Below, one piece after another: positions 1 through 64,000 of a stretch of 64,000 bases of DNA. This stretch comes from Pontibacter chinhatensis (GTDB lineage: Bacteria; Bacteroidota; Bacteroidia; Cytophagales; Hymenobacteraceae): assembly GCF_900113285.1 (NCBI RefSeq), contig NZ_FOOT01000004.1, positions 186,001-250,000 of the forward strand. Direction: 5' to 3'. The first letter of the stretch is position 1; each line of letters begins with the position of its first letter. Under the pieces are notes generated by a model that was not told the origin of the DNA, searched no databases, and was given only the letters and a program-made list of their open reading frames with translations. The translations under genes were made by a program, and so were the position numbers.

Positions 1-1
1 T

Positions 2-217
2 GAGGTGTTTATGAACTTTGGCAAGCAGGTGAGGCAGAATATATTTGATCAGAATCGCGCCTATGGGGCTATTGGGTACAGGTTCAGCAATACCGCATCG
101 CTGGAGCTAGGTTACCTGCATCAGCTGGTGCAAAAGGCCAACGGCATCGTATTCGAGCACAACCACACGCTGCAAGTCAGCTTTTTCCATACGCTAGACT
201 TCTCGGGCAGGGAGTAA
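2..217 (+). CDS. DUF2490-family protein, C-terminal end (partial)
   Basis: The gene begins before the window; the reading frame is open from base 2 to the TAA at 215-217 and gives about 71 residues. The fragment has alternating polar and aromatic residues (GYRFSNTASLELGYLHQL, then a final VSFFHTLDF) typical of the last strands of a small outer-membrane beta barrel. This matches my memory of the C-terminus of DUF2490 proteins of Bacteroidota, whose function is unknown. A strong stem-loop follows directly. Family assignment from so short a piece is moderate. Confidence 0.6.
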   Translation, partial: EVFMNFGKQVRQNIFDQNRAYGAIGYRFSNTASLELGYLHQLVQKANGIVFEHNHTLQVSFFHTLDFSGRE

Positions 218-222
218 AATGC

Positions 223-258
223 AAGCGCCGCAAAGGCATTGCTGCTTTTGCGGCGCTT
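223..258. terminator. Rho-independent terminator, bidirectional
   Basis: Arms 223-234 and 246-258 (AAGCGCCGCAAA against TTTTGCGGCGCTT) form a 12-bp GC-rich stem with an 11-base loop. It lies between the stop of the DUF2490 gene (+) and the stop of the following minus-strand gene, so it can serve both. Confidence 0.75.
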
Positions 259-288
259 GTTCAGGGCATGTTATACTTCCCACTTTGC

Positions 289-678
289 TCAGGCTGCCAG
301 TTCCTCATGCAGCTCAAACCGATCTCTAAAATTCAGGAGTTGCTGCAACTGCTCCTCCGGCAGGCCAAACTTAAGGTGATCCTGCCTTAACTCTTCCCAT
401 GAGCTAAAAAGCTTCCAGGTTTCGGATCTGCTATAAATAGAGGCTTCGCGCTCGGTTAAGGCCCGCTCAGAGAATGCCTGCAGCTCCACATCCTCCTCGC
501 GCATAGGCACTGTCACCATGTCGGAGCAGCTGTTAAGCACCTCGATCACTTCTGCCTGACGCTCTTTGTTAGCCGGCAGATAGAAGTACCGCACCAGCGC
601 GATTCTCGTTCGAGGGTTGGGCGAAAGCATCATAGTAAAACTAATTTTGCGCCGCAGCAGTGTTGGCTGCCTTGGCAA
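289..678 (-). CDS. Hypothetical protein, 129 aa
   Basis: I do not recognise this protein. It is a soluble, charged, probably mainly helical protein with no signal peptide, membrane segment or cysteine. It is rich in Glu, Arg and Leu, and the C-terminal half (SWEELRQDHLKFGLPEEQLQ) looks like amphipathic helices. The ORF opens at ATG 676-678, but two consecutive ATGs at 631-633 and 628-630 could equally be the start; the residues before them are basic and may not be translated. It stands alone between a terminator and the promoter region of the bacilliredoxin gene. It could be a lineage-specific protein; coding status rests on ORF length and isolation. Confidence 0.55.
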   Translation of the reverse strand: MPRQPTLLRRKISFTMMLSPNPRTRIALVRYFYLPANKERQAEVIEVLNSCSDMVTVPMREEDVELQAFSERALTEREASIYSRSETWKLFSSWEELRQDHLKFGLPEEQLQQLLNFRDRFELHEELAA

Positions 679-891
679 ATTGCTGCACCAGGTGCAGTTG
701 TGTAATTTATAAGCATAATCCCAATTCAGGGGCCCTTTTCCACCTGAGCGGAAAAGTCATGGAGGGTTAAATTTCTTATACTTTAATCAGGATACAGAGG
801 TTTTGTATCGAATGCATTTACACGAAAAGGTACAAGAGTTCAGTTCAATTTTGCTATCCTGTGTTATGGCACCCCCCGCTAATGTTTGCGT

Positions 892-927
892 GTTTGCAAC
901 TTTTGTAACTGGTATTTGTTAACTTTG
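892..927 (+). promoter_or_regulatory. Bacteroidota-type promoter for the bacilliredoxin gene
   Basis: TAACTTTG at 920-927 is an exact match to the -7 consensus TAnnTTTG, and TTTG at 892-895 is a plausible -33 element 24 bases upstream. The ATG lies at 958, leaving a leader of about 25 bases. Confidence 0.55.
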
Positions 928-957
928 CAGTGTATTAACCTTTAACGCTGATTTATT

Positions 958-1377
958 ATGGCAATGTACCCTGAATATATGGTTGCCCCTATCCGTGAGG
1001 ATCTTACCTCTGCCGGTTTTGCGCAACTGATGACTCCTGAGGAAGTAGAGCAGGCAGTTAAGTCTGAAGGCACTGTACTGCTGGCCGTGAACTCTGTGTG
1101 CGGCTGTGCAGCTTCTAAGGCACGTCCTGCCGTTAAAATGGCTGTGGCTGCCTCTGATAAAAAGCCTGCCAAGCTGGTTACCGTTTTTGCCGGCATGGAG
1201 CAGGAGGCAACTGCCAAGGCCCGCGAGTTTATGCTGCCTTACCCGCCGTCGTCTCCTTCTATCGCCCTGTTCAAGGATGGTGAGTTGGTGCACATGATCG
1301 AGCGCTACCACATCGAGGGCAACGATCTGAACCGCGTGGTGGAGAACCTGCAGGGCGCATTTGAGGCTTATTGCTAA
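958..1377 (+). CDS. Bacilliredoxin, BrxA/BrxB (YphP/YqiW) family
   Basis: This small thioredoxin-fold protein (139 aa, usual family length) has the diagnostic CGC motif at residues 48-50 (NSVCGCAA) and a C-terminal cysteine as last residue, as family members do. In Firmicutes such proteins remove bacillithiol from oxidised protein thiols; many Bacteroidota also make bacillithiol, so a cytoplasmic de-bacillithiolating role is likely but inferred. The N-terminus MAMYPEYMVAPIREDL is typical, supporting the ATG at 958. It is monocistronic, with its own promoter and a long-stem terminator shared with purD. BrxA and BrxB cannot be told apart by eye. Confidence 0.9.
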   Translation: MAMYPEYMVAPIREDLTSAGFAQLMTPEEVEQAVKSEGTVLLAVNSVCGCAASKARPAVKMAVAASDKKPAKLVTVFAGMEQEATAKAREFMLPYPPSSPSIALFKDGELVHMIERYHIEGNDLNRVVENLQGAFEAYC

Positions 1378-1383
1378 GCTTCG

Positions 1384-1443
1384 CAAAGTATAAAAAGAGA
1401 GGGCCGGCAGATACATTCTGCCGGCCCTCTCTTTTTATACTTT
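1384..1443. terminator. Long-stem bidirectional terminator built on an inverted AAGTATA pair
   Basis: Arms of about 27 bases pair around a short loop at 1411-1417. Each arm starts with the over-represented AAGTATAAA motif and continues into AGAGAGGGCCGGCAG. It separates the convergent bacilliredoxin (+) and purD (-) genes. Confidence 0.85.
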
Positions 1444-1460
1444 CAACTGCAGTTTATACT

Positions 1461-2753
1461 TTACTGCACACGCTCCTTGCCTAAATCAAAGCCAATATCG
1501 CGGCGATAATAGCGCCCCTGCCAGGTAATAGCCTCTGCGGCTGCATTAGCCTTTGCCAGCGCCTCTTCCATGGTATCGCCCAGGGCAGTAACGGCAAACA
1601 CGCGGCCGCCATTATTGAGCAGCTTTCCGTTTACCATAGAGGTACCGGCATGGAACACCATCACGTCCTTCGGCACATTCTCCAGCCCCGAGATCTCCTT
1701 GCCCTTCTCATAGCCTTCCGGGTAACCGCCAGAGGCAAGTATAACGGTAGTGGCCGTGCGCGGGTCAACCTCCAGTTGGTACTCCCCTAGCGTATGGTCG
1801 TGCAGGGCTTTGAACATCATGAACAGGTCTGACTGGATTCGCGGAAGTATAGCCTCTGTCTCCGGGTCTCCCAGGCGCACATTATACTCAATCACGTAAG
1901 GGTCTCCGTTCACGTTCATCAGGCCGATAAACAGGAAGCCCGAGTAGTCGAGCTGCTCCTCCTGCATACCTCGCAGCGTTGGCTCTATCACGCGCTCCTT
2001 CACCTTTTGCATGAATACCTCATCAGCAAACGGAACGGGAGAGATAGCGCCCATGCCGCCTGTGTTCAGACCGCTGTCGCCCTCGCCAATGCGCTTGTAG
2101 TCTTTGGCCTCCGGCAGCAGCACGTATTCTTTGCCATCGGTCAGTATAAATACCGACACCTCAATGCCTTGCAGGTACTCCTCAATCACCACTTTGCTTC
2201 CGGCATTGCCAAAGCGCTTGTTGCGCAGCATAGCGTCCAGCGCATCGAAGCCTTCTTCGTAGTCCTGCGCGATAATCACGCCCTTGCCTGCTGCCAGGCC
2301 ATCGGCCTTTATCACTGCCGGGAAGCTTTGCTGCTTCAGGTACTCTACAGCCTCTTTGAACGTGTCCTCGGTAAAGGCCTGGTAGCGGGCGGTAGGGATG
2401 TTATACTTCTGCAGGAAAGCCTTGCAGTAGTCCTTGCTCCCCTCCAGCATGGCGGCGGCCTTTTTAGGACCTATCACCAGGATATGCTTCAGGTACTCCG
2501 ACTGGGCAAAATAATCATGTATACCCTCCACCAGCGAGTTCTCAGGCCCCACCACCATCATCATGATGTTGAAGTCAGCGGCAAACTTGCCCAGTTCCTC
2601 AAAGTCGTGGATATCCACGGCGGCCGTAGTATGGAACTCAGCGGTTCCGGCATTGCCGGGCGCTACAAACACCTGGTCGCAAAACTCGCTCTGGCTCAGT
2701 TTCCAGGCGATGGCATGCTCACGGGCGCCAGACCCTATCACAAGTACGTTCAT
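1461..2753 (-). CDS. purD: Phosphoribosylamine--glycine ligase (GAR synthetase)
   Basis: PurD performs the second step of de novo purine synthesis, joining phosphoribosylamine and glycine with ATP use in the cytoplasm. At 430 residues it has the usual length. The N-terminus MNVLVIGSGAREHAIAWKL carries the expected dinucleotide-like GSGAREHA motif. The ATP-grasp core follows, with KADGLAAGKGV near residue 140, the NTGGMGAISP loop and the metal-binding NVRLGDPETEAI segment. It stands alone here, not in a pur cluster, and faces the bacilliredoxin gene across a shared terminator. Several AAGTATA copies lie inside it. Identification is secure. Confidence 0.97.
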   Translation of the reverse strand: MNVLVIGSGAREHAIAWKLSQSEFCDQVFVAPGNAGTAEFHTTAAVDIHDFEELGKFAADFNIMMMVVGPENSLVEGIHDYFAQSEYLKHILVIGPKKAAAMLEGSKDYCKAFLQKYNIPTARYQAFTEDTFKEAVEYLKQQSFPAVIKADGLAAGKGVIIAQDYEEGFDALDAMLRNKRFGNAGSKVVIEEYLQGIEVSVFILTDGKEYVLLPEAKDYKRIGEGDSGLNTGGMGAISPVPFADEVFMQKVKERVIEPTLRGMQEEQLDYSGFLFIGLMNVNGDPYVIEYNVRLGDPETEAILPRIQSDLFMMFKALHDHTLGEYQLEVDPRTATTVILASGGYPEGYEKGKEISGLENVPKDVMVFHAGTSMVNGKLLNNGGRVFAVTALGDTMEEALAKANAAAEAITWQGRYYRRDIGFDLGKERVQ

Positions 2754-2802
2754 AAGTTAATCTCTTGTTGTTGATTGCTGTACTCTGAACTGCGAAGTTA
2801 TG

Positions 2803-3033
2803 AATTTATACTTGCCCTCGCAGCACAAAGTATAGTTTTATACTTTCCGCTGTCTATACTTTGCGCGTCAGCCTTATACTTTACACCGGTGCCGGATTTT
2901 TAAGGGCAAAGCAACCCGACTGGCCCGAAAAGCCATACATTATACTTTGCCTATACTTTCCTTTTCCTGCTACTTATACTTTATTTTAAATAAAAAGACC
3001 GCTGTAGGTATACAACGGTCTTCATTTATACTT
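2803..3033. repeat. Cluster of AAGTATA/TATACTT motifs in the purD-recQ gap
   Basis: The 302-bp gap upstream of purD holds nine copies of the heptamer in both orientations within about 230 bp, some as adjacent inverted pairs (around 2827-2846). No ORF is seen. The recQ terminator lies at its right end. Confidence 0.8.
2994..3022 (-). terminator. Probable recQ terminator
   Basis: Arms AAGACCG (2995-3001) and CGGTCTT (3016-3022), extended by TGT/ACA after one mismatch, lie 35 bases beyond the recQ stop. On the minus strand the hairpin is followed by a T-rich stretch. Confidence 0.6.
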
Positions 3034-3055
3034 TATGCTGTAGAGCGATCAACAA

Positions 3056-5236
3056 TTAGTTGGCATACTCGCTCAGGAACTTGATGCGCATCAGGCGCAG
3101 GTCCTCCTCGGTATAATCGTCGGTTCCGAGCTCCTTCACGGCCACGGCAATGTTGTCGGTGCTTGCCTGCATGAAGTACTCGTATATCTCCTCCTGGCGC
3201 TCGTGGTCCAGAATGTTATTGATATAGTAGTTCAGGTTCAGCTTGGTGCCTGAGTAGCAGATGTGCTCAATCTCTTCGATGAGCTCCTGCATGGTCAGAT
3301 CCTTGGCGGCGGCAATCTCCTCCAGGTCCACCTTTTTGTCAATCTGCTGGATGATGTAGATCTTGATCTTCGACTTGTTTACCGTCGTCTTCACCACCAC
3401 ATCGGCAGCGGTTACAATGTCGTTCTCCTCCACATACTTGCCGATCATGTCCAGGAACGGCTTACCGAACTTCTGCACCTTGCCCATGCCCACGCCGGCA
3501 ATATGCGCCAGTTCGTCGCGGGTAGTGGGGTAAACGGTGGCCATCTCCTTCAGCGACGGGTCCTGGAACAGCACGTAAGGCGGCAGTCCTTTCTCCTTAG
3601 CCAGCTTCTTGCGCAGGTTCTTGAGCATGTCGAACAGCACCTCGTCGTGGCCGGCAGCAGCCTGCGCCTCTTCCTTCTCCTCGTCCTCCTTCACTTCCTG
3701 GTCGTAATTATGGTCTTTGGTGAGCTGTACAGCGTGTGGTTTCTTGATAAACTCCTCCCCTTTCTGCGTCAGCTTTATCACCCCAAAGCTGTCAATATCC
3801 TTCTCCAGGAACTCCGACAGCAGGATCTGGCGCAGCACAGAGCTCCAGAACTGGGCGTCCTGCTCCTTGCCGGCGGCAAACACCTCCAGTTTGTCGTGGT
3901 CGTAGCTGGTAACGTATTGGTTGCGCAGGCCCGTGAGCACGTGCGTGATGTGGTCGATGCCAAAGCGCTCACCGGTTTGCTGCACGGCCTTCAGGGCTAG
4001 CAACACCTCGTTCTGCGCCTCAAAGCGCTCTTTCGGGTGCAAACAGTTATCGCAGAAACCGCAGTCCTTCTCAAAGGTCTCGCCGAAGTAGTGCAGCAGC
4101 TGCTTGCGGCGGCACACCGCCGAGTCGGCATAAGCAGCCATCTCCTGCAGCAGCAGCTTGGAGTTGTCGCGCTCGGTTACGGGCTTGTCCTTGTTAAACT
4201 TCTCCAGCTTCACGATGTCGTCGTAGCTGTAGAACATCACGCAGTCACCCTCCAGGCCATCGCGCCCGGCGCGGCCTGTTTCCTGATAGTAGCCCTCAAT
4301 GGACTTTGGTGTATCGTAGTGGATCACAAAGCGCACATCGGGCTTGTCGATGCCCATGCCAAAGGCAATGGTCGCCACAATCACATCCGCCTCCTCGTTC
4401 AGGAAAGCGTCCTGGTTGGCCATGCGCACATTGGCGTCAAGGCCGGCATGGTACGGCAGTGCCTTCACGTCGTTCACGCGCAGCAGCTCAGCGATTTCCT
4501 CCACCTTCTTGCGGCTCAGGCAATACACAATCCCGCTCTTGCCCTTGTTCTTCTTGACGTACTGGATCAGCTGCTTCTTGGTATTGTGCTTGGGGCGCAC
4601 CTCGTAATACAGGTTGGTGCGGTTAAACGACGACTTGAACACCGACGCCTCGTCCATCTGCAGGTTGCGCTGTATGTCGAGCTGCACCTTAGGCGTGGCC
4701 GTGGCCGTCAGGGCGATAATCGGCAGGTCGCCGATCTGGTCGATAATGCCACGGATGCGGCGGTACTCCGGGCGGAAGTCGTGGCCCCACTCCGAGATAC
4801 AGTGGGCTTCGTCTATGGCAACAAAAGATATGTTAGAGGCACGCAGGAACTCCACCGTGTCCTCCTTGGTGAGCGACTCCGGCGCCACGTACAGCAGCTT
4901 CACCTCGCCGGCCAGCGTCTCCTTCTTCACCTTATTCATCTCCGACTTAGAGAGTGTGGAGTTCAGGAACTGCGCATTCACGCCGAAGGCGTTTAGCTGG
5001 TCCACCTGGTTCTTCATCAGCGCAATAAGCGGAGAGATAACGATGGCTGTGCCCGGCAGCGACAGAGCAGGTAGTTGATAACACAACGACTTGCCCGCAC
5101 CTGTCGGCATAATCACGAAGGTGTTCTTGCCGTTGATAATGTTGTTTATTATCAGCTCCTGATTCCCTCTAAATTGATTATACCCAAAAACTTCTTTTAA
5201 TTTGTTTTTGAGATTTACCTCTTGTTGAATAGACAT
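3056..5236 (-). CDS. recQ: ATP-dependent DNA helicase RecQ
   Basis: RecQ is a 3'-5' superfamily 2 helicase acting in RecF-pathway recombination and repair. At 726 residues this is longer than E. coli RecQ (about 610). Visible motifs are Walker A GAGKS at 46-50, the DEAH box at 142-145 followed by CISEWGHDFRPEY, and the ATIAFGMGIDKPDVR and YYQETGRAGRDG motifs. The zinc-binding cysteines CRRKQLLHYF and CGFCDNC come next, then a winged-helix region and an HRDC domain near 560-630 (PPYVLFQDPSLKEMA). About 100 C-terminal residues follow, as often in Bacteroidota. The gene contains no AAGTATA copy although it is 2.2 kb long. It diverges from the KdsD-type gene across 65 bp. Confidence 0.96.
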   Translation of the reverse strand: MSIQQEVNLKNKLKEVFGYNQFRGNQELIINNIINGKNTFVIMPTGAGKSLCYQLPALSLPGTAIVISPLIALMKNQVDQLNAFGVNAQFLNSTLSKSEMNKVKKETLAGEVKLLYVAPESLTKEDTVEFLRASNISFVAIDEAHCISEWGHDFRPEYRRIRGIIDQIGDLPIIALTATATPKVQLDIQRNLQMDEASVFKSSFNRTNLYYEVRPKHNTKKQLIQYVKKNKGKSGIVYCLSRKKVEEIAELLRVNDVKALPYHAGLDANVRMANQDAFLNEEADVIVATIAFGMGIDKPDVRFVIHYDTPKSIEGYYQETGRAGRDGLEGDCVMFYSYDDIVKLEKFNKDKPVTERDNSKLLLQEMAAYADSAVCRRKQLLHYFGETFEKDCGFCDNCLHPKERFEAQNEVLLALKAVQQTGERFGIDHITHVLTGLRNQYVTSYDHDKLEVFAAGKEQDAQFWSSVLRQILLSEFLEKDIDSFGVIKLTQKGEEFIKKPHAVQLTKDHNYDQEVKEDEEKEEAQAAAGHDEVLFDMLKNLRKKLAKEKGLPPYVLFQDPSLKEMATVYPTTRDELAHIAGVGMGKVQKFGKPFLDMIGKYVEENDIVTAADVVVKTTVNKSKIKIYIIQQIDKKVDLEEIAAAKDLTMQELIEEIEHICYSGTKLNLNYYINNILDHERQEEIYEYFMQASTDNIAVAVKELGTDDYTEEDLRLMRIKFLSEYAN

Positions 5237-5301
5237 GAAATCTTAAAAAAATAATTCTTGTTGCACGCACTCCTGAAAGGGTGCCCTAACACAAATTTAA
5301 C

Positions 5302-6273
5302 TTGAATCTCCCTAATAATATAGCCCTTACCGCAAAAAAAGTATTAACCGCCGAAGCCGAGGCAATCGCCAGACTGGCGGATTTTATCGACGAAAGTTTT
5401 ATTAATTGCGTTGAAGCCATTTTGCAGACCAGAGGTCGCGTTGTGGTGACGGGCATCGGTAAAAGCGCGAATATAGCCCAAAAAATCGTAGCAACCCTAA
5501 ACTCCACCGGCACACCCGCTCTTTTCATGCACGCCGCCGACGCCATCCACGGTGATTTAGGCATGATTCAGCCGGAGGACTTCGTTATCTGCATCTCCAA
5601 AAGCGGCAACACGCCTGAAATTAAGGTACTTGTACCTTTGCTTAAGCGCAAAGGTTCCAGACTGGCAGCCCTTGTTAGCAGCACCGACTCTTACCTGGCA
5701 CAGAGCGCTGATTTTATACTTAATGCCAACGTGGAGCGCGAGGCTTGCCCGCATAACCTGGCCCCCACCACCAGCACCACGGCGGCCCTTGCCCTGGGCG
5801 ATGCGCTGGCCGTGAGCCTGCTGGAGGCACGCGGCTTTAGCAGTGCGGATTTTGCCACCCTGCACCCGGGCGGCTCGCTGGGCAAGCGCCTTTACCTGAA
5901 GGTGGAGGATATTTATACCCAAAACGAGGCGCCCTGCGTAAAGGAGAACGCCACGCTGCGGGAGGTTATTATTGAAATTTCGTCTAAGCGCCTGGGGGCC
6001 ACGGCTGTCGTTAGCAACGACTCAGAGAAATTGGTGGGTATCATTACCGACGGGGACCTGCGCCGCATGCTGAACAAGTATGAAAAAGTAGAAGGACTCA
6101 CGGCCGCCGACATCATGACGCCGTCTCCGCTTACCATAGAACCTGAAAACTATGCGGCCGAGGCCATGGCCAGAATGCAGGCAAAAAGTATAACGCAACT
6201 CATTGTCACAAAATCAGGTAAATTCGAGGGCTTTATCCACCTCCATGATTTACTAAAAGAAGGACTCGTATAA
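5302..6273 (+). CDS. kdsD: KpsF/GutQ-type arabinose-5-phosphate isomerase
   Basis: This enzyme interconverts ribulose 5-phosphate and arabinose 5-phosphate, the precursor of Kdo in lipopolysaccharide. At 323 residues it has the family length, with an N-terminal SIS domain (RVVVTGIGKSANIAQKIVAT, then CISKSGNTPE) and two C-terminal CBS domains from about residue 200. The HPGGSLGKRL segment linking the domains is diagnostic. The start is TTG at 5302: an in-frame stop lies five codons upstream, no in-frame ATG is near, and MNLPNNIALTAKKVL fits the family N-terminus. It is followed after 1 base by the guanylyltransferase gene, so the two are co-transcribed. The TTG start may limit translation. Confidence 0.92.
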   Translation: MNLPNNIALTAKKVLTAEAEAIARLADFIDESFINCVEAILQTRGRVVVTGIGKSANIAQKIVATLNSTGTPALFMHAADAIHGDLGMIQPEDFVICISKSGNTPEIKVLVPLLKRKGSRLAALVSSTDSYLAQSADFILNANVEREACPHNLAPTTSTTAALALGDALAVSLLEARGFSSADFATLHPGGSLGKRLYLKVEDIYTQNEAPCVKENATLREVIIEISSKRLGATAVVSNDSEKLVGIITDGDLRRMLNKYEKVEGLTAADIMTPSPLTIEPENYAAEAMARMQAKSITQLIVTKSGKFEGFIHLHDLLKEGLV

Positions 6274-6274
6274 C

Positions 6275-7351
6275 ATGAACAACAACACCTATGTGGTGAT
6301 TATGGCCGGCGGCATCGGAAGCCGCTTCTGGCCCTACAGCCGCACGAACTACCCCAAACAGTTCCATGACGTACTGGGCATCGGCCAAAGTATGCTACAG
6401 ACCACCGTGCAGCGATTTGCAGGCATCTGCCCCCCCGAGAACCTCTTCGTGGTTACCAACCGCGACTACGAGGCGCTGGTGAAGGAGCAGCTCCCCGAAT
6501 TCTCGGACAACCAGATTCTGCTGGAGCCCGTGGGGCGCAACACCGCCCCGTGCATCGCCTACGCCTCGTACAAAATCGCGCAGCTTAACCCCAAGGCCAA
6601 CCTGGTGGTAACCCCGGCTGACCACGTGGTGCTGAAGCAGGATGTGTTTACGGAAGTGGTGAACGATGCACTGGCAGCCGCCGACAAAGACGATGTGCTG
6701 ATAACGCTGGGCATTACCCCAAGCCGCCCCGATACGGGCTTTGGCTACATCCAGTACATCGACGATGAGCAGTCGAAGATAAAGAAGGTAAAAACCTTCA
6801 CTGAGAAGCCCAACCTGGAGCTGGCCCAGATGTTCCTGGAGAGCGGCGACTTTGTCTGGAACTCGGGCATCTTTATCTGGAATGTGCAGAGCATCCTCAG
6901 GGCGTTCCACCAGTACCTGCCGGAGGTATCGGAAGTGTTTGAGGAGGGCATCAAAACGTACAACACCCCTCAGGAGCATAATTTCATTACCAGAGCCTAC
7001 TCCCACTGCCGCAACATTTCCATTGACTACGGTATCATGGAGAAGGTGGACAACGTGTATGTGCTGCTGGCCGACATCGGCTGGTCTGACCTAGGCACGT
7101 GGAACTCGCTTTACACGATAAACGAGAAGGATGGGAACGGCAACGTGATAGACGGCAATGTGATGCTTTACGACACGACAGGCTGCATCGTTAAAACGCC
7201 TAAAAACCGCCTGGTGGTGCTACAGGGCATGCAGGACTTTATTGTGGCCGAGCATGACAACGTGCTCATGATCTGCAGACGAGAAGAGGAGCAGAAAGTG
7301 AAGGACTTTGTAGCCGACGCCAAATCCAGAAAGGACGGAGACTTTATCTAA
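6275..7351 (+). CDS. manC: Mannose-1-phosphate guanylyltransferase
   Basis: The enzyme makes GDP-mannose from mannose 1-phosphate and GTP, feeding surface polysaccharide or glycoprotein synthesis. The N-terminal pyrophosphorylase signature is clear (MAGGIGSRFWPYSR at 10-23, with PKQF next). Also present are LEPVGRNTAPCIAYAS, TPADHVV and the FTEKPN motif. At 358 residues it is the short form without the fused C-terminal phosphomannose isomerase domain. It starts 1 base after the isomerase stop and ends before a 24-bp perfect-stem terminator. Pairing with a Kdo-pathway isomerase suggests an envelope-sugar operon. Confidence 0.94.
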   Translation: MNNNTYVVIMAGGIGSRFWPYSRTNYPKQFHDVLGIGQSMLQTTVQRFAGICPPENLFVVTNRDYEALVKEQLPEFSDNQILLEPVGRNTAPCIAYASYKIAQLNPKANLVVTPADHVVLKQDVFTEVVNDALAAADKDDVLITLGITPSRPDTGFGYIQYIDDEQSKIKKVKTFTEKPNLELAQMFLESGDFVWNSGIFIWNVQSILRAFHQYLPEVSEVFEEGIKTYNTPQEHNFITRAYSHCRNISIDYGIMEKVDNVYVLLADIGWSDLGTWNSLYTINEKDGNGNVIDGNVMLYDTTGCIVKTPKNRLVVLQGMQDFIVAEHDNVLMICRREEEQKVKDFVADAKSRKDGDFI

Positions 7352-7362
7352 GCTCAACTCGA

Positions 7363-7556
7363 AGTATAACTTGTAAAGTATAAAAGAGAAAGGGAAGCTG
7401 GCATCAAACCGGCTTCCCTTTCTCTTTTATACTTTGCTACAGCAGCTCTGAGTGAAGTATAAAATCCCTCATAAGCTCTTATACTTTGCGGATTACGCAC
7501 TTCGTAGACTTTATACTTTGGGTAAGTATAAATTTATACTTTCTGCTGCTATACTT
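7363..7556. repeat. AAGTATA/TATACTT cluster downstream of manC
   Basis: Nine copies in both orientations occur in about 195 bp between the convergent manC (+) and rlmB (-) genes, including the two in the terminator stem. Spacing is irregular, so it is not a simple tandem array. Confidence 0.8.
7375..7435 (+). terminator. Terminator with 24-bp perfect stem ending in AAGTATA pairs
   Basis: Arms 7375-7398 and 7412-7435 are perfectly complementary. The outer 9 bases are the AAAGTATAA motif on one side and its complement on the other. It directly follows the manC stop. Confidence 0.85.
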
Positions 7557-7577
7557 CTTATGCTGTCTGTGCTGCGC

Positions 7578-8420
7578 TTACATAGGCTCCAGCTTATTCA
7601 GGCTGGAGTACCCGCTGTCCTTGAGGCGCTGGCGCATAGCTTCGTAAAGTATAATGCCCGTAGCCACCGACACGTTCAGGGAACCGATTTGCCCCATCAG
7701 CGGAATGCGCAGCCTCACGTCGGCGCGCTTCAGGTACTCCGGCGAAATGCCGTCCTCCTCACTGCCCATCAGTATAGCCGTAGGGCCTACCATATCCACA
7801 CCGAGGTCAGTTAGCAGGTGCTCTGTTTTCTCAGTACAGGCAACCACCTGAAAACCGTAGTCTTTCAGGTAATCGAGCGTTTCCTTCAGGTTTGGCTCGC
7901 GACACACTGGCACCAGGTTCAGGGCTCCGGCGGAGGTCTTCATGGCATCGGCATTTATCTGCGCCCCGCCCCGGCTTGGAATCACGATGGCATGCACGCC
8001 CATGCACTCTGCGTTACGGGCGATGGAGCCAAAGTTACGCACATCGGTTACGCGGTCCAGAATGAGCAGCAGCGGGTTTACGCCCTGCTCAAAAAGTGCC
8101 GTCACAATCTCGCTCAGCGGCTGGTACGTAATCGGGGAAATCAGGGCCACAGCCCCCTGGTGGTTCTTGCGCGTCAGGTTGTTGAGTTTCTCCACGGGCA
8201 CTGTCACCACAGGTACCTCACGCCCTTTTGCCAGTTTTACAATCTCATCGGTGGTGGGATTCCGGGCGCCTCGCAGCAGGAAAATCTTCTCCAGTTCCTT
8301 TCCGGCCATCAGCGCCTCCAGTATGGGGCGCGAACCGAAAATCATTTCGCTCTTTTCTTCTTTCGGGCCTCTGGCAACTCCAAAGCGGTTGCCTACAAAT
8401 TTGTCTTTCCTGCTCTCCAT
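7578..8420 (-). CDS. rlmB: 23S rRNA (guanosine-2251-2'-O)-methyltransferase RlmB
   Basis: SpoU/TrmH-family enzyme that methylates G2251 in the peptidyl-transferase loop of 23S rRNA using SAM. The N-terminal substrate-binding domain starts with MIFGSRPILEAL near residue 26. The three knot motifs are present: RVTDVRNFGSIARNAE, MGSEEDGIS and IGSLNVSVATGI. At 280 residues it is slightly longer than E. coli RlmB because of a 25-residue basic N-terminal extension (MESRKDKFVGNRFG). Its start lies inside the 3' end of the GWxTD gene (28-base overlap), suggesting translational coupling. The exact methylation site is inferred from the family. Confidence 0.9.
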   Translation of the reverse strand: MESRKDKFVGNRFGVARGPKEEKSEMIFGSRPILEALMAGKELEKIFLLRGARNPTTDEIVKLAKGREVPVVTVPVEKLNNLTRKNHQGAVALISPITYQPLSEIVTALFEQGVNPLLLILDRVTDVRNFGSIARNAECMGVHAIVIPSRGGAQINADAMKTSAGALNLVPVCREPNLKETLDYLKDYGFQVVACTEKTEHLLTDLGVDMVGPTAILMGSEEDGISPEYLKRADVRLRIPLMGQIGSLNVSVATGIILYEAMRQRLKDSGYSSLNKLEPM

Positions 8421-9628
8421 TTTGCAACAGAGCTGTACCAGCTTTCTTCGTACTCACGGCGCCGGACCAGCTCATAATAGTTTTTGGTAAATTTATTCTC
8501 TTTTTTGGTAAAAACGAACTTGATATAGGGAGAGGTCTCCGAGTCGCGGTAGATCCAGGTGATGTTGGGCCCCACCTGGCTGATGCTGCTCGGCCTTCCG
8601 TAAATAATGTAGATCATGCCACGGTCTGTGGCCCAGCCGGCCTTATGGGCGGTAAAGAGCTTGTTCGCCATCTCCACGCGCTTATAGTAGGTGCGGATCA
8701 GTTCCCTGGCCCGGCTCTCGTTGCCTCCCACCTCCAGCCAGAAGGCATCCACGGCCGCCTTGGGGTCCTGCGCCTTCATCAGCGACTCCCGCTCCTGCGC
8801 GGTGGTCAGGTAAATCAGCGGCGGGATGAGCTCGGCGGCTTGGGTAACGTAAGGGTACTTGCCCGGCAGCGCCAGTACTCCCCTTGCAAAGCTCGACTCC
8901 GGGTTGAACAAGTATAAGCCCTCCTGCGCAAGGCTCAGCGTATCGGACGTGGTAAGGGTATCTACGCCTACTGCAGCCAGTGTGCGCGGCACAGGAGGCT
9001 TGGTCATACTCATGGGTGGGGCCGCAGGCATGAAGTCCAGCTCATAGCGGCTTACGGGTATAATGCTGTCTGCGGCACTGTAGGAGCGCACCAGCAGCTT
9101 ATCGGAGGTGGTGACGTAGTTCTGGTATAGCGGCTTGCCTGCGCTGGTGGTAAGGAGGTAGCCCTTTTGCATCATGGCGCGCTGAAGCGGCACCCTAAAC
9201 TCCACCCCCATGCGCTCCTGGCTCGATAGCACCTCCCATAACTGCAGGTGAAGCACGTTTGGCTCCTGCACTACACGGCCCGGTAAAGAGAGTTTAATGT
9301 GCAGCTGCCCCTCTACATCGGTCAGCCTTCTGTCAGGCAGGTTTATCGAGTCCTCCAGGACCACGGCATCCCTGTCCGACAGGCCCGTTCTCACAGCATA
9401 TTCATAGGAAGATGAGGCCTGCAGCACATCCAGCACCTGCCGCACATCCTCAAACTTGAGGAGCAGGTGCAGGCTGTCGTTACTTGCGTAGTAGCTGTGC
9501 TGCATGGTGATCTCTGGCATGGCCTGCTGCCTTACCTGGGCAGGTGCCGGGCTGGTGTAACTGCTGTAGCCGCTTCTGCCGCCGCAAGCACACAGCATGC
9601 AAAGCATGATAAAACACAAGTACCTCAT
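8393..9628 (-). CDS. GWxTD domain-containing lipoprotein
   Basis: The domain is named after GWxTD, seen here as GWATD near the C-terminus in AGWATDRGMIYIIYGRPSSI. Such proteins are common and uncharacterised in Bacteroidota. I choose the ATG at 9626-9628 rather than the upstream alternative at 9688, because it gives a lipoprotein signal MRYLCFIMLCMLCACGG with the cysteine in a lipobox (LCAC) near residue 15. The protein has about 411 residues and is probably anchored in the outer or inner membrane and periplasmic. Its end overlaps rlmB by 28 bases; the pair may be co-transcribed. Function is unknown. Confidence 0.85.
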   Translation of the reverse strand: MRYLCFIMLCMLCACGGRSGYSSYTSPAPAQVRQQAMPEITMQHSYYASNDSLHLLLKFEDVRQVLDVLQASSSYEYAVRTGLSDRDAVVLEDSINLPDRRLTDVEGQLHIKLSLPGRVVQEPNVLHLQLWEVLSSQERMGVEFRVPLQRAMMQKGYLLTTSAGKPLYQNYVTTSDKLLVRSYSAADSIIPVSRYELDFMPAAPPMSMTKPPVPRTLAAVGVDTLTTSDTLSLAQEGLYLFNPESSFARGVLALPGKYPYVTQAAELIPPLIYLTTAQERESLMKAQDPKAAVDAFWLEVGGNESRARELIRTYYKRVEMANKLFTAHKAGWATDRGMIYIIYGRPSSISQVGPNITWIYRDSETSPYIKFVFTKKENKFTKNYYELVRRREYEESWYSSVAKWRAGKTNL

Positions 9629-9665
9629 CTTAAAGCAAGTATAAGTATGATTCTTTACAAAAGCC

Positions 9666-9697
9666 AAACCCGGACTGACAGAAGACAATCCGGGTTT
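9666..9697 (-). terminator. Terminator of the DUF2723 gene
   Basis: Arms AAACCCGGA (9666-9674) and TCCGGGTTT (9689-9697) lie just beyond the stop of the minus-strand DUF2723 gene. It separates that transcript from the GWxTD-rlmB pair. Confidence 0.7.
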
Positions 9698-9723
9698 TTG
9701 TACTGCTTATAGTTGAATTTTGT

Positions 9724-12672
9724 TTAGCGTCTCATGCGTTGCAAGTATAGCCTGAACTGCTGCTCCAGCTGCGCAGCCTTCTCTTCTTCGCCCAACTGCT
9801 GGGCAGCGCCAACCAGCTGCTGCATAATAATCATATTTACCTGTATCTCCTGCTCAAACAGAGGGCCTTCGGCAAAGTAATAATCCAGTGCCCGCTGCGA
9901 CTCCTTCGCCATGAGATCCAGCAGCTCGGTAGCCTTCTCGTTCTCTCCGAGCGCATCGTAAATCGGGATGAACTGTGGCGTGTAGTAGTCGTAAGGCACC
10001 GTCTCCAGTGGCAGTACCTTAAAGCAATGATCCACTATCTCCTTGGCGCGCTCCTCGTTGCCGTCTTCCAGGTAGGCTACGGCCAAGGTGGCAAACTTAT
10101 CCCTGGCGTTAGCCGAGAAGCGGTAGTAGTTCTCGTCGTAGAAGATGTCCTTGCGGTCAAAGTTGCGGAAGGAGAACTTCTTCATCAGGTTCTCATACAT
10201 AACCTCCTTGTTCACATTGCCACCTTCTTCTTCCGTAGCCTTCACCGGCACCACGCGGTAAGCCAGGCCCTCCAGCTGGAAGAAGTCAGACAGGCCAATA
10301 AAGTCGGCGCTGTTCACGGTAGTAGAGAAGTAAATCGGGCGCTCCCAGTTGTTAGTAGCCAGCAGATCCAGTATCACCAGGTGCTTTTTCTCCAGCAGCG
10401 ATTTGGTGATTGTCCACTGCATGCGGTCCACAATCTCATCCTCGCGGTCTGCCGACACGATGTCCATAGCGGCCACCTTCTCTTTGTCCACGTTGAGGAA
10501 GAAGTTGCGTGTTGGCATGGTGAGCAGGGTGCCGCTCGTGTACTGCGCCTGCAGGGCCGGGTGGTTTTGCTTTATCAGGTTGATGTACTGCTTCAGGTCG
10601 ATGCCGGCAGCTACCTGCGGACGCTCCATGTAGGGCAGGAAGTCGTTGGTGCCCTGGCGATAGCTCTCCATTCCCAGCGTCAACGGCCACGGATCAGACT
10701 TGTAGGCCTGGTCCATCATCTGGTCGATGTACCAATCGGTGTTGAGGTAGCTGAGTACAGCCACGCGCACATCGGTACGGTAACCCTCTACCTCCTGGGC
10801 GTACCACAGCGGGAAGGTGTCGTTGTCGCCATTGGTGAAAAGTATAGCATTCGGCGCGCAGGAATCCAGCAGGTTCTTGGCCGAATCTACGGAGTGGTAG
10901 CGGTCAGAGCGGTCGTGGTCATCCCAGCCCTCGGCAGCCATAATGCCCGGCACCAGCAAGCCAATCACAGTTGCCAGCGCAGCACGGCTAGTGTGGCTCT
11001 TCAGCACCTTGCCCAGCAGCTCTGCCAGTCCCATTACCCCCAGGCCAATCCAGATACTGAAGGCATAGAACGAGCCGGCAAAAGTATAATCCCGCTCGCG
11101 CGGCTCCACCGGAGGCTGGTTGAGGTACAGGGCGATGGCCATACCCGTAAAGAAGAACAGCAGGCCGATGATAAAGGCATCCTTCTCATCTTTGCGCACA
11201 TGGTAAATAAGCCCAATGATGCCCACTAGCAGCGGCAGCAGGTAAAAGCAGTTGCGGGCCTTGCTCTCCAGCACACGCGACGGCGCATTCGGGTCGTCCT
11301 TGCCAAACCACAGCACACCCGCATTCTGGATATCACTCTCGCGCCCTACGAAGTTCCACAGGAAGTAGCGCCAGTACATGAATCCAAGCTGGTAGTTAAA
11401 GAGGAAGCTCATGTTCTGGCCAAAGGTCGGCGTCTGGCCTTCCCGCAGATCAACCCACTTCTTATAGGCGGAGATATGCACGGGCTGGTCGCTGTAGATG
11501 CGCGGCAGGAGCACATTATCTTTGGAGGCGTAAACAGGCTCTATCTTTTTGCCGGCCACAATATACTTGTCTTTGCCCTTCACGTAGCGCGGTGCCCCTT
11601 CTTTCTGGTCCACTGGCTGGGCGTTATACTGCGGCCCAAACAGCAGCGGGCGGTCGCCGTACTGCTCACGCTTCAGGTACGACACGAAGGACATGATGTC
11701 GTCCGGGTCGTTTTCGTCAATGGTCGGCTCGTAAGACGAGCGGATCGGAATCATCAGGTAAGAAGAGTAGCCAATCAGCACGAACGTTAGGCTAAGCAGG
11801 GCCGTGTTAAGGATACGGTTGTTCTTCTTGATAGAGTACATGATGCCGTACACCAGCGCCCCCACAAACAGGATCAGGAAGAAAATGATACCGGAGCCGA
11901 ACGGAAGCTTGAAGTCGTTTACAAAATGCACCTCGAACCAGCCAGCCACCGACGGCAGCCCCGGGATAACGCCCCAAAGAATGGCCACGACAATAACGGC
12001 ACTGATGGCGAAGGCGATAACGCCTCCCCAGAAGCTTGGTTTGTATAAGCGGAAGTAGTAAATGAACGCCAGGGCCGGAATCGTTACCAGGTTCAGCAAG
12101 TGAGCACCAATAGAGAGGCCTACCAGGTAAGCAATCAGGATCAGCCACTTATCGGAGTGCGCCTCGCCTGCTTTGATTTCCCAACGCAGCATGGCCCAGA
12201 AAACAATGGCCGTGAAGAACGAGGACATCGCGTATACTTCTGCCTCTACCGCCGAGAACCAGGCCGAGTCGGAGAAAGTATAGGCAAGCGCTCCTACCAC
12301 GCCGCTTCCCATGATCAGCCACACATTGCCTGCTGTTGGCTCCTGCCCCTGGTTTACGAGCACCTTGCGCGCCAGAATGGTAATTGTCCAGAAGAGGAAC
12401 AGGGAGGTAAGGGAGCTACAGATGGCGGATAATAGGTTCACCCACCAGGCTACCTGGGTCGGGTCGGCGGCGAACATGGAGAACAGCCGGCCTACCAGGA
12501 GGTAAAACGGCGCCCCCGGAGGGTGTGGCACCAGCAGCTTGTAGGAACAGGCAATAAATTCGCCAGCATCCCAGTAACTGGCGGTTGGCTCCAGTGTAAG
12601 TACATACACGGCAGTGGCGATTAGGAACACGCCCCAGCCCACGAGGTTATTTACCTTCCGATAATCCGTCAT
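9724..12672 (-). CDS. DUF2723 membrane glycosyltransferase (GT117, TMEM260-like)
   Basis: A 982-residue polytopic membrane protein. The N-terminus carries the family signature: a first membrane helix (VGWGVFLIATAVYVLTLEP) followed by SYWDAGEFIACSYKLLVPHP. The acidic DAGEF in the first loop is the expected metal/catalytic site of GT-C enzymes. About ten further hydrophobic segments occupy residues 80-600. The C-terminal 400 residues are soluble, with GDNDTFPLWYAQ and a helical, TPR-like end. Human TMEM260, a protein O-mannosyltransferase, belongs to the same family. That suggests protein O-glycosylation at the periplasmic face, but the substrate is not known from the sequence. It is monocistronic with a terminator. 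Confidence 0.85.
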   Translation of the reverse strand: MTDYRKVNNLVGWGVFLIATAVYVLTLEPTASYWDAGEFIACSYKLLVPHPPGAPFYLLVGRLFSMFAADPTQVAWWVNLLSAICSSLTSLFLFWTITILARKVLVNQGQEPTAGNVWLIMGSGVVGALAYTFSDSAWFSAVEAEVYAMSSFFTAIVFWAMLRWEIKAGEAHSDKWLILIAYLVGLSIGAHLLNLVTIPALAFIYYFRLYKPSFWGGVIAFAISAVIVVAILWGVIPGLPSVAGWFEVHFVNDFKLPFGSGIIFFLILFVGALVYGIMYSIKKNNRILNTALLSLTFVLIGYSSYLMIPIRSSYEPTIDENDPDDIMSFVSYLKREQYGDRPLLFGPQYNAQPVDQKEGAPRYVKGKDKYIVAGKKIEPVYASKDNVLLPRIYSDQPVHISAYKKWVDLREGQTPTFGQNMSFLFNYQLGFMYWRYFLWNFVGRESDIQNAGVLWFGKDDPNAPSRVLESKARNCFYLLPLLVGIIGLIYHVRKDEKDAFIIGLLFFFTGMAIALYLNQPPVEPRERDYTFAGSFYAFSIWIGLGVMGLAELLGKVLKSHTSRAALATVIGLLVPGIMAAEGWDDHDRSDRYHSVDSAKNLLDSCAPNAILFTNGDNDTFPLWYAQEVEGYRTDVRVAVLSYLNTDWYIDQMMDQAYKSDPWPLTLGMESYRQGTNDFLPYMERPQVAAGIDLKQYINLIKQNHPALQAQYTSGTLLTMPTRNFFLNVDKEKVAAMDIVSADREDEIVDRMQWTITKSLLEKKHLVILDLLATNNWERPIYFSTTVNSADFIGLSDFFQLEGLAYRVVPVKATEEEGGNVNKEVMYENLMKKFSFRNFDRKDIFYDENYYRFSANARDKFATLAVAYLEDGNEERAKEIVDHCFKVLPLETVPYDYYTPQFIPIYDALGENEKATELLDLMAKESQRALDYYFAEGPLFEQEIQVNMIIMQQLVGAAQQLGEEEKAAQLEQQFRLYLQRMRR

Positions 12673-12746
12673 AGTGTTTAGTGATTCAGCCCCGAAAATA
12701 ATAAATTAATGTAAAGGGCTGGCTAATTTTAGAAGATTGTAATAAA

Positions 12747-12772
12747 AAAGCCGGCCCGAAGTGGCCGGCTTT
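12747..12772 (-). terminator. Terminator after the T9SS-cargo gene
   Basis: Arms AAAGCCGGCC (12747-12756) and GGCCGGCTTT (12763-12772) make a 10-bp perfect stem with a 6-base loop. An A-rich run on the plus strand gives a U-tract on the minus transcript. Confidence 0.8.
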
Positions 12773-12799
12773 CTGTTAAGCTGCTCCCGAAGGATTAAG

Positions 12800-13369
12800 T
12801 TATTTCTGCAGTACGAGTCGCTTTGTCTCCACGGTCTTGCCGTTTACCAGCAGGCTGTAGAAGTACACACCGGACGGCAGGCTAGACAAATCCAAATCGA
12901 CGCGCGCTCTCTCGGACGGGGCTACCTCCTGCACGGCCAGCACCTTGCCTATGGTGTTGGAGATGCGGATTTTGTAGTTGTCGTTGCCGGGAAGCGTCAG
13001 CGCCAGCCTGGTAAAACCGCGCGATGGGTTTGGATAGGCGTTGATGGATGGCAGCGTTGACTTGATGTCATTGCCTGGGGCAAAAGCGGCCAAGGTAATG
13101 TTGGCATACATGCTCTTGCTCTGCTTTTTTTCTACCACATGGAACACCTGGCTCACTGCCGAAGCATATATTTTAGAGCAGGTATGGTCTTCCTTGTCCA
13201 CAAAGTCAGGGCGGGCATTATTGGCAGAGACTGGCAGGCTGGCTGCCTTCTCAGGCATCAGCTTCCAGAGGGTGTTGCCGCCTTTATAGGTTGGAGTAAC
13301 CCCCGCAAAGCTCACCAGGTGGGAGCTTACAAGGGTTGTCACTAATATCAGTTTAGTAAAAATTCTCAT
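12800..13369 (-). CDS. Small T9SS type A sorting-domain protein
   Basis: A 189-residue exported protein. An N-terminal signal peptide (MRIFTKLILVTTLVSSHLVSFAG) is followed by about 85 residues of unrecognised sequence. The last 80 residues are a type IX secretion C-terminal domain: AYPNPSRG opening, LSSLPSGVYFYSL and a basic end KRLVLQK. The type IX system would carry it across the outer membrane and attach or release it at the surface. The N-terminal region has a lone cysteine (EDHTCSKIYA) and no enzyme signature, so it is a very small cargo. It has its own promoter (TATCTTTG at 13424-13431) and terminator. Confidence 0.85.
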   Translation of the reverse strand: MRIFTKLILVTTLVSSHLVSFAGVTPTYKGGNTLWKLMPEKAASLPVSANNARPDFVDKEDHTCSKIYASAVSQVFHVVEKKQSKSMYANITLAAFAPGNDIKSTLPSINAYPNPSRGFTRLALTLPGNDNYKIRISNTIGKVLAVQEVAPSERARVDLDLSSLPSGVYFYSLLVNGKTVETKRLVLQK

Positions 13370-13423
13370 ACAGTATCATCTTAGGAATTATAGTTTAGTC
13401 ACTACAATTCCGATTTTTCAAAT

Positions 13424-13431
13424 CAAAGATA
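13424..13431 (-). promoter_or_regulatory. -7 promoter element of the T9SS-cargo gene
   Basis: TATCTTTG on the minus strand matches TAnnTTTG exactly, 55 bases before the ATG. A clear -33 TTG is not obvious. Confidence 0.45.
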
Positions 13432-13673
13432 GCCTAAAAAGCCAAATCTGTAAATTAAATTTAAAAAATATTTGTAAACGCTTTCCTTTCGGTTACAACA
13501 ATTACACACGGGCCAGCTTTCACAAAAATTGTTCCTTTTTATACTTCAGGAACCTGTGTCAGCTCAAAAAAATATGAGGGGCACAAGGGAGGTGAAAGTA
13601 TAAAGTATGAGAAGTATAAAAGCAGGAGGCAAAACCTCCCGTGCAGGCACAGTGGCGGCCGTTTTAGCCGAGC
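13432..13673. other. Non-coding gap with AAGTATA motifs
   Basis: Together with the leader of the T9SS-cargo gene this is about 304 bp without a gene. It is AT-rich at its left end and holds three AAGTATA/TATACTT copies at about 13541-13621. I see no ORF, tRNA or convincing terminator. Confidence 0.5.
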
Positions 13674-14456
13674 TTATATCACATGGGCAATTTCCTTCAG
13701 GTCGAAATACCGCAGCTCCTGCCCTATCTGCACGGCCAGCCTACCAGCCTCATCCACGCCCTGTATCTGCCCCTGCACCTGCTCGCTGCCAATTTTAAAA
13801 GGGTGCACTTCCTGGTAGCGGTACAAGCCCTGTAGGTACTCATACTTCAGGCGGGCGGTGTGGCCGCCGCGCAGCTGCAGGTAGCGCTTCTCCAGCAATT
13901 CGAGCAGGCGGACGGTTAATTTCTCCAGATCCAAAGTATGGCCGCATACGTTAGCCACAGAGGTTGCCGTTGAAGATGCAAAGTGCGTTTGGTTCACATT
14001 TAGGCCAATCCCGATGATACTGTGTTGCAAAGCCTGACTATTTACAGTGTTTTCTATCAGAATCCCGCCAAGTTTCTTATCTTCAAAAAATAAATCGTTC
14101 GGCCACTTAACACGTGCCTGCTGCAAGCCTTGCTCGAGCAACAGGTCGAGTACAGCCAGCGACACGGCCATGTTGAGGTAGAACTGCTGGCGCGCAGCCA
14201 GAAACGAGGGTGACAGAATTACAGAGAGGGTGATGTTCTGGCCCGGTTCCGCCTCCCAGGAGTTGCCCCGTTGCCCCCGCCCCTGCGTCTGCCGGTGCGT
14301 AACCACGGCACAGCCCTCTGTGGCTTCATTTTTGATAAGAAGCTGCTGAGCCTCTGAGTTAGTGGATGCACAGCTAGCGATAAAAAGCAGCTGTTGGCCT
14401 ACAAACAGCGTATTAGGCAACATATAATTAGAGGAGAATTTAATACTTTTGTACAT
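13674..14456 (-). CDS. birA: Biotin--[acetyl-CoA-carboxylase] ligase
   Basis: BirA activates biotin as biotinyl-AMP and attaches it to the biotin carboxyl carrier protein. Family motifs are visible: SCASTNSEAQ near the start, the GRGQRGNSWEAEPGQN adenylate loop and VKWPNDLFFEDKKLGG. The C-terminal SH3-like domain ends the protein. There is no N-terminal DNA-binding domain, so this is the monofunctional (group I) form. I take the ATG at 14454-14456 (MYKSIKFSSNYMLP); the longer ORF start at 14474 would abut the divergent rsfS start, and ATG 14421-14423 is another possibility. The birA and rsfS promoters must overlap in the 18-bp gap and the gene ends. Confidence 0.9.
   Translation of the reverse strand: MYKSIKFSSNYMLPNTLFVGQQLLFIASCASTNSEAQQLLIKNEATEGCAVVTHRQTQGRGQRGNSWEAEPGQNITLSVILSPSFLAARQQFYLNMAVSLAVLDLLLEQGLQQARVKWPNDLFFEDKKLGGILIENTVNSQALQHSIIGIGLNVNQTHFASSTATSVANVCGHTLDLEKLTVRLLELLEKRYLQLRGGHTARLKYEYLQGLYRYQEVHPFKIGSEQVQGQIQGVDEAGRLAVQIGQELRYFDLKEIAHVI
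14444..14451 (+). promoter_or_regulatory. -7 promoter element of the rsfS-ftsH operon
   Basis: TACTTTTG is an exact TAnnTTTG match 24 bases before the rsfS ATG. It lies next to or inside the start of birA, so the divergent promoters overlap. Confidence 0.5.
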
Positions 14457-14474
14457 CAAATTTAAAGAGCACAA

Positions 14475-14849
14475 ATGAAAGAAACCAAGGTTGAGGCTAC
14501 TTCCGACATATTGGCAGAGCTGGTAGTGAAGGGCATGCAGGAGAAGAAAGCTTCCGATATTGTAGTGATGGACCTTAAATCACTTAAAAACGCTGTATCA
14601 GATTACTTCGTAATAGCATCCGCAAGCTCCGACACGCAACTTGATGCGATTGCCTCTTCCATAGAGGAAGAAATATACAAGGCGACTGGCCAGCATCCGT
14701 GGCAAACAGAGGGCCGCATTAACAAAGAGTGGGTGCTGCTGGATTATGTGGACGTAGTAGCACATGTTTTCCTGAAAGAGAAGCGAGAATTCTACGCGCT
14801 GGAGGAGCTTTGGGGCGACGCCAAGTTCAAGCACGTAGAGTCTGTCTAA
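14475..14849 (+). CDS. rsfS: Ribosome silencing factor RsfS
   Basis: RsfS binds ribosomal protein L14 on the large subunit and blocks subunit joining when nutrients run low. At 124 residues it has the normal length. The core motif DLKSLKNAVSDYFVIASASSD and the end region (HPWQTEGRINKEWVLLDYVDVVAHVFLKEKREFYALEELWGDA) are diagnostic. It is the first gene of a cluster rsfS-ftsH-LUD-lpxH-propeller, with ftsH 72 bp downstream. It diverges from birA. Confidence 0.95.
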   Translation: MKETKVEATSDILAELVVKGMQEKKASDIVVMDLKSLKNAVSDYFVIASASSDTQLDAIASSIEEEIYKATGQHPWQTEGRINKEWVLLDYVDVVAHVFLKEKREFYALEELWGDAKFKHVESV

Positions 14850-14921
14850 AAACACATCGGGCGTGGCCTAAACTTTTGTAGCCACCCCCTTGTTACCCAT
14901 ACAATCGATATCTAACTATCA

Positions 14922-17051
14922 ATGGCAGAAAAGAATAACAATAAAGGCAACAACAAGAAGAAAAAGCCTATCATCCCGAACACGCCTCCGCGCCCTACTA
15001 TGCAGCTGTGGATGCTGGCCGTGCTGATACTGCTGATCTTCGGACTAACCTACCTAAACAAGAGCAACTCCTCCAGAGAAACCACCCAGCGCGACTTTGA
15101 GGAGATGCTGCTGAGCGGTGATGTGGACAAACTCACCATCGTAAACGGCAAGACCGTGGAAGTGTACCTGGACAGGGAGGCGCTTCAGAACGAAAAGTAT
15201 AAAACCGAGCTAGGCGACCGTGGCCTGCTTACCATGGAGCAGGGTCCGCATTACCATTTTCAGGTAATTTCGGCTGAGTCTTTTAAAGAAGACCTGGACA
15301 AGCTGCAGGAGAACGTGCCGCGCGAGCAGCGCGTGCCGCTTACCCCGGAGACACGCACCGGCTTTGCTGACTTCTTCTTCCAGTGGGGCTTCCTGATCCT
15401 GCTGCTGTTTGGTTTCTGGTTCCTGATGCGCCGCGTAACATCCGGTGGCACAGGTGGACAGATCTTCAACATCGGCAAGTCTAAGGCTGCCCTTTTCGAT
15501 GCTGAGAACAAGGTAAAGATCACGTTTAAGGATGTGGCCGGCCTGGAAGAAGCGAAGGAAGAGGTGCAGGAGATTGTGGAGTTTCTTAAGAACCCGTCTA
15601 AATTCACCATACTTGGTGGTAAGATACCAAAAGGCGCTTTGCTGGTAGGCCCTCCGGGAACCGGTAAAACCTTGTTGGCAAAGGCCGTAGCCGGCGAGGC
15701 CGACGTTCCGTTCTTCTCCCTGTCGGGTTCCGACTTCGTGGAGATGTTCGTGGGTGTGGGTGCTGCCCGTGTGCGTGACCTGTTCAAGCAGGCCAAGGCC
15801 AAAGCGCCTTGTATCATCTTTATCGACGAGATTGACGCTATTGGCCGCCACCGTAGCCGCGGTGCCACGCCAGGCGGTAACGACGAGCGCGAGAACACCC
15901 TCAACTCCCTGCTAGTGGAGATGGACGGTTTCGCCACCGACTCTGGCGTAATTATACTTGCCGCCACCAACCGACCTGATACCCTGGACTCTGCCCTGCT
16001 GCGCCCTGGCCGTTTCGACCGCCAGATCAGCATCGACAAGCCGGATATCAATGGACGTACCGAAATCTTTAACGTGCACCTTGGCCCGCTTACCCTTGCT
16101 CCGGACGTGGACGCAAAGAAACTGGCCGCCCAAACCCCTGGTTTTGCCGGTGCTGAGATTGCGAACGTGTGTAACGAGGCGGCCCTGATAGCTGCCCGCC
16201 GCAACAAAAAGGCGGTAGACCAGCAGGATTTCAACGACGCCGTGGACCGCGTAATTGGTGGTCTGGAGAAGAAGAACAAGATTATATCCCCTGAGGAGAA
16301 AAAGATTGTAGCCTACCACGAGGCAGGCCACGCCATTGCCGGCTGGTTCCTGGAACATGCCGATCCATTGGTAAAGGTAAGTATCGTGCCGCGCGGTGTA
16401 GCCGCACTTGGCTATGCGCAGTACCTGCCGAAAGAGCAGTTCCTGTATACCACCGAGCAGCTGATTGATGAGATGTGCATGGCCCTGGGTGGTCGCGCCG
16501 CGGAGGAGATCGTGTTTGGCAAAATCTCGACTGGTGCTTTGAGCGACCTGGAGCGTATCACCAAGATGGCCTACAGCATCGTGACGATGTATGGCATGAA
16601 CCCGAAGATTGGCAACGTGTCGTTCTACGACTCCAAGCAGTCTGAGATGACGTTCAGCAAGCCATACTCTGAGGCCACTGCCCAGACCATCGACGAAGAG
16701 GTGCGCCTGCTGATAAAGGCTGCCTACGACCGTACCATAGCCTTACTTACTGATAAAAGCCGTGAGCTGGAGGTAGTGGCACAGGAGCTGCTGGAGAAAG
16801 AAATCCTATTCCAGAGCGACCTGGAGCGCCTGGTTGGCAAACGTCCGTTTGATACCCTGACTACCTATCAGGCCCATACGGCAGGCACCGACCGCAGCCA
16901 GACAAAGAGCGAGGTAGAGCAGCAGCACCCGGTAGAGTTTGGCCAGACAGAGCACCCGGAGCAAGAGCAGGGCAGCGTGCCAGGTACCCCTATCGGGAAT
17001 AACGGCAGCCCTACTGCTGAACACGATAACGTAAACTCGAAAACAGCTTGA
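14922..17051 (+). CDS. ftsH: ATP-dependent zinc metalloprotease FtsH
   Basis: FtsH is a membrane-anchored AAA+ protease that degrades misfolded membrane proteins and regulators such as LpxC. At 709 residues it has two N-terminal membrane segments (about 27-44 and 147-166) flanking a periplasmic loop. Then come Walker A GPPGTGKT at 243-250, Walker [13 protein letters not shown], the SRH arginines in [10 protein letters not shown], and the zinc site HEAGH at 466-470. A hydrophilic Gln/Glu-rich tail of about 60 residues ends it. The N-terminal KGNNKKKK stretch is a positive-inside anchor. It sits between rsfS and a LUD-domain gene 12 bases downstream; lpxH lies further down, linking to lipid A control. 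Confidence 0.97.
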
Positions 17052-17062
17052 TTTAAACAGGC

Positions 17063-17716
17063 ATGTACGAAGCAAAATCGAAAGAAATTGTATTAAGAAG
17101 AGTGAGAGAGGCGCTGGCTAAGTCGGCGCCTTTTCTGCCTCCTACCCCAGACTTCTCCTCGCCGCTGCACCAGCAAGTACCGCTGGAGGATATGTCGATA
17201 GTCTTTGCGGAGAACTTCATCAAAAACGCGGGTGTGTTTGTGTACTGCGAGAACGAGGAGGATTTCTTTGACCAGCTCTATGTGTACAAGCAAGAGCAGC
17301 AGCTGCAGCACCTCTACGTATGGGAGCCCAACCTGCAAAAAGCCATTTACCAGGCAGGAATTGACTTTGTGGCCGATGAGGAAAACTTTGTGCCAGGGGC
17401 AGATGCCGGTCTTACCACCTGCGAGGCACTCATTACCCGCACCGGAAGTATACTGGTGAGCTCGGCCAACGCCGGCGGCCGCCGTTTGAGCGTCTACCCC
17501 ACCACGCACCTGGTCATCGCCAAGGCCAGCCAGCTGGTTCCGGACATCAAAGATGGCCTGCAGCGCGTGCGCGACAAGTATAAAGAAAACTTCCCGTCTA
17601 TGGTATCGCTGGTGAGTGGCCCCAGCCGCACCGCCGACATCGAGAAAACCCTTGTGATGGGCGCCCATGGCCCAAAGCAGCTAGTCTTATTCCTGATTGA
17701 TGACCTTCCGCATTAA
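17063..17716 (+). CDS. LUD-domain (LutC/YkgG-like) protein
   Basis: A 217-residue cytoplasmic protein of the LUD family, whose best-known members are LutB and LutC of the lactate-utilisation complex. The family core is visible in the second half: DAGLTTCEALITRTGSILVS, GGRRLSVYPTTHLVIA and GPSRTADIEKTLVMGAHGP. No iron-sulfur cysteine motifs are present and no lutA or lutB lies next to it. A lactate role is therefore not supported by context, and in Bacteroidota this gene commonly follows ftsH. It begins 12 bases after ftsH and overlaps lpxH by 17 bases, which implies co-translation. Confidence 0.85.
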   Translation: MYEAKSKEIVLRRVREALAKSAPFLPPTPDFSSPLHQQVPLEDMSIVFAENFIKNAGVFVYCENEEDFFDQLYVYKQEQQLQHLYVWEPNLQKAIYQAGIDFVADEENFVPGADAGLTTCEALITRTGSILVSSANAGGRRLSVYPTTHLVIAKASQLVPDIKDGLQRVRDKYKENFPSMVSLVSGPSRTADIEKTLVMGAHGPKQLVLFLIDDLPH

Positions 17717-18470
17717 CGAGTTAGCGCCAGGCAAAAAAGTATACTTCGCTTCTGATTTCCATTTGGGTGTGCCTGATGCCAAGAGCAGCCTGGCCCGCGA
17801 GAAGAAAATAGTGCGCTGGCTGGAGATGGCCAGACAGGACGCCGCCGCCATACTTTTGCTCGGCGATATCTTCGATTTCTGGTTTGAGTATAAACACGCC
17901 ATCCCGAAGGGCTACGTGCGCCTGCAGGGTAAGCTGGCAGAGCTGACGGACGCTGGTCTACCAGTGCTGTTTTTCACGGGAAACCATGACATGTGGATGT
18001 TCGACTACTTTCCAAAGGAGCTCAACATTCCCATCATCCGGGAGCCCATCTCCACCCACATCGGCGGCAAGTCCTTTTACATTGGCCACGGCGATGGCCT
18101 CGGCCCCGGTGACCATACTTACAAAGTACTCAAGAAGGTGTTTGACAACAGGATGTGCCAGTGGCTCTTTGCCCGCATCCATCCCAACACCGGCATAGGA
18201 ATTGCTAATGCATGGTCGAGACGGAGCCGCATCAGCAATGTGGAGAAAGACGAGAAGTTTTTTGGCGAGCGGGAGTGGCTGGTGCAGTATAGCCAGGAAG
18301 TGGAACAGCGGCAGCACCACGATTACTACGTGTTCGGCCACCGCCACCTGCCCCTGGAGATGCCCATCGGCGACAATGCTCTGTATGTGAACCTGGGTGA
18401 ATGGGTAAACTTCTACACTTATGGTGTGTATGACGGAAATAAACTGGAACTGAAGACCTTTGAAGACTAG
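17700..18470 (+). CDS. lpxH: UDP-2,3-diacylglucosamine diphosphatase (LpxH-like)
   Basis: This calcineurin-type metallophosphoesterase cleaves UDP-2,3-diacylglucosamine to lipid X in lipid A synthesis at the inner membrane. Metal-ligand motifs are in order: SDFHLG near residue 18, GDIFDFWFE, GNHDMW, the GHGDGLGPGDHTYK region and GHRHLPLE. I use the ATG at 17700; a TTG one codon upstream also opens the frame. It overlaps the LUD gene by 17 bases and the following propeller gene by 11. Its presence in an ftsH operon is notable because FtsH controls the lipid A pathway in some Gram-negatives. LpxH rather than LpxG/I is inferred from motif pattern. Confidence 0.88.
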   Translation: MTFRINELAPGKKVYFASDFHLGVPDAKSSLAREKKIVRWLEMARQDAAAILLLGDIFDFWFEYKHAIPKGYVRLQGKLAELTDAGLPVLFFTGNHDMWMFDYFPKELNIPIIREPISTHIGGKSFYIGHGDGLGPGDHTYKVLKKVFDNRMCQWLFARIHPNTGIGIANAWSRRSRISNVEKDEKFFGEREWLVQYSQEVEQRQHHDYYVFGHRHLPLEMPIGDNALYVNLGEWVNFYTYGVYDGNKLELKTFED

Positions 18471-19290
18471 GAGAACTATACTTATACTTTGGCTGGCGCT
18501 GCTAACGCCACTGCTGGCGCAGGCGCAGGATACCCTGCTGGCGCCCATACTTTCCTTTAGCCATCGTATCAACATCAGTTCCCCCACCTCCATCTCCCAA
18601 GACCGCAACGGGAACATCTACCTACTGGACGAGCGGCAGAACCTGCTGCGCCTCAACCCGGCCGGTCAGCCTGTGGATACCTACTCCCCGCCCGCCCGTG
18701 GCCGCATCAGCAGCATCCACGCCTGGAACCCGATGAAGATTATGCTCTTTTATGAGGGAAGCCAGGAAATCACCTTGCTGGACCGCTTTCTGCGCCCCAT
18801 CAGCACCACCGGCCTGCTGAACCTGCAGTACGAAGGCACTGCCAAAGTAGCTGCTCCCGCTGGTGACCTCGGTTACTGGCTCTTTGATGAAACAAGGCTG
18901 TCGCTAGGCAAGCTGGACCCCAGCACACGGCAGTTGTCCGTAGAAACCCCACTGAACCTGCTACTGAGCCAGGAGCAGTTTGATGTGCGCCAGCTGCGCG
19001 AGTACCAGAACCTGGTGTACCTGCTCGATTACAACAGCGGCATCCTTATCTTCGACAATCTGGGCAACTATAAAAAGAGGCTTCCCATTGACGGCTTACA
19101 ACACATCGGCTTCCGCAACAACGAGTTATACTATGTAAAGGAGGGCAAGCTATACTTCCTCGACTTGTACTCCACGAAGGAGCGTGTGCTGGAGCTACCG
19201 CAGGAGCAGGCGTATACTTCTGCTTTGGCAGGCGACAAGCAATTGTTCCTGTTCACCAAGAACGCGGTGGACGTATACTTTCTGGAGTAA
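18460..19290 (+). CDS. Exported beta-propeller-like hypothetical protein
   Basis: A 276-residue protein with signal peptide (MKTRRTILILWLALLTPLLAQAQ). It then has repeated strand patterns such as SQDRNGNIYLLDERQNLLRLN and QNLVYLLDYNSGILIFDNLGN that resemble NHL or six-bladed propeller repeats. No enzymatic motif is recognised. The start is TTG at 18460, which overlaps the end of lpxH by 11 bases and gives a complete signal peptide; no in-frame ATG offers one. Translation is probably coupled to lpxH. It ends 1 base before the stop of the convergent Gdx gene. A periplasmic structural or sensing role is a guess. Confidence 0.75.
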   Translation: MKTRRTILILWLALLTPLLAQAQDTLLAPILSFSHRINISSPTSISQDRNGNIYLLDERQNLLRLNPAGQPVDTYSPPARGRISSIHAWNPMKIMLFYEGSQEITLLDRFLRPISTTGLLNLQYEGTAKVAAPAGDLGYWLFDETRLSLGKLDPSTRQLSVETPLNLLLSQEQFDVRQLREYQNLVYLLDYNSGILIFDNLGNYKKRLPIDGLQHIGFRNNELYYVKEGKLYFLDLYSTKERVLELPQEQAYTSALAGDKQLFLFTKNAVDVYFLE

Positions 19291-19291
19291 C

Positions 19292-19621
19292 TTACTTTTC
19301 GCCGGAGAACACCTTCAGCCCCACCACACCGGCAATAATCAACAGGATGCAGATAATGCGGATAAAGTCGCGGGGCTCGTTGAGGAAGAAGATGCCCAAA
19401 ATAGCCGTGCCTGCCGCCCCGATTCCGGTCCAGATGGCGTAGGCTGTTCCCAGCGGCAGCGTTTTCATGGCCTGGGCCAGCAGGATGAAGCTCAGGATCA
19501 TCACCACGACGGTTACCACGCTCACGCCTATTTTGGTAAACCCCTCGCTATACTTCAGCCCGAAAGCCCAGCCAATCTCGCAAATGCCGGCCAGGATCAG
19601 GTAAAACCATGCCATGTTCAT
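19292..19621 (-). CDS. gdx: Small multidrug resistance transporter, Gdx (SugE) subtype
   Basis: A 109-residue four-helix SMR protein that works as an antiparallel dimer. It matches the guanidinium-exporter subtype rather than EmrE: the first helix has AGICEIGWAFGLKYSEGF with the essential Glu at 15, followed by MKTLPLGTAYAIWTGIGA. Gdx exports guanidinium in exchange for protons. Two ATGs are possible: 19621 or, two codons in, 19615; the latter puts Glu at 13 as in E. coli SugE. I see no guanidine riboswitch in the short upstream region. The gene is convergent with the propeller gene. Confidence 0.9.
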   Translation of the reverse strand: MNMAWFYLILAGICEIGWAFGLKYSEGFTKIGVSVVTVVVMILSFILLAQAMKTLPLGTAYAIWTGIGAAGTAILGIFFLNEPRDFIRIICILLIIAGVVGLKVFSGEK

Positions 19622-19671
19622 AGGTAATTCCTTTTTTAGTTAAGCCGCAAAGGTACGTAATTAACCCGTTT

Positions 19672-20550
19672 CTATACTTTCTCAGGGATAGGCATCAGCA
19701 TTTCGTGCTGCTTTAGGAGCAGGTTTATGTCGCGGCCCTGCAGAAAAGAGATCATACTTTGGGCAGTGTCTTCAACGTTGATAAACATTAGCGATGGCGC
19801 TTCTACCTGCTGCATTGCCGCCCGCAGCAGCGCTGTGCCAATGCCTTTTCCGCGCCACTCCCGGCTTACGGCCAGTTGCGCCACCGCCCCATTCTTCCGG
19901 AAAACTGAGATGTAGCCAACCACTTCCCCGCTTGCGGCGCGGGCTTCCAGTGTTCTGTCCTGGTTTATACTTCTGTTCAGGGAGGCAATGCTGTTCTGCC
20001 AGGTCGGCTGAACGTCCCAAAAGCGAGAGAGGGCAGCAAAATCCGGTTGTGTCGCCTCAAGGATGTTGATCCCGGCAGGAGGAGAGGCTTCTTGAAGCAA
20101 GTCCTGTTTCAGCGCCCGGAAGCAGCTAAGGGTGCGGGTGATGTAAAAGCCAATTTTCTCATACGTTTTGAGCGCTGGCACATTTCCCTCAATCACCTCC
20201 AGCAGGCATTGCCTCACTCCTTTCTCACGCAACTTTGGCAGCAGGAAGGCATACATTTGCTGCGTCAGGCCCTGCCCTCTATACGTTGGCACCACGCCTG
20301 TGCCAGCATTGTATGCTGTTGGCATACCCTGCCAATCGCCTAAGGCCGTCAATATAAACCCCGCCATTTCCTCTCCGTCAAAGGCCGCCACGCAAAACTC
20401 CGGCACAATCCCCTCCCGCTCCACCTTGTCCCTCAACTGCTCCTCGCTCAGCTGCACCGGCACCACATAGTCGGCAAAAGCTTTCAGAAAAGTCGCGCGC
20501 ACCTGCGGCAGGTCCTGCGGGGTAAGGAAGGAGAGGCGGAGGTTGGGCAT
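19672..20550 (-). CDS. GNAT acetyltransferase with two tandem domains
   Basis: A 292-residue protein with two GNAT folds. The first (residues 1-135) has the acetyl-CoA loop VVPTYRGQGLTQQMYAFLL. The second (about 150-292) has AVSREWRGKGIGTALLRAA, the stronger R-x-x-G-x-G/A loop. Tandem GNATs often have one inactive half; here both loops look intact. Substrate unknown. It is transcribed on the same strand as the Gdx gene 50 bp downstream. Confidence 0.88.
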   Translation of the reverse strand: MPNLRLSFLTPQDLPQVRATFLKAFADYVVPVQLSEEQLRDKVEREGIVPEFCVAAFDGEEMAGFILTALGDWQGMPTAYNAGTGVVPTYRGQGLTQQMYAFLLPKLREKGVRQCLLEVIEGNVPALKTYEKIGFYITRTLSCFRALKQDLLQEASPPAGINILEATQPDFAALSRFWDVQPTWQNSIASLNRSINQDRTLEARAASGEVVGYISVFRKNGAVAQLAVSREWRGKGIGTALLRAAMQQVEAPSLMFINVEDTAQSMISFLQGRDINLLLKQHEMLMPIPEKV

Positions 20551-20647
20551 ATTATTTTTATACTAGTTATGATTAGATGTACAGCGGCAGAAGAAGAAAA
20601 TGCCCATATGCTCTCATCTTAGTATGACTTCACTCTTATTGCCTTCA

Positions 20648-21682
20648 CTAAACAACACTAACACTTCTCCAAAAGGCTGCTGGTAAATCATTTAAAGTGG
20701 AAGCATACTTTGCATCATACTTTGAAATTAAACTTGCGAACGAGTATACTTCCCTCCCACATAGCGAAGCATAAATGGCAACAGAACTGACAAATACATA
20801 AAACGTAAGCTCTTTCAATTCCACATTACCCGCCAAGAGTTCTAAACATACATCCTGTGGAATCTCAGTGATATTTATGCGACTTTCAAACGATTTAAAT
20901 AGTTCATCATAAAACCGATACACACTTGGCTGTAAAAGCTGTTCAGGGTGATATTTAACCCAAAGCTCTGACACATTATTCTGTACTATCCGTTCTAGGC
21001 TTTCTTCCATTGCCGCTCTCATAGCCTCCTTTGATAATAAACCACTTTCCACACTAGCATCGAGCACTAGTATATGCTTGTATGGGTTACATTTTTCTGT
21101 ATTATTAAAGGGCAAAGACAGCAGCTCTTTCCTAGGAAAAAACGGGAAAGAATAATCAGAAAGGCCATAAACTCTGGTATAACTGGAATCGAAGAATCGA
21201 ATGGGGAAAGACAACCTCCCAAAGAAGTTTATCCATTTCAGTACATCATACCGCCAAGTTGACATTCCTGTAGGAAACAGTTCGTTATTAACTTTATCTA
21301 ATGGCAGATACGATACAACGCCCTCTTCTATAAGGCTAAAACCAGAGCATTGCTTATGAGACATGAACAATCTAATAAAGTCCATGCTAGTTTGATGCGT
21401 GTATAGATGATAACTCTCTTCTTGCACCAGTTGTTGAATGAGCGAATCAAACTCTTGTAACTTCTTCCATCCCTTCCAGAACTTCTTCTCAACGGCAAAC
21501 GAATTAACAGGCCGCTGCGTGAACTTAATATGGATTTGCTTTATAGGCAGGGTTGATATATTTGAAACAAAGCCTCTACCAAGCATAAATACACAGTCCT
21601 CAGAATTCAACTTGTTGAGGCCTATTACCTGAAGACTAGTTAAAAATGTAATATGACTATGAATATAGAATAAATGCTTCAT
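20648..21682 (-). CDS. Putative glycosyltransferase, GT52/polysialyltransferase-like
   Basis: A 344-residue protein without signal peptide. The fold suggested by its motifs is that of GT52-type sialyl/polysialyltransferases: an SLIEEGVVSYLP segment in the position of the (E/D)DG loop, KYHPEQ matching the conserved HP motif, and VFVSSVAIYASLCGREVYSF matching the terminal SS motif. Actual sugar donor is not predictable. Base composition is AT-rich compared with all neighbours, and it has almost no AAGTATA copies (one at the extreme 3' end near 20744). It overlaps the flippase gene by 1 base, so the two form an operon with the flippase first. Probably horizontally acquired. Confidence 0.55.
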   Translation of the reverse strand: MKHLFYIHSHITFLTSLQVIGLNKLNSEDCVFMLGRGFVSNISTLPIKQIHIKFTQRPVNSFAVEKKFWKGWKKLQEFDSLIQQLVQEESYHLYTHQTSMDFIRLFMSHKQCSGFSLIEEGVVSYLPLDKVNNELFPTGMSTWRYDVLKWINFFGRLSFPIRFFDSSYTRVYGLSDYSFPFFPRKELLSLPFNNTEKCNPYKHILVLDASVESGLLSKEAMRAAMEESLERIVQNNVSELWVKYHPEQLLQPSVYRFYDELFKSFESRINITEIPQDVCLELLAGNVELKELTFYVFVSSVAIYASLCGREVYSFASLISKYDAKYASTLNDLPAAFWRSVSVV

Positions 21683-23103
21683 TAGGGACTAGCAGCTTTC
21701 TTCTTCAAAATTATACCAGACACTACTCCAATAAGCCCCAAGACTGTACTTGTAACTATTTTGTAGTTTATACTAGAATCGGACATATAGTAAGCAAGTA
21801 ACAAGGCAATAACTGTTAAAATAAACCAGAAAAAAGGATAAAAATTAACAGGAACAGATTGCCTGAACTCTTGAATAAAGTACCCGGCATATCCCATATA
21901 CATAAAACATACAAATGTGGTGAACGCAGCTGCCTCATATCCAAACCATGGTATAAATACTAAATTAAGAACCACATTAGATAATCCCGCAACTAAAGAA
22001 ATACGCCATAACTTACCAGTATACTCACGGAGCGTTAACCAATTGACAACCGCTAAATACATAGGCCGGAAGTTATAAGCCATTAAGATAATGATAGCCA
22101 GGGGGTAGGCCTGCTGTAAAACCACGTTTTGAATCAAGAGCTCAAAAATCTCTTTCATCCAAATACAAATGGCCGTAGTTGTTACTAAAAACAATATTTG
22201 TAAGGCGAAAGTTAAACGTCTAACTTGATAAGCCGCATCTATAGAGTTATTTTGAGCATATAGACTCATGTAAAACGGAGATGACGCTTGTACGATGGCC
22301 CCACTTACAGTCATATAGTAAGATCCGAAGTTTGAAGCTAAGTTATAATTCCCTATCTGCTTGATTGGCATACCTAACCAATTAAGCATTAATTTATCAG
22401 AAGTATCCAGCACAAAAAAGGAAAGTTGGTGTGGTACTACTGGCAAGGATATTCGTAACCAGCTTTTCCACTTATTGCGGTTCAGTTTTAGAATGGGCCA
22501 TAACTCCTCCTTAAGATAAATGCTGTTGAAATTTATTGCGAAGCCAGTGAATGCTGCTATGAAACTAGCGTAAAACCACCCCATATAGCCTAGTTGCAAG
22601 AAGGCTATAGTATAAACATTAAAGCCAACGCTGACAACACCTACAATAAGTGAGCGCACTGCTACAGTAAGAGGCCGTTGAGAAAGTTGATAAAATAGAT
22701 TGGTTTGTAATTCTGTTCCTGCAAATAACATTACAGGCAAACAGTTTAAGACAATTATCGCCCATTTGTTCTCCCCCGCCTCGTTAGGTATTCCTAGACA
22801 CAAAACGGATGCAAGCGCCACACCAAACACAAACGACCAAACGCTCATTAATCCCCCTACCTGCCGCCATACCCATTTATACCTCGTCGGGTGCTTTACA
22901 AATGCATTTACCATCACTACACTCAGCCCCAGCGATTGCACCATCCCCAGTGCCGTTACATAAGCCGTTACCACACCCGCCACGCCGTAGTCGGTGGTGG
23001 TGAGGTAAGGGGTGATAATAGGTAGGGCCAGCACTCCGGCCACGCGCGGTAATTGCGCAGCCAGCCCGTAAATCGCCGCATGAGAGAGTAACTTCCGAAG
23101 CAT
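21682..23103 (-). CDS. Polysaccharide flippase (Wzx/MATE-type)
   Basis: A 473-residue membrane protein with about 12-14 hydrophobic helices and the N-terminal pattern of oligosaccharide flippases (LLSHAAIYGLAAQLPRVAGV, then LTTTDYGVAGVVTAY). It would move lipid-linked glycans across the inner membrane. Composition is mosaic: one 60-base block at the 5' end (22,981-23,040) has 37 G/C, while one near the 3' end (21,781-21,840) has 18. The first 60-100 codons therefore look native and the rest foreign. No polymerase or further glycan genes lie beside it, so it serves a pathway encoded elsewhere or is a remnant. Co-transcribed with the transferase downstream. Confidence 0.85.
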   Translation of the reverse strand: MLRKLLSHAAIYGLAAQLPRVAGVLALPIITPYLTTTDYGVAGVVTAYVTALGMVQSLGLSVVMVNAFVKHPTRYKWVWRQVGGLMSVWSFVFGVALASVLCLGIPNEAGENKWAIIVLNCLPVMLFAGTELQTNLFYQLSQRPLTVAVRSLIVGVVSVGFNVYTIAFLQLGYMGWFYASFIAAFTGFAINFNSIYLKEELWPILKLNRNKWKSWLRISLPVVPHQLSFFVLDTSDKLMLNWLGMPIKQIGNYNLASNFGSYYMTVSGAIVQASSPFYMSLYAQNNSIDAAYQVRRLTFALQILFLVTTTAICIWMKEIFELLIQNVVLQQAYPLAIIILMAYNFRPMYLAVVNWLTLREYTGKLWRISLVAGLSNVVLNLVFIPWFGYEAAAFTTFVCFMYMGYAGYFIQEFRQSVPVNFYPFFWFILTVIALLLAYYMSDSSINYKIVTSTVLGLIGVVSGIILKKKAASP

Positions 23104-23262
23104 CGGTTAAAATTATACTTTATTTTGCAGTGGGTAGCATTCTGAGACTTTTTTCGTAAATAGCTCCATTACTTTCGGGCGAACGCGGCACCATTGCCCG
23201 CGCAGCGTTGTTGCCATACTTGTACTTTTAGGAGGCACAAAAGCAAAAGCCTAAATTTTTAG

Positions 23263-23270
23263 TATATTTG
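23263..23270 (+). promoter_or_regulatory. -7 promoter element of the ricT-gldH operon
   Basis: TATATTTG is an exact TAnnTTTG match, 57 bases before the GTG start of the PSP1 gene. Confidence 0.45.
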
Positions 23271-23326
23271 TTGATTACTGATTTTGAAAACAAGAATTAG
23301 CCTAGCTATATAAAGGAGATACAATT

Positions 23327-24859
23327 GTGGGATGTAGTTCATGTTCTAGTGGCGGATGCAGCACCGGTTCCAAGCCGGGCGGCTGCAAAAGCAACGGCGG
23401 GTGCAGCACGGGAGGCTGTAACCGTTTAAACGTCTTCGACTGGCTCAGCGACATGGATATTCCAACGTCGTTTGAGGAGTTCGATATTGTAGAAATAAGA
23501 TTCAAGGGAGGTCGGAAAGACTTCTTTCGTAATATAAACCGCCTGGACCTGACCACTGGCGACGCCGTGGTTGTGGATGTGCCCAACGGCCATCACATCG
23601 GCTTTGTGTCGCTGAAGGGTGAGCTCGTGCGCCTGCAGATGCTAAAAAAGAAAGTGGATAATAATGAGGAAATCCGCAGCATCTACCGCATCGCCACAGA
23701 GCGCGACATGGAGAAGTTTAACGAGGCCCGCGACCAGGAAGGCACCACCATGTACCGCAGCCGCGAAATTATTCAGCAGCTTGGGCTGAAGATGAAGCTC
23801 TCGGATGTAGAGTACCAGGCCGACAGAAGCAAGGCCACGTTCTACTACTCTGCCGATGACCGCGTAGACTTCCGCGACCTGATCAAGAAGCTGGCAGAAG
23901 AGTTCAAGATCCGCATCGAGATGCGCCAGATTAGCCTCCGCCACGAAGCGGGTCGTCTGGGCGGTATCGGCTCCTGCGGCCGCGAACTGTGCTGCTCTAC
24001 CTGGCTTACGGATTTCAAAAGCGTTTCCACCACAGCGGCGCGTTACCAGAACCTCTCGCTCAACCCGAGCAAACTGAGCGGGCAGTGCGGGCGCCTGAAG
24101 TGCTGCCTCAACTATGAGCTGGAAACGTACATGGAGGCCCTGAAGGACATCCCGACCGTGAACCGCCCATTGCAGACACAGCAGGGAGACGCCATTCTTC
24201 AGAAAACTGACATCTTTAAACGCATGATGTGGTTTGGCTACAGGGGCGACAACAACTGGTATCCTGTGCCGGTAGAGCGCGTGCAGGAGATACTCGAGCA
24301 GAACGCGAAGGGCGTTGTGGTAGAGACCCTGTTGGTGGAGCCGGAAGAAGAGCCGAAGCAAAACGAGTTTGTGTCGCAGGTGGAGGGAAGCCTGGAACGC
24401 CTCGACGATAAGTTCAAGTCCAAGAAGAAGAAAAAGAAGAAAAAGAAAAAGCCGGCCAGCGCTGAGCAGGCACAGCCGCAGCAGGAGAAGGTAGCAGAGG
24501 CACAGCCGCCGAGAAAGGAAAGACAGGAGCGTCAGCAGGAGCAAGCGCCAGCCACGGGTGAGCAGCAGGAGCAGCGCTCGCGTCGCCAGCGCCCGCCGCG
24601 CAACCGCAACAAAAACAAAACGGCCCAGGAAGGCGGTGAGCCACGTGACAATGCGCCGGCGCCAAAAGAGCCACGCGAGCCCAGAGAGCGGCGCGAGAGG
24701 CGTGAGCCAAGAGCGGTGCCCCCGGCAGCTGAGGGTGCACCGGATGCAGGTGCCCAGCCACAGCAGGGTGGAGAGCAGAAGCCAAGGAGACGCTCACGCA
24801 AGCCTTTTAAAGGCAAAAAACAAGACCAAGGCAATAAACCACCACGCACTGATGCATAA
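23327..24859 (+). CDS. ricT: PSP1-domain protein, RicT (YaaT) homologue
   Basis: In Bacillus RicT joins RicA and RicF in an iron-sulfur complex that stimulates RNase Y and phosphorelay. This 510-residue protein has the PSP1 core (about 40-290), including GRELCCSTWL and GQCGRLKCCLNYELETY with the conserved cysteines. Two parts are unusual. Residues 1-31 hold six cysteines at 3, 6, 11, 20, 26 and 31 in Gly/Ser-rich sequence. The C-terminal 145 residues are low-complexity, starting with a long Lys run (about 366-376) and continuing rich in Gln, Glu, Arg and Pro. The start is GTG at 23327; MGCSSC is the normal N-terminus in the phylum. It overlaps gldH by 8 bases. Confidence 0.88.
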   Translation: MGCSSCSSGGCSTGSKPGGCKSNGGCSTGGCNRLNVFDWLSDMDIPTSFEEFDIVEIRFKGGRKDFFRNINRLDLTTGDAVVVDVPNGHHIGFVSLKGELVRLQMLKKKVDNNEEIRSIYRIATERDMEKFNEARDQEGTTMYRSREIIQQLGLKMKLSDVEYQADRSKATFYYSADDRVDFRDLIKKLAEEFKIRIEMRQISLRHEAGRLGGIGSCGRELCCSTWLTDFKSVSTTAARYQNLSLNPSKLSGQCGRLKCCLNYELETYMEALKDIPTVNRPLQTQQGDAILQKTDIFKRMMWFGYRGDNNWYPVPVERVQEILEQNAKGVVVETLLVEPEEEPKQNEFVSQVEGSLERLDDKFKSKKKKKKKKKKPASAEQAQPQQEKVAEAQPPRKERQERQQEQAPATGEQQEQRSRRQRPPRNRNKNKTAQEGGEPRDNAPAPKEPREPRERRERREPRAVPPAAEGAPDAGAQPQQGGEQKPRRRSRKPFKGKKQDQGNKPPRTDA

Positions 24860-25334
24860 AATAGTATGGATGTGGGCAGCAGCACTCGTGCTGCTGCTCT
24901 CCGCCTGCGACCCTGCCCGGGTATATGAGCAGAACATTGACTTGCCGCAAGGCAACTGGCAAATAGACAATGCGCCGGTTTTCGAGTTTGAGATAAAGGA
25001 TACGACCCAAGTATACGATGTATACTTCAACGTGCGCTACAACCTGAAGTATGATTATTATAACCTATACTTAAGGCACCAGCTCTACGATCCCGATAGC
25101 GTACAGGTCTCCTCGAAACTGCATGAGGTGCTGCTGATGGACTCCAAGACGGGCAAACCGCTTGGCAACGGATCCAGCGATATCTATGACCTGCAGGCGC
25201 TTGCCCTCGATAACGTAAAGTTTCCTAAACAGGGCATATACAAGCTCCGCCTGACGCAGTACATGCGCCGCGACCCCCTGCCTAATATACTGGCAGTTGG
25301 CGTGCGCGTAGCCACCAGCTCAGAAGCCGAGTAA
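24852..25334 (+). CDS. gldH: Gliding motility lipoprotein GldH
   Basis: GldH is a lipoprotein required for gliding in Flavobacterium. The 160-residue product has a lipoprotein signal MHKIVWMWAAALVLLLSAC with Cys-19 as the lipidated residue. The family body follows: VYEQNIDLPQGNWQIDN, FEFEIKDTTQVYDVYFNVRY, YNLYLRHQLYDPD and a GNGSSDIYDLQA segment. The start at 24852 overlaps the ricT stop by 8 bases; a longer in-frame ORF upstream reads the ricT low-complexity tail in another frame and is not real. Together with the T9SS cargo gene it implies a working gliding/T9SS machine encoded elsewhere. Confidence 0.88.
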   Translation: MHKIVWMWAAALVLLLSACDPARVYEQNIDLPQGNWQIDNAPVFEFEIKDTTQVYDVYFNVRYNLKYDYYNLYLRHQLYDPDSVQVSSKLHEVLLMDSKTGKPLGNGSSDIYDLQALALDNVKFPKQGIYKLRLTQYMRRDPLPNILAVGVRVATSSEAE

Positions 25335-25352
25335 ACACTCAAACAATAGCAA

Positions 25353-25394
25353 CAATCGCCCCGGCGCCTATACTTGGCGACGCCGGGGCGATTG
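25353..25394 (+). terminator. Terminator of the ricT-gldH operon
   Basis: Arms 25353-25366 and 25381-25394 form a 14-bp GC-rich perfect stem (CAATCGCCCCGGCG), followed by GTTTTTATA. The loop contains a TATACTT copy. Confidence 0.85.
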
Positions 25395-25518
25395 TGTTTT
25401 TATACCCTTCTTTATACTTACCACCCGCATCCCAATCACGTAAGAGATAGCATCGGCAACTTATAAGCGCCGAACAAAGTAATGCAAAAACACCTGCACT
25501 AAAGAACTCCTAACTCGG

Positions 25519-26616
25519 ATGCAAAATACATTAATCATACTTGGGTTTGTTTTCTCCCTTTTTTCCTTTCTTCCCCTTATTTCGTCCCCACTCTGGTGGA
25601 TACGTGTACTCGATTTCCCTAGACTGCATGTAGCTATTCTGCTCACGCTGGTACTGGTGGCCTATGTCGCCCAGTATGGCGTACAGGATATCGGTGATGG
25701 TCTGATGCTGCTGGTATGGGTGGTAGCCTTGGTCAACGAACTGCGCTTTATTATCCACTTTACGCCGATGGTAAAGGTGGAGGCGCTGCGTACTGAACAC
25801 AAGATACCCGCCAATGCCTTCACGATGATGATCTCCAACGTGCGGATGGTGAACCGGGAATATGACAGGTTTCTAAAGCTTGTACAGGAAGTACACCCCG
25901 ACATGCTGATTATGAACGAGCCTGACCAGGCCTGGCACGACCACGTGTGCAAAGTGCTCGACAAGCACTACCCCTACTCCATCAAAAAGCCGTTAGATAA
26001 CACCTACGGCATGCTTTTCTGGAGCAAACTGAAACTGCACGAATCTGAAATCAGGTTTATGGTGGAGGACGACATTCCCTCGTTTTATACTTGCGTAGAG
26101 CTGCCCTCCGGCGATAAGTTTAGCCTGTTCACCGTGCACCCGCAGCCACCGCGCCTGATGCTGAACACCGAGACCCGCGAGGCAGAGCTGCTGCTGGTGG
26201 CCAAGCAGGCCAAGAAAGTCCCCTACCCTGCCGTGGTGGCCGGCGACCTGAACGACGTGGCTTGGTCTAATACGACGAAGCTGTTTAAGGAGATAAGTGG
26301 TTTGATAGACCCGCGCGTGGGCCGGGGCTTTTACAACACTTACAATGCCCACATTCCCATCTTCCGCTACCCCTTGGACCACGTGTTTTATGACCCGGCT
26401 TTCCGGCTGGTGAGTTTGCGGCGCCTGCCAGCGTTTGGCTCTGACCACTTTCCGATGCTTGTAACGCTAAACTACGAGCCGCACCGAGAGCACGAACAGG
26501 AGCACCCGCAAGCCGACCAGGAAGATAAGCAGGAGGCCAATGAGCTGATACAGGAAGGTTTGGAAAAAGGGGAAGAGCGCAACCAGGAAAAGCAAAACGG
26601 GAGCCGCGCCAAATAA
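25519..26616 (+). CDS. Membrane-anchored endonuclease/exonuclease/phosphatase family protein
   Basis: A 365-residue protein with three N-terminal membrane segments (about 5-25, 37-55 and 62-80) followed by an EEP catalytic domain. Catalytic positions are recognisable: SNVRM, the metal Glu in MNEPD, the His in TVHPQPPR, GDLNDVAWS and the final GSDHFPM. The substrate may be a nucleic acid, phospholipid or sugar phosphate; similar proteins are simply named EEP family. The last 35 residues are highly charged (Glu, Gln, Lys). It is monocistronic, with a terminator before the cold-shock gene. The domain is probably periplasmic, but topology is not certain. Confidence 0.85.
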   Translation: MQNTLIILGFVFSLFSFLPLISSPLWWIRVLDFPRLHVAILLTLVLVAYVAQYGVQDIGDGLMLLVWVVALVNELRFIIHFTPMVKVEALRTEHKIPANAFTMMISNVRMVNREYDRFLKLVQEVHPDMLIMNEPDQAWHDHVCKVLDKHYPYSIKKPLDNTYGMLFWSKLKLHESEIRFMVEDDIPSFYTCVELPSGDKFSLFTVHPQPPRLMLNTETREAELLLVAKQAKKVPYPAVVAGDLNDVAWSNTTKLFKEISGLIDPRVGRGFYNTYNAHIPIFRYPLDHVFYDPAFRLVSLRRLPAFGSDHFPMLVTLNYEPHREHEQEHPQADQEDKQEANELIQEGLEKGEERNQEKQNGSRAK

Positions 26617-26648
26617 AAAACCCGCCCAGGCTAACCTGAGCGGGCAAA
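26617..26648. terminator. Terminator between the EEP gene and csp
   Basis: Arms CCCGCCCAGG (26621-26630) and CCTGAGCGGG (26635-26644) pair with one mismatch. An A-run precedes and AAAAG follows, so it may act for both convergent genes. Confidence 0.7.
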
Positions 26649-26686
26649 AGACTTCTACAATGCCTTGCGGCTATTGACAGCTATAC

Positions 26687-26878
26687 TTAGATTCTCTCTA
26701 CGTTGATAGCGTTCAGACCTTTTTTACCATCTTTAAGCTCATAAGATACACGGTCGTTCTCACGAACCTCATGCGTCAGACCAGTCTGGTGCACGAAGAT
26801 GTCCTGATTCGTCTCATCATCAACGATAAAACCGAAACCTTTTGATACGTTGAAGAATTTTACTTTACCTGTCTTCAT
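26687..26878 (-). CDS. Cold-shock domain protein (CspA family)
   Basis: A 63-residue single cold-shock domain that binds single-stranded RNA/DNA and acts as an RNA chaperone. Both RNA-binding motifs are intact: RNP1 as KGFGFI at 13-18 and RNP2 as DIFVHQT. It starts MKTGKVKFFN, and the leader is AT-rich without a Shine-Dalgarno. A well-formed promoter lies 27-59 bases upstream. It is divergent from the FUS-like gene, with 442 bp between them. Confidence 0.95.
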   Translation of the reverse strand: MKTGKVKFFNVSKGFGFIVDDETNQDIFVHQTGLTHEVRENDRVSYELKDGKKGLNAINVERI

Positions 26879-26904
26879 TAGAATAAATAATTAATAAATA
26901 TGAG

Positions 26905-26937
26905 CAAAGGTAAGTATAACTTCCGGATAAGTAACAA
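26905..26937 (-). promoter_or_regulatory. Complete Bacteroidota promoter of csp
   Basis: On the minus strand TTG (26935-26937) and TACCTTTG (26905-26912) are separated by 22 bases, the best -33/-7 pair in the window. A leader of about 25 bases precedes the ATG. Confidence 0.65.
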
Positions 26938-27320
26938 GCCTCGGTGTAAATAAACAACAAAAACATCATCAGGTACTTAGCTCTTCCCTACTCCTCCACT
27001 ACTCCTACCAACCGTTTCAGCACAGTTATACTTTGCTTTGCCACTGATAGGCAGCGGCATTTGCCTTGCCTTTGCCGCGGCTAAAACCAGCTGCCTCAGA
27101 AAGAATACACATCGATATAGTAATAACCATGTGCCCTATGGTTCGTATAGCTAAAACGTTCTGTTACACTTGAAAACCGCTATTATCACGGAAACTTTAA
27201 GGGTAACGGCAACATAAATCCAGCGCCGGATTTTTACTCCCGACGGTGCTGGAGCAGTGCAAGACAGGGAGGAAAACAAACTTATTTAACGTCAACTATA
27301 AACTCTAGGAGATCAGAACT
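26938..27320. other. Long intergenic leader between csp and the FUS-like gene
   Basis: No ORF or tRNA is seen. One TATACTT copy lies near 27028. A stem-loop (27220-27228 with 27244-27252, CCAGCGCCG against CGGTGCTGG) lies 69 bases before the downstream start. A strong AGGAG at 27307-27311 sits 9 bases before that ATG. Confidence 0.5.
27307..27311 (+). promoter_or_regulatory. Strong Shine-Dalgarno of the FUS-like gene
   Basis: AGGAG with 9-base spacing to ATG 27321. Most genes in this window, as in the phylum, have AT-rich leaders without such a site, so this one decides the start and suggests high expression. Confidence 0.6.
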
Positions 27321-29132
27321 ATGAAAGACACTGAGAAAAATCAGAGCACGGATCAGAATTCCAACCTGTCAGGCACCTCATCAAGCGGCAGCATGACACC
27401 AAGCTCTTCCAGCTCATCGGGCAGCTTGTCCGGTACATCGAGCGGCAGCTCCACTACAACAGGCAGCTCCAGCTCCACCCCTAAGAGCGGCAGCTCTTCC
27501 AGCAAGACAACCGGCTCAACCAGCAAGTCTTCTACCACAAAAGCCAAGTCTGGCTCCACCTCTAAAAAAGAAGGCAAGTCTACCAGCAGCACATCAGGTA
27601 AATCCGGCAGCTCTGATTCCATGTCAGGCAGCTCCGATACTTCATCAGACCGTAATAGAAACCTCTCCGACCAGGGCAACTACGGCTCTATGTCGAGCGG
27701 CTCTTCGCAGAACTTCCAGGGCTCCGGCCAGGGCAACCAGGACTGGAATAGCCAGAACCAGGGCCAAGGCCAGAACCAAAACTGGAACAGCGGCCAGCAA
27801 GGGTACGGCAGCCAGGGTGGCTATGGGTATGGGTCGCAGCACGGTAATTACGGAGGCCAGAGCGGCTACGGTTACCAAAGCGACTATGGCTCCCAGAGCA
27901 ACTACGGTAGCCAGGGCTCCCAGGGCGGATACGGCTCGCAGGGCAACTATGGCTCCTCTCAGCAAGGAGGATGGGGCTCTCAGGGAGGCTATAACTATGG
28001 CAACCAGGGCGGCATGGAAGGAAACCGAATGCGCTCCCAAGACCAGCACTCCAGCGATATGTACGGCAGCCGCGGCGGCATGCAGGGCGGCTACCAGGAC
28101 CGTGAAGGCGACATGCAGGGCGGCTACGGCGTAATGAACGACCAAGGCGGCATGGGCCGTTACAACCAGCAGAGCGGCATGGGCGGCTACGGCAGCCAGG
28201 GCCGTTACGGCTCGCAGGGCGGCTACGGCTCTTCCTCACAGGAGCGTGGCATGCAAGGCAGCCAGGGCATGGGCAGCGGTAGCTACGGCTCCGGTATGTC
28301 TGGCTCATCAGGCAGAAGCGGCGGCTACGGCCAGAGCAGCGGCCAGGGCCATCAGCAGAACTACGGCCAGGGCGACTATGGACAGCGCATGGGCTACGGA
28401 CAGCAAAGCGGCTATGGCAGCCAAGGTGGCTATGGTTCCAGCTCAGGCATGTCGGGCAGAGGTAGCAGCAGCGGTATGCAGGGCGGCTACGGCGACAGAG
28501 ACCGTTACGGCTCTATGGGCTATGGCTCCAGCAGAGGCATGAGCGAGTACGACAGAGACGACCGCGGCTCACAGCGCGGCTGGGATTCGCAGAGCTCTAT
28601 GCAGGGCGGCTACGGCAGCCAGGGAGGTTATGGCTCCAGAGGCGGCTCCTATAACGATGAGTATCGCTCCGGCCGCTATGGCTCTCAGGGAAGCGACTAC
28701 GGCCAGCAGGACTACGGCAGAGGCGGCAGCAGCTACGGCTCTTCTTCCTCTCACGGCAGATCCTCTTCCGACAGAGACAGAGGCGGCTACGGCGATAGCA
28801 ACTATAGCAGCGGCATGAGCGGTGGCTATGGATATGGCTCAGGCAGTGGCATGCAGGGCGGCTACGGAGGCTCGTCAAGAAGCGGCATGGGCAGTGGCTC
28901 CAGCCATAGCGACTCCGGCCGTTACGGGCAGAGCGGCTACAGCTCTGGTGGGTATGGCCAGGGAGGCTATGGTGGCGATGAAAGCCGCTATGGGTCCATG
29001 GACAGCAGAACATCGTACTACAGCGATAACCGTGGCTCAAGCTCGCGCGAGAACTACCGTAACCAGGACGACTCTGACAGAGATCAGTTCCAGACACGCC
29101 GCAGCGACCGTTACCGTAACCTGGATGAATAG
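27321..29132 (+). CDS. FUS/FET-like low-complexity Gly/Ser/Tyr/Gln-rich protein
   Basis: I recognise no family. The 603 residues fall in three parts. Residues 1-110 are Ser/Thr/Gly with Lys (KTTGSTSKSSTTKAKSGSTS). Residues 115-585 are irregular repeats of GYGSQG, GGYGS and MQGGYG with Arg/Asp islands (DRDRYGS, RGGSYNDEYRSGR). The last 18 residues are charged (DRDQFQTRRSDRYRNLDE). I count about 53 Tyr, mostly flanked by Gly or Ser, only 4 Leu and 1 Val, and no Cys or Ile. This composition is that of prion-like domains of FUS and EWS, with scattered RG pairs. No signal peptide is seen, so it is probably cytoplasmic. It has a strong Shine-Dalgarno, a 5' stem-loop and a terminator, and is free of AAGTATA. 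Phase separation is inference. Confidence 0.85.
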   Translation: MKDTEKNQSTDQNSNLSGTSSSGSMTPSSSSSSGSLSGTSSGSSTTTGSSSSTPKSGSSSSKTTGSTSKSSTTKAKSGSTSKKEGKSTSSTSGKSGSSDSMSGSSDTSSDRNRNLSDQGNYGSMSSGSSQNFQGSGQGNQDWNSQNQGQGQNQNWNSGQQGYGSQGGYGYGSQHGNYGGQSGYGYQSDYGSQSNYGSQGSQGGYGSQGNYGSSQQGGWGSQGGYNYGNQGGMEGNRMRSQDQHSSDMYGSRGGMQGGYQDREGDMQGGYGVMNDQGGMGRYNQQSGMGGYGSQGRYGSQGGYGSSSQERGMQGSQGMGSGSYGSGMSGSSGRSGGYGQSSGQGHQQNYGQGDYGQRMGYGQQSGYGSQGGYGSSSGMSGRGSSSGMQGGYGDRDRYGSMGYGSSRGMSEYDRDDRGSQRGWDSQSSMQGGYGSQGGYGSRGGSYNDEYRSGRYGSQGSDYGQQDYGRGGSSYGSSSSHGRSSSDRDRGGYGDSNYSSGMSGGYGYGSGSGMQGGYGGSSRSGMGSGSSHSDSGRYGQSGYSSGGYGQGGYGGDESRYGSMDSRTSYYSDNRGSSSRENYRNQDDSDRDQFQTRRSDRYRNLDE

Positions 29133-29152
29133 CATTTGCTAAACCATCATAA

Positions 29153-29189
29153 AAAAATCCCCTCCCGAAATTATCAGGAGGGGATTTTT
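29153..29189. terminator. Bidirectional terminator after the FUS-like gene
   Basis: AAAAATCCCCTCC (to 29165) pairs with GGAGGGGATTTTT (29177-29189), followed by TTTG. It lies between convergent genes and ends both. Confidence 0.85.
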
Positions 29190-29226
29190 GTTTTTGCCGT
29201 GCTGATGTTCCGCTAAATTATAGACC

Positions 29227-30102
29227 TTACACAAAGCAGTCCCGGTGGTCCTGCAGAAACTGGCGCATGGTGTGTGGCTTGCGGCCAACAAGTTTCTCCA
29301 CCGTATCGGTGGTTTGGGTAAGTTTGCCTTCCTTTTGCAGCGTGTAAAGCTCCACCATGGCATTAGCCATAGTATCTGGCATGCCGGTGCCGGTCATCCC
29401 TTGCTTTATGGCGGCTTCCGTTAGGTCAATGTAGTCTACCTGCTTTCCGGTTACCTCGCTTAGCAGTTGCGCCACCTCGTAATTAGACAGCGCCTCCGGG
29501 CCGGTTATGTCATACGCTTTGCCTTCGTGCCCCTCGCCGGTTAGCACTTCTACTGCTACGGCGGCAATGTCGCGGGCGTCAACCAGACTCATCTTCCCAT
29601 CACCAGAGGCACCATAAAACTTACCCTCTTCCTTTATACTTTCCGCGTTATAGTTCACGTAGTTTTGCATAAAGGAGATGGGCCGCAGGAAAGTATGGCT
29701 GATGCCGCTCTCCTCGATATACTGCTCCACCTCGTGGTGCCATTGGCCCAACTGCAGGCCGGGCTTGGCATCGGCCCCGATAACGGATAGCTTCACAATG
29801 TGCTTTACGCCTGCCTTCCTGGCTTCATCTATCAGCGTTTTGGCCATTTGTACCTGGTCCAGGGTGAATGGGGTGAGCAGGAACACTTTGTCCACGTGCG
29901 TAAAGGCGGCGTGCAGCGAACTAGGATCCTCAAAGTCCATCTCTACGATCTCCACACCCGGCAGGCGTTTCAGGTTCTCGCCTTTAATAATGGAGTGCAC
30001 CCCTGCCCTCACCCGTATGTCGCCATCTAGCATGGAGAGTTGCTTTACCACCTCCCGTCCTACCGTGCCTGTAGCACCTGTTACTAATATTGTTATGTGC
30101 AT
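29227..30102 (-). CDS. NmrA-like SDR oxidoreductase
   Basis: A 291-residue atypical short-chain dehydrogenase of the NmrA/HSCARG group. The dinucleotide motif GATGTVG is at 9-15, followed by a NADP-type region and FLLTPFTLDQV, KHIVKLSVIGAD and ITGPEALSNYEVA, all typical of the group. The classical YxxxK pair is absent, as in NmrA proteins, so it may be a redox sensor or quinone/azo reductase rather than a true dehydrogenase. Monocistronic. Confidence 0.88.
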   Translation of the reverse strand: MHITILVTGATGTVGREVVKQLSMLDGDIRVRAGVHSIIKGENLKRLPGVEIVEMDFEDPSSLHAAFTHVDKVFLLTPFTLDQVQMAKTLIDEARKAGVKHIVKLSVIGADAKPGLQLGQWHHEVEQYIEESGISHTFLRPISFMQNYVNYNAESIKEEGKFYGASGDGKMSLVDARDIAAVAVEVLTGEGHEGKAYDITGPEALSNYEVAQLLSEVTGKQVDYIDLTEAAIKQGMTGTGMPDTMANAMVELYTLQKEGKLTQTTDTVEKLVGRKPHTMRQFLQDHRDCFV

Positions 30103-30201
30103 AGTTTTATTCTGATGTAGTATACTCCTACTACGGCTGAAAACAGGTTGTTGATTGTTAAATGTTATCAGCCGGGTGTATTTATACTTTCTCCGGCAGC
30201 T

Positions 30202-31044
30202 TCATTTACTCAATGAGAGCCGGAACAACTTGCCGTTTTCGTTGGTGATGAGGAGCTGGTTGTTTGAAGTATAAAGGATGGCCTCGGCCTGTCCGGTTCT
30301 GCCGACCTTCAGGCAGTAGTGTTTGCCGCTGAGGTTGATGTTGCCGTTTTGCACTTCGAACAAGTATACTTTGCCGTAGCCAAGTATGGCAAACTGCCGC
30401 TGGTCCGGAGAGAGGGCAGCAGAGGTAGTCATGGCCTTGACGGGCAGCTGCTCCTGCAGCCTGGCCACAGCGGTGCCGGGCTCGGCGGGCAACGTATAAA
30501 GTTTGAGTTGCTTGTCTTTTCCCCGGCTCTTGGTGAAGAGGTAGAGCGAATCCTGATGATAAAAGAAGGCTTCCAGGTCAAAGTGCAGGTTGTTTTTGTA
30601 CGGCGGAAAGGCGGCCTGATCCTCGAAGGAAAAGTATAAAGTGCCTTCCAGGGTATGGTTTTGCTTGCTGAGGATGTGGATTTGCAGGTCTTTCCGGCTA
30701 TTCGCGTTGTTGCCAAATTCGCCGATGTATAAGTGTTCCTCGTTCTCGGCCAGCTCTTCCCAATCGCGGTTCCGCAACTCGAGCGGCAGCGTTTGCAGCA
30801 GTTCGCCACTCAGGTTAAACCGGTACAGTTCAGCCGGTGCGCCGCTGTCGCCGTGCGTCCAGAAGGTAGTGTCAGGGGCGTGAGCCAGGCCGGAGCTTTC
30901 CTGTATCCGGGCATCCAGCCGCGCTATTCGCTCCAGCTTATACTTATACTCCGGCTTCTCGAAACCGCCGCCGCGCCGGTCGGGCCCGCAGCCGCAAAAG
31001 AGGGTTTGTAGGTAGATGTAAGCGGTGAAGACTTTGTAGAGCAA
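30202..31044 (-). CDS. Putative lipoprotein with propeller-like repeats
   Basis: A 280-residue protein of unknown function. The N-terminus MLYKVFTAYIYLQTLFCGCG resembles a lipoprotein signal with a cysteine at 17 or 19. The body starts with LDARIQESSGLAHAPDTTFW and THGDSGAPAELYRFNLSGEL. It then shows regular blades (LYIGEFGNNANSRKDLQIHI and others), which suggests a six-bladed beta-propeller. Several AAGTATA copies lie inside. No catalytic residue set is recognised. The upstream region holds the GAGTTAGA repeats. Confidence 0.75.
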   Translation of the reverse strand: MLYKVFTAYIYLQTLFCGCGPDRRGGGFEKPEYKYKLERIARLDARIQESSGLAHAPDTTFWTHGDSGAPAELYRFNLSGELLQTLPLELRNRDWEELAENEEHLYIGEFGNNANSRKDLQIHILSKQNHTLEGTLYFSFEDQAAFPPYKNNLHFDLEAFFYHQDSLYLFTKSRGKDKQLKLYTLPAEPGTAVARLQEQLPVKAMTTSAALSPDQRQFAILGYGKVYLFEVQNGNINLSGKHYCLKVGRTGQAEAILYTSNNQLLITNENGKLFRLSLSK

Positions 31045-31047
31045 GGC

Positions 31048-31135
31048 TTGGGAGTTAGAGAGTTAGAGGGTTTGGGAGTTAAAGAGTTCAGTTAGAAAGT
31101 TAGAAAGCCAGAAGGTTAAAAAGTTAGAAAGTTTG
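31048..31135 (+). repeat. Degenerate GAGTTAGA / GTTAGAAAG tandem repeats
   Basis: About ten imperfect units of GAGTTAGAG or AGTTAGAAAG, with GGTTTGGGAGTTA inserted, are read on the plus strand. An inverted relative lies at 32477-32503, at the other side of the YwqK-like gene. The rest of the gap (31136-31360) has two AAGTATA copies and no ORF. Confidence 0.7.
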
Positions 31136-31360
31136 TACGGGTTAAAGTATGGAAAGTATAAAAGTATTCAGCTCCTGCGCAGCCGTCCGATTCTCTATTT
31201 AAAACATCTCCAGCGCAAGCGCCCACCCATGCAGGAAAGTATAGTTTAGCAGGCCTAACAGCTTTCTAACATTCTGCCCCCTTTCCAAGCAGCCCTGTTA
31301 TTAATAACAATATCTGAATATTTACTTTCTTTGCAGCCTATAGTTCACCTAACGCTTTCT

Positions 31361-32482
31361 ATGAGAATAAATTTACTTTGCCTGTTTCTTTTACCTCTTG
31401 CTTTTAACTCACTTGCACAAAATCCGCTTCAACGAACCATCTCGCTTAAGAGAGTTGGAAGCGACAGCCTCCACATTCCTTTTAACGCTAACTATCATCT
31501 GACAGAGGACAGTTGCGCCCTGATAACAAGGCAGGCGCGCTATAACATGCAGCAGCGTTTTTTCTACGGTAAATTTAAAGACATCAGCCGCCAGGACACA
31601 AGCTTGGTACTGGCAGAAGGCTTTTACAACGCTAACGGCCTAATACACGGAAGCTTTGTCTCTTACTACCTTAACGGCAAGCCGCAAGCCCGCGGCAGCT
31701 ATAAAGAAGGGCAGCCCGACGGGGAGTGGCAGTTGTTTTACAACTCCGGCAATCCTAAGTTAACGTTTACGGCAGCAGACGGACGGCTTACCGTAAAAGA
31801 GGCCTGGAGTGAGGATGGCGCTAAAGTGGTAGACAACGGCACCGGAAACTACCAGGCACGCCAAGGCTTAATTATCTGGACAGGTAAGCTTCTAGAAGGC
31901 AAACCCGACGGCACTTGGGTAGCCACCTCGCATCTTGACAGGTCTAACAAAACGATGGCCACTGAGAAGTTTAAGGATGGCAAGTTTCTGAAAGGGACAG
32001 GCCCGCTCGGCAGCTATACCGACGCCTCCCGCATCGTATGGTTTGATAAAGCGATACTGCCTTTTCTAGCGGCCCAGGACATGCTTATTTCCTCAACTCC
32101 TTGCCATGTCCCAGCTCGCACGCAAATTGTGGGCGTTCAATATAAACACGGTCCGGATGGGTACAACGAAGAAATCAAAAAAGCTGTTGGTGCCTACCTA
32201 CGCAATATTGACTTAAAGCCTTATGAGAACGAGCTTCACCTAGAAGGAGAGGTATCCGAAGAAGGAAAGCTGGTAAACTTCCGATACAAAATTGCTTTTA
32301 GCGATAAAATTGCAACCGGTTTGATGAGAGTTCTGGCCAAGCTGCCTGCGTTAGAACCGGCTCTTGCTGACGGCAAGCCCATCCGCCAAGGGTTTAAAAT
32401 CTCGTTTAAGTTTTACGAAGGGGTATACAGTTTCAACTACCAGTTTCTCCCCATCAAGCTTACTCAACCCCAGGCTCTCTAA
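31361..32482 (+). CDS. MORN/YwqK-like repeat protein with TonB-C-like end
   Basis: A 373-residue exported protein. I use the ATG at 31361, giving a signal peptide MRINLLCLFLLPLAFNSLAQ; the frame also opens at a TTG ten codons upstream. Residues 70-160 hold MORN_2-type repeats (GFYNANGLIHGSFVSYYLNG, KEGQPDGEWQLFYNSG). The C-terminal 100 residues (GAYLRNIDLKPYENEL to ISFKFYEGVYSF) resemble a TonB C-terminal or energy-transducer fold. Such YwqK-like proteins in Bacteroidota are exported, and the antitoxin name is misleading. Its last 23 bases overlap the convergent helicase gene, inside the GAGTTAGA repeat. Confidence 0.72.
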   Translation: MRINLLCLFLLPLAFNSLAQNPLQRTISLKRVGSDSLHIPFNANYHLTEDSCALITRQARYNMQQRFFYGKFKDISRQDTSLVLAEGFYNANGLIHGSFVSYYLNGKPQARGSYKEGQPDGEWQLFYNSGNPKLTFTAADGRLTVKEAWSEDGAKVVDNGTGNYQARQGLIIWTGKLLEGKPDGTWVATSHLDRSNKTMATEKFKDGKFLKGTGPLGSYTDASRIVWFDKAILPFLAAQDMLISSTPCHVPARTQIVGVQYKHGPDGYNEEIKKAVGAYLRNIDLKPYENELHLEGEVSEEGKLVNFRYKIAFSDKIATGLMRVLAKLPALEPALADGKPIRQGFKISFKFYEGVYSFNYQFLPIKLTQPQAL

Positions 32483-35400
32483 CTCCCAAACGCTCTAACT
32501 CTATAACTTCCCCGGGTTTTTCCCAGAACTGGCGGCTGTAGATACGCTTGTAGGGCCAGTGGCGCTGGCGCAGCAGTAGCGGAATATCGGCGTGCGTGTG
32601 GCGAACCGAGAGGGCGCTAAAGTATAAATCATCGTCGGTGAGCACCACGCTTTGGTAGGTTGATTCCTTTACCACCGTCAGGTCGGCGAAGGGGACCTCG
32701 GGCTTCAGGTGCGGCACCTGTTGGGCGAGTATTTCCTTGAGCAGTGGCACGCGGGCAGGCATCCTTTCCTGCTTCGGTTCATACTCAAAATAGCGGCGGC
32801 TGACCTGCTGCGCATAGTGCAGGTAGTCTTTCAGGAGCTTTGGCCCGGCATGGGTGGTATGCTCTACCTGCAGCTGCTCTGCCCGGATGCTGCTGACGAC
32901 CACTACCTGTTGCTTGGCGCGCGTCACGGCCACATTCAGGCGGTTCTCGCCCCCGCTCTGGTTCAGGCTGCCAAACTGCATCGCCATTTTGCCCTTATCG
33001 TCCGGCGCGTAGCCCACTGATAGGATGATTACTTCCTTTTCATCGCCCTGGATGTTCTCGATGTTTTTGACCAGCACCGAGGCAGGTATAGTTATACTTT
33101 GCTCCTGGGCTGCTTCCTCCAACAGGTCCTGCACCAGCATCTGCTGGTTGTAGTTGAAGGTAATCACGCCCAGTTCCTCCTGCCCGGCCTGCAGGTACTG
33201 CAGCACCAGTTCCACCACGCGCTGGGCCTCGGCCAGGTTCTGGTTGTCCTGCCACAGTCCGTGCACTTTCACAAAGGTGATGGCGGGCTGACGCGCGTTC
33301 GCGTCCTGCAATTCTGGTATGAGTTCCAGCTTGTTTTGGTAGAAGTAGCGGTTCGAGAACTCGATGAGCTCGGGGTAGCGGCTGCGGTAGTGCTGCGTGA
33401 GCATGGTCTGCGGCAAGTATAACCCGCACAGCTCCAGCAAGGATTCCGCCGACAGTTCCTCTACTTCGTCTTCTCCTTCGGCCCCGTTCCAGCGGGCGCG
33501 GTAGATGTCGGAAGGCTTGAGCTGCTGCGCATCGCCGGCCACTACCACCTGCTTGCCGCGCAGCATGGCCGGGATGCCGGTTTCGGCATAACACTGCGAG
33601 GCCTCGTCAAAAATCACCAGGTCGAAGCAGCGCTCCAGCGGCAGCACCGCCGACACGGTCTCGGGCGAGGCCAGCCAACAAGGCACTAAGTCCAGCATCT
33701 CTTCGGAGAACAGGGCAAACAGCTTACGCAGCGGGTAGAGGCTACGCTTCTTGCTCACCTGTGCGTGCAGGCGGCGGTAGGTCACCGGGTTACCGAGGCG
33801 GTTTAGCTCGATGTCCTTGTACGCCTGCTCCCGGAGCCGCGAGAGCACGATTTCCTGGCTCAGCTCCTGCTTTTGCTGCAAGAGTAGTTGCAGTTCTTCC
33901 TCCAGTCGCTCCAGTTCGCCATTGCTCGGCATGCGTAGTTCCGGGTGTTGCCCCTCTAGTTCGTGCAGCCAGGCCAGGTAGAGGCTATTGAGTAGCAGCG
34001 CCTCGCCTTCCTCCGCCGTTTTGATAGGTTGTTCCAGCAGCAGCTCGGCTACTTTTCGCTCTGGGCCGGTGAAGGAAGTCAGCAATGCATCAAAGGCCAC
34101 CAGGGGCTCGAACACCTCCGGCAGCTCCAGCAGCAGGTCTTGTTTATACGTTTCGTCCTTTACGAGTCGTGAGATTTGCCCTTCTGTGAGCCATTGCAGC
34201 CACAATTTATACTTTGTTTCTGCCTCGTTTATACTTTGCGTAAGCGTCTGCAGGTGCTCGGGCAGCTGCACCAGACTCAACAGCTTTTCGTGCAGCACCT
34301 GCTCCTGGTGCAACTGGCGCAGCAGTTTGTGGGCCTGGATGGCGTCCTCCACCGCCTTCAGCTTTTGCAGTACCTCGCTGGGGTGTTGGGTAATCTTCAG
34401 GCCCAATTTTATGCGTTGGTTGATACCCTGCATCAACTCCACGGCTTGCTGGCGCAGCTCCAGGCGCCGCTGCAGTTCGCCTACGCCTGCCGCATCCAGC
34501 TCCAGTTTATACTTGGCCAGCGCCTTTTTCAGCAGCTGCTTCTCGGGGGCAAAGGCCCAGGTAAGGCGACCTAACAGCTGCTTTTGCTGCTCCTCATACT
34601 TGGCTACGGCAGATTTCACCGAAACTAAATCCTCGGTGGCAATGGCCGCGTCTGGGGCCGGACAAACCAGGTACAATTCCTTTAGTTGCAGCACCTGCTG
34701 CTGCAGTTCCTTTGGTTCTGCCTGTCGTTGCAGCAAAGGCCAAAGCGCCTGCTCTACCTCCTCCTGCGCCAGCAGCTCCTGCAGCCGGGTGACTTCGGCT
34801 AAGGCGGAAGTATAAGTCGGCAGCTCCTCCAGCGAGAACGGGTAGCCACTCAGGTCATTTATACTTCGCTGCAGCCTGGCATGCTCCTCCGGCAAGGACT
34901 CAATAACCTGCGCCAATTCCTGCCGCTCCTGGAAAGTATAGCTTTCCATGCTGCGGCGCTCTTTCCACACAAAGTCCTCCTTTTGCCAGGGGATGGCTTT
35001 TTGCAAATACTGGCGCAGGCGCGGCAGAAACTCCGTTACGGTCTCGGCAGTCAGGTTTTTAAAGTATGGGTTTAGCGGGATGTGCGGCTGTTGCAGGCTG
35101 CTGCGCAAGTATAACTCCTTGGGCGACCAGCCGCAGCGGCTCATGTTGAAGAGGGCGGTTTTAAAGGCTTGCAGCTTCTCCAGGTTTTTGTTGATGCCGC
35201 GGCTCACTTCCAGAAAGGTGCGGTCGGTGTAGATGCTGTTGAGCGCCAGGTTCTGCTTTTTATACTCTTCCAGACGGTCGATTTGCTCGCGCAGCTGGTT
35301 AAAAATCGCCTTGCGGTCGGCGTTGATGTCGTGCACAAGCGCGGCAAAAGCACCCAGCCCCTGCCGCGAGAGCCGCTGGTGCACGACATCAAGCGCGGCG

Positions 35401-36419
35401 CGTTTCTGGCTCACCACCAGCACCTTCTTGCCTCTGGCCGTAAAATCCGACACCAGGTTACAGATAAGCTGCGACTTGCCCGTGCCCGGCGGCCCCTGCA
35501 CCACCACCGACTGCCCCTGCTTTACCGCCTGCAGCGCCGCCTCCTGCGCCGCATCCAGGGCAAAGGCCGTGAAGGTATGCTGCGCCTGCGTGCTCAGGGT
35601 TATACTTTCCTCAGGCATGCCGAACAGCTGCTCCATTTCCTGCAGCTCGCCCTGCTCCAGCAAGGTATCATAATCGGTCAGTAAATAGGAGGCTGCCTGC
35701 GGGAAGATGCCCAGCACCGCCTCCTGCTCCAGTTCCAGCTGCCCCGGTTTATACTCCGCCTCGTAATCGGCTTTTTTATAATCTGTAAAGCGCTTGAGTT
35801 TATCACCGAAGAACTCGCGGCCGGCGTTTATACTGAGCTGCTGCTCTTTCAGGAGCTCGTATACCTTGGTGCGGAACTCCAGCGGGTGCTGCGGCAGCGT
35901 GCTCAGGTCCAGTTCCAGCAGCTCCTCGGCCAGCGGCGTGCCCATGTAGTGCGCGTAGGCCAGCAGAAAGCTCTGGTTAAACTGCGGCGGCTGCGCCTCG
36001 TCGGGTTGCAGTTCCCACTCCTGCGCCGCGTTTACCTGCAGCTTTACCGGGAAAAACAGCAGCGGGCTCCGCACGGCCGTACCGTCCGAGAACTTGCCGT
36101 GCACAAAGGGCCAGCCCAAGTATAACTCGCGGCTGCCGCGCTCCTCAAAAATCATCTCGGCCTTGCGCTTGATAAACCGCAGGCGGCGACTCACCGCAGC
36201 TACGGGTGCGTGGCGGCTATCGGCGTAAGGACTCAGGGGGATTTTCTTTCTGCCACTCAGCAGCTTCTCCAGCACCTCAAAGGCAGGCTTGCCGTTAACG
36301 AAGTCCAGCGCCTCCACGTCCTGGTGCAGCTCCCGGTACAGGCGCAGCAAGACCAGGGCCCTGTTGCCGGAGCCGAGGTTGAGGAGTCTGCGTCTGTAGT
36401 GTTTGAGAATGTCTTTCAT
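32460..36419 (-). CDS. DUF4011-type superfamily 1 helicase with C-terminal nuclease-like domain
   Basis: A 1319-residue protein. Residues 1-300 are the DUF4011 region (RRRLLNLGSGNRALVL, then LYLGWPFVHGKFSDG and RSPLLFFPV). Walker A GPPGTGKS is at 309-316. A helical insertion spans about 400-780. The second helicase half has DLVIFDEASQCYAETG, VVVAGDAQQLKPSD, HYRSRYPELIEFSN and RLNVAVTRAKQQVVVVSS. The last 100 residues align with the Vsr-like MTES_1575 domain, but its acidic core ECDG reads as TDDD, so nuclease activity is doubtful. Its final residues come from a GAGTTAGA repeat. DNA or RNA substrate is unknown. It could be a standalone repair or defence factor; no partner gene is adjacent. Confidence 0.88.
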   Translation of the reverse strand: MKDILKHYRRRLLNLGSGNRALVLLRLYRELHQDVEALDFVNGKPAFEVLEKLLSGRKKIPLSPYADSRHAPVAAVSRRLRFIKRKAEMIFEERGSRELYLGWPFVHGKFSDGTAVRSPLLFFPVKLQVNAAQEWELQPDEAQPPQFNQSFLLAYAHYMGTPLAEELLELDLSTLPQHPLEFRTKVYELLKEQQLSINAGREFFGDKLKRFTDYKKADYEAEYKPGQLELEQEAVLGIFPQAASYLLTDYDTLLEQGELQEMEQLFGMPEESITLSTQAQHTFTAFALDAAQEAALQAVKQGQSVVVQGPPGTGKSQLICNLVSDFTARGKKVLVVSQKRAALDVVHQRLSRQGLGAFAALVHDINADRKAIFNQLREQIDRLEEYKKQNLALNSIYTDRTFLEVSRGINKNLEKLQAFKTALFNMSRCGWSPKELYLRSSLQQPHIPLNPYFKNLTAETVTEFLPRLRQYLQKAIPWQKEDFVWKERRSMESYTFQERQELAQVIESLPEEHARLQRSINDLSGYPFSLEELPTYTSALAEVTRLQELLAQEEVEQALWPLLQRQAEPKELQQQVLQLKELYLVCPAPDAAIATEDLVSVKSAVAKYEEQQKQLLGRLTWAFAPEKQLLKKALAKYKLELDAAGVGELQRRLELRQQAVELMQGINQRIKLGLKITQHPSEVLQKLKAVEDAIQAHKLLRQLHQEQVLHEKLLSLVQLPEHLQTLTQSINEAETKYKLWLQWLTEGQISRLVKDETYKQDLLLELPEVFEPLVAFDALLTSFTGPERKVAELLLEQPIKTAEEGEALLLNSLYLAWLHELEGQHPELRMPSNGELERLEEELQLLLQQKQELSQEIVLSRLREQAYKDIELNRLGNPVTYRRLHAQVSKKRSLYPLRKLFALFSEEMLDLVPCWLASPETVSAVLPLERCFDLVIFDEASQCYAETGIPAMLRGKQVVVAGDAQQLKPSDIYRARWNGAEGEDEVEELSAESLLELCGLYLPQTMLTQHYRSRYPELIEFSNRYFYQNKLELIPELQDANARQPAITFVKVHGLWQDNQNLAEAQRVVELVLQYLQAGQEELGVITFNYNQQMLVQDLLEEAAQEQSITIPASVLVKNIENIQGDEKEVIILSVGYAPDDKGKMAMQFGSLNQSGGENRLNVAVTRAKQQVVVVSSIRAEQLQVEHTTHAGPKLLKDYLHYAQQVSRRYFEYEPKQERMPARVPLLKEILAQQVPHLKPEVPFADLTVVKESTYQSVVLTDDDLYFSALSVRHTHADIPLLLRQRHWPYKRIYSRQFWEKPGEVIELERLGVREPGVE
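32477..32503 (-). repeat. Inverted copy of the GAGTTAGA / TTTGGGAGTTAG repeat
   Basis: Read on the minus strand it gives GAGTTAGAG-CG-TTTGGGAGTTAGAG, matching the repeats at 31048-31085. It encodes the C-terminal ELERLGVRE of the helicase and brackets the YwqK-like gene. Confidence 0.7.
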
Positions 36420-36554
36420 GAGGTACTGCCACGTAAACGAAAGAAGTCGGCGGAAAGTCTAAGCCAGCAAAGCAAGTTAGCAGGAAATAATGGGAGTTGG
36501 CATATAAAAACCGTGGCAAAAAGGTATCTTGCCTCCCCTTAATCAGTAACTTAC

Positions 36555-37322
36555 ATGCTTAGCTCTGTTTTATCCGCGATTATTTTTCTGCTGCTCCCCT
36601 TCCTGTTTCCCAGCAAACCCAAGCCGGTAAAAGACTACGATAAGCTGCTGCTGGTAAATGAGTACAAGTATAAAATCTACGAGGTCTTTTCCCTTATCCC
36701 GCTTTTCTTCATTACAGGCGTTATCTGTTACGTTTTCTACCTGTTGGGCAACGACGTGCAGGAAGTATACTTCCGGGGCCGGGAGGCAGATTTTGCCATC
36801 TACCCGCCGGCCTCTTTCTGGCTGGCGCCCGGCATGTGCTTTGGCATCGGCTTACTGATGCCGCCAATGGAGTTGCTCTACCGCCTGATGCTGAAGGAAG
36901 AGTACCCAGTATACCTGGAGTACACCAACCGCAAGTATGGCTTTGATGGATACAGGGTGGTGCGGTTTCTGGGCAGGGGCTGCCTGCTTGCCGGAATCAT
37001 AGTATCCGTGCTGGGTCTGGGCTGGTACAAGGAAATCAAGGACGGCAAAATTATTATCGGTGATTTCGGCTCGCTCACACCACAGGCATACACGATGCAG
37101 CAAATTGAGTCTGTTACGCACTACAAGTATAAACGCAACTCTAAGGGCGAGGCAGTGGCAGAACCGCATTACAAAATCCGCTTCTCCGATGGCCGGGTAT
37201 GGGACACGTCGCGCAATTTTCATGAGGTGAGCCAAGAGAAGTATGACGCCATTGTGGCGCACCTGCTCTCCCATACCGGCCTTGCGCTGGAGCGTCAGGA
37301 AACAGACGCAGCAGCGCAGTAG
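36555..37322 (+). CDS. Hypothetical membrane protein, 255 aa
   Basis: Unrecognised. There are hydrophobic segments at about 4-17, 47-68, 90-115 and 137-157, with a soluble C-terminal third that looks like a PH- or bPH2-like beta domain (DGKIIIGDFGSLTPQAYTMQ, then YKIRFSDGRVWDTSRNF). It starts with ATG at 36555, 135 bp from the divergent helicase. The tail is Gln/Ala-rich. It could be a small membrane signalling or envelope protein; no function can be given. Confidence 0.7.
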   Translation: MLSSVLSAIIFLLLPFLFPSKPKPVKDYDKLLLVNEYKYKIYEVFSLIPLFFITGVICYVFYLLGNDVQEVYFRGREADFAIYPPASFWLAPGMCFGIGLLMPPMELLYRLMLKEEYPVYLEYTNRKYGFDGYRVVRFLGRGCLLAGIIVSVLGLGWYKEIKDGKIIIGDFGSLTPQAYTMQQIESVTHYKYKRNSKGEAVAEPHYKIRFSDGRVWDTSRNFHEVSQEKYDAIVAHLLSHTGLALERQETDAAAQ

Positions 37323-37450
37323 GCCGTTAGGTTTTAAGGCCGGTGATTTTTCGCCTGATACTGCCGATCCGTATTGGCGCTATGCAACATTTTTAGTAAG
37401 ATGCAGTTCTTCTAAAAGTATAGCCAAATTCATTTATTACTGCTAAATCA

Positions 37451-37458
37451 TACCTTTG
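37451..37458 (+). promoter_or_regulatory. -7 promoter element of the hydrolase gene
   Basis: TACCTTTG is an exact TAnnTTTG match, 19 bases before the ATG at 37477. Confidence 0.45.
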
Positions 37459-37476
37459 CTCCATAAACCATCCAGA

Positions 37477-38565
37477 ATGAAGATAAACTCACACCCGGTT
37501 ATACTTCTGCTCCCGGTGCTGTTGTGCCTTGTGCTCTCGTCCTGCAACAGAGACAAACCCATCCCCCCTATTGCGCCCCTGGAGGGCTACACCACCACCA
37601 AGCAGTACCCCGGCAACGTGGGCGACGAAAGCCTGGATGACTGGAAAAAGGAGCTAAAGGACATTGAGGTGGTGCAGGTAAAATCCACGATGGATGGCAA
37701 GGTGGAGCCGGCGCTGTTCTACGAGTCGAAGTCTACCCGCAAGAAGCCATTGCTGGTGCTGCTGCACAGCTGGAGCAGCGGGTATTTACAAGTGCCCTCC
37801 ATCCCGTTCGCGCTCTGGGCCGAGAAGTATGACTGGGCTTTTATCCAGCCTAACTACCGTGGGGTGTTCGAGCAGCCCGAGGCCATGGCCTCTGACGTAG
37901 CCATTCAGGATATTGTGGACGCCGTGGACTACGCCATGCAGCACGCCAACATCGACTCCTCGCGCGTGTACCTGGTGGGCTCCTCAGGCGGCGCCATGAC
38001 AGCCCTGGTCACGGCCAGCCGTCACCCTGACATTTGGGCGGGCGTAGCGGCCTGGGTGCCGGTGTTCGACATCCCGGAGTGGTTTGAGTTTAACCTCTAC
38101 TACCCGCACCGCAAGTATAACAGCCAGATTGTGGCGGCGCTGGGAGGCGAGCCCCTGCCCGGCACACCCGCCGAGGCCGAAGGCAAGCGCCGCAGCCCCA
38201 GCACCCAGATTCACCAGGCCAAGGAGGTGCCCATCTTTTTGGCCCACGGCATAAACGATTTGCTCGTGCCGCCGAGTCACTCCATCCGCGCCTTCAATAT
38301 CTTAGCGGCTCCCTCCGATACCATCTCCAAGGCAGACATGGATTACATCGTGAAGGAGCAGGCCTTGCCGGAGAGCCTGCAGGGCCAGGCCGAAGAACCA
38401 TACTTTGGCGCCTCAGACCCGGAGGTAGTCTTTAGCAGGCAATCCAATAACGTGAGGCTGGTGCTGTACGTGGGCGTGCACGACATGGCCTATAACTCGA
38501 CCCTGCTCTGGCTCAACGACCAGCAGAAGCCACAGCCGCAGCCGGCCGTAACGCAGACCAGGTAA
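37477..38565 (+). CDS. Prolyl-oligopeptidase-like alpha/beta hydrolase lipoprotein
   Basis: A 362-residue serine hydrolase. With the ATG at 37477 it has a lipoprotein signal (MKINSHPVILLLPVLLCLVLSSC), the cysteine in LSSC. The catalytic serine lies in VYLVGSSGGAMTALV (GxSxG). An acidic residue is likely in HGINDLLVPPSH and the His in VGVHDMAYNS. The HSWSSG segment forms the oxyanion region. It is probably periplasmic, acting on peptides or acyl esters; the substrate cannot be inferred. The Nudix gene follows 53 bp downstream, with an inverted AAGTATA pair between (38587-38612). Confidence 0.85.
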   Translation: MKINSHPVILLLPVLLCLVLSSCNRDKPIPPIAPLEGYTTTKQYPGNVGDESLDDWKKELKDIEVVQVKSTMDGKVEPALFYESKSTRKKPLLVLLHSWSSGYLQVPSIPFALWAEKYDWAFIQPNYRGVFEQPEAMASDVAIQDIVDAVDYAMQHANIDSSRVYLVGSSGGAMTALVTASRHPDIWAGVAAWVPVFDIPEWFEFNLYYPHRKYNSQIVAALGGEPLPGTPAEAEGKRRSPSTQIHQAKEVPIFLAHGINDLLVPPSHSIRAFNILAAPSDTISKADMDYIVKEQALPESLQGQAEEPYFGASDPEVVFSRQSNNVRLVLYVGVHDMAYNSTLLWLNDQQKPQPQPAVTQTR

Positions 38566-38617
38566 ACCTTTGCACCGGTACATCAAGTATAAAGTTTACA
38601 CATTTATACTTTAAACG

Positions 38618-39097
38618 ATGCCCACTCAAGCCGATTCCCATCAGCCCAAACCCAAGTTTCCTACGGTAGACCAGGTATCCTCGGGCGGTGTGGCTTTTCG
38701 GACGGGTGAGGCGGGTGTGGAGGTGGCACTCATCTCGGTAGGGCAGCAGCAGCGCTGGCAGCTGCCCAAAGGCATTGTAGATACCGGCGAGGCGCCTGAG
38801 GCCACTGCGGTACGGGAGGTGCGCGAAGAAGCGGGCATAAACGCTGAACTCATCCAAAAGCTGGACACCATTGAATACTGGTATGTAGGAGACAAAGGCA
38901 AGCAGCGGGTGCGCTTCCATAAATTCGTGCACTTCTTCCTGCTGCGCTATACTTCCGGCGACATCAAAGACCATGACTGGGAGGTGAACGAGGCCCGCTG
39001 GGTGCCGCTGGACGAAGCCATACAGTTATTATCGTTTAAAACGGAACGGCAGGTGGTGGAGAAAGCAAAGGTCTTACTGGAAAGTATAACGTTGTAA
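38618..39097 (+). CDS. Nudix hydrolase
   Basis: A 159-residue cytoplasmic protein with an intact Nudix box: GIVDTGEAPEATAVREVREEAGI, with the Gly, first Glu, Arg and the two metal Glu in place, at about residues 50-72. The substrate may be a dinucleoside polyphosphate or sugar nucleotide; the N-terminus SSGGVAFRTGEAGVEVALIS resembles the Ap4A-hydrolase-like group. It precedes the methyltransferase gene by 44 bp. Confidence 0.9.
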   Translation: MPTQADSHQPKPKFPTVDQVSSGGVAFRTGEAGVEVALISVGQQQRWQLPKGIVDTGEAPEATAVREVREEAGINAELIQKLDTIEYWYVGDKGKQRVRFHKFVHFFLLRYTSGDIKDHDWEVNEARWVPLDEAIQLLSFKTERQVVEKAKVLLESITL

Positions 39098-39141
39098 TTC
39101 GCGCACCAGCCTTTACTATAGCTCATTTTAATCAAGACGGA

Positions 39142-39981
39142 ATGACAACAGCATCAAAAGAATCATCTGAAGAAAAATACCTGCACGGCTACTCGCCGGA
39201 GGAGCAGCAGCGCCTCTACAAGCAGGCCAGGTTTATGGAGAACAAGATTTACTCTGATATTGATTTTTCCACCGTTACCAAGCTGCTGGAGGTAGGCTGC
39301 GGCGTAGGGGCTCAGTCCGAAATCCTGCTCCGTCGCTTTCCGCACCTGCACCTGACGGGCATCGACTATTCGGAAAGGCAGATTACACAGGCGGGCAAGT
39401 TTCTCGCTACCATTCCGTATGCCACCGACAGGTATGAGCTGAAGCAGGAAAACGCCATGGACATGAGCTTCACCTCGCAGGCTGATTTTGACGGGGCTTT
39501 CCTGTGCTGGGTGCTGGAGCATATACCGGAGCCGGCCCGGGTGCTGTCGGAGGTGCGGCGCGTGCTGAAGCCGGGCAGTCCGGTTGTGATTACTGAGGTG
39601 CTTAACTCCAGCTTCTTCGTGGAGCCTTACTCGCCGAGCGTGCTGCAGTACTGGATGCGCTTCAACGATTTGCAGTACGACATGGGCGGCGACCCCTTTG
39701 TGGGCGCCAAGCTCGGAAACCTGCTGCAGTCGGTTGGCTACAAGCGCATCACCACCGAAACCAAAACCTACCACCTCGACAACCGCAACCCGGCCAAGCG
39801 CGCCGAGATGATCGCCTACTGGACGGAGCTGCTCCTAAGCGGCCTGCCGCAGCTGCTGGAAGCCGGTTACGTGGATGCAGAGGTGGCTGATAAGGTGAAA
39901 GAGGAGATGCAGGTGGTGGCGAAAAGCCCGAATGCGGTGTTTTTCTACACGTTTGTGCAGGCAAAGGCTTTTACGTCTTAA
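39142..39981 (+). CDS. Class I SAM-dependent methyltransferase
   Basis: A 279-residue methyltransferase. Motif I is VGCGVGAQSE at 51-60, followed by the acidic LTGIDYS and the DGAFLCWVLEHIPEPARVL motif with RVLKPGSPVVITE. The arrangement is that of small-molecule C- or N-methyltransferases (UbiE-like). The target is unknown. It ends before a terminator and the long repeat-bearing gap. Confidence 0.9.
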   Translation: MTTASKESSEEKYLHGYSPEEQQRLYKQARFMENKIYSDIDFSTVTKLLEVGCGVGAQSEILLRRFPHLHLTGIDYSERQITQAGKFLATIPYATDRYELKQENAMDMSFTSQADFDGAFLCWVLEHIPEPARVLSEVRRVLKPGSPVVITEVLNSSFFVEPYSPSVLQYWMRFNDLQYDMGGDPFVGAKLGNLLQSVGYKRITTETKTYHLDNRNPAKRAEMIAYWTELLLSGLPQLLEAGYVDAEVADKVKEEMQVVAKSPNAVFFYTFVQAKAFTS

Positions 39982-40003
39982 GTAGGGCAAATGGCTGTTG
40001 GGT

Positions 40004-40037
40004 AAAAGCCCCTCCCCTAAAACAGGAAGGGGCTTTT
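40004..40037 (+). terminator. Terminator after the methyltransferase gene
   Basis: AAAAGCCCCT (40004-40013) pairs with AGGGGCTTTT (40028-40037), followed by GTTT. The outer stem is fully matched. Confidence 0.8.
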
Positions 40038-40116
40038 GTTTAAGTTAGAGATTAGGTTGTGATTGAGGGAGCGGTGGTTATACTTTTATACTTGCTGTTT
40101 TATACTTTATAGCTCC

Positions 40117-40404
40117 TGCTGGCGCAAGCATCAGCTTGTAACTTCTTATACTTCGGATTAACTTCCCTAGCCACCGCTTCCTGCAACCGGAGCCAAGCTA
40201 TACTTTCAAACTACAGTTCATCCTCTAGTTCCCACCAATCTATTGTTTCATCTCAGACTTTGGTGCCCTTCTAGGCCGGGAGGCCTCGCCTTCGGTCATC
40301 GCGCGGTGTACATTTCCTTTGCTACCCTTCGGTCGCAATGCCCTTAGCGGGCACCAGAAATCTACAAGGCGCCCAACCCAAAGGCTGGGAAGCAGTTCGA
40401 TAGC
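40117..40404 (-). repeat. Composite intergenic element, copy A (inverted)
   Basis: Read on the minus strand this stretch matches copies B (48,953-49,384), C (60,289-60,652) and D (63,370-63,700). The order runs from GCTATCGAAC, through CCCAGCCTTTGGGTT and GGGAACTAGAGGATGAAC, to GCGCCAGCAG. It is the shortest copy and lacks the TGTCATCTCGA element beside it. It contains no credible ORF. Confidence 0.8.
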
Positions 40405-41041
40405 CACAGCCTTTGCTATGCAACAAGTATAGACTGTCCCCTTGAGGGGACTATAGGGGTGTAATCGTTAACAGAAACTCCCCTCCTTAGCCAAGGGGGG
40501 CAGGAGTGGTTGGACCCAGCACTGCTAGACATCTCTCCCCTGTTCTAACAAACCTGGGCAAAAGGTAAGGTTTTACACCTGTCTCTACAGAAAAGTGCTG
40601 ATTAAACAGTTCTCTTTAGCAAAAATGAGGTAGCGCCGTAGTTATTGGCCTACGTTTAGTCGGAGAGCACGAGTATCACAAGGCACCTTACCTCAGAATA
40701 AACAGACATAGGCCCAGCCAAAAATTAAATACAATAAATAAAGCAATAAAACACTTATTACCAGCACTTTACAACCAAAAAGCTGCCGTATAATACACTG
40801 TAATCTTAGTGTTTCAGAATCTGTTGAGGTCTACTTGGAAGCACACCCCCAAGAGCAACATACTTCTACTCAATTTTGAACTTCTTCAAAGTTCCTATCC
40901 GCTCCGGATACCTGATGTGAGGACTTTAACCATCTCCGTCCCAGAAAGGAAGTTTAAGCATCTGGATACTTCCGCCGCTCTATAGACTTGATAGCTGTAC
41001 CAGGCCGATTGTATTCCTCTCCTCTTCTTAATTCTATAGCT
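40405..41041. other. Non-coding AT-rich stretch
   Basis: After the repeat comes a CCCCTCC/GGAGGGG-type hairpin module (about 40,480-40,530), then about 500 bp of AT-rich sequence with no ORF, tRNA or clear promoter. It may be a decayed gene or the regulatory region of the following lipoprotein gene. Confidence 0.4.
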
Positions 41042-41923
41042 ATGAAAAATTTTTATTTGGTTTCCCTCCTTCTCCTCTCCATCACTTTCATGTCATGTGA
41101 TGACGATGATGAGTCAAACTCAATCCAACCAACAGACACGGAGCAACCGGAGTTAAACATTACGACTACTCTAGGCATTGATACTTTCCTGATAATTGAG
41201 AGCATCGAGTTAAAGATTAAAGTAGAAGACAATATGGGGATTAAGGATACACGGGTATACCTTGCCGATCCTGAAGGCACCAGAAGTATGGTCTTAGAGC
41301 GAACTGAACCTTATCTTCGCAATGCATTCAGGGAGTTGGATGTGAGCATTCCATTAGGTAAAGACTCCCCTACCGGAACCTACACAGTAATGGTGGAGGC
41401 CGTAGATCAGGCACAAAATATGGTAAAAGACTCAACCACGGTTACTGTGCACGCGTCTGCGCTGGGCCGATCCGAGTTTAGCCGGATTGTCTCCAACATA
41501 AATAATATAACCGTTCTGCATGCCATGGATTGGTTCGGTTATAATTTAATGGAAGGGATTCAGTTTAATGAGGCTGCGTTTAACCTCGGGTTCTTTCTTA
41601 TAGCCAATACAAACCTTGTGGCAACTGAAAGGGACTTTGCCATTTCTCACACCGAATGGGAAAACTTCGTAACAGATTTCAATGTGGAAGGTGAGGATTG
41701 GGCAACATGGGATGCGGACAAGGACAACTTGCTGAACAATGTTGAGTTTGACCAGATGCTTAGCAAGCTAAACCTCTTCTCGGAATGGGATACAGACAAA
41801 AATGCCCTGATAAAAGGTGAGGAACTGGGAAGCGGCATATTCGACCATTGGGATAACAACCAAGACGGGTTGTTAACCAGATATGAGTATATGGATAAGT
41901 TCTATACCTACCTGGATCGCTGA
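41042..41923 (+). CDS. Lipoprotein with DUF4625-like domain and EF-hands
   Basis: A 293-residue lipoprotein; the ATG at 41042 gives signal MKNFYLVSLLLLSITFMSC followed by an acidic DDDDE stretch. Residues 30-135 resemble the DUF4625 beta-sandwich (IESIELKIKVEDNMGIKDTR, then GTYTVMVEAVDQAQNMVKD). The C-terminus has three EF-hand-like loops: DADKDNLLNNVEF, DTDKNALIKGEEL and DNNQDGLLTRYEY, which should bind calcium in the periplasm or at the surface. The domain pairing is unusual. Composition is more AT-rich than its neighbours and no AAGTATA lies inside. Role unknown. Confidence 0.75.
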   Translation: MKNFYLVSLLLLSITFMSCDDDDESNSIQPTDTEQPELNITTTLGIDTFLIIESIELKIKVEDNMGIKDTRVYLADPEGTRSMVLERTEPYLRNAFRELDVSIPLGKDSPTGTYTVMVEAVDQAQNMVKDSTTVTVHASALGRSEFSRIVSNINNITVLHAMDWFGYNLMEGIQFNEAAFNLGFFLIANTNLVATERDFAISHTEWENFVTDFNVEGEDWATWDADKDNLLNNVEFDQMLSKLNLFSEWDTDKNALIKGEELGSGIFDHWDNNQDGLLTRYEYMDKFYTYLDR

Positions 41924-41994
41924 TGAACGGAGAGGGCCTTTAACGTCAAGGCTAAAGTGTAAGCCTTATACTCAAACTGTCGCTTCTGAGCCTT

Positions 41995-42927
41995 CTACAA
42001 CGCCAGATAGGGCTTGATTTTCTCATACAGCTCCGCCGTTACCAGCTTCACCTGCCGCACGTCTTCCAGTTGCCCATACTTGCCGTGCTGCTCGCGGTAA
42101 GCCACGATGGCGCGAGCCACATTAGAGGAGATGTAGGGGTGGGTGCGCAGTTCATCGGCGGTGGAGGCGTTTATGCTTAGCTGCTGCAGCGTGTTGCTTT
42201 TCGGAACAAAAGTATACTTGTGAAGGCTATCCACCACCTCCGGCTGCAGGCCGTACACCTCGCGCAGCTGCTCCATGCTATGAAAGCCGCCCAGGCCATT
42301 TCGATACTTCACGATGCGGGCCGACAGTTTGCTGCCAATGCCCCAGATTTGCTTGAGCTGCGTAGTATCGGCGGTGTTGATGTTGAAGGGAGCAAGTATG
42401 AATTTCTCCCGCTTTTTGGTATGCCACTCCGGTTGCGGCGTGGGCCGCGAGGATGCCATACTTTCTGAGCGTTTATACTTAGAAGGGCGCTCTACGGGCA
42501 GCTCGATGTAGGGGTGCAGCCGCTGGAAAACAGAATCCGGCATGCCGTAGATGCGGCCCAGCTCGGCCTTATAGGTCAGGTCGCCTACTTTGCTGCGGTA
42601 ATTGAGGATGCGCTGCGCCAGGTACTTCGGCAAGCCAAAGGCCTGCCACTCCTCCACGGTCAGTTGGTTAGGGTTAAAAGGCCGCAACGCCACCGTGGTC
42701 ACTTTATACTTTGGATCGGGCTGGGCTGCCTCCAGCTGTGCCACCAGGCTATCAAGCAACTGGCGGTCCTGGGTAGAGGTAAACCCGGGCTCCGAAGTAT
42801 ACATCCTGCCTAAAAGAAAAGGTGCTGCCAAAAGCAGCACCAGTAAGGTGAGTAGCACCAGAAACGCATTTACCTCGCGCTGCGAAAAGCCAAAGTTCCT
42901 ACGTATCCAGTGCTTTATGTTGTTCAT
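41995..42927 (-). CDS. Membrane-anchored helix-hairpin-helix protein (ComEA-like)
   Basis: A 310-residue protein. A single N-terminal membrane helix (VNAFLVLLTLLVLLLAAPFLL, about 20-40) is followed by three HhH modules at about 85-140, 175-235 and 245-310, with hairpins such as WGIGSKLSARIVKYRNGLGG. Such modules bind double-stranded DNA non-specifically. ComEA, a membrane-anchored competence DNA receptor, has the same plan with one or two HhH motifs. A competence role would fit the AAGTATA repeat system but is inference; many Bacteroidota encode such proteins without studied function. No comEC or comF lies in the window. Confidence 0.82.
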   Translation of the reverse strand: MNNIKHWIRRNFGFSQREVNAFLVLLTLLVLLLAAPFLLGRMYTSEPGFTSTQDRQLLDSLVAQLEAAQPDPKYKVTTVALRPFNPNQLTVEEWQAFGLPKYLAQRILNYRSKVGDLTYKAELGRIYGMPDSVFQRLHPYIELPVERPSKYKRSESMASSRPTPQPEWHTKKREKFILAPFNINTADTTQLKQIWGIGSKLSARIVKYRNGLGGFHSMEQLREVYGLQPEVVDSLHKYTFVPKSNTLQQLSINASTADELRTHPYISSNVARAIVAYREQHGKYGQLEDVRQVKLVTAELYEKIKPYLAL

Positions 42928-42936
42928 CTATAGACG

Positions 42937-43095
42937 TTACGGTGTTGCCTGCCGGTCCGGGTCATCGTCGTTGTCGAGGTATGAGTCCGGTTCGGGTTTA
43001 GGCGGCGCATTGAGCACGCGCATGAAAAAGTATATCATTAAGCCGGTAACCAGTAGCATGGTTCCGAGCATCACAACAAGCGCAGATGTATTCAT
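42937..43095 (-). CDS. MetS-like small subunit of the NSS transporter
   Basis: A 52-residue membrane protein: ATG at 43093-43095 and TAA at 42937-42939. The N-terminus is short (MNTSALVV), then a membrane helix ends in IYFFMRVLN, and an acidic tail follows (PEPDSYLDNDDDPD). Its stop lies 9 bases before the HhH gene and it starts 6 bases after the NSS transporter gene, on the same strand. This is the position and plan of the MetS small subunits that accompany NSS transporters such as MetP. Easily overlooked because of its size. Confidence 0.8.
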   Translation of the reverse strand: MNTSALVVMLGTMLLVTGLMIYFFMRVLNAPPKPEPDSYLDNDDDPDRQATP

Positions 43096-43101
43096 AGTTT
43101 C

Positions 43102-44754
43102 CTAAATTCTTCCTTCTCTAACTCTTTTTTTATACGCCATGTAAACCAAAGCCGCTATGCCCAGGAACACGGATATCAACAGTATACGCGAGGCGTTGAC
43201 GAAGAACAGCGTTTCCTGCAGCTGCTCTATTATGGCCGGGTCGGTGGCCTCTGCCAGTTGGCGCTTCAGGCTGGAGTTCTTAATCTTGTTGATGATGGAG
43301 CTGTCGTCCAGCACCCAGTCACCGGAAAGTGCCTTGCCCCAGTCGCCACCTTTTGGTGTTACCAGCGAGCCAATGAACACCCATAGCAGCAGCACCGGCG
43401 TCACGAACTTAATAATAAACTTGTAGATATCCGGCACCTTGATATCGGCCCCGGAGTTAATCTCGCGCCAGCCTCTGTCCATACCGAATACCCAGGCAAA
43501 CAGGATGGTCTCGACGAGGGCAAACACCACCAGCGACACCGTGCCGGCCCAGTAATCGTACTCGTCGAACACGCCGTAGTGGAAGAATAGCACTGTTGGC
43601 ATCCCCAGTATCAAAACGATCAGGCCGAAAGACCAGGCAGCCGGCTTGCGCTTCCAGTTAAATTCATCCTGCAGGAAGCCGATCCAGGGCGTACCCATGG
43701 CCAGTGAGGAGGTGATACCTGCAAAGAACAGCAGGCCAAACCACATCACACCGGCAATGGCGCCCAGCACCTCGCCCCACTGCGTAAACAGGAACGGCAG
43801 TGTTTTGAAGGCCAGCCCCAGGCCGCCCTGCTGCACCAGCTCCTGCACGCGGTCGATGCCCAGGTAACCGATGGAGATCGGGATAAGGATAGAAGCACCC
43901 AGCACCACCTCCACGAACTCGTTCATCCAGCCAGCCGACATAGCGTTCAACGCAATATCATCTTTGGATCGCACGTAGGAGGCATAGCAATGGATGGTGC
44001 CCATCCCCACTGAAAGGGTGAAGAAGATTTGCCCGGCAGCTGCCAGCCAAACCGTAGGCGACCACAACTGGGTGTAGTCCGGCGTCCACAGGAAGTTGAG
44101 GCCTACAGCGCTATCGAACGAGGCGCCCGCCTCTCCGGCCTTGATGGTAAAGCCTTTGTAGGCCAGGAACATACCGAATACAATCAGCAAGGGCATGCCG
44201 ATTTTAGCCACACGCTCCACACCTCCTGACAGGCCTTTGGACAGAATCCAGGTGTTGAGCAGCAGGCAGAGGATGTAGAAAACCACGGCCTCATAGGGTA
44301 TGCCCAAAGTAGAGTCTCCGATGCTAACGTAAGTATCGAAGAAAGAAGCTACGCCTTCCTGGTCAAGGCCGTTGAATGTTCCAAGGATGGAGTGGAACAC
44401 GTAAGAGAGCGTCCAGGACTCGAGGTAGCAGTAGTAAGCGGCCACCGCAATGTTAGTCCAGATACCGAACACGCCAATGTATTTCCAAAGGCGGTGTTTG
44501 CCCATGGTATCCACAATGTAAGGAGTGGAATGGTTTCCGAAGCGGCCCCCGAAGCGGCCCATCGACCACTCAATCCAGAGCAGCGGAATGCCCATCACCA
44601 AAAAACAGACCAGGTAAGGGATAATGAAGGCGCCACCGCCGTTCTGCACCGCCTGCACCGGGAAGCGCAGGAAATTACCGAGACCTACGGCATTACCGGC
44701 CATCGCCAGGATCAGACCGACGCGTGAGCCCCAGGATTCTTTGTTAGCACTCAT
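43102..44754 (-). CDS. Sodium-dependent transporter, NSS family
   Basis: A 550-residue polytopic protein with the neurotransmitter:sodium symporter signature in the first helix (AGNAVGLGNFLRFPVQAVQNGGGAFIIPYL) and about 12 membrane segments. It couples Na+ entry to amino-acid uptake. Together with the 52-residue MetS-like gene it resembles the MetPS methionine/alanine transporter of Corynebacterium, but substrate specificity cannot be read from the sequence. The last 60 residues include a soluble stretch (LSGDWVLDDSSI) before the final helix. Confidence 0.92.
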   Translation of the reverse strand: MSANKESWGSRVGLILAMAGNAVGLGNFLRFPVQAVQNGGGAFIIPYLVCFLVMGIPLLWIEWSMGRFGGRFGNHSTPYIVDTMGKHRLWKYIGVFGIWTNIAVAAYYCYLESWTLSYVFHSILGTFNGLDQEGVASFFDTYVSIGDSTLGIPYEAVVFYILCLLLNTWILSKGLSGGVERVAKIGMPLLIVFGMFLAYKGFTIKAGEAGASFDSAVGLNFLWTPDYTQLWSPTVWLAAAGQIFFTLSVGMGTIHCYASYVRSKDDIALNAMSAGWMNEFVEVVLGASILIPISIGYLGIDRVQELVQQGGLGLAFKTLPFLFTQWGEVLGAIAGVMWFGLLFFAGITSSLAMGTPWIGFLQDEFNWKRKPAAWSFGLIVLILGMPTVLFFHYGVFDEYDYWAGTVSLVVFALVETILFAWVFGMDRGWREINSGADIKVPDIYKFIIKFVTPVLLLWVFIGSLVTPKGGDWGKALSGDWVLDDSSIINKIKNSSLKRQLAEATDPAIIEQLQETLFFVNASRILLISVFLGIAALVYMAYKKRVREGRI

Positions 44755-44913
44755 AAAGTAAGGTAGAAGTGTTTAGTTAGTTTAGTTTGCTAAGGTGATA
44801 GTATTAAAAGTAAGGTGTTGTAAGGTTATCGTATCGGCTATGTTAATTGAATTTAAAGGCACAATATATATAAAGCTTCTGATAGTGCATAGAGAATCAT
44901 ATATATTTAAAGT

Positions 44914-44956
44914 GATGGCTGCCAGCCTGTAGGCCATGGGCAGACTGGCAGCCATC
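44914..44956 (-). terminator. Terminator after the RmlD-like gene
   Basis: GATGGCTGCCAG (44914-44925) pairs perfectly with CTGGCAGCCATC (44945-44956) with a 19-base loop, 20 bases beyond the stop of the minus-strand reductase gene. Confidence 0.7.
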
Positions 44957-44975
44957 TACCAAGAGTACTGTGGTG

Positions 44976-45881
44976 TTAGTTAGCGGCCTGCTCAGCTACC
45001 ATGCGAATGCCCTCCGCGAAAGTATGCGGACGATAGCCCAGCTCGGTTTCGGCTTTGCGGATGATAAAGCCGGTTCGGGCAGGGCGCTTGGCAGGCTGCG
45101 AGAAAGTACTGCCGTCAGCCTTCTCTATCAGGGATTTATCCAGGCTGAAGTAATCGGCTACCTGCAGGGCCATGTCGTAAGGGGTGAGCATCTCGGAGCC
45201 GGAGATGTGGAAGATGCCCTCGGCGTCTTTCTCGGCGGCCAGCCAGCAGCCCATGGCCAGATCCTCAGCCAGCGTTGGCGTTCGGAACTGGTCGGTTACC
45301 ACCTTTATCACCTTGCCCGCCTGCAGGCTGTCGCGCACCCAAAGCACAATGTTGGTGCGGCCCTGGTCGTTCACGACGCCATACACCAGCACGGTGCGAA
45401 GTATAGCCCACTTGCAATTAGCCTGCTTCACGATCTCCTCGGCCATCAGCTTGGTCTCCCCGTAGAAGTTCACCGGTTTGCCTTCGGCTGTTTCGTCGTA
45501 CGGGCCATTCTCCCCATCAAAGATAAAGTCGGTGCTTACGTGGATGAGGTGCACGTTATACTTTTCGCAGGCATTTACCAAGTACTGCACGGCATCGCGG
45601 TTCAGCAGCAGGGCACCCTCGCGGTCGTTCTCGCACTGGTCCACATTGGTCATGGCGGCGGTATGGATGATATGGGTGGGGCGAAACTCGCTTACCACCT
45701 GCTCTACCTGCTCCGGGTTGGTCACGTCCATACTCCGGAACGGCAGCGTGGGGTACAGTTCAGCCAGTTTGTTTTCGCCTCGGCTGGTGGCTAGCAGCTC
45801 GACATCCTGCTTTGGCAGCAGTAGTTCGGCCAGTTTCTGGCCCAGCAGCCCGTTAGAGCCTGTTATAAGTATGCGCTTCAT
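44976..45881 (-). CDS. SDR reductase of the dTDP-4-dehydrorhamnose reductase (RmlD) type
   Basis: A 301-residue extended SDR. The glycine motif GSNGLLGQ is at 8-15. It continues with HTAAMTNVDQCENDR, HVSTDFIFDG and NFYGETKLMAEE, where Tyr-x-x-x-Lys is the catalytic pair. These are RmlD features, including the DFIFDG segment; RmlD reduces dTDP-4-dehydrorhamnose to dTDP-rhamnose. No rmlA, B or C is adjacent, so another sugar or a tRNA/lipid pathway enzyme (MAT2B-like) cannot be ruled out. It follows the cyclophilin gene by 6 bases, probably co-transcribed. Confidence 0.85.
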   Translation of the reverse strand: MKRILITGSNGLLGQKLAELLLPKQDVELLATSRGENKLAELYPTLPFRSMDVTNPEQVEQVVSEFRPTHIIHTAAMTNVDQCENDREGALLLNRDAVQYLVNACEKYNVHLIHVSTDFIFDGENGPYDETAEGKPVNFYGETKLMAEEIVKQANCKWAILRTVLVYGVVNDQGRTNIVLWVRDSLQAGKVIKVVTDQFRTPTLAEDLAMGCWLAAEKDAEGIFHISGSEMLTPYDMALQVADYFSLDKSLIEKADGSTFSQPAKRPARTGFIIRKAETELGYRPHTFAEGIRMVAEQAAN

Positions 45882-45887
45882 GGGGTG

Positions 45888-46535
45888 TTATTTCTCCAGT
45901 GTCTGGGTGTTGTAGTTGTAGTTATACTTTTTGGCAATCTTTTTCTTCTTCATGTTCTCCACGGTCACTTTCATCCTGATATCGGAAAGCGGGCGATCGC
46001 GGCCGTCCGTGGGCTGCTCGGCAATCTTGTCGACTATATCCAGGCCATCCACCACCTGCCCGAACACGGTGTACACATCGTCCAGCATGGGGGTGCCGTT
46101 ATGGTTCTCCACGATGTAAAACTGCGAGCCGCTGCTGGCGCGGGTAGGGTTTACGTGGTCTCCCTGCCGGGCAGCGGCCACGGCACCACGCACATGCTTA
46201 TGGGCCGGCACAATCTCGGCAGGCACGGTATAGCCGGGATTGCCGGATCCGTCATTGCGCGGGTCGTCGTCTTTGGTGTTCGGGTCGCCGCCCTGTATCA
46301 TAAAGCCATCTATGACCCTATGGAAGGTAGTGCCGTCGTAAAAGCCTTCTTTCGCCAGCTTCAGGAAGTTGGCCTTGTGTTGCGGCGTATCGTCGAAGAG
46401 CAGCAGTTTAATTTCTCCCTGCGGCGTGGAGATGGTTACCAGTTGGTCGTTGCCTTTGGGCTTTTGGGCCAGCACCGCCAGTGGCAGGGCAAGGGCCAAA
46501 AGCAGTGCGGCCGCTACGTTTTTGAGCATCCTCAT
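45888..46535 (-). CDS. Exported cyclophilin-type peptidyl-prolyl isomerase
   Basis: A 215-residue protein with signal peptide MRMLKNVAAALLLALALPLAVLAQ. Cyclophilin motifs are HKANFLKLAKEGFYDGTTFHRV, IDGFMIQGGDPNTKDDD and GSQFYIVEN. It catalyses proline isomerisation in the periplasm. The C-terminus is lysine-rich (MKKKKIAKKYNYN). Stop codon is 6 bases before the RmlD-like gene. Confidence 0.92.
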   Translation of the reverse strand: MRMLKNVAAALLLALALPLAVLAQKPKGNDQLVTISTPQGEIKLLLFDDTPQHKANFLKLAKEGFYDGTTFHRVIDGFMIQGGDPNTKDDDPRNDGSGNPGYTVPAEIVPAHKHVRGAVAAARQGDHVNPTRASSGSQFYIVENHNGTPMLDDVYTVFGQVVDGLDIVDKIAEQPTDGRDRPLSDIRMKVTVENMKKKKIAKKYNYNYNTQTLEK

Positions 46536-46820
46536 ACTTCTGTTTGGTTATACACTTTATGGTTTGCAGGCCGGTATCCTGACCAGCAGAATCTCAAATT
46601 TAAATCTTTTTAGCACTTGTTTATACTTTGTGCCGGTTTCTGTAGCCCTAGCGGCACATGGCAAGTATAGCACAGTATGTTCAACGGCTAAAACAGCACT
46701 TCTATATTGAATTATCTTAATTTTTTACTGAACTGACAGAGGCAATTTAGCCTGAAACTTTACATTGGCAGCAGAAAAAATTAAATTTAAGGGAAGCAAC
46801 TAATCAACTAACTCACCTTA

Positions 46821-48383
46821 ATGAAGAAATTCCCACTCGCTGCAGCGCTTAGTCTGGGGGCCTGTAGCAACCTTTTTGCCCAGACCAACACCATAACTGT
46901 AGACGAAAAAATAGACGCTGCCATTGGCCCGGCGGCACAGTTTATCTCTGATATTATTTTCTATGAGCTGCCGGTGGCAGGCTATGGCATCCCGCTGATA
47001 CTGGTGTGGCTGCTGGCCGGAGCCCTGTTCTTTACCGTGTACCTTGGCTTCATCAACATCAGGGGCTTCCGGTATGCATTGGATATTGTGCGGGGCAAGT
47101 ATAACCAGGCCGACGCTCCCGGCGAGGTTTCGCACTTCCAGGCGCTGACAGCCGCTGTGTCGGGCACGGTAGGCCTGGGTAACATTGCCGGCGTGGCCAT
47201 TGCCATTTCCCTGGGCGGCCCCGGCGCCACGTTCTGGATGATTATGGCGGGTTTACTGGGCATGTCTACTAAATTCGTTTCCTGCACGCTGGGGGTAAAG
47301 TATAGAGACAACCACGCCGACGGCACCGTGTCCGGAGGGCCGATGCACTACCTGAACAAGGGTATGAAGGAGCGTGGCATGGCCGGGCTGGGTAAGTTCC
47401 TGGCCGCTTTTTTTGCCATCATGTGTATTGGCGGGGCTATCGGGGCTGGCAACATGTTCCAGATAAACCAGGCGACGCAGCAGTTTGTGGCCGTAACGGG
47501 CGGCGAGGCCGGCTCCTGGTTCGGACAAGGCAATGCCTGGATTTTTGGGTTGATTATGGCGGTGCTGGTGGGCTTGGTTATACTTGGCGGCATGAAGAGC
47601 ATTGCCCGCGTAACCGAAAAAGTGGTGCCCCTGATGTGCGCCATTTACATCATAGCCGCCACCGTTGTGCTTATTTCTAACTTTAAACTCATTCCTGGCG
47701 CCTTTACCGCTATCTTTGAGGGGGCCTTCTCTACCTCAGCAGTAGGCGGTGGCTTGGTAGGCGTCATGATTCAGGGATTACGCCGCGGCATGTTCTCCAA
47801 CGAGGCGGGTATCGGCTCGGCCTCCATCGCGCACTCAGCCGTTAAGACTAATGTACCTGTAACCGAAGGGTTTGTGGCCTCGCTGGAGCCGTTCATAGAC
47901 ACCGTCATCGTTTGCACCATGACAGCGCTGGTGATTGTGGTAACAGGAGCATACCAGCTGGATGCGGCTGGTGACGGCATTGCGCTCACCTCCACGGCCT
48001 TTGCTACCGTCATAGACTGGTTCCCAATTGTGCTGGCCGCCGCGGTTATACTTTTCGCCTTCTCCACCATGATTACCTGGTCTTACTACGGCCTCAAGTC
48101 CTGGACATACCTTTTCGGCAACACTAAAACCACCAACATCAGCTTTAAAGTAATTTTCTGCGCCTTTGTGGTGCTGGGTGCGCCCATGCAGCTGGGCAGC
48201 GTAGTGGCCTTTTCGGATGCCATGCTGTTTGCCATGAGCATCCCGAACATGGTGGGACTTTACATGATGGCCCCTACCGTAAAGCGCGAAATGCAGGATT
48301 TCCTGGCCTACGCCCGGTCTGATAACAATAAGCCACTTACCAAAGAGGCTGTAAAAACAGAGGCTGAGGCTACTAATGCTTAA
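46821..48383 (+). CDS. Alanine/glycine:cation symporter (AGCS family)
   Basis: A 520-residue polytopic transporter. Signatures are [45 protein letters not shown] and [22 protein letters not shown]. It imports alanine or glycine with Na+ or H+. A hydrophobic N-terminal segment ([20 protein letters not shown]) precedes the usual family start, so it may have an added signal-like peptide. Monocistronic; the 1.1 kb gap downstream holds repeats. Confidence 0.92.
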
Positions 48384-48788
48384 CAGCCCGAGCTGTACTG
48401 GTCATCGGCTAAAAGTAGGAAAGGGAGTACCTGCAGTGCTGGATCTGCACCTTCCCTAGGAACCAACTATTAGGACATAAGTCAATTGCTGCTTCAAGTT
48501 TGCAACTTGGAGCTTTTATGGGACCAGTTTTCAACTGGCGAAAGTATAAAATGCCAGCTATACGTACGCTCGCGAGCTAAGAATAGGCCTCATTGGTGCT
48601 CCAAGCCGGAATCCCAAAGTGTAAAAATGCCGCTGCTATACTGGTCTCCTAAGCGCAGGTCCTAAGAACATGGGGTAGGGAGTTCTGCAGTACCGGGTCC
48701 AACCACCCCCAACCCCTCCTTGTCTAAGGCGGGGAGCCTGTAGTTACTGGTGCTGAAGTATAAGTTTTATAGTTACTGGCATCTCGCA
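48384..48788. other. Repeat-rich gap: small hairpins and AAGTATA copies
   Basis: No gene is seen. Palindrome-like bits such as AAGTTTGCAACTT (about 48,497) and CCAGTTTTCAACTGG (about 48,523) and a CCACCCCCAACCCCTCCTTG module (about 48,702-48,730) belong to the same repeat world as the elements at 40, 60 and 63 kb. Confidence 0.5.
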
Positions 48789-48840
48789 GACAGGTCGCGA
48801 CCTGTCCCTACAAAGTATAAACCCACCCCTTGCCCCTCCC
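48789..48840. repeat. GACAGGTCGCGACCTGTC palindrome module, copy 1
   Basis: An 18-bp perfect palindrome (48,789-48,806) is followed by CCTACAAAGTATAAACCCAC and a CCCTTGCCCCTCC run. The same 50-bp module appears inverted at 63,842-63,900. Confidence 0.8.
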
Positions 48841-48870
48841 TAAAGGGGAATTTATGCTTACCGCACTCTT

Positions 48871-48940
48871 TGTCATCTCGAGCTGCGCGAGAGATCTATC
48901 GGGAATCTTATTTAGATCTCTCCCTATGGTCGAGATGACA
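48871..48940. repeat. TGTCATCTCGA inverted-repeat element, short copy
   Basis: 11-base perfect terminal inverted repeats (TGTCATCTCGA at 48,871-48,881, TCGAGATGACA at 48,930-48,940) enclose internal GAGATCT sequences. No ORF. Confidence 0.8.
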
Positions 48941-48952
48941 GTAATGGCCGTA

Positions 48953-49384
48953 GCTATCGAACTTGTTCCCAGCCTTTGGGTTAAGCGCCTCGAGAGGTTC
49001 CGGTGACGAGTGTGAGCGAGGCATTGCGACGTCAGGAGCAAAGGAAGCGAAAGCAGCGCGATGCCCGAAGGCGAGGCCTCTCGGGCTTGAGAGCTCCAAA
49101 GCCAGAGATGAAACGAGACGCTTATGGGAACTAGAGGATGAACGGTAGCTAGAAAGGATAGCTTGTGTCAAGAGGAAGGAAGCGGCGGCTATGGAAGTAT
49201 AAACCGGGAAGTATAATTTATGAGGACTTGGAAGCCCGCAGCAGCTTAAGTTCCGGACAAGGATGTTCGAAACAGCGGAATAGTCTGAGTTTAAAGTATA
49301 GCCAAAGCAAGTATGGCTCTGTGCCCACTCGGATTGCAAATCCGAGAACGTAGGAAGGCACGGGTTGCAAACCCGCGCCAGCGA
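48953..49384 (+). repeat. Composite intergenic element, copy B
   Basis: The longest copy, about 430 bp. It starts near GCTATCGAAC, has CCCAGCCTTTGGGTT, GAAGCGAAAGCAGCGCGATG, GAGAGCTCCAAAG, GATAGCTTGTGTC and GGAAGCGGCGGCTA, and ends with a TTGCAAACCCGCGCCAGC module. Four AAGTATA copies lie in it. It sits between convergent AGCS and hemC genes. ORFs in it are short and not shared in frame with the other copies. Confidence 0.8.
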
Positions 49385-49395
49385 CAATAGTCTCT

Positions 49396-49447
49396 TTAAA
49401 GTATAAAAGCCGGTCTAACTGCGCGCTGCAGCCAAACCGGCTTTTTA
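49396..49447. terminator. Terminator beside hemC, AAGTATA on one arm
   Basis: AAAAGCCGGT (49,405-49,414) pairs with ACCGGCTTTT (49,436-49,445). The left arm is preceded by AAAGTATA. It lies about 45 bases beyond the hemC stop. Confidence 0.65.
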
Positions 49448-49493
49448 CTATCAGATTAAAGAAGTATACTTTCTCAGCAACGTGCCGGGTTAA

Positions 49494-50444
49494 TTACTCC
49501 TCTCTCTCGGCTCTTATACTTTTCAGGATCTTATCCCCGCCCTGGCCCAGGATGATGTTGGCAAGTTGCTCACCCATTTTCTCCGCGTCTGCCGTGGGCC
49601 CTTCCAGCGTTTCCTGCAGCAGCGTTTGTCCATCCAGGCTCACGATACCACCGGTTATAGTCATACCATTCTCTGCAAGCCTTGCCAGGGTAAACGAAGG
49701 AATGCTGCAGCCACCCTCCATGGTACGCAGGAAAGCGCGCTCAGCCAGCAGGCAGATGTGGGTGTCCGGGTGGTCCAGGGCTTCTTTCAGCACTTTCTTC
49801 AGCTCAGGCTCCAGGTTTCTGGCGCACTCTATGTTCACGCTTCCTTGTCCGGCTGCGGGCACAAACGTGAGCTCCGGAAAGGTATACACCACCAGGTCGT
49901 CAAACCCTACGCGGTGCACACCGGCGTAGGCCAGCATCAGGGCGTCCATCCCCTGCTCCTCCAGCTTGCGCAGGCGCGTCTGCAGGTTCCCTCTCGACTC
50001 CACCGTGGTCACGTTCGGGTAGTACTGCTTCAGCAGGGCCTTGCGGCGTGTGGAGGAGGTACCAATCACGGCTTTACTATCGCGCTCCAGCTTGAAATCC
50101 GGGTTCAGGGAGAGCAGCACATCATTCACTTTCTCGCGCTCCATAAAAGCCAGCAGCTCCAGGTCGTCGGGGATGGTGGACTGCACGTCCTTGGCGCTGT
50201 GCACGGCAATCTCCACTTCGCCGTTGCGCAGCGCTATTTCCAGCTCTTCGGTAAAAACGCCCTTGGAGCCCAGCTTGTCCAGCGACTTATCCAGGATCTG
50301 GTCGCCCTTGGTGCTGAAGACCACAATCTCGGTTTTAAAGCCAACGGCCTGTAATTTTTCGGCGGCGGAGTTAGCCTGCCAAAGGGCCAGGACACTTCCC
50401 CGTGTGCCGATGCGTATGGTTCTGTCTGTTAGATTCTCTGCCAT
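49494..50444 (-). CDS. hemC: Hydroxymethylbilane synthase (porphobilinogen deaminase)
   Basis: HemC polymerises four porphobilinogen molecules into hydroxymethylbilane for haem synthesis. At 316 residues it has the usual length. Motifs: RIGTRGSVLALWQAN, HSAKDVQ, the arginine-rich IGTSSTRRKA and SRGNLQTRLRKL, and MEGGCSIPSFT, with the Cys that carries the dipyrromethane cofactor. It stands alone, without other hem genes. Confidence 0.97.
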   Translation of the reverse strand: MAENLTDRTIRIGTRGSVLALWQANSAAEKLQAVGFKTEIVVFSTKGDQILDKSLDKLGSKGVFTEELEIALRNGEVEIAVHSAKDVQSTIPDDLELLAFMEREKVNDVLLSLNPDFKLERDSKAVIGTSSTRRKALLKQYYPNVTTVESRGNLQTRLRKLEEQGMDALMLAYAGVHRVGFDDLVVYTFPELTFVPAAGQGSVNIECARNLEPELKKVLKEALDHPDTHICLLAERAFLRTMEGGCSIPSFTLARLAENGMTITGGIVSLDGQTLLQETLEGPTADAEKMGEQLANIILGQGGDKILKSIRAEREE

Positions 50445-50546
50445 GTTATACTTTCTGTGAGGCTGCGCTTATACGTTATACTTCGCGCCTTGCCCCTGTT
50501 TATACTTCCCCTGCAGGGAAGCCTCTGTCTATACTTTCATGCGAAG

Positions 50547-51671
50547 TTAACCTTTATGCAGGTAACCGGCAATTTGCAGTGAGCTATCCACGAACACCAT
50601 CTTCGGGTTGGCGTTCCGCTCGATGTGGTAATGCGCCTGGTTGAGCTCCTCGGAAAGCTCCCCGCCGTTGTTGCCCGTTATCACCTTGGAGAACTTCTGT
50701 ACAAAGTCCAGCTCGGTGGGCGGCAGGAAGGCTATCAGCGAGGCGTCCACGCCATACAGCATGACCTTGCGCAGCAGGTTGAGGGCATAGAGGAGGAAGT
50801 TCTTCTGGTTCTCGCGGCCCATGGCCTGGAACTTATCGCTCATCTCCACCAGCTCGTTCACCTTGCGGCTGTAGCAGTGGCGCATCCACTCGGTAAAGAA
50901 GGTAAAATAGTCGCTGCTGATCTCACTGGTGAGCTTGGCGGCTGCGTTCAGGTTGCCCTCCGCCAGCTGCGCTATCTGGCCGGCGCGGGCATCATCGAGG
51001 TTATAGGTTTGCTGCAGGTGCTGCACCACCTCCTGCTCTGTGAAATGGCGCACCTGCAGGATCTGGGTGCGCGAGGTGATGGTGGCCAGCAGTTTCTCGG
51101 CTGCCTGCGCCACCAGCAGAAACAATGTCTGGGCCGGCGGCTCCTCCAGCAGCTTCAGCAGGGCGTTGGCCGCCGAGGGGTGCATCAGCTCGGGCAGCCA
51201 GATGACCACAATCTTGTAGTTGCCCTCAAAAGCCTTCAGCGATACCAGCTTTACGAGTTGGCGACTTTCGTCTTTGGAGATAATTCCTTGCTTGTTTTCC
51301 GCCCCGATGTGCTGCATCCACTCGTTCAGGCCCTGGTAGGGACTGGCAAGTATAAACTCGCGCCACTCGTTCATGAACCTGCTGCTCAGCGCATCCTTGC
51401 TCACAGACTTGGTGGCCGTTACCGGCATCACGAAGTTAAAGTCCGGGTGCACCAGTTTGTTCATCTTCACGCAGCTGCCGCATGTTCCACATGAATCATC
51501 CGCTTGCTTAGCTTCGCAGTTGATGTAGGTGGCGTAGGCCAGCGCCAGCGCCAGGTTGGCGCTTCCCTCCTGCCCCAGGAACAGCTGCGCATGAGCCACA
51601 TGGTTCTGCTGCACCGATTTAAGCAGGAGCTGTTTCGTTTCCTGATGCCCTATGATCTGTGAAAACCGCAC
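50547..51671 (-). CDS. holB: DNA polymerase III subunit delta prime
   Basis: Part of the clamp loader. This 374-residue protein has the AAA+ fold with zinc cysteines (INCEAK, then CGTCGSC) and the late motif HPSAANALLKLLEEPPAQT. The Walker A loop is degenerate (GQEGSANLAL, no Lys), which is normal for delta prime, as it does not hydrolyse ATP. The following SRTQILQVRHFT matches sensor/arginine-finger SRC-type region. A promoter element TATCTTTG lies at 51,707-51,714. Confidence 0.93.
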   Translation of the reverse strand: MRFSQIIGHQETKQLLLKSVQQNHVAHAQLFLGQEGSANLALALAYATYINCEAKQADDSCGTCGSCVKMNKLVHPDFNFVMPVTATKSVSKDALSSRFMNEWREFILASPYQGLNEWMQHIGAENKQGIISKDESRQLVKLVSLKAFEGNYKIVVIWLPELMHPSAANALLKLLEEPPAQTLFLLVAQAAEKLLATITSRTQILQVRHFTEQEVVQHLQQTYNLDDARAGQIAQLAEGNLNAAAKLTSEISSDYFTFFTEWMRHCYSRKVNELVEMSDKFQAMGRENQKNFLLYALNLLRKVMLYGVDASLIAFLPPTELDFVQKFSKVITGNNGGELSEELNQAHYHIERNANPKMVFVDSSLQIAGYLHKG

Positions 51672-51706
51672 GTTTGGAGTTAAGCGTTATGAGTTGAGAC
51701 TTAGTA

Positions 51707-51714
51707 CAAAGATA
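51707..51714 (-). promoter_or_regulatory. -7 promoter element of holB
   Basis: TATCTTTG on the minus strand is an exact TAnnTTTG match 36 bases before the holB ATG. Confidence 0.45.
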
Positions 51715-51720
51715 AAAGAC

Positions 51721-51770
51721 AAAGGACAAAAGACAGCATTGCCAGGCAACTCCTTTGTCTTTTGTCCTTT
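51721..51770 (-). terminator. Hairpin after the GlmU-like gene
   Basis: AAAGGACAAAAGACA (51,721-51,735) pairs perfectly with TGTCTTTTGTCCTTT (51,756-51,770). A GTCTTTTATCTTT tail follows on the minus strand. It is AT-rich and built of repeated AAAGGACAAAAGAC units, so it may also be a dispersed repeat. Confidence 0.55.
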
Positions 51771-51800
51771 AATCTTATGTGTGGCAAGGAATGTTATACT

Positions 51801-53003
51801 TTACTCTTCCCAATCGCGGTACTGCTCGCCCTGCTCAAAAATGTGTTGAAAGATGGCTTGGTCTGTTTCGCTGAAATGCAGGTTCCGGCGGCACATGATT
51901 TTTTCGGCCAACTCGGTGGCTTTGGGTAATTTAAAGGTTACAAACCCATCGGCGCCGCCCCAGCTAAACGAGGGGATAAAGTGCGGCGGGAAACCAGCCC
52001 CAAAGATGTTGGCGCTCACGCCCACCACCGTGCCCGTGTTAAACATGGTGTTGATGCCGCACTTGCTGTGGTCGCCCATGATGAGGCCGCAGAACTGCTG
52101 CCCGGAGCCCTTCAGGGCGCCCGCCCGGTAGTTCCATACTTTCACCTCGGCGTAGTTGTTCTTCAGGTTGGAGGTATTGGTATCGGCACCGATGTTGATC
52201 CACTCGCCCAGCACCGAGTTGCCCAGGTAGCCCTCGTGGCCCTTGTTGGTATAGCCAAATATAACGGAGGCCGCCACCTCGCCGCCCACCTTGCAGAAAG
52301 GCCCGATGCTCACGTCGCCGCGCATTTTGCCGCCCACGTTCACGTTGCTCTCCTCGCCCAGCGAGAAAGGCCCCTTGATAATGGCACCCTCGTGCACCTG
52401 CGCGTTCTTGCCCAGGTAAATCGGCCCGTTCTCGGCATTCAGGATGGCGGCGCGTATCTTCACGCCTTCTTCTATAAAGATGTTCTCCTCGTTATAGACC
52501 ATGGTGTACTTGTCGCCGACGGGCTGACTTTGGCGGCCTTCGGTCACCACTGCAAAATCGCTGCGGATCTGGTTGCCGTTCTGCAGGAAAATATCCCACA
52601 CCTGGCGGATAACGGTGCAGCTGTCGTGCATCTTCCGGCTGGCGGGAGTATGAGCGGCTAGCTCGTCCGGCGTATCGAAAGCAGGCGCATCACTGTTGAA
52701 GGCAAGGAGCAGCTCCTGCTGGTACAATGCCTCACCCGGCTTCAGTTCCCGCACGGCCTGCACCAGCTCCGCATCCGGCAGCGCGGCGCCGTTGATGTAC
52801 AGGTTCTGGCTACCGGTGCCGGTCTTTTTATACTTTGGCTGCAGGTAAGGCTGCGTCAGGAAAGCGACGGGACTGCCCAGGCGTTTTGCCCATTTCTCTG
52901 CGATGGTAAGTATACCCACGCGCACTCCGGCCACAGGTCTGGTAAAAGTCAGCGGCAGCAGGTCCTGCCGGATAATCGGGCCATCGAAAAGGATGATATT
53001 CAT
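51801..53003 (-). CDS. Alternative GlmU-like nucleotidyltransferase/acetyltransferase
   Basis: This 400-residue protein belongs to the Bacteroidota GlmU-like group, which replaces or supplements classical GlmU in UDP-GlcNAc synthesis. The N-terminal part has the group motif PLTFTRPVAGVRVGILTIAE instead of the LAAGxGTRM loop. The C-terminal half is a left-handed beta-helix of hexapeptide repeats (about 210-360). I choose ATG 53,001-53,003 (MNIILFDG); the longer ORF start at 53,042 adds 13 unlikely residues. A TACTTTTG element lies only 5 bases upstream of that ATG, so the leader would be very short. Confidence 0.85.
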   Translation of the reverse strand: MNIILFDGPIIRQDLLPLTFTRPVAGVRVGILTIAEKWAKRLGSPVAFLTQPYLQPKYKKTGTGSQNLYINGAALPDAELVQAVRELKPGEALYQQELLLAFNSDAPAFDTPDELAAHTPASRKMHDSCTVIRQVWDIFLQNGNQIRSDFAVVTEGRQSQPVGDKYTMVYNEENIFIEEGVKIRAAILNAENGPIYLGKNAQVHEGAIIKGPFSLGEESNVNVGGKMRGDVSIGPFCKVGGEVAASVIFGYTNKGHEGYLGNSVLGEWINIGADTNTSNLKNNYAEVKVWNYRAGALKGSGQQFCGLIMGDHSKCGINTMFNTGTVVGVSANIFGAGFPPHFIPSFSWGGADGFVTFKLPKATELAEKIMCRRNLHFSETDQAIFQHIFEQGEQYRDWEE

Positions 53004-53160
53004 ACTGCAAAAGTATAAGTTTTCTCCCAAAATACGGCACATTCGCCATCCTCCGCGGTAGTATTTCAGGATTAACTAGCAAGAATACGTTTAACGCCAC
53101 GCGTGTACGTACAACAGCAGAGCCTCGCCCAAATAAAATTTAGGGAACGGCCAAAAGCAA

Positions 53161-53196
53161 AAAAGTCTCCCCGATAAGCATCAGGAAGACTTTTCT
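53161..53196 (-). terminator. Probable terminator of the L31 gene
   Basis: AAAGTCT (about 53,162) pairs with AGACTTT (about 53,188) with a 20-base loop, some 30 bases beyond the L31 stop. The stem is short. Confidence 0.5.
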
Positions 53197-53225
53197 GTTG
53201 AAACGTTTTAACCGGAGTAGGCCGC

Positions 53226-53471
53226 TTATTTTTTCTTGTAGCGCGTGTTGAATTTCTCCACACGACCAGCGGTGTCCACGAAGATGTTCTTACCAGTGTA
53301 AAACGGGTGAGAAGCAGAAGAAACCTCTACTTTGATTACAGGATACTCTTTACCATCCTCCCAAGTGATTGTCTCGTCAGACGTCATTGTAGAACGTGTG
53401 AGGAATTTGAAATCACTTGTCATATCCTGGAAAACCACCTGTCTGTACTCTGGGTGAATGCCTTTTTTCAT
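53226..53471 (-). CDS. rpmE2: 50S ribosomal protein L31, type B
   Basis: An 81-residue ribosomal protein. It begins [16 protein letters not shown], has SHPFYTGK and ends [11 protein letters not shown]. There are no cysteines, so it is the zinc-free (C-) type B form, which is the usual form in this phylum. A promoter element TAAATTTG lies at 53,513-53,520. Confidence 0.96.
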
Positions 53472-53512
53472 TATCGTAAACGTTATTTAACCTTAATTTC
53501 TGAATCGGACTG

Positions 53513-53520
53513 CAAATTTA
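53513..53520 (-). promoter_or_regulatory. -7 promoter element of rpmE2
   Basis: TAAATTTG on the minus strand matches TAnnTTTG, 42 bases before the ATG. Confidence 0.5.
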
Positions 53521-53604
53521 ACAAGATAATCTGAAAGTAAAACGCTATAGGCCAAATTATTTTATGCAGCAAGGCAAAAGCAGCGACCAATGCAATTATC
53601 TTTA

Positions 53605-53612
53605 TAAATTTG
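53605..53612 (+). promoter_or_regulatory. -7 promoter element of the PRTase gene
   Basis: TAAATTTG on the plus strand matches TAnnTTTG, 49 bases before the ATG at 53,661. Confidence 0.45.
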
Positions 53613-53660
53613 CCCCGGCGGTAGGGTTGCCGCGCCATCAAAAGCCAGAACCAACATCCC

Positions 53661-54176
53661 ATGACAGCACAACAAAAGCAGCAGAGCCTGATACTGGACC
53701 GCACACAGATAGAGCAAAAGGTAAAGCGCATTGCCTACGAGATTTACGAGCGCAACTTTGAGGAGCAGGAGTTGGTGCTGGCCGGCATTTACCCTAACGG
53801 CTATACCTTGGCCGAGCGCCTAGCCGAGCAGCTGCGCCAAATTTCACCTATTCAGCCGCAGCTGGTAAAAGTATCCCTCAACAAAGATTACCCGCTGGAG
53901 GAGCCGGTACAGCTAAGCCCAGAAAACTTGCCCCTGGAAGGCAAGACAGTGGTACTGGTGGATGATGTGCTAAATACCGGCAAGACACTGGCCTATACGC
54001 TGGATATTTTTCTCTCGCACAGCCCCAAGAAGGTGGAAGTAGCCACCCTGATAGACCGCCACCACCCGCTCTACCCGATTGCTGCCACATACACAGGCTA
54101 CTCGCTGGCCACCACCCTGCGCGAGCGCGTACAGGTAGTGCTGCAGCCTGATGAGGTAGCCGCGTATTTGCTGTAA
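53661..54176 (+). CDS. Phosphoribosyltransferase, PyrR-like
   Basis: A 171-residue type I PRTase. The PRPP loop VVLVDDVLNTGKTLAYT is clear, with the hydrophobic strands before it and a late ATLIDRHHPLYPI typical of the uracil-PRTase/PyrR group. In Bacteroidota such proteins are called PyrR-like, but regulation by attenuation is not established here; no anti-terminator is seen. Monocistronic. Confidence 0.87.
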   Translation: MTAQQKQQSLILDRTQIEQKVKRIAYEIYERNFEEQELVLAGIYPNGYTLAERLAEQLRQISPIQPQLVKVSLNKDYPLEEPVQLSPENLPLEGKTVVLVDDVLNTGKTLAYTLDIFLSHSPKKVEVATLIDRHHPLYPIAATYTGYSLATTLRERVQVVLQPDEVAAYLL

Positions 54177-54271
54177 ACCTCCCCTACCCCCTGCTAAGAA
54201 CAGGAGGGGAATGACATTTTTGCCATTATTGATGTATCCTACCAATCCCTGAATACTATAAATCATAGTCC

Positions 54272-54856
54272 ATGAAAAAACTCTGCTTTGCCACCAACAA
54301 CCGCCACAAGCTAGCCGAGGTAAGCCAGATGCTGGAAGGCAAGTATGAGCTGCTGACCCTGCAGGACATTGGCTGTCACGAGGAGCTGGCAGAGGATCAG
54401 GACACGCTGGAGGGCAACTCGCACCAGAAGGCGGCCTATGTATGGGACAACTACCACGTGAGCTGCTTTGCCGACGACACCGGCCTGGAGGTGGAGGCGC
54501 TGAATGGGGCACCAGGTGTCTACTCGGCGCGCTATGCCGGCCCGCAGCGCTCCGATGCCGATAACATAAACAAGCTGCTGCAAAGCCTACAGGGGCAGGA
54601 GAACCGCCGCGCCCGCTTCCGCACCAGCATCACCCTCATCCTGGATGGCCAGCAGCACCAGTTTGAAGGCATCGTAACAGGAAGTATAGCTACTGAGTGG
54701 AAGGGCGACAAAGGCTTTGGTTACGACCCGGTTTTCATTCCGGAGGGCCACGACCGCACCTTTGCCCAGATGAGCGCCGAGGAGAAAAATGCCATTAGCC
54801 ACCGTGGCCGCGCCACCCAGGAACTCGTGCGCTTCCTCAAGAGCCTGGAAGTATAA
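54272..54856 (+). CDS. rdgB: XTP/dITP pyrophosphatase (RdgB/HAM1 family)
   Basis: Removes non-canonical purine triphosphates (XTP, dITP) to prevent mutagenesis. At 194 residues it has the usual length. Motifs: KLCFATNNRHKLAEV near the start, FADDTGLEVEALNGAPGVYSARYAG, EGIVTGSIA and GFGYDPVFIPEG. It is 95 bp after the PRTase gene and 69 bp before udk. Confidence 0.96.
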   Translation: MKKLCFATNNRHKLAEVSQMLEGKYELLTLQDIGCHEELAEDQDTLEGNSHQKAAYVWDNYHVSCFADDTGLEVEALNGAPGVYSARYAGPQRSDADNINKLLQSLQGQENRRARFRTSITLILDGQQHQFEGIVTGSIATEWKGDKGFGYDPVFIPEGHDRTFAQMSAEEKNAISHRGRATQELVRFLKSLEV

Positions 54857-54895
54857 AAATACCCTCTGGGAGTAGCCAAATACTCGCTAAAGTCT

Positions 54896-54903
54896 TAATT
54901 TTG
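54896..54903 (+). promoter_or_regulatory. -7 promoter element of udk
   Basis: TAATTTTG matches TAnnTTTG, 22 bases before the udk ATG. Confidence 0.5.
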
Positions 54904-54925
54904 TGGCCTGAAACTAAAGCTTCCC

Positions 54926-55546
54926 ATGCAAAAGCCATTCATCGTCGGGATTACAGGAGGCAGTGCTTCAGGAAAAACGACTTTTTTGAACAAACTGCTC
55001 GCCTCGTTTGCCCCTGAGAACATTTGCCTGATCTCGCAGGATAATTACTACAAGCCGCGCGAGCACCAGACGGCAGATATCAACGGGGTCATCAACTTCG
55101 ACCTGCCCTCCTGCATCGACGACGAGGCCTACGCGCACGACATCCTGAAAGTGAGCCAGGGCGAAACCGTGTACCGCCAGGAGTATACTTTCAATAACCC
55201 GAACGTGGTGCCGCGCCAGCTGGAGTTCAGGCCCGCCCCAATTGTGGTGGTAGAGGGCATCTTCGTTTTCTACTTCGAGGAGATCGCCAAACTGCTGGAC
55301 CTGAAAGTATACATCGACGCCAAGGAGTATATCAAGCTGCAGCGCCGCATCGTGCGCGACAAGGTGGAGCGCGGCTATGACCTGGACGATGTGCTGTACC
55401 GCTACACCCACCACGTGGCGCCCACCTATGAAAAGTATATTAAGCCGTATAAGAACGACGCAGACATCATCATCCCCAACAACGCCAACTTTGAGCGCGG
55501 GCTGGAGGTGATCACGACATACTTAAATGCCAAGATAAAAGCATGA
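54926..55546 (+). CDS. udk: Uridine kinase
   Basis: Phosphorylates uridine and cytidine in pyrimidine salvage. 206 residues; Walker A is GGSASGKTTF at 10-19. Other motifs: SQDNYYKPREHQ, INFDLPSCIDD, VVEGIFVFY and YIKLQRRIVRDKVERGYD. Its TGA overlaps the ATG of the RCK gene by 4 bases (ATGA), so the two are translated together. No metabolic reason for this pairing is evident. Confidence 0.95.
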   Translation: MQKPFIVGITGGSASGKTTFLNKLLASFAPENICLISQDNYYKPREHQTADINGVINFDLPSCIDDEAYAHDILKVSQGETVYRQEYTFNNPNVVPRQLEFRPAPIVVVEGIFVFYFEEIAKLLDLKVYIDAKEYIKLQRRIVRDKVERGYDLDDVLYRYTHHVAPTYEKYIKPYKNDADIIIPNNANFERGLEVITTYLNAKIKA

Positions 55547-56235
55547 GGAGCAAATTCGCGGTTATAGGGCTGGGCAGGTTTGGCCACTCGATTGCCATTA
55601 CGCTGGCCGAGCGCGGCGCCGAGGTAATCGCCATCGACAATGACGAGGACCATGTGGAGTCCATCAAGGACCAGGTAGCCTACGCCGTTGCCCTGGACGC
55701 CACTGATATTCGTGCACTGGAGGCCCAGAACATACAGGACATGGACGCGGTGGTGGTAGCCATCGGCGAGGACTTTGAGGCCCTGCTGATTGCCACGGCC
55801 AACCTGCAGGAGCTCAAGGTGAAACGTGTTATTACGCGTGCCGCCAACAAGCAGCAGCGCCGCATTCTGGAGAAAATGGGCGTGCAGGAGATTCTCTCGC
55901 CGGAGGGCGAGGTAGGCAAAACGGTGGCCGAGCGGCTGCTGCAGCCAAACATCCGCACCTTCCTGCCCCTGCCCGACAACTACGAGATCGTGGAGATAAA
56001 CGCGCCGCGTAACATTGCCAACCGCAGCGTAGCCAAAATATCCCTCCGCGAGAAGTATAACCTCAACTTAATTACCATAAAGCGCTTTTTTGAGGAGATA
56101 CAGGACGGCAAACCCACCCAGGTGGAGCACATTATCGGGGTGCCCAAGGCCGACACCATCATCTACCCGTCAGACATTCTGCTGCTTATCGGCAAAAAGC
56201 AGGATGTGAAACGATTTATAGAAGTGAACCGCTAA
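55543..56235 (+). CDS. Potassium uptake regulator of the TrkA/KtrA (RCK) type
   Basis: A 230-residue cytoplasmic protein with RCK_N (GLGRFGHS at about 9-16 and the acidic end of strand 2 in AIDNDEDHVE) and RCK_C domains, arranged as in KtrA. It gates a KtrB/TrkH-type channel in response to nucleotides, but no channel gene is in the window. It starts within the udk stop. Confidence 0.93.
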   Translation: MRSKFAVIGLGRFGHSIAITLAERGAEVIAIDNDEDHVESIKDQVAYAVALDATDIRALEAQNIQDMDAVVVAIGEDFEALLIATANLQELKVKRVITRAANKQQRRILEKMGVQEILSPEGEVGKTVAERLLQPNIRTFLPLPDNYEIVEINAPRNIANRSVAKISLREKYNLNLITIKRFFEEIQDGKPTQVEHIIGVPKADTIIYPSDILLLIGKKQDVKRFIEVNR

Positions 56236-56278
56236 AATTTCTTTTTTAACAGAAAAGATTTCATATTTGCGGTTATAC

Positions 56279-56653
56279 ATGCCAAAAGCCAGAAAAATAT
56301 CCAGCTACCTGCAGCATCTGCTGATGTCTGCAACTCTGCTGTGGGCACTTATGCTCAACGGCCAGGAGGTGGTAGCCTACAGACCGGCCAATGGCACTGC
56401 AAAGCATACCAGCACTGGCGTAACAGCTGCCCATGGCGCTGAAAAATCCTACGTAAAGCAGAAAGTATCGCTGGAGGGCACGACCTCTTTTGTGGCCCTT
56501 AACCTGCAGCAGGACGTGGCCCCACTGCCACAGCAGCCTGAGTTTGCGCAGGCCGCCAACGAGCTGCTGCCGGCTTCCTACACGGCCGTGCCGCCCGGCG
56601 CCGGCTTTGTGACCCGTTTTTTCCCTGTTAGCATACAGCCCAACGCCCCGTAG
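56279..56653 (+). CDS. Hypothetical exported protein, 124 aa
   Basis: I recognise no family. From ATG 56,279 the product has an N-terminal basic and hydrophobic segment (MPKARKISSYLQHLLMSATLLWALM), possibly a signal peptide or anchor. The rest is low in charge and rich in Ala, Pro and Gln, and probably disordered. A TTG four codons upstream also opens the frame. It lies 44 bases after the RCK gene and might be its third operon member. Coding is likely but not proved. Confidence 0.5.
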   Translation: MPKARKISSYLQHLLMSATLLWALMLNGQEVVAYRPANGTAKHTSTGVTAAHGAEKSYVKQKVSLEGTTSFVALNLQQDVAPLPQQPEFAQAANELLPASYTAVPPGAGFVTRFFPVSIQPNAP

Positions 56654-56818
56654 GCTGCCCCCTCTCCTATTCCCTTTTCTCTGCCTTTCCCGGCTCATGT
56701 GCTGCTATATCCGGCACATAACGGAACGCACCTACCTGTATTACAGTTATCTAGTAGGATTTAGGAGAGAAGTATACTTTGTACCCAAATTCAATCAATT
56801 CATACTTTTACTTAAACA

Positions 56819-59815
56819 ATGCGGAACAAATCGTTAATTATCGGTCTGACGGTGATCGTATCGGCGCTCTGCCTTTACTTTCTGTCATTCTCCTTTGTTG
56901 CCGGCAGCGTACAAAGCGATGCTGAAGCATACGCCACCGACGCGCAGGGCAACGTAGACCTCGCAAAGAAACAAACCTACCTCGACTCCATGTGGAAAGA
57001 GCCCGTGTTTATGGGCATGACTTACCAGGAGGTAAAAGAGAAGGAGCTTGGCCTTGGCCTTGACCTGAGAGGTGGTATGCACGTGGTACTGGAGGTATCG
57101 CCTGTAGAGATCATCAAGTCTATGTCTGGCAACAGCAAAGACCCTAACTTCCTGAAGGCGCTGGACCGTGCCCAGGAGCTGCAGCGTAACAGCCAGGAGA
57201 AATTCACGACGCTGTTTGCCCAGGCCTACCGCGAAATTGAGCCAAACGGCCGCCTGAGCCGCATCTTCTCTAACACTGCCAACCGTGGCAAAATCAGCTA
57301 CGAGTCTTCAAACGAAGAGGTGGTTGACGTAATCCAGACAGAGGTGGACGCCGCGATTGAGCGTTCTTTCAACATCCTGCGTACCCGTATCGACCGCTTC
57401 GGTGTAACACAGCCAAACATTCAGCGCCTGAAAGGCACTGGCCGTATTCAAATTGAGCTTCCGGGTGTAGACAACCCAGACCGCGTGCGCAACCTGTTGC
57501 AGGGCATGGCTAACCTGGAGTTCTGGGAAGTATGGACACCACAGGAGTTTAACCCATACCTGATGCAAGTAGGCCAGCACCTGGATGAGCAGCAGCGCCT
57601 TGGCAAACTTAACCTGAACCTGCGCGGTGCCGCTAAAGCTACACCACAGGCTCCTGTTGCACAGGACTCAACCGACGACGTACTGGCACAAGCTGCTGCC
57701 GGCACCGACTCTGCAGCTGTTGCTGCCAATGCACAAACTGATTCAGCTGCCGCTCTGGCCTCCGCTGACACAGCTACCCTTGACCAGCAGGGAGGTGTTC
57801 TTACCTCACTGTTTACGTTAATGCCAGGCGGTATCGGAGCCAACGTGCGCGACACGGCCACTATCAACGAGCTATTCAGCAGACCGGATGTACGTGGCAT
57901 GCTGCCAAACAACATGAAGTTCCTGTGGGGTGTGAAACCAATCGCCGGTGATGGCGGCCAGGAGTTTGTGGAGATGTACGCCATTAAGAGAGGACGTGAC
58001 GGAAAGGCTCCTTTGAGCGGCGACGTGATCAACGACGCACGCCAGGACTTTGACCAGCACGGCCGCCCTGAAATCTCGATGACGATGAACCCTACAGGCG
58101 CCAGAAAATGGGCTCGCCTGACAGGTGACAACGTTGGCCGCCAGGTGGCCATCGTACTGGATAACTATGTATACTCTGCCCCTGTGGTACAGGGCGAGAT
58201 TACAGGTGGCAACTCCTCTATCTCTGGTAACTTTACCATCGATGAGGCGCAAGACCTTGCCAACATCCTGAAGGCCGGTAAGATGCCAGCTCCTACCCGT
58301 ATCGTGGAAGAAGCTATCGTAGGTCCGTCTCTGGGCCAGGAAGCCATCAACCAGGGCCTTATCTCTACAGTTGCCGGTCTGCTAATCGTGGTAATCTTTA
58401 TGATTGCTTACTATGCACGCGGCGGCTTTATTGCTGACCTTGCCCTGCTTTTCAACATCTTCTTTATACTTGGTGTGCTGGCCCAGTTTGGTGCAGCGCT
58501 TACACTACCCGGTATTGCCGGTATTGTGCTTACACTGGGTATGGCCGTGGACGCGAACGTTCTGATCTTTGAACGTATGCGCGAGGAGGCAGCCAAGGGC
58601 AGAAGCATGCGCGAGATTATCGACGCGGGTTATGACAAAGCCTTCAGCTCTATCTTCGACGCGAACGTAACAACCTTCATTGTAGGCTTCATCCTGTACT
58701 TCTTCGGTTCAGGCCCAGTGAAAGGCTTCGCTATTACGCTGATGATCGGTATCGTTACCTCCTTCTTTACTTCGGTATTCATCTCCAGATTGCTCATCGA
58801 GCGAACCTTCAAAAAGGCTGGTAAGCTTTCCTTCTCCTCTTCCCTGGCGGATAAAATGTTCCGCAATGTGAAGTTTGATGTGATGAAGATCAAGAAGCCT
58901 GCTTACGCCTTCTCACTGACAGTGATTGCATTCGGCTTCATCGCCATGGCTATCAAAGGACCAAACCTTGGCATCGACTTTACAGGTGGCCGCTCTTATA
59001 TAGTGGAGTTTGACCAGGCTGTACCAGCCTCAGACGTACGCGCATCGTTGTTGGATGATTTCCAGCAGGCAGGTACGGAGGTGAAAACCTTTGGCGCCTC
59101 TAACCGCGTGAAAGTGATTACGAGCTGGCACGCAGATGATGAAAGCACGGAGGCAGACCAGCAGGTAAGAACTGCGCTGGAGCAAGGCCTGCAGCAGTAC
59201 TCCGAGCTTAACCCGCAGATTCTGAGCTCGTCTAAAGTTGGCGCCTCTATGGCCGACGATATTCAGAACACCGCGTTGATTGCAGTTTTACTTGCGCTGG
59301 CCGGCATCTTTATCTACGTGATGCTGCGATTCCGTAAGTGGCAGTTCTCGCTGGGTGGTGTGATAGCCCTCCTGCACGACGCGCTGATGATCCTGTCTGT
59401 GTTCGCCATCCTGCACCTGTTTGGTATCTCTTATGAAATGGACCAGGTGTTTATTGCAGCGGTACTGACAATTATAGGTTTCTCCATTAACGACACCGTG
59501 GTAATCTTCGACCGTATACGTGAGTACATGAGCGACAACCCGCGTGCCAGCATCAGAGATATTGTAAACCCTGCCCTGATTAGCACGTTCAGCCGTACCA
59601 TCATCACCTCCCTGACCCTGTTCCTGGTGGTAGTGATTCTGTTCCTGTTCGGTGGAGAGGTACTCCGTGGCTTCTCGCTGGCAATGCTTATCGGTGTACT
59701 GGCCGGTACGTATTCGTCGCTGTTCATCGCTTCGCCGATTGTAGTGGATACAATCAGAGACGAGAATACAGCACAGCCTGTAGCTTCACAGCAGGTAGCT
59801 CAGAAAGTTCGCTAA
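56819..59815 (+). CDS. secDF: Fused protein translocase subunit SecDF
   Basis: SecD and SecF pull exported proteins through the Sec channel using the proton gradient; in Bacteroidota they are fused. 998 residues. The SecD half has LGLDLRGGMHVVLEV and TRIDRFGVTQPNIQ. The SecF half begins around 680, with GPNLGIDFTGGRSYIVEFDQ, and has the IGFSINDTVVIFDRIRE motif. An Ala/Ser/Thr/Asp-rich insert at about 270-327 in the first periplasmic domain is not part of the common core and looks flexible. Terminator follows. Confidence 0.96.
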   Translation: MRNKSLIIGLTVIVSALCLYFLSFSFVAGSVQSDAEAYATDAQGNVDLAKKQTYLDSMWKEPVFMGMTYQEVKEKELGLGLDLRGGMHVVLEVSPVEIIKSMSGNSKDPNFLKALDRAQELQRNSQEKFTTLFAQAYREIEPNGRLSRIFSNTANRGKISYESSNEEVVDVIQTEVDAAIERSFNILRTRIDRFGVTQPNIQRLKGTGRIQIELPGVDNPDRVRNLLQGMANLEFWEVWTPQEFNPYLMQVGQHLDEQQRLGKLNLNLRGAAKATPQAPVAQDSTDDVLAQAAAGTDSAAVAANAQTDSAAALASADTATLDQQGGVLTSLFTLMPGGIGANVRDTATINELFSRPDVRGMLPNNMKFLWGVKPIAGDGGQEFVEMYAIKRGRDGKAPLSGDVINDARQDFDQHGRPEISMTMNPTGARKWARLTGDNVGRQVAIVLDNYVYSAPVVQGEITGGNSSISGNFTIDEAQDLANILKAGKMPAPTRIVEEAIVGPSLGQEAINQGLISTVAGLLIVVIFMIAYYARGGFIADLALLFNIFFILGVLAQFGAALTLPGIAGIVLTLGMAVDANVLIFERMREEAAKGRSMREIIDAGYDKAFSSIFDANVTTFIVGFILYFFGSGPVKGFAITLMIGIVTSFFTSVFISRLLIERTFKKAGKLSFSSSLADKMFRNVKFDVMKIKKPAYAFSLTVIAFGFIAMAIKGPNLGIDFTGGRSYIVEFDQAVPASDVRASLLDDFQQAGTEVKTFGASNRVKVITSWHADDESTEADQQVRTALEQGLQQYSELNPQILSSSKVGASMADDIQNTALIAVLLALAGIFIYVMLRFRKWQFSLGGVIALLHDALMILSVFAILHLFGISYEMDQVFIAAVLTIIGFSINDTVVIFDRIREYMSDNPRASIRDIVNPALISTFSRTIITSLTLFLVVVILFLFGGEVLRGFSLAMLIGVLAGTYSSLFIASPIVVDTIRDENTAQPVASQQVAQKVR

Positions 59816-59828
59816 GAGCACAGTATAT

Positions 59829-59872
59829 AAAACAGGAAAGCCCGGGGCATTTGCTCCGGGCTTTCCTGTTTT
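59829..59872 (+). terminator. Terminator of secDF
   Basis: AAAACAGGAAAGCCCGG (59,829-59,845) pairs perfectly with CCGGGCTTTCCTGTTTT (59,856-59,872). Confidence 0.9.
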
Positions 59873-59879
59873 ATATAGA

Positions 59880-60171
59880 TTTATGGTTCTCCTTGGAGGA
59901 ATGAGCAGACAGATTTAATAGTATCGTCCCTTACTTTTCAATGCTACGGTCGCAGCCTTCTATCTAACGTAATTGGCTTTCACCTGAAGACCTCGCGGTG
60001 TTAGCAGGTCCCGCGTGGGTTTAGCGTTGGCTATACTATTCTGCTGTTCCGGACTTCCTCGTCCGGAATTCCTTCTGCTGCGGACATCCTTGTCCGCTCT
60101 TTGCAGTACCGGGCCCAACCACCCCTTGCCCCTCCTTGTCTAAGGAGGGGAATTATACTTACTACACTCTC
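59880..60171. other. Repeat-bearing gap after secDF
   Basis: No gene is seen. It includes a CCGGACTTCCTCGTCCGGAA palindrome (about 60,049-60,068) related to sequence in copy B, and a CCAACCACCCCTTGCCCCTC module (about 60,116-60,135) followed by TTGTCTAAGGAGGGGAATTA. Confidence 0.5.
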
Positions 60172-60275
60172 TGTCATCTCGAGCACTCTTGAGGCAAGAG
60201 CCGAAAAGAGCCAACGTAGCTGTGAGAGAGCTATCCAGAATTCTCTCCAGATCTCTCCCGATGGTCGAGATGACA
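60172..60275. repeat. TGTCATCTCGA inverted-repeat element, copy 2
   Basis: Same 11-base termini as 48,871-48,940 but 104 bp long, with CACTCTTGAGGC and a GCTGTGAGAGA internal part matching copy 3 at 63,713-63,816. Confidence 0.8.
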
Positions 60276-60288
60276 GCAGGAGCAGGGG

Positions 60289-60652
60289 CTATCGAACCTG
60301 TTCCCAGCCTTTGGGTTGAGCGCCTCGATAGATTCCGGTGCCGAGCGTGAGCGAGGCAGCCCGAGGCACGAGGGCAGGAAGCGAAAGCAGCGCGATGCCC
60401 GAAGGCGAGCCCTCTCGGGCTTGAGAGCTCCAAAGTATACTATGCAACAATAGCTTATGTAAGTCTATAGGATTAACGGTCGCTAGTAAGAATAGCTTGT
60501 GTCCCGCTACGGGAAGCGGCGGCTAAGAAAGTATAAACCGGCAAGTATAAAAGTATAGCCCAAGTATAAAGTATGGTTTTACAAGCCAGTTGGGTTGCAA
60601 ACCCAACACCATAGTAGGCACAAGTTTTATACTCGCGCCAGCAGTTAAAGAC
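60289..60652 (+). repeat. Composite intergenic element, copy C
   Basis: About 364 bp. Matches copy B in order from GCTATCGAAC through CCCAGCCTTTGGGTTGAGCG, GAAGCGAAAGCAGCGCGATG, GAGAGCTCCAAAG, AATAGCTTGTGTC and GGAAGCGGCGGCTAAG, to GCGCCAGCAG. It includes a cluster of four AAGTATA copies at about 60,530-60,580. It lies between convergent secDF and nfu. Confidence 0.8.
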
Positions 60653-60681
60653 TCAAACGGATGCCGGCGCCAGACAGATAT

Positions 60682-60721
60682 AAAAAAGGAGCCAGCCCCA
60701 TGAGAGGCTGGCTCCTTTTTT
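60682..60721. terminator. Terminator beside the Nfu gene
   Basis: AAAAAAGGAGCCAGCC (60,682-60,697) pairs perfectly with GGCTGGCTCCTTTTTT (60,706-60,721), followed by TATACTTT. It lies 22 bases beyond the stop of the minus-strand gene. Confidence 0.85.
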
Positions 60722-60742
60722 ATACTTTATATTTTCAGAAGC

Positions 60743-61360
60743 TTAGAGCACTACACCGTCAGCCACTACTTCTTTTACCTCCGGTACCATGCGCTTCAGC
60801 AGGTTTTCGATACCGGCCTTCAGTGTTACCGTGGCAGATGGACAGCCGCTGCAGGAGCCCTGCAGGTGCACCGTCACCACACCCTCGTGGTAAGACTTGA
60901 AAGTGATGTTACCTCCATCCTGCTCCACAGCAGGGCGCACATAGTTCTCCAGCAGGTCGATCACCTTTTTAGAGATTTCTGCGTCCTCGGCTGATGCCTC
61001 GCCATGTACGGCAGTGCCGGCCGCCTGGGCCTTGGCAGCAGAGAAGCCTTCGTTAAAGACAGGACCACCTGCCTCTACATAAGACTTCAGGAACGTGCGC
61101 AGCTCCGGGATGATTTTTACCCACTCCAGTTCGGCGCTTTTAGTTACCGTAACGAAGTTGCTCGCAATAAACACACGTGAAACGTAGTCGAAGTTAAACA
61201 GCTCCTGTGCCAGCGGCGACTCCAGTGCGCTCTCCACGTTAGGGTAGTCTACGCTCTGGCCGTCAGGCAACAGCTGCACGTTCATCACAAACTTCATTGA
61301 CTCCGGGTTGGGGTTAGCCTCTGCGTACACAGAAACCATTTTCTCTTTATTTTCTATCAT
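60743..61360 (-). CDS. Nfu-type iron-sulfur scaffold protein
   Basis: A 205-residue protein with an N-terminal Nfu_N domain (ANPNPESMKFVMNVQLLP) and a C-terminal NifU-like domain carrying CSGCPS, the CxxC that holds a [4Fe-4S] cluster for transfer to target enzymes. Cytoplasmic. The linker contains an Ala/Glu-rich segment. Promoter element TAATTTTG at 61,409-61,416. Confidence 0.93.
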   Translation of the reverse strand: MIENKEKMVSVYAEANPNPESMKFVMNVQLLPDGQSVDYPNVESALESPLAQELFNFDYVSRVFIASNFVTVTKSAELEWVKIIPELRTFLKSYVEAGGPVFNEGFSAAKAQAAGTAVHGEASAEDAEISKKVIDLLENYVRPAVEQDGGNITFKSYHEGVVTVHLQGSCSGCPSATVTLKAGIENLLKRMVPEVKEVVADGVVL

Positions 61361-61408
61361 AATTGTCGCTGTTTAGAACTAAAACCTGTAGATATACCAT
61401 TAAGTTTC

Positions 61409-61416
61409 CAAAATTA
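61409..61416 (-). promoter_or_regulatory. -7 promoter element of the Nfu gene
   Basis: TAATTTTG on the minus strand matches TAnnTTTG, 49 bases before the ATG. Confidence 0.45.
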
Positions 61417-61848
61417 GGCATAATTTGTGACAAGTGCACAGGCTTGCCACCCCCACCGCCACAGCGGCCATAAGGATGCCTTCTGCAAAGTATAACCTGT
61501 TCCTGACGCAGATGTTCCGGCATGCTGTTAGCCACTACTGAAGGCCTCGCTTGCCTTTGCGCCAGGGCTAACCTGGAGCAAACCGCATACTTTTCAAAGT
61601 ATAAGAAATAGAATTACTCCTGCTGAACATGTAGCAAGCACAAGCACCACTGCACCTACTTTACCGCAAGGCCACTCCAACTGAAAAGTACAATTATCAA
61701 CATAAGACTGCTTTTAGGCACAAAACCTGCTCTTAGGTGCCATAGCACATATATACCTTGGTTCTGAGAGTCTCTGATACTGCTCCATGAAAGTACGTTT
61801 AATTCATTTCAGACCATGGATTACTCCAGCTATTTTACTCAGATAATG

Positions 61849-61856
61849 TATCTTTG
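61849..61856 (+). promoter_or_regulatory. -7 promoter element of the nhaD-like gene
   Basis: TATCTTTG matches TAnnTTTG, 39 bases before the ATG at 61,896. Confidence 0.5.
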
Positions 61857-61895
61857 CATCGCAAGCAAACAATCTAAACAGAACCGACTTACACC

Positions 61896-63287
61896 ATGTT
61901 GAACAACTTTATACTTCTGGCTCAGGCCCACGAAGCTTTACCTCTTTTCCTGATCATACCCTTTCTGCTTTTGATAGGTATGATCGCCGCTGGCCCGATT
62001 TTCTTTGGACATTTCTGGGAGCACAATTATAAAACCGTCGCTGTTGTTCTAGGCCTAACTGTGTTGGCTTATTACCTTTTTGCTCTGGGGGATGTGCACA
62101 TGCCGATCCATACAGCGGCAGAGTATTTTACGTTTGCGTCCCTTCTCAGCTCGCTCTATATCGCTGCAGGGGGCATCTACCTCAATGTCAATGCCCGTGC
62201 CACACCGGCCATGAACGTGGCGCTAGTGGCCATTGGTGCTGTATTGGCGAACATTATCGGTACAACCGGTGCCTCATTGCTGCTGATTCGCCCTTTCGTC
62301 AGGCTTAACAACCACCGTATCAAGGCGTACCAGATTATCTTCTTCATCTTCATCGTGAGTAATGCGGGTGGTTTGCTTACCCCGCTCGGAGACCCGCCGT
62401 TGTTCATCGGTTTTATCAAGGGCGTTCCGTTCTTCTGGACACTGCAGCACCTGTTCACTCCGTGGCTGCTCTCTATTGCACTACTTTGCCTGCTGTTCTA
62501 TTTTGTAGACAGCCGTAACAAGGAAACCGGGTTTACACCGAAGCCAGAGGTAGTTGCCAAAAACGACGAGAAGATGGAGTTCCACTTTGCCGGCAAACGC
62601 AACCTGTTTTGGCTGGCCATTATAGTGGGCGCCGTAGCCCTGGACCCAAACGTGGTGGAGGGCCTGCCGCATATCTACTATGACGGGGCCAAAATCTCTT
62701 TCCTGCGCGAGTTCATTCAGCTTTCTGCCGCATTCCTGGCTTACCGTAACTCGAATAAGTCGGCGCTGGCCGGAAACCAGTTCAACTTCCACCCTATTCT
62801 GGAAGTGGTGTTCCTGTTCTTCGGTATCTTCTTTACCATGATGCCGGCCCTGCAGCTGTCTGCCCAGATTGCTTCATCACCTCAGTATGCACAGTATATC
62901 ACACCAAGCTTCCTGTACTGGACAACAGGTTCACTGTCCGGTTTCCTGGACAACGCACCAACCTACGCTAACTTCCTGTCGCTGGCTATGGCCAAGTATG
63001 ACTTGTCTCAGGCGAACGTAGCGGATGTAAAAGCTTTTGCAGAAGGCACTTCTGCTGCTGGTTTAGATACGCTTATCAGTTTAGAAGCGATTTCGCTGGC
63101 ATCGGTGCTGTTTGGAGCCTTTACCTACATTGGCAACGGTCCTAACTTTATGGTGAAGGCCATTGCCGAGAGCGCTGGTATCAAGATGCCATCCTTCTTT
63201 GGCTACGTGGTGCGTTACTCTATCCCGTTCCTGCTGCCTATCCTGGCGCTGGTATGGTTCCTGGTAGTGCACTTGAGGCTGTTTTAA
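61896..63287 (+). CDS. NhaD-like sodium:proton antiporter
   Basis: A 463-residue membrane protein with about 12 helices, of the IT superfamily. The first half has IGTTGASLLLIRPFVRLNNH and IVSNAGGLLTPLGDPPLFIG, the latter being the conserved pore motif of NhaD/ArsB/CitMHS-type transporters. The second half has TGSLSGFLDNAPTYANFLSLA and IGNGPNFMVKAIAE, characteristic of the NhaD branch. Sodium/proton exchange is likely; citrate transport is the main alternative. Own promoter and terminator. Confidence 0.88.
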   Translation: MLNNFILLAQAHEALPLFLIIPFLLLIGMIAAGPIFFGHFWEHNYKTVAVVLGLTVLAYYLFALGDVHMPIHTAAEYFTFASLLSSLYIAAGGIYLNVNARATPAMNVALVAIGAVLANIIGTTGASLLLIRPFVRLNNHRIKAYQIIFFIFIVSNAGGLLTPLGDPPLFIGFIKGVPFFWTLQHLFTPWLLSIALLCLLFYFVDSRNKETGFTPKPEVVAKNDEKMEFHFAGKRNLFWLAIIVGAVALDPNVVEGLPHIYYDGAKISFLREFIQLSAAFLAYRNSNKSALAGNQFNFHPILEVVFLFFGIFFTMMPALQLSAQIASSPQYAQYITPSFLYWTTGSLSGFLDNAPTYANFLSLAMAKYDLSQANVADVKAFAEGTSAAGLDTLISLEAISLASVLFGAFTYIGNGPNFMVKAIAESAGIKMPSFFGYVVRYSIPFLLPILALVWFLVVHLRLF

Positions 63288-63296
63288 GCAGTCGAT

Positions 63297-63345
63297 AAAA
63301 GTATAAAAACCGCCGCCTCTGCATTGCAAGGGCGGCGGTTTTCGT
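63297..63345 (+). terminator. Terminator after the nhaD-like gene
   Basis: AAAACCGCCGCC (63,306-63,317) pairs perfectly with GGCGGCGGTTTT (63,331-63,342). AAAAGTATA directly precedes the left arm. Confidence 0.85.
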
Positions 63346-63369
63346 TTTCAAAGGGTTCCTCTTTCCTGA

Positions 63370-63700
63370 CGCAAGCACCCGCTTGTGCCTTCAATTCCCG
63401 CTACCGCGAATTTGAAACCCGAATGGATCGCAGAGCCATACTTTATACTTGCCAGCTTATACTTCCATGAGTCACTGCTTCCTGTAACTGGACACAAGCT
63501 ATCCTTCCAAAACACCACTGTTCCTCTAGTTCCCACAAACCCACCTTTCCATAGCTAGCTTGGCTACCTCCCAGGCCGGGAGGCCTCGTTTTCCCGCTCG
63601 GCGCTGTGTTCCCTCCTGCCTTCGCTGCGCTCCGGCTGCCCTAGACGGGCACTGGATCTCACAAGGCGCCTCCCAGAAAAACTGGGTAATATTCGATAGC
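63370..63700 (-). repeat. Composite intergenic element, copy D (inverted)
   Basis: About 331 bp. Read on the minus strand it follows the order of copies B and C but is more diverged: TATTCGATAGC end, CCTCTAGTTCCC, and the GCAAGC end. It lies right after the nhaD terminator. Confidence 0.75.
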
Positions 63701-63712
63701 CTCTGCCATCAC

Positions 63713-63816
63713 TGTCATCTCGACCACTCTTGAGGCGGGAGCCGAAGAGAGCCAGCTTAGCTGTGAGAGATCTGAAGAGAATTCCCGGTAGATCTCTCGC
63801 GCTGCTCGAGATGACA
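63713..63816. repeat. TGTCATCTCGA inverted-repeat element, copy 3
   Basis: 104 bp with left end TGTCATCTCGA and right end TCGAGATGACA, and the same internal pattern as copy 2 (CACTCTTGAGGC, GCTGTGAGAGAT). Confidence 0.8.
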
Positions 63817-63841
63817 GAGAAAAGGGTAAGTATAAATTCCC

Positions 63842-63900
63842 CTCCTCGGAGGGGCTAGGGGTGGGTTTATACTTTGTAGGGACAGGTCGCGACCTGTCCG
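63842..63900. repeat. GACAGGTCGCGACCTGTC palindrome module, copy 2
   Basis: Inverted relative of 48,789-48,840: GGGTGGGTTTATACTTTGTA followed by the 18-bp palindrome at 63,881-63,898. A CCCCTCC/GGAGGGG hairpin is attached. The last 50 bases of the window (63,950-64,000) continue in CCCCTCC-type repeats. Confidence 0.75.
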
Positions 63901-64000
63901 CGCGAGAACCGAGGCTACGAGATTTATACTTCAGCCAACGCAGCTACAGGCTCCCCTCCTGGGGGTAGGGGCCCTCGACAAGGCTAAGGAGGGGAAGGGG

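Follow-up and report, generated by a model that had tools for sequence, protein, structure and literature searches.

A tyrosine-rich bacterial protein of predicted disorder with FET-like composition and an apparent stress-type promoter in Pontibacter and its relatives

The window analysed here, a stretch of 64,000 nucleotides of Pontibacter chinhatensis DNA, carries on its forward strand an open reading frame (27321..29132, stop included) whose 603-aa product was likened in an initial annotation to the low-complexity domains of the FET proteins FUS, EWSR1 and TAF15. The question raised by this locus is whether the frame is a real gene and what role such a protein may play in a bacterium.

The gene and the composition of its product

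The ORF starts with ATG, is preceded by AGGAGAT and is followed by a probable terminator read by eye (29156..29186, +), a 10-bp stem-loop and then T, whose loop exceeds the length permitted by the scan and which is hence unlisted by it. Nei-Gojobori dN/dS values were 0.06-0.15 for eight Pontibacter pairs and 0.06 against the nearest ortholog, that of P. mucosus DSM 100162 (protein 97% identical), with a maximum of 0.33 (L177/L179) over all 15 pairs; the ORF is a real gene under purifying selection. A search of its own genome gave one match.

The protein contains 154 Gly, 148 Ser, 62 Gln, 53 Tyr, 37 Arg, 36 Asp, 28 Asn, 25 Met, 20 Thr, 11 Lys, 10 Glu, 5 His, 4 Leu, 4 Trp, 2 Pro, 2 Phe, 1 Ala and 1 Val. 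Ile and Cys are absent and Ala, Val, Ile and Leu total six, in agreement with the initial description of a protein rich in Tyr, Gln and Ser with almost no aliphatic residues. Among the 44 window ORFs of at least 250 aa, a mechanical set that includes shadow ORFs, it ranks first for low GRAVY (-1.49; next -1.07), for Tyr fraction (8.8%; next 7.8%) and for scarcity of Ala, Val, Ile and Leu (1.0%; next 20.4%).

Searches of Pfam (E<=0.1) and NCBIfam with the protein gave no match, nor did a Pfam search with four orthologs from other genera. AlphaFold2, run on 29 aligned sequences, finds no fold; the mean pLDDT was 37.4, no residue reached 70 and 593 of the 603 residues fell below 50. The protein is thus predicted to be wholly disordered.

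Export by an uncanonical route had been named in the initial annotation as an observation that would speak against a cytoplasmic condensate. A hydrophobic export segment was looked for and none was found in the 603-aa protein, whose highest 15-residue Kyte-Doolittle mean is -0.30. The 69 orthologs, with start codons chosen by script, are likewise without a hydrophobic segment, their largest 15-residue mean being 0.98, and 0.75 in the first 70 residues. Repeats rich in Gly, Ser and Tyr resemble structural materials, and it is on this general ground that the protein could be read as an adhesive, silk-like or amyloid component of the surface or matrix, exported by an unusual route; excerpts of the curli amyloid literature mention Pontibacter. 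The orthologs without a hydrophobic segment, the negative Pfam search and a promoter motif common with genes for presumably cytosolic proteins (see below) stand against this reading, which we regard as highly improbable.

Layout of the protein and tyrosine patterning

The N-terminal Lys/Ser/Thr-rich tail (residues 1-105; 27321..27635, +) holds all 11 Lys and neither Arg nor Tyr, and the Tyr/Arg-rich prion-like body (residues 121-603; 27681..29129, +) holds all 53 Tyr. When the tail is taken as everything preceding the first Tyr, the long-clade means for Lys are 8-18 on the tail side and 0-3 beyond it; for Arg they are 1-5 and 17-41, respectively. In the group formed by genus g23 and Adhaeribacter (genera are cited by label, g23 to g27) the tail is near neutral, with 18.3 Lys and 2.0 Arg vs 19.7 Asp plus Glu; it is not net basic there, which weakens the idea that the tail binds polyanions.

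Alignment A1, made of 31 of the 37 Pontibacter sequences, has 234 columns conserved at 80% or more. It defines, on the forward strand, conserved block 1 (residues 161-191; 27801..27893), block 2 (residues 220-264; 27978..28112), block 3 (residues 394-450; 28500..28670), block 4 (residues 551-580; 28971..29060) and a conserved C-terminus, RRSDRYRNLDE (residues 593-603; 29097..29129). Aligned identity is 91% in the blocks and 43% in the linkers. Such conserved linear blocks indicate selection on more than composition, so that the FET-like reading of the initial annotation, sound in respect of composition and patterning, is incomplete.

The alignments and the reading of loci also revealed a hallmark, GSRGGSYNDEY (residues 438-448; 28632..28664, +). 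The form GS.GGSYND.Y showed no variation across the 17 rows of alignment A3. Variants were GGSYDDEY in one Pontibacter locus (L031) and GGSYGEEY, GGSYNEE and others in g26 and g24. Some loci were found with seeds including GSRGGSYND, and the presence of the hallmark there is not independent evidence.

The 37 Pontibacter copies range from 565 to 717 aa and carry 49-66 Tyr each. On average 46% of these Tyr lie in a G/S-Y-G/S context vs 26% expected from composition, and 67% have Gly, Ser, Asn or Gln on both sides; the enrichment claimed at the outset was confirmed, while its wording that most Tyr lie in the G/S-Y-G/S context was slightly overstated. The scattered RG dipeptides also claimed there are present, RG and GR averaging 17 per copy.

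Aromatic residues are more evenly dispersed than in shuffled sequences (ratio about 0.55, z < -1.64) in 57/57 long orthologs, and all 57 passed again under a second null in which aromatics were moved only among similarly flanked positions; these orthologs are related by descent and do not represent 57 independent tests. The sticker-and-spacer pattern proposed for the protein is supported. Measured as gap-length CV, the evenness of Tyr spacing is a weaker signal than by windowed dispersion, with z at -1.3 in the 603-aa protein and a mean of -0.5 in g23 and Adhaeribacter.

In the linkers of alignment A1 the Tyr count is sub-Poisson (CV 0.17 vs Poisson 0.20). Lys is also below Poisson, and the counts of Gly, Ser, Gln, Asn, Arg, Asp, Thr, Phe and Met are above it; the CV of Ser (0.16) is close to that of Tyr, yet far above its own Poisson value of 0.09. 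Long orthologs, with 24-66 Tyr each, thus hold their Tyr number across linkers that share less than half of their residues.

Distribution, gene neighbourhood and loss of the tyrosine-rich body

A single-sequence search (E<=0.001) found the gene in 36/36 same-genus relatives and in 0/22 other genomes of the order; one record of the genus bears the name Botryobacter ruber. In a profile search 62 of 204 family genomes matched, consisting of 50 Pontibacter (own genome included) and 12 g25; the no-match rows shown, which leave out 122 genomes, include no member of the genus. A three-genera profile matched 55/390 genomes of the order, all of them Hymenobacteraceae and in 3/129 genera, and is not exhaustive, as it overlooks g24, g26 and g27, which carry the gene. 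The family is Hymenobacteraceae according to the labels on named rows, and g25 is presumed to be Hymenobacter, since a Hymenobacter guriensis row sits among its rows.

Direct reading of the RicT-gldH locus in 20 genomes found the protein in 15/17 family members (g23 2/2, g24 2/2, g26 4/4, g27 4/4 and g25 3/5) and in 0/3 genomes of other families. In G126 and G170, the two g25 genomes lacking it, the locus stretch also has no match to the cold-shock gene described below. Genes coding for NmrA-like and SdiA-like proteins lie downstream in most loci, not all. One of the g25 genomes lacking the gene has transposase-like ORFs, identified by eye, directly after gldH (L185:2405-3204). In the window, the listed GldH ORF (24558-25334, +) starts inside the RicT ORF; since the GldH domain covers only residues 121-251, its true start is probably later than listed.

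A cold-shock-domain gene (csp; 26687..26878, reverse strand; Pfam CSD 2e-18) is divergent from the disordered-protein gene, as the initial annotation had pointed out, and synteny indicated that this neighbour is frequent and not obligatory. It was found in 57/66 scored gene-carrying loci (50/51 plus 7/15) and, among Pontibacter, in 34/34 scored of the 36 fetched; L031 and L054 were left unscored, the gene-finding motif having failed there. It is absent from all eight loci of g26 and g27 (four each) and from L131, and the disordered protein is retained in all of these.

An RNA- or nucleoid-linked factor acting with the cold-shock protein, for instance as an RNA chaperone partner, would account for the frequent linkage and would agree with the Lys tail and the Arg-rich body. 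The persistence of the protein where csp is gone argues against such a factor, as do the lack of any Pfam or NCBIfam match in the protein and the upstream regions of csp, none of which (0/36) carries the motif found upstream of the disordered-protein gene; we consider this explanation quite improbable. Cold-shock co-regulation of the two genes was dropped on the same two grounds, the motif-free csp upstreams and the missing csp in two genera.

Short orthologs occupy the same locus in 12 g25 genomes, the loci having come from the profile search. They have 10-14 Tyr in 297-378 aa and a net charge of about -24. They keep the locus, the promoter motif and the hallmark (GGSYNDAY in L101) and are without the Lys tail and most of the Tyr; under the two nulls, 6 and 8 of the 12 pass the aromatic-dispersion test. 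Homologues that retain the Tyr pattern exist, namely the long orthologs, and the FET-like body claimed at the outset is real in these and lost in the short ones. As the short copies demonstrate, such a body can be lost.

A RicT tree of 73 rows indicated that the short Tyr-poor label needs at least three changes. All of them fall on the g25/g27 side, which also has long forms; many forks of this tree are open and long branches meet, and the count of changes serves as a guide. The likeliest history is an ancestral long Tyr-rich protein that was reduced more than once.

Promoter motif, candidate regulon and possible role

Alignment of the 37 Pontibacter upstream regions revealed AATAACC-N15-CGTATAG, and the window carries an exact match, AACC-N15-CGTATAG, at 27125..27150 (+). 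This stress-type element had escaped the initial annotation. The -10 element is separated from the start codon by 170 nt (27151..27320, +), with the AGGAGAT ribosome-binding site near the end. The first ~22 nt after the -10 element (GCTAAAACGTTCTGTTACACTT, window 27151-27175) are conserved in most Pontibacter upstreams and could represent either a leader element or a site for a regulator.

The relaxed motif AAC-N15-17-CGTAT precedes the gene in 37/37 Pontibacter copies and in 31/32 copies from elsewhere (g23 plus Adhaeribacter 6/6, g24 2/2, g26 4/4, g27 4/4, and in g25 long copies 3/4 and short copies 12/12). Upstream of six neighbouring genes it occurred in 1/170 cases, these controls being scored in 19, 36, 36, 34, 35 and 10 loci, since a hit counted only if it began close to the start of the query. 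The motif is bipartite (-35/-10) and lies, with nearly constant spacing, ahead of the start codon. Both its spacing and the CGT of its -10 element recall ECF sigma promoters, and AAC-N15-17-CGTAT is a putative ECF promoter.

Three further genes carry the motif in Pontibacter. It lies upstream of a hydrophilin gene in 26/26 (26 genomes), of a DUF892/YciF gene in 27/30 (26/26 best matches) and of an SDR oxidoreductase gene in 26/29 (26/26 best matches), and the reversed motif gave 0/26, 3/30 and 0/29, respectively, and 2/170 in the controls; upstream lengths were 330 nt for the disordered-protein gene and controls and 260 nt for these three. The DUF892 target has a Pfam match of 1.3e-57 and the SDR target matches NCBIfam PRK06701 above cut-off. 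Paralogs mostly have no motif (DUF892 1/4 with it, SDR 0/3). The hydrophilin is a 123-aa hydrophilic protein (L192:1553-1924) with GRAVY -1.52 and 13% Gly.

In the own genome AACC-N15-CGTATA has 9 sites vs 3 for the reversed pattern. Five of the 9 precede the genes for the hydrophilic protein, the SDR, the DUF892 protein, the disordered protein and a PAS protein; the remaining four look like chance or are unclear. The likely targets other than the disordered-protein gene start 25-55 nt downstream of the motif. With spacing 14-16 there are 4 AACC..CGTATAG sites vs 2 reversed, one of them, of spacing 14, lying 27 nt before a glycosyltransferase-like gene named by eye. A two-mismatch scan of the window was at chance level (14 vs 12 expected), so only the exact window copy counts. 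The PAS-kinase-like protein, named by eye, is on the reverse strand of L199 (motif ~1500, ORF from 1550), 25 nt after an exact AACC-N15-CGTATA, and could be a regulator within the same regulon.

Assignment of a sigma factor by autoregulation failed. All 20 loci with a Sigma70_r2 match were scanned, the upstream regions of 18 of them were read, and no convincing autoregulatory copy was found, similar sites lying 200-290 nt upstream of three sigma genes. A sigma-70 promoter was also rejected, a consensus scan of 26600-29260 giving 3 sites vs 1.6 expected and none directly before the gene. An Rfam scan of 26500-29300 found nothing.

DUF892/YciF proteins and PRK06701-type SDRs are stress-associated in other bacteria. 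Judged from its upstream region, the disordered-protein gene apparently belongs to a stress regulon common to the hydrophilin, DUF892 and SDR genes, and because of this shared motif a stress role is the best-supported functional statement that can be made for the protein. No such regulon appeared among the matches listed for the general stress response with ECF factors in this group, as far as the excerpts of that literature extend.

We give about even credence to a self-associating scaffold or protectant of the cytosol, disordered throughout, that is made under stress. In this reading an ECF-type sigma factor would turn on the gene together with those for the hydrophilin, the DUF892/YciF protein and the SDR oxidoreductase when the cell faces a general stress, for instance drying, osmotic or oxidative. 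The Tyr/Arg body of ~480 residues, with its evenly spaced Tyr stickers, would then self-associate into a condensate or gel. Outside this sticker network the Lys-rich tail would hold polyanions such as RNA, DNA or ribosomes, and the conserved motif blocks would recruit or position a specific partner. Alternatively, these blocks could serve binding that has nothing to do with condensation.

Self-association through Tyr and Arg is suggested by analogy, because of work on FUS and reports on regular aromatic spacing. In passages of PMC5704491, Tyr in G/S-Y-G/S motifs of FUS promote phase separation by number, not position, and in passages of PMC11321997 regularly spaced aromatics promote it. As far as the former passages go, Tyr position is immaterial in FUS, so even spacing alone is no proof of function. 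Tyr stickers are dispensable in the 12 short orthologs, which have 10-14 Tyr and yet the same locus and motif.

The strongest rival is an ordinary hydrophilin, a soluble, water-holding and client-shielding stress protectant without functional condensation, whose Tyr-richness would be a lineage flavour. Excerpts of PMC4190154 define hydrophilins by Gly >6% and GRAVY < -1; the window protein has 25.5% Gly and a GRAVY of -1.49, and 69/69 examined orthologs have Gly >=13% and GRAVY <= -1.09. The promoter motif in common with the 123-aa protein and the 12 short Tyr-poor orthologs also fit this type. The even and sub-Poisson Tyr of the long orthologs seem more constraint than a generic filler needs, and so do the Lys/Arg segregation and the rigid blocks. 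As a full account the hydrophilin reading is unlikely, though less so than the other two rivals, and scaffold and hydrophilin may both be true in part.

FET proteins carry a folded RRM and a RanBP2-type zinc finger. The bacterial protein shares with FET domains the richness in Gly, Ser, Tyr and Gln, disorder, Tyr in a small-polar context, evenly dispersed aromatics and RG dipeptides. It differs in its predicted disorder throughout, with no RRM or zinc finger found by Pfam, NCBIfam or pLDDT, and in its Lys tail, its rigid conserved linear motifs and the few Tyr of some orthologs. A phmmer search of all PDB chains detected no homology, with 0 hits at E<=10; the correction for low-complexity bias limits this test. 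Its Tyr density is also lower, 53 in 603 aa vs 27 in the 214-residue FUS IDR according to the passages of PMC5704491. The likeness is one of composition and patterning, not of homology; by this analogy the protein may work like a FET domain and is not a member of the family.

From hydrophilins and LEA-like desiccation proteins, with which it has disorder and a promoter motif of another hydrophilic protein in common, the protein differs in its patterned Tyr and Arg and its motif blocks. Bacteroides Rho and Caulobacter PopZ also have disordered regions tied to phase separation (excerpts of PMC12455900 and PMC9312465); they differ from the present stand-alone, Tyr-rich protein, in which no folded domain was detected. 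The excerpts of these bacterial phase-separation reviews describe no such protein, and the word tyrosine has 0 occurrences in the main text of both. The gene was absent among the matches listed in searches on Tyr-rich low-complexity or prion-like bacterial proteins, prokaryotic low-complexity regions, Pontibacter and disorder, and Hymenobacter stress transcriptomes, in a literature that takes in few subscription papers; the matches listed in one of these searches do not mention Hymenobacter. On this evidence the combination of a FET-like polymer grammar with a stress-type promoter, in a bacterial protein that stands alone, looks new.

Somewhat more tentative than the scaffold itself is its evolutionary extension, in which the Hymenobacteraceae independently evolved a stand-alone FET-like former of general-stress condensates, whose Lys tail and Tyr/Arg body would gel the cytoplasm or nucleoid, and the sticker body was stripped more than once on the Hymenobacter side with locus and promoter kept. 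If this holds, bacteria would have arrived convergently at sticker-and-spacer stress condensates. The motif also exposes an apparent stress regulon in Hymenobacteraceae. Tyr-rich, intermediate and Tyr-poor orthologs with one locus and one motif would be ready natural variants, making it directly testable whether stickers are function or elaboration; the Tyr-poor short orthologs are a natural experiment that keeps the plain hydrophilin alive.

Elsewhere in the window, the reverse strand at 32460-36419 codes for a 1319-aa AAA_11/AAA_12 helicase-like protein with a DUF4011 match.
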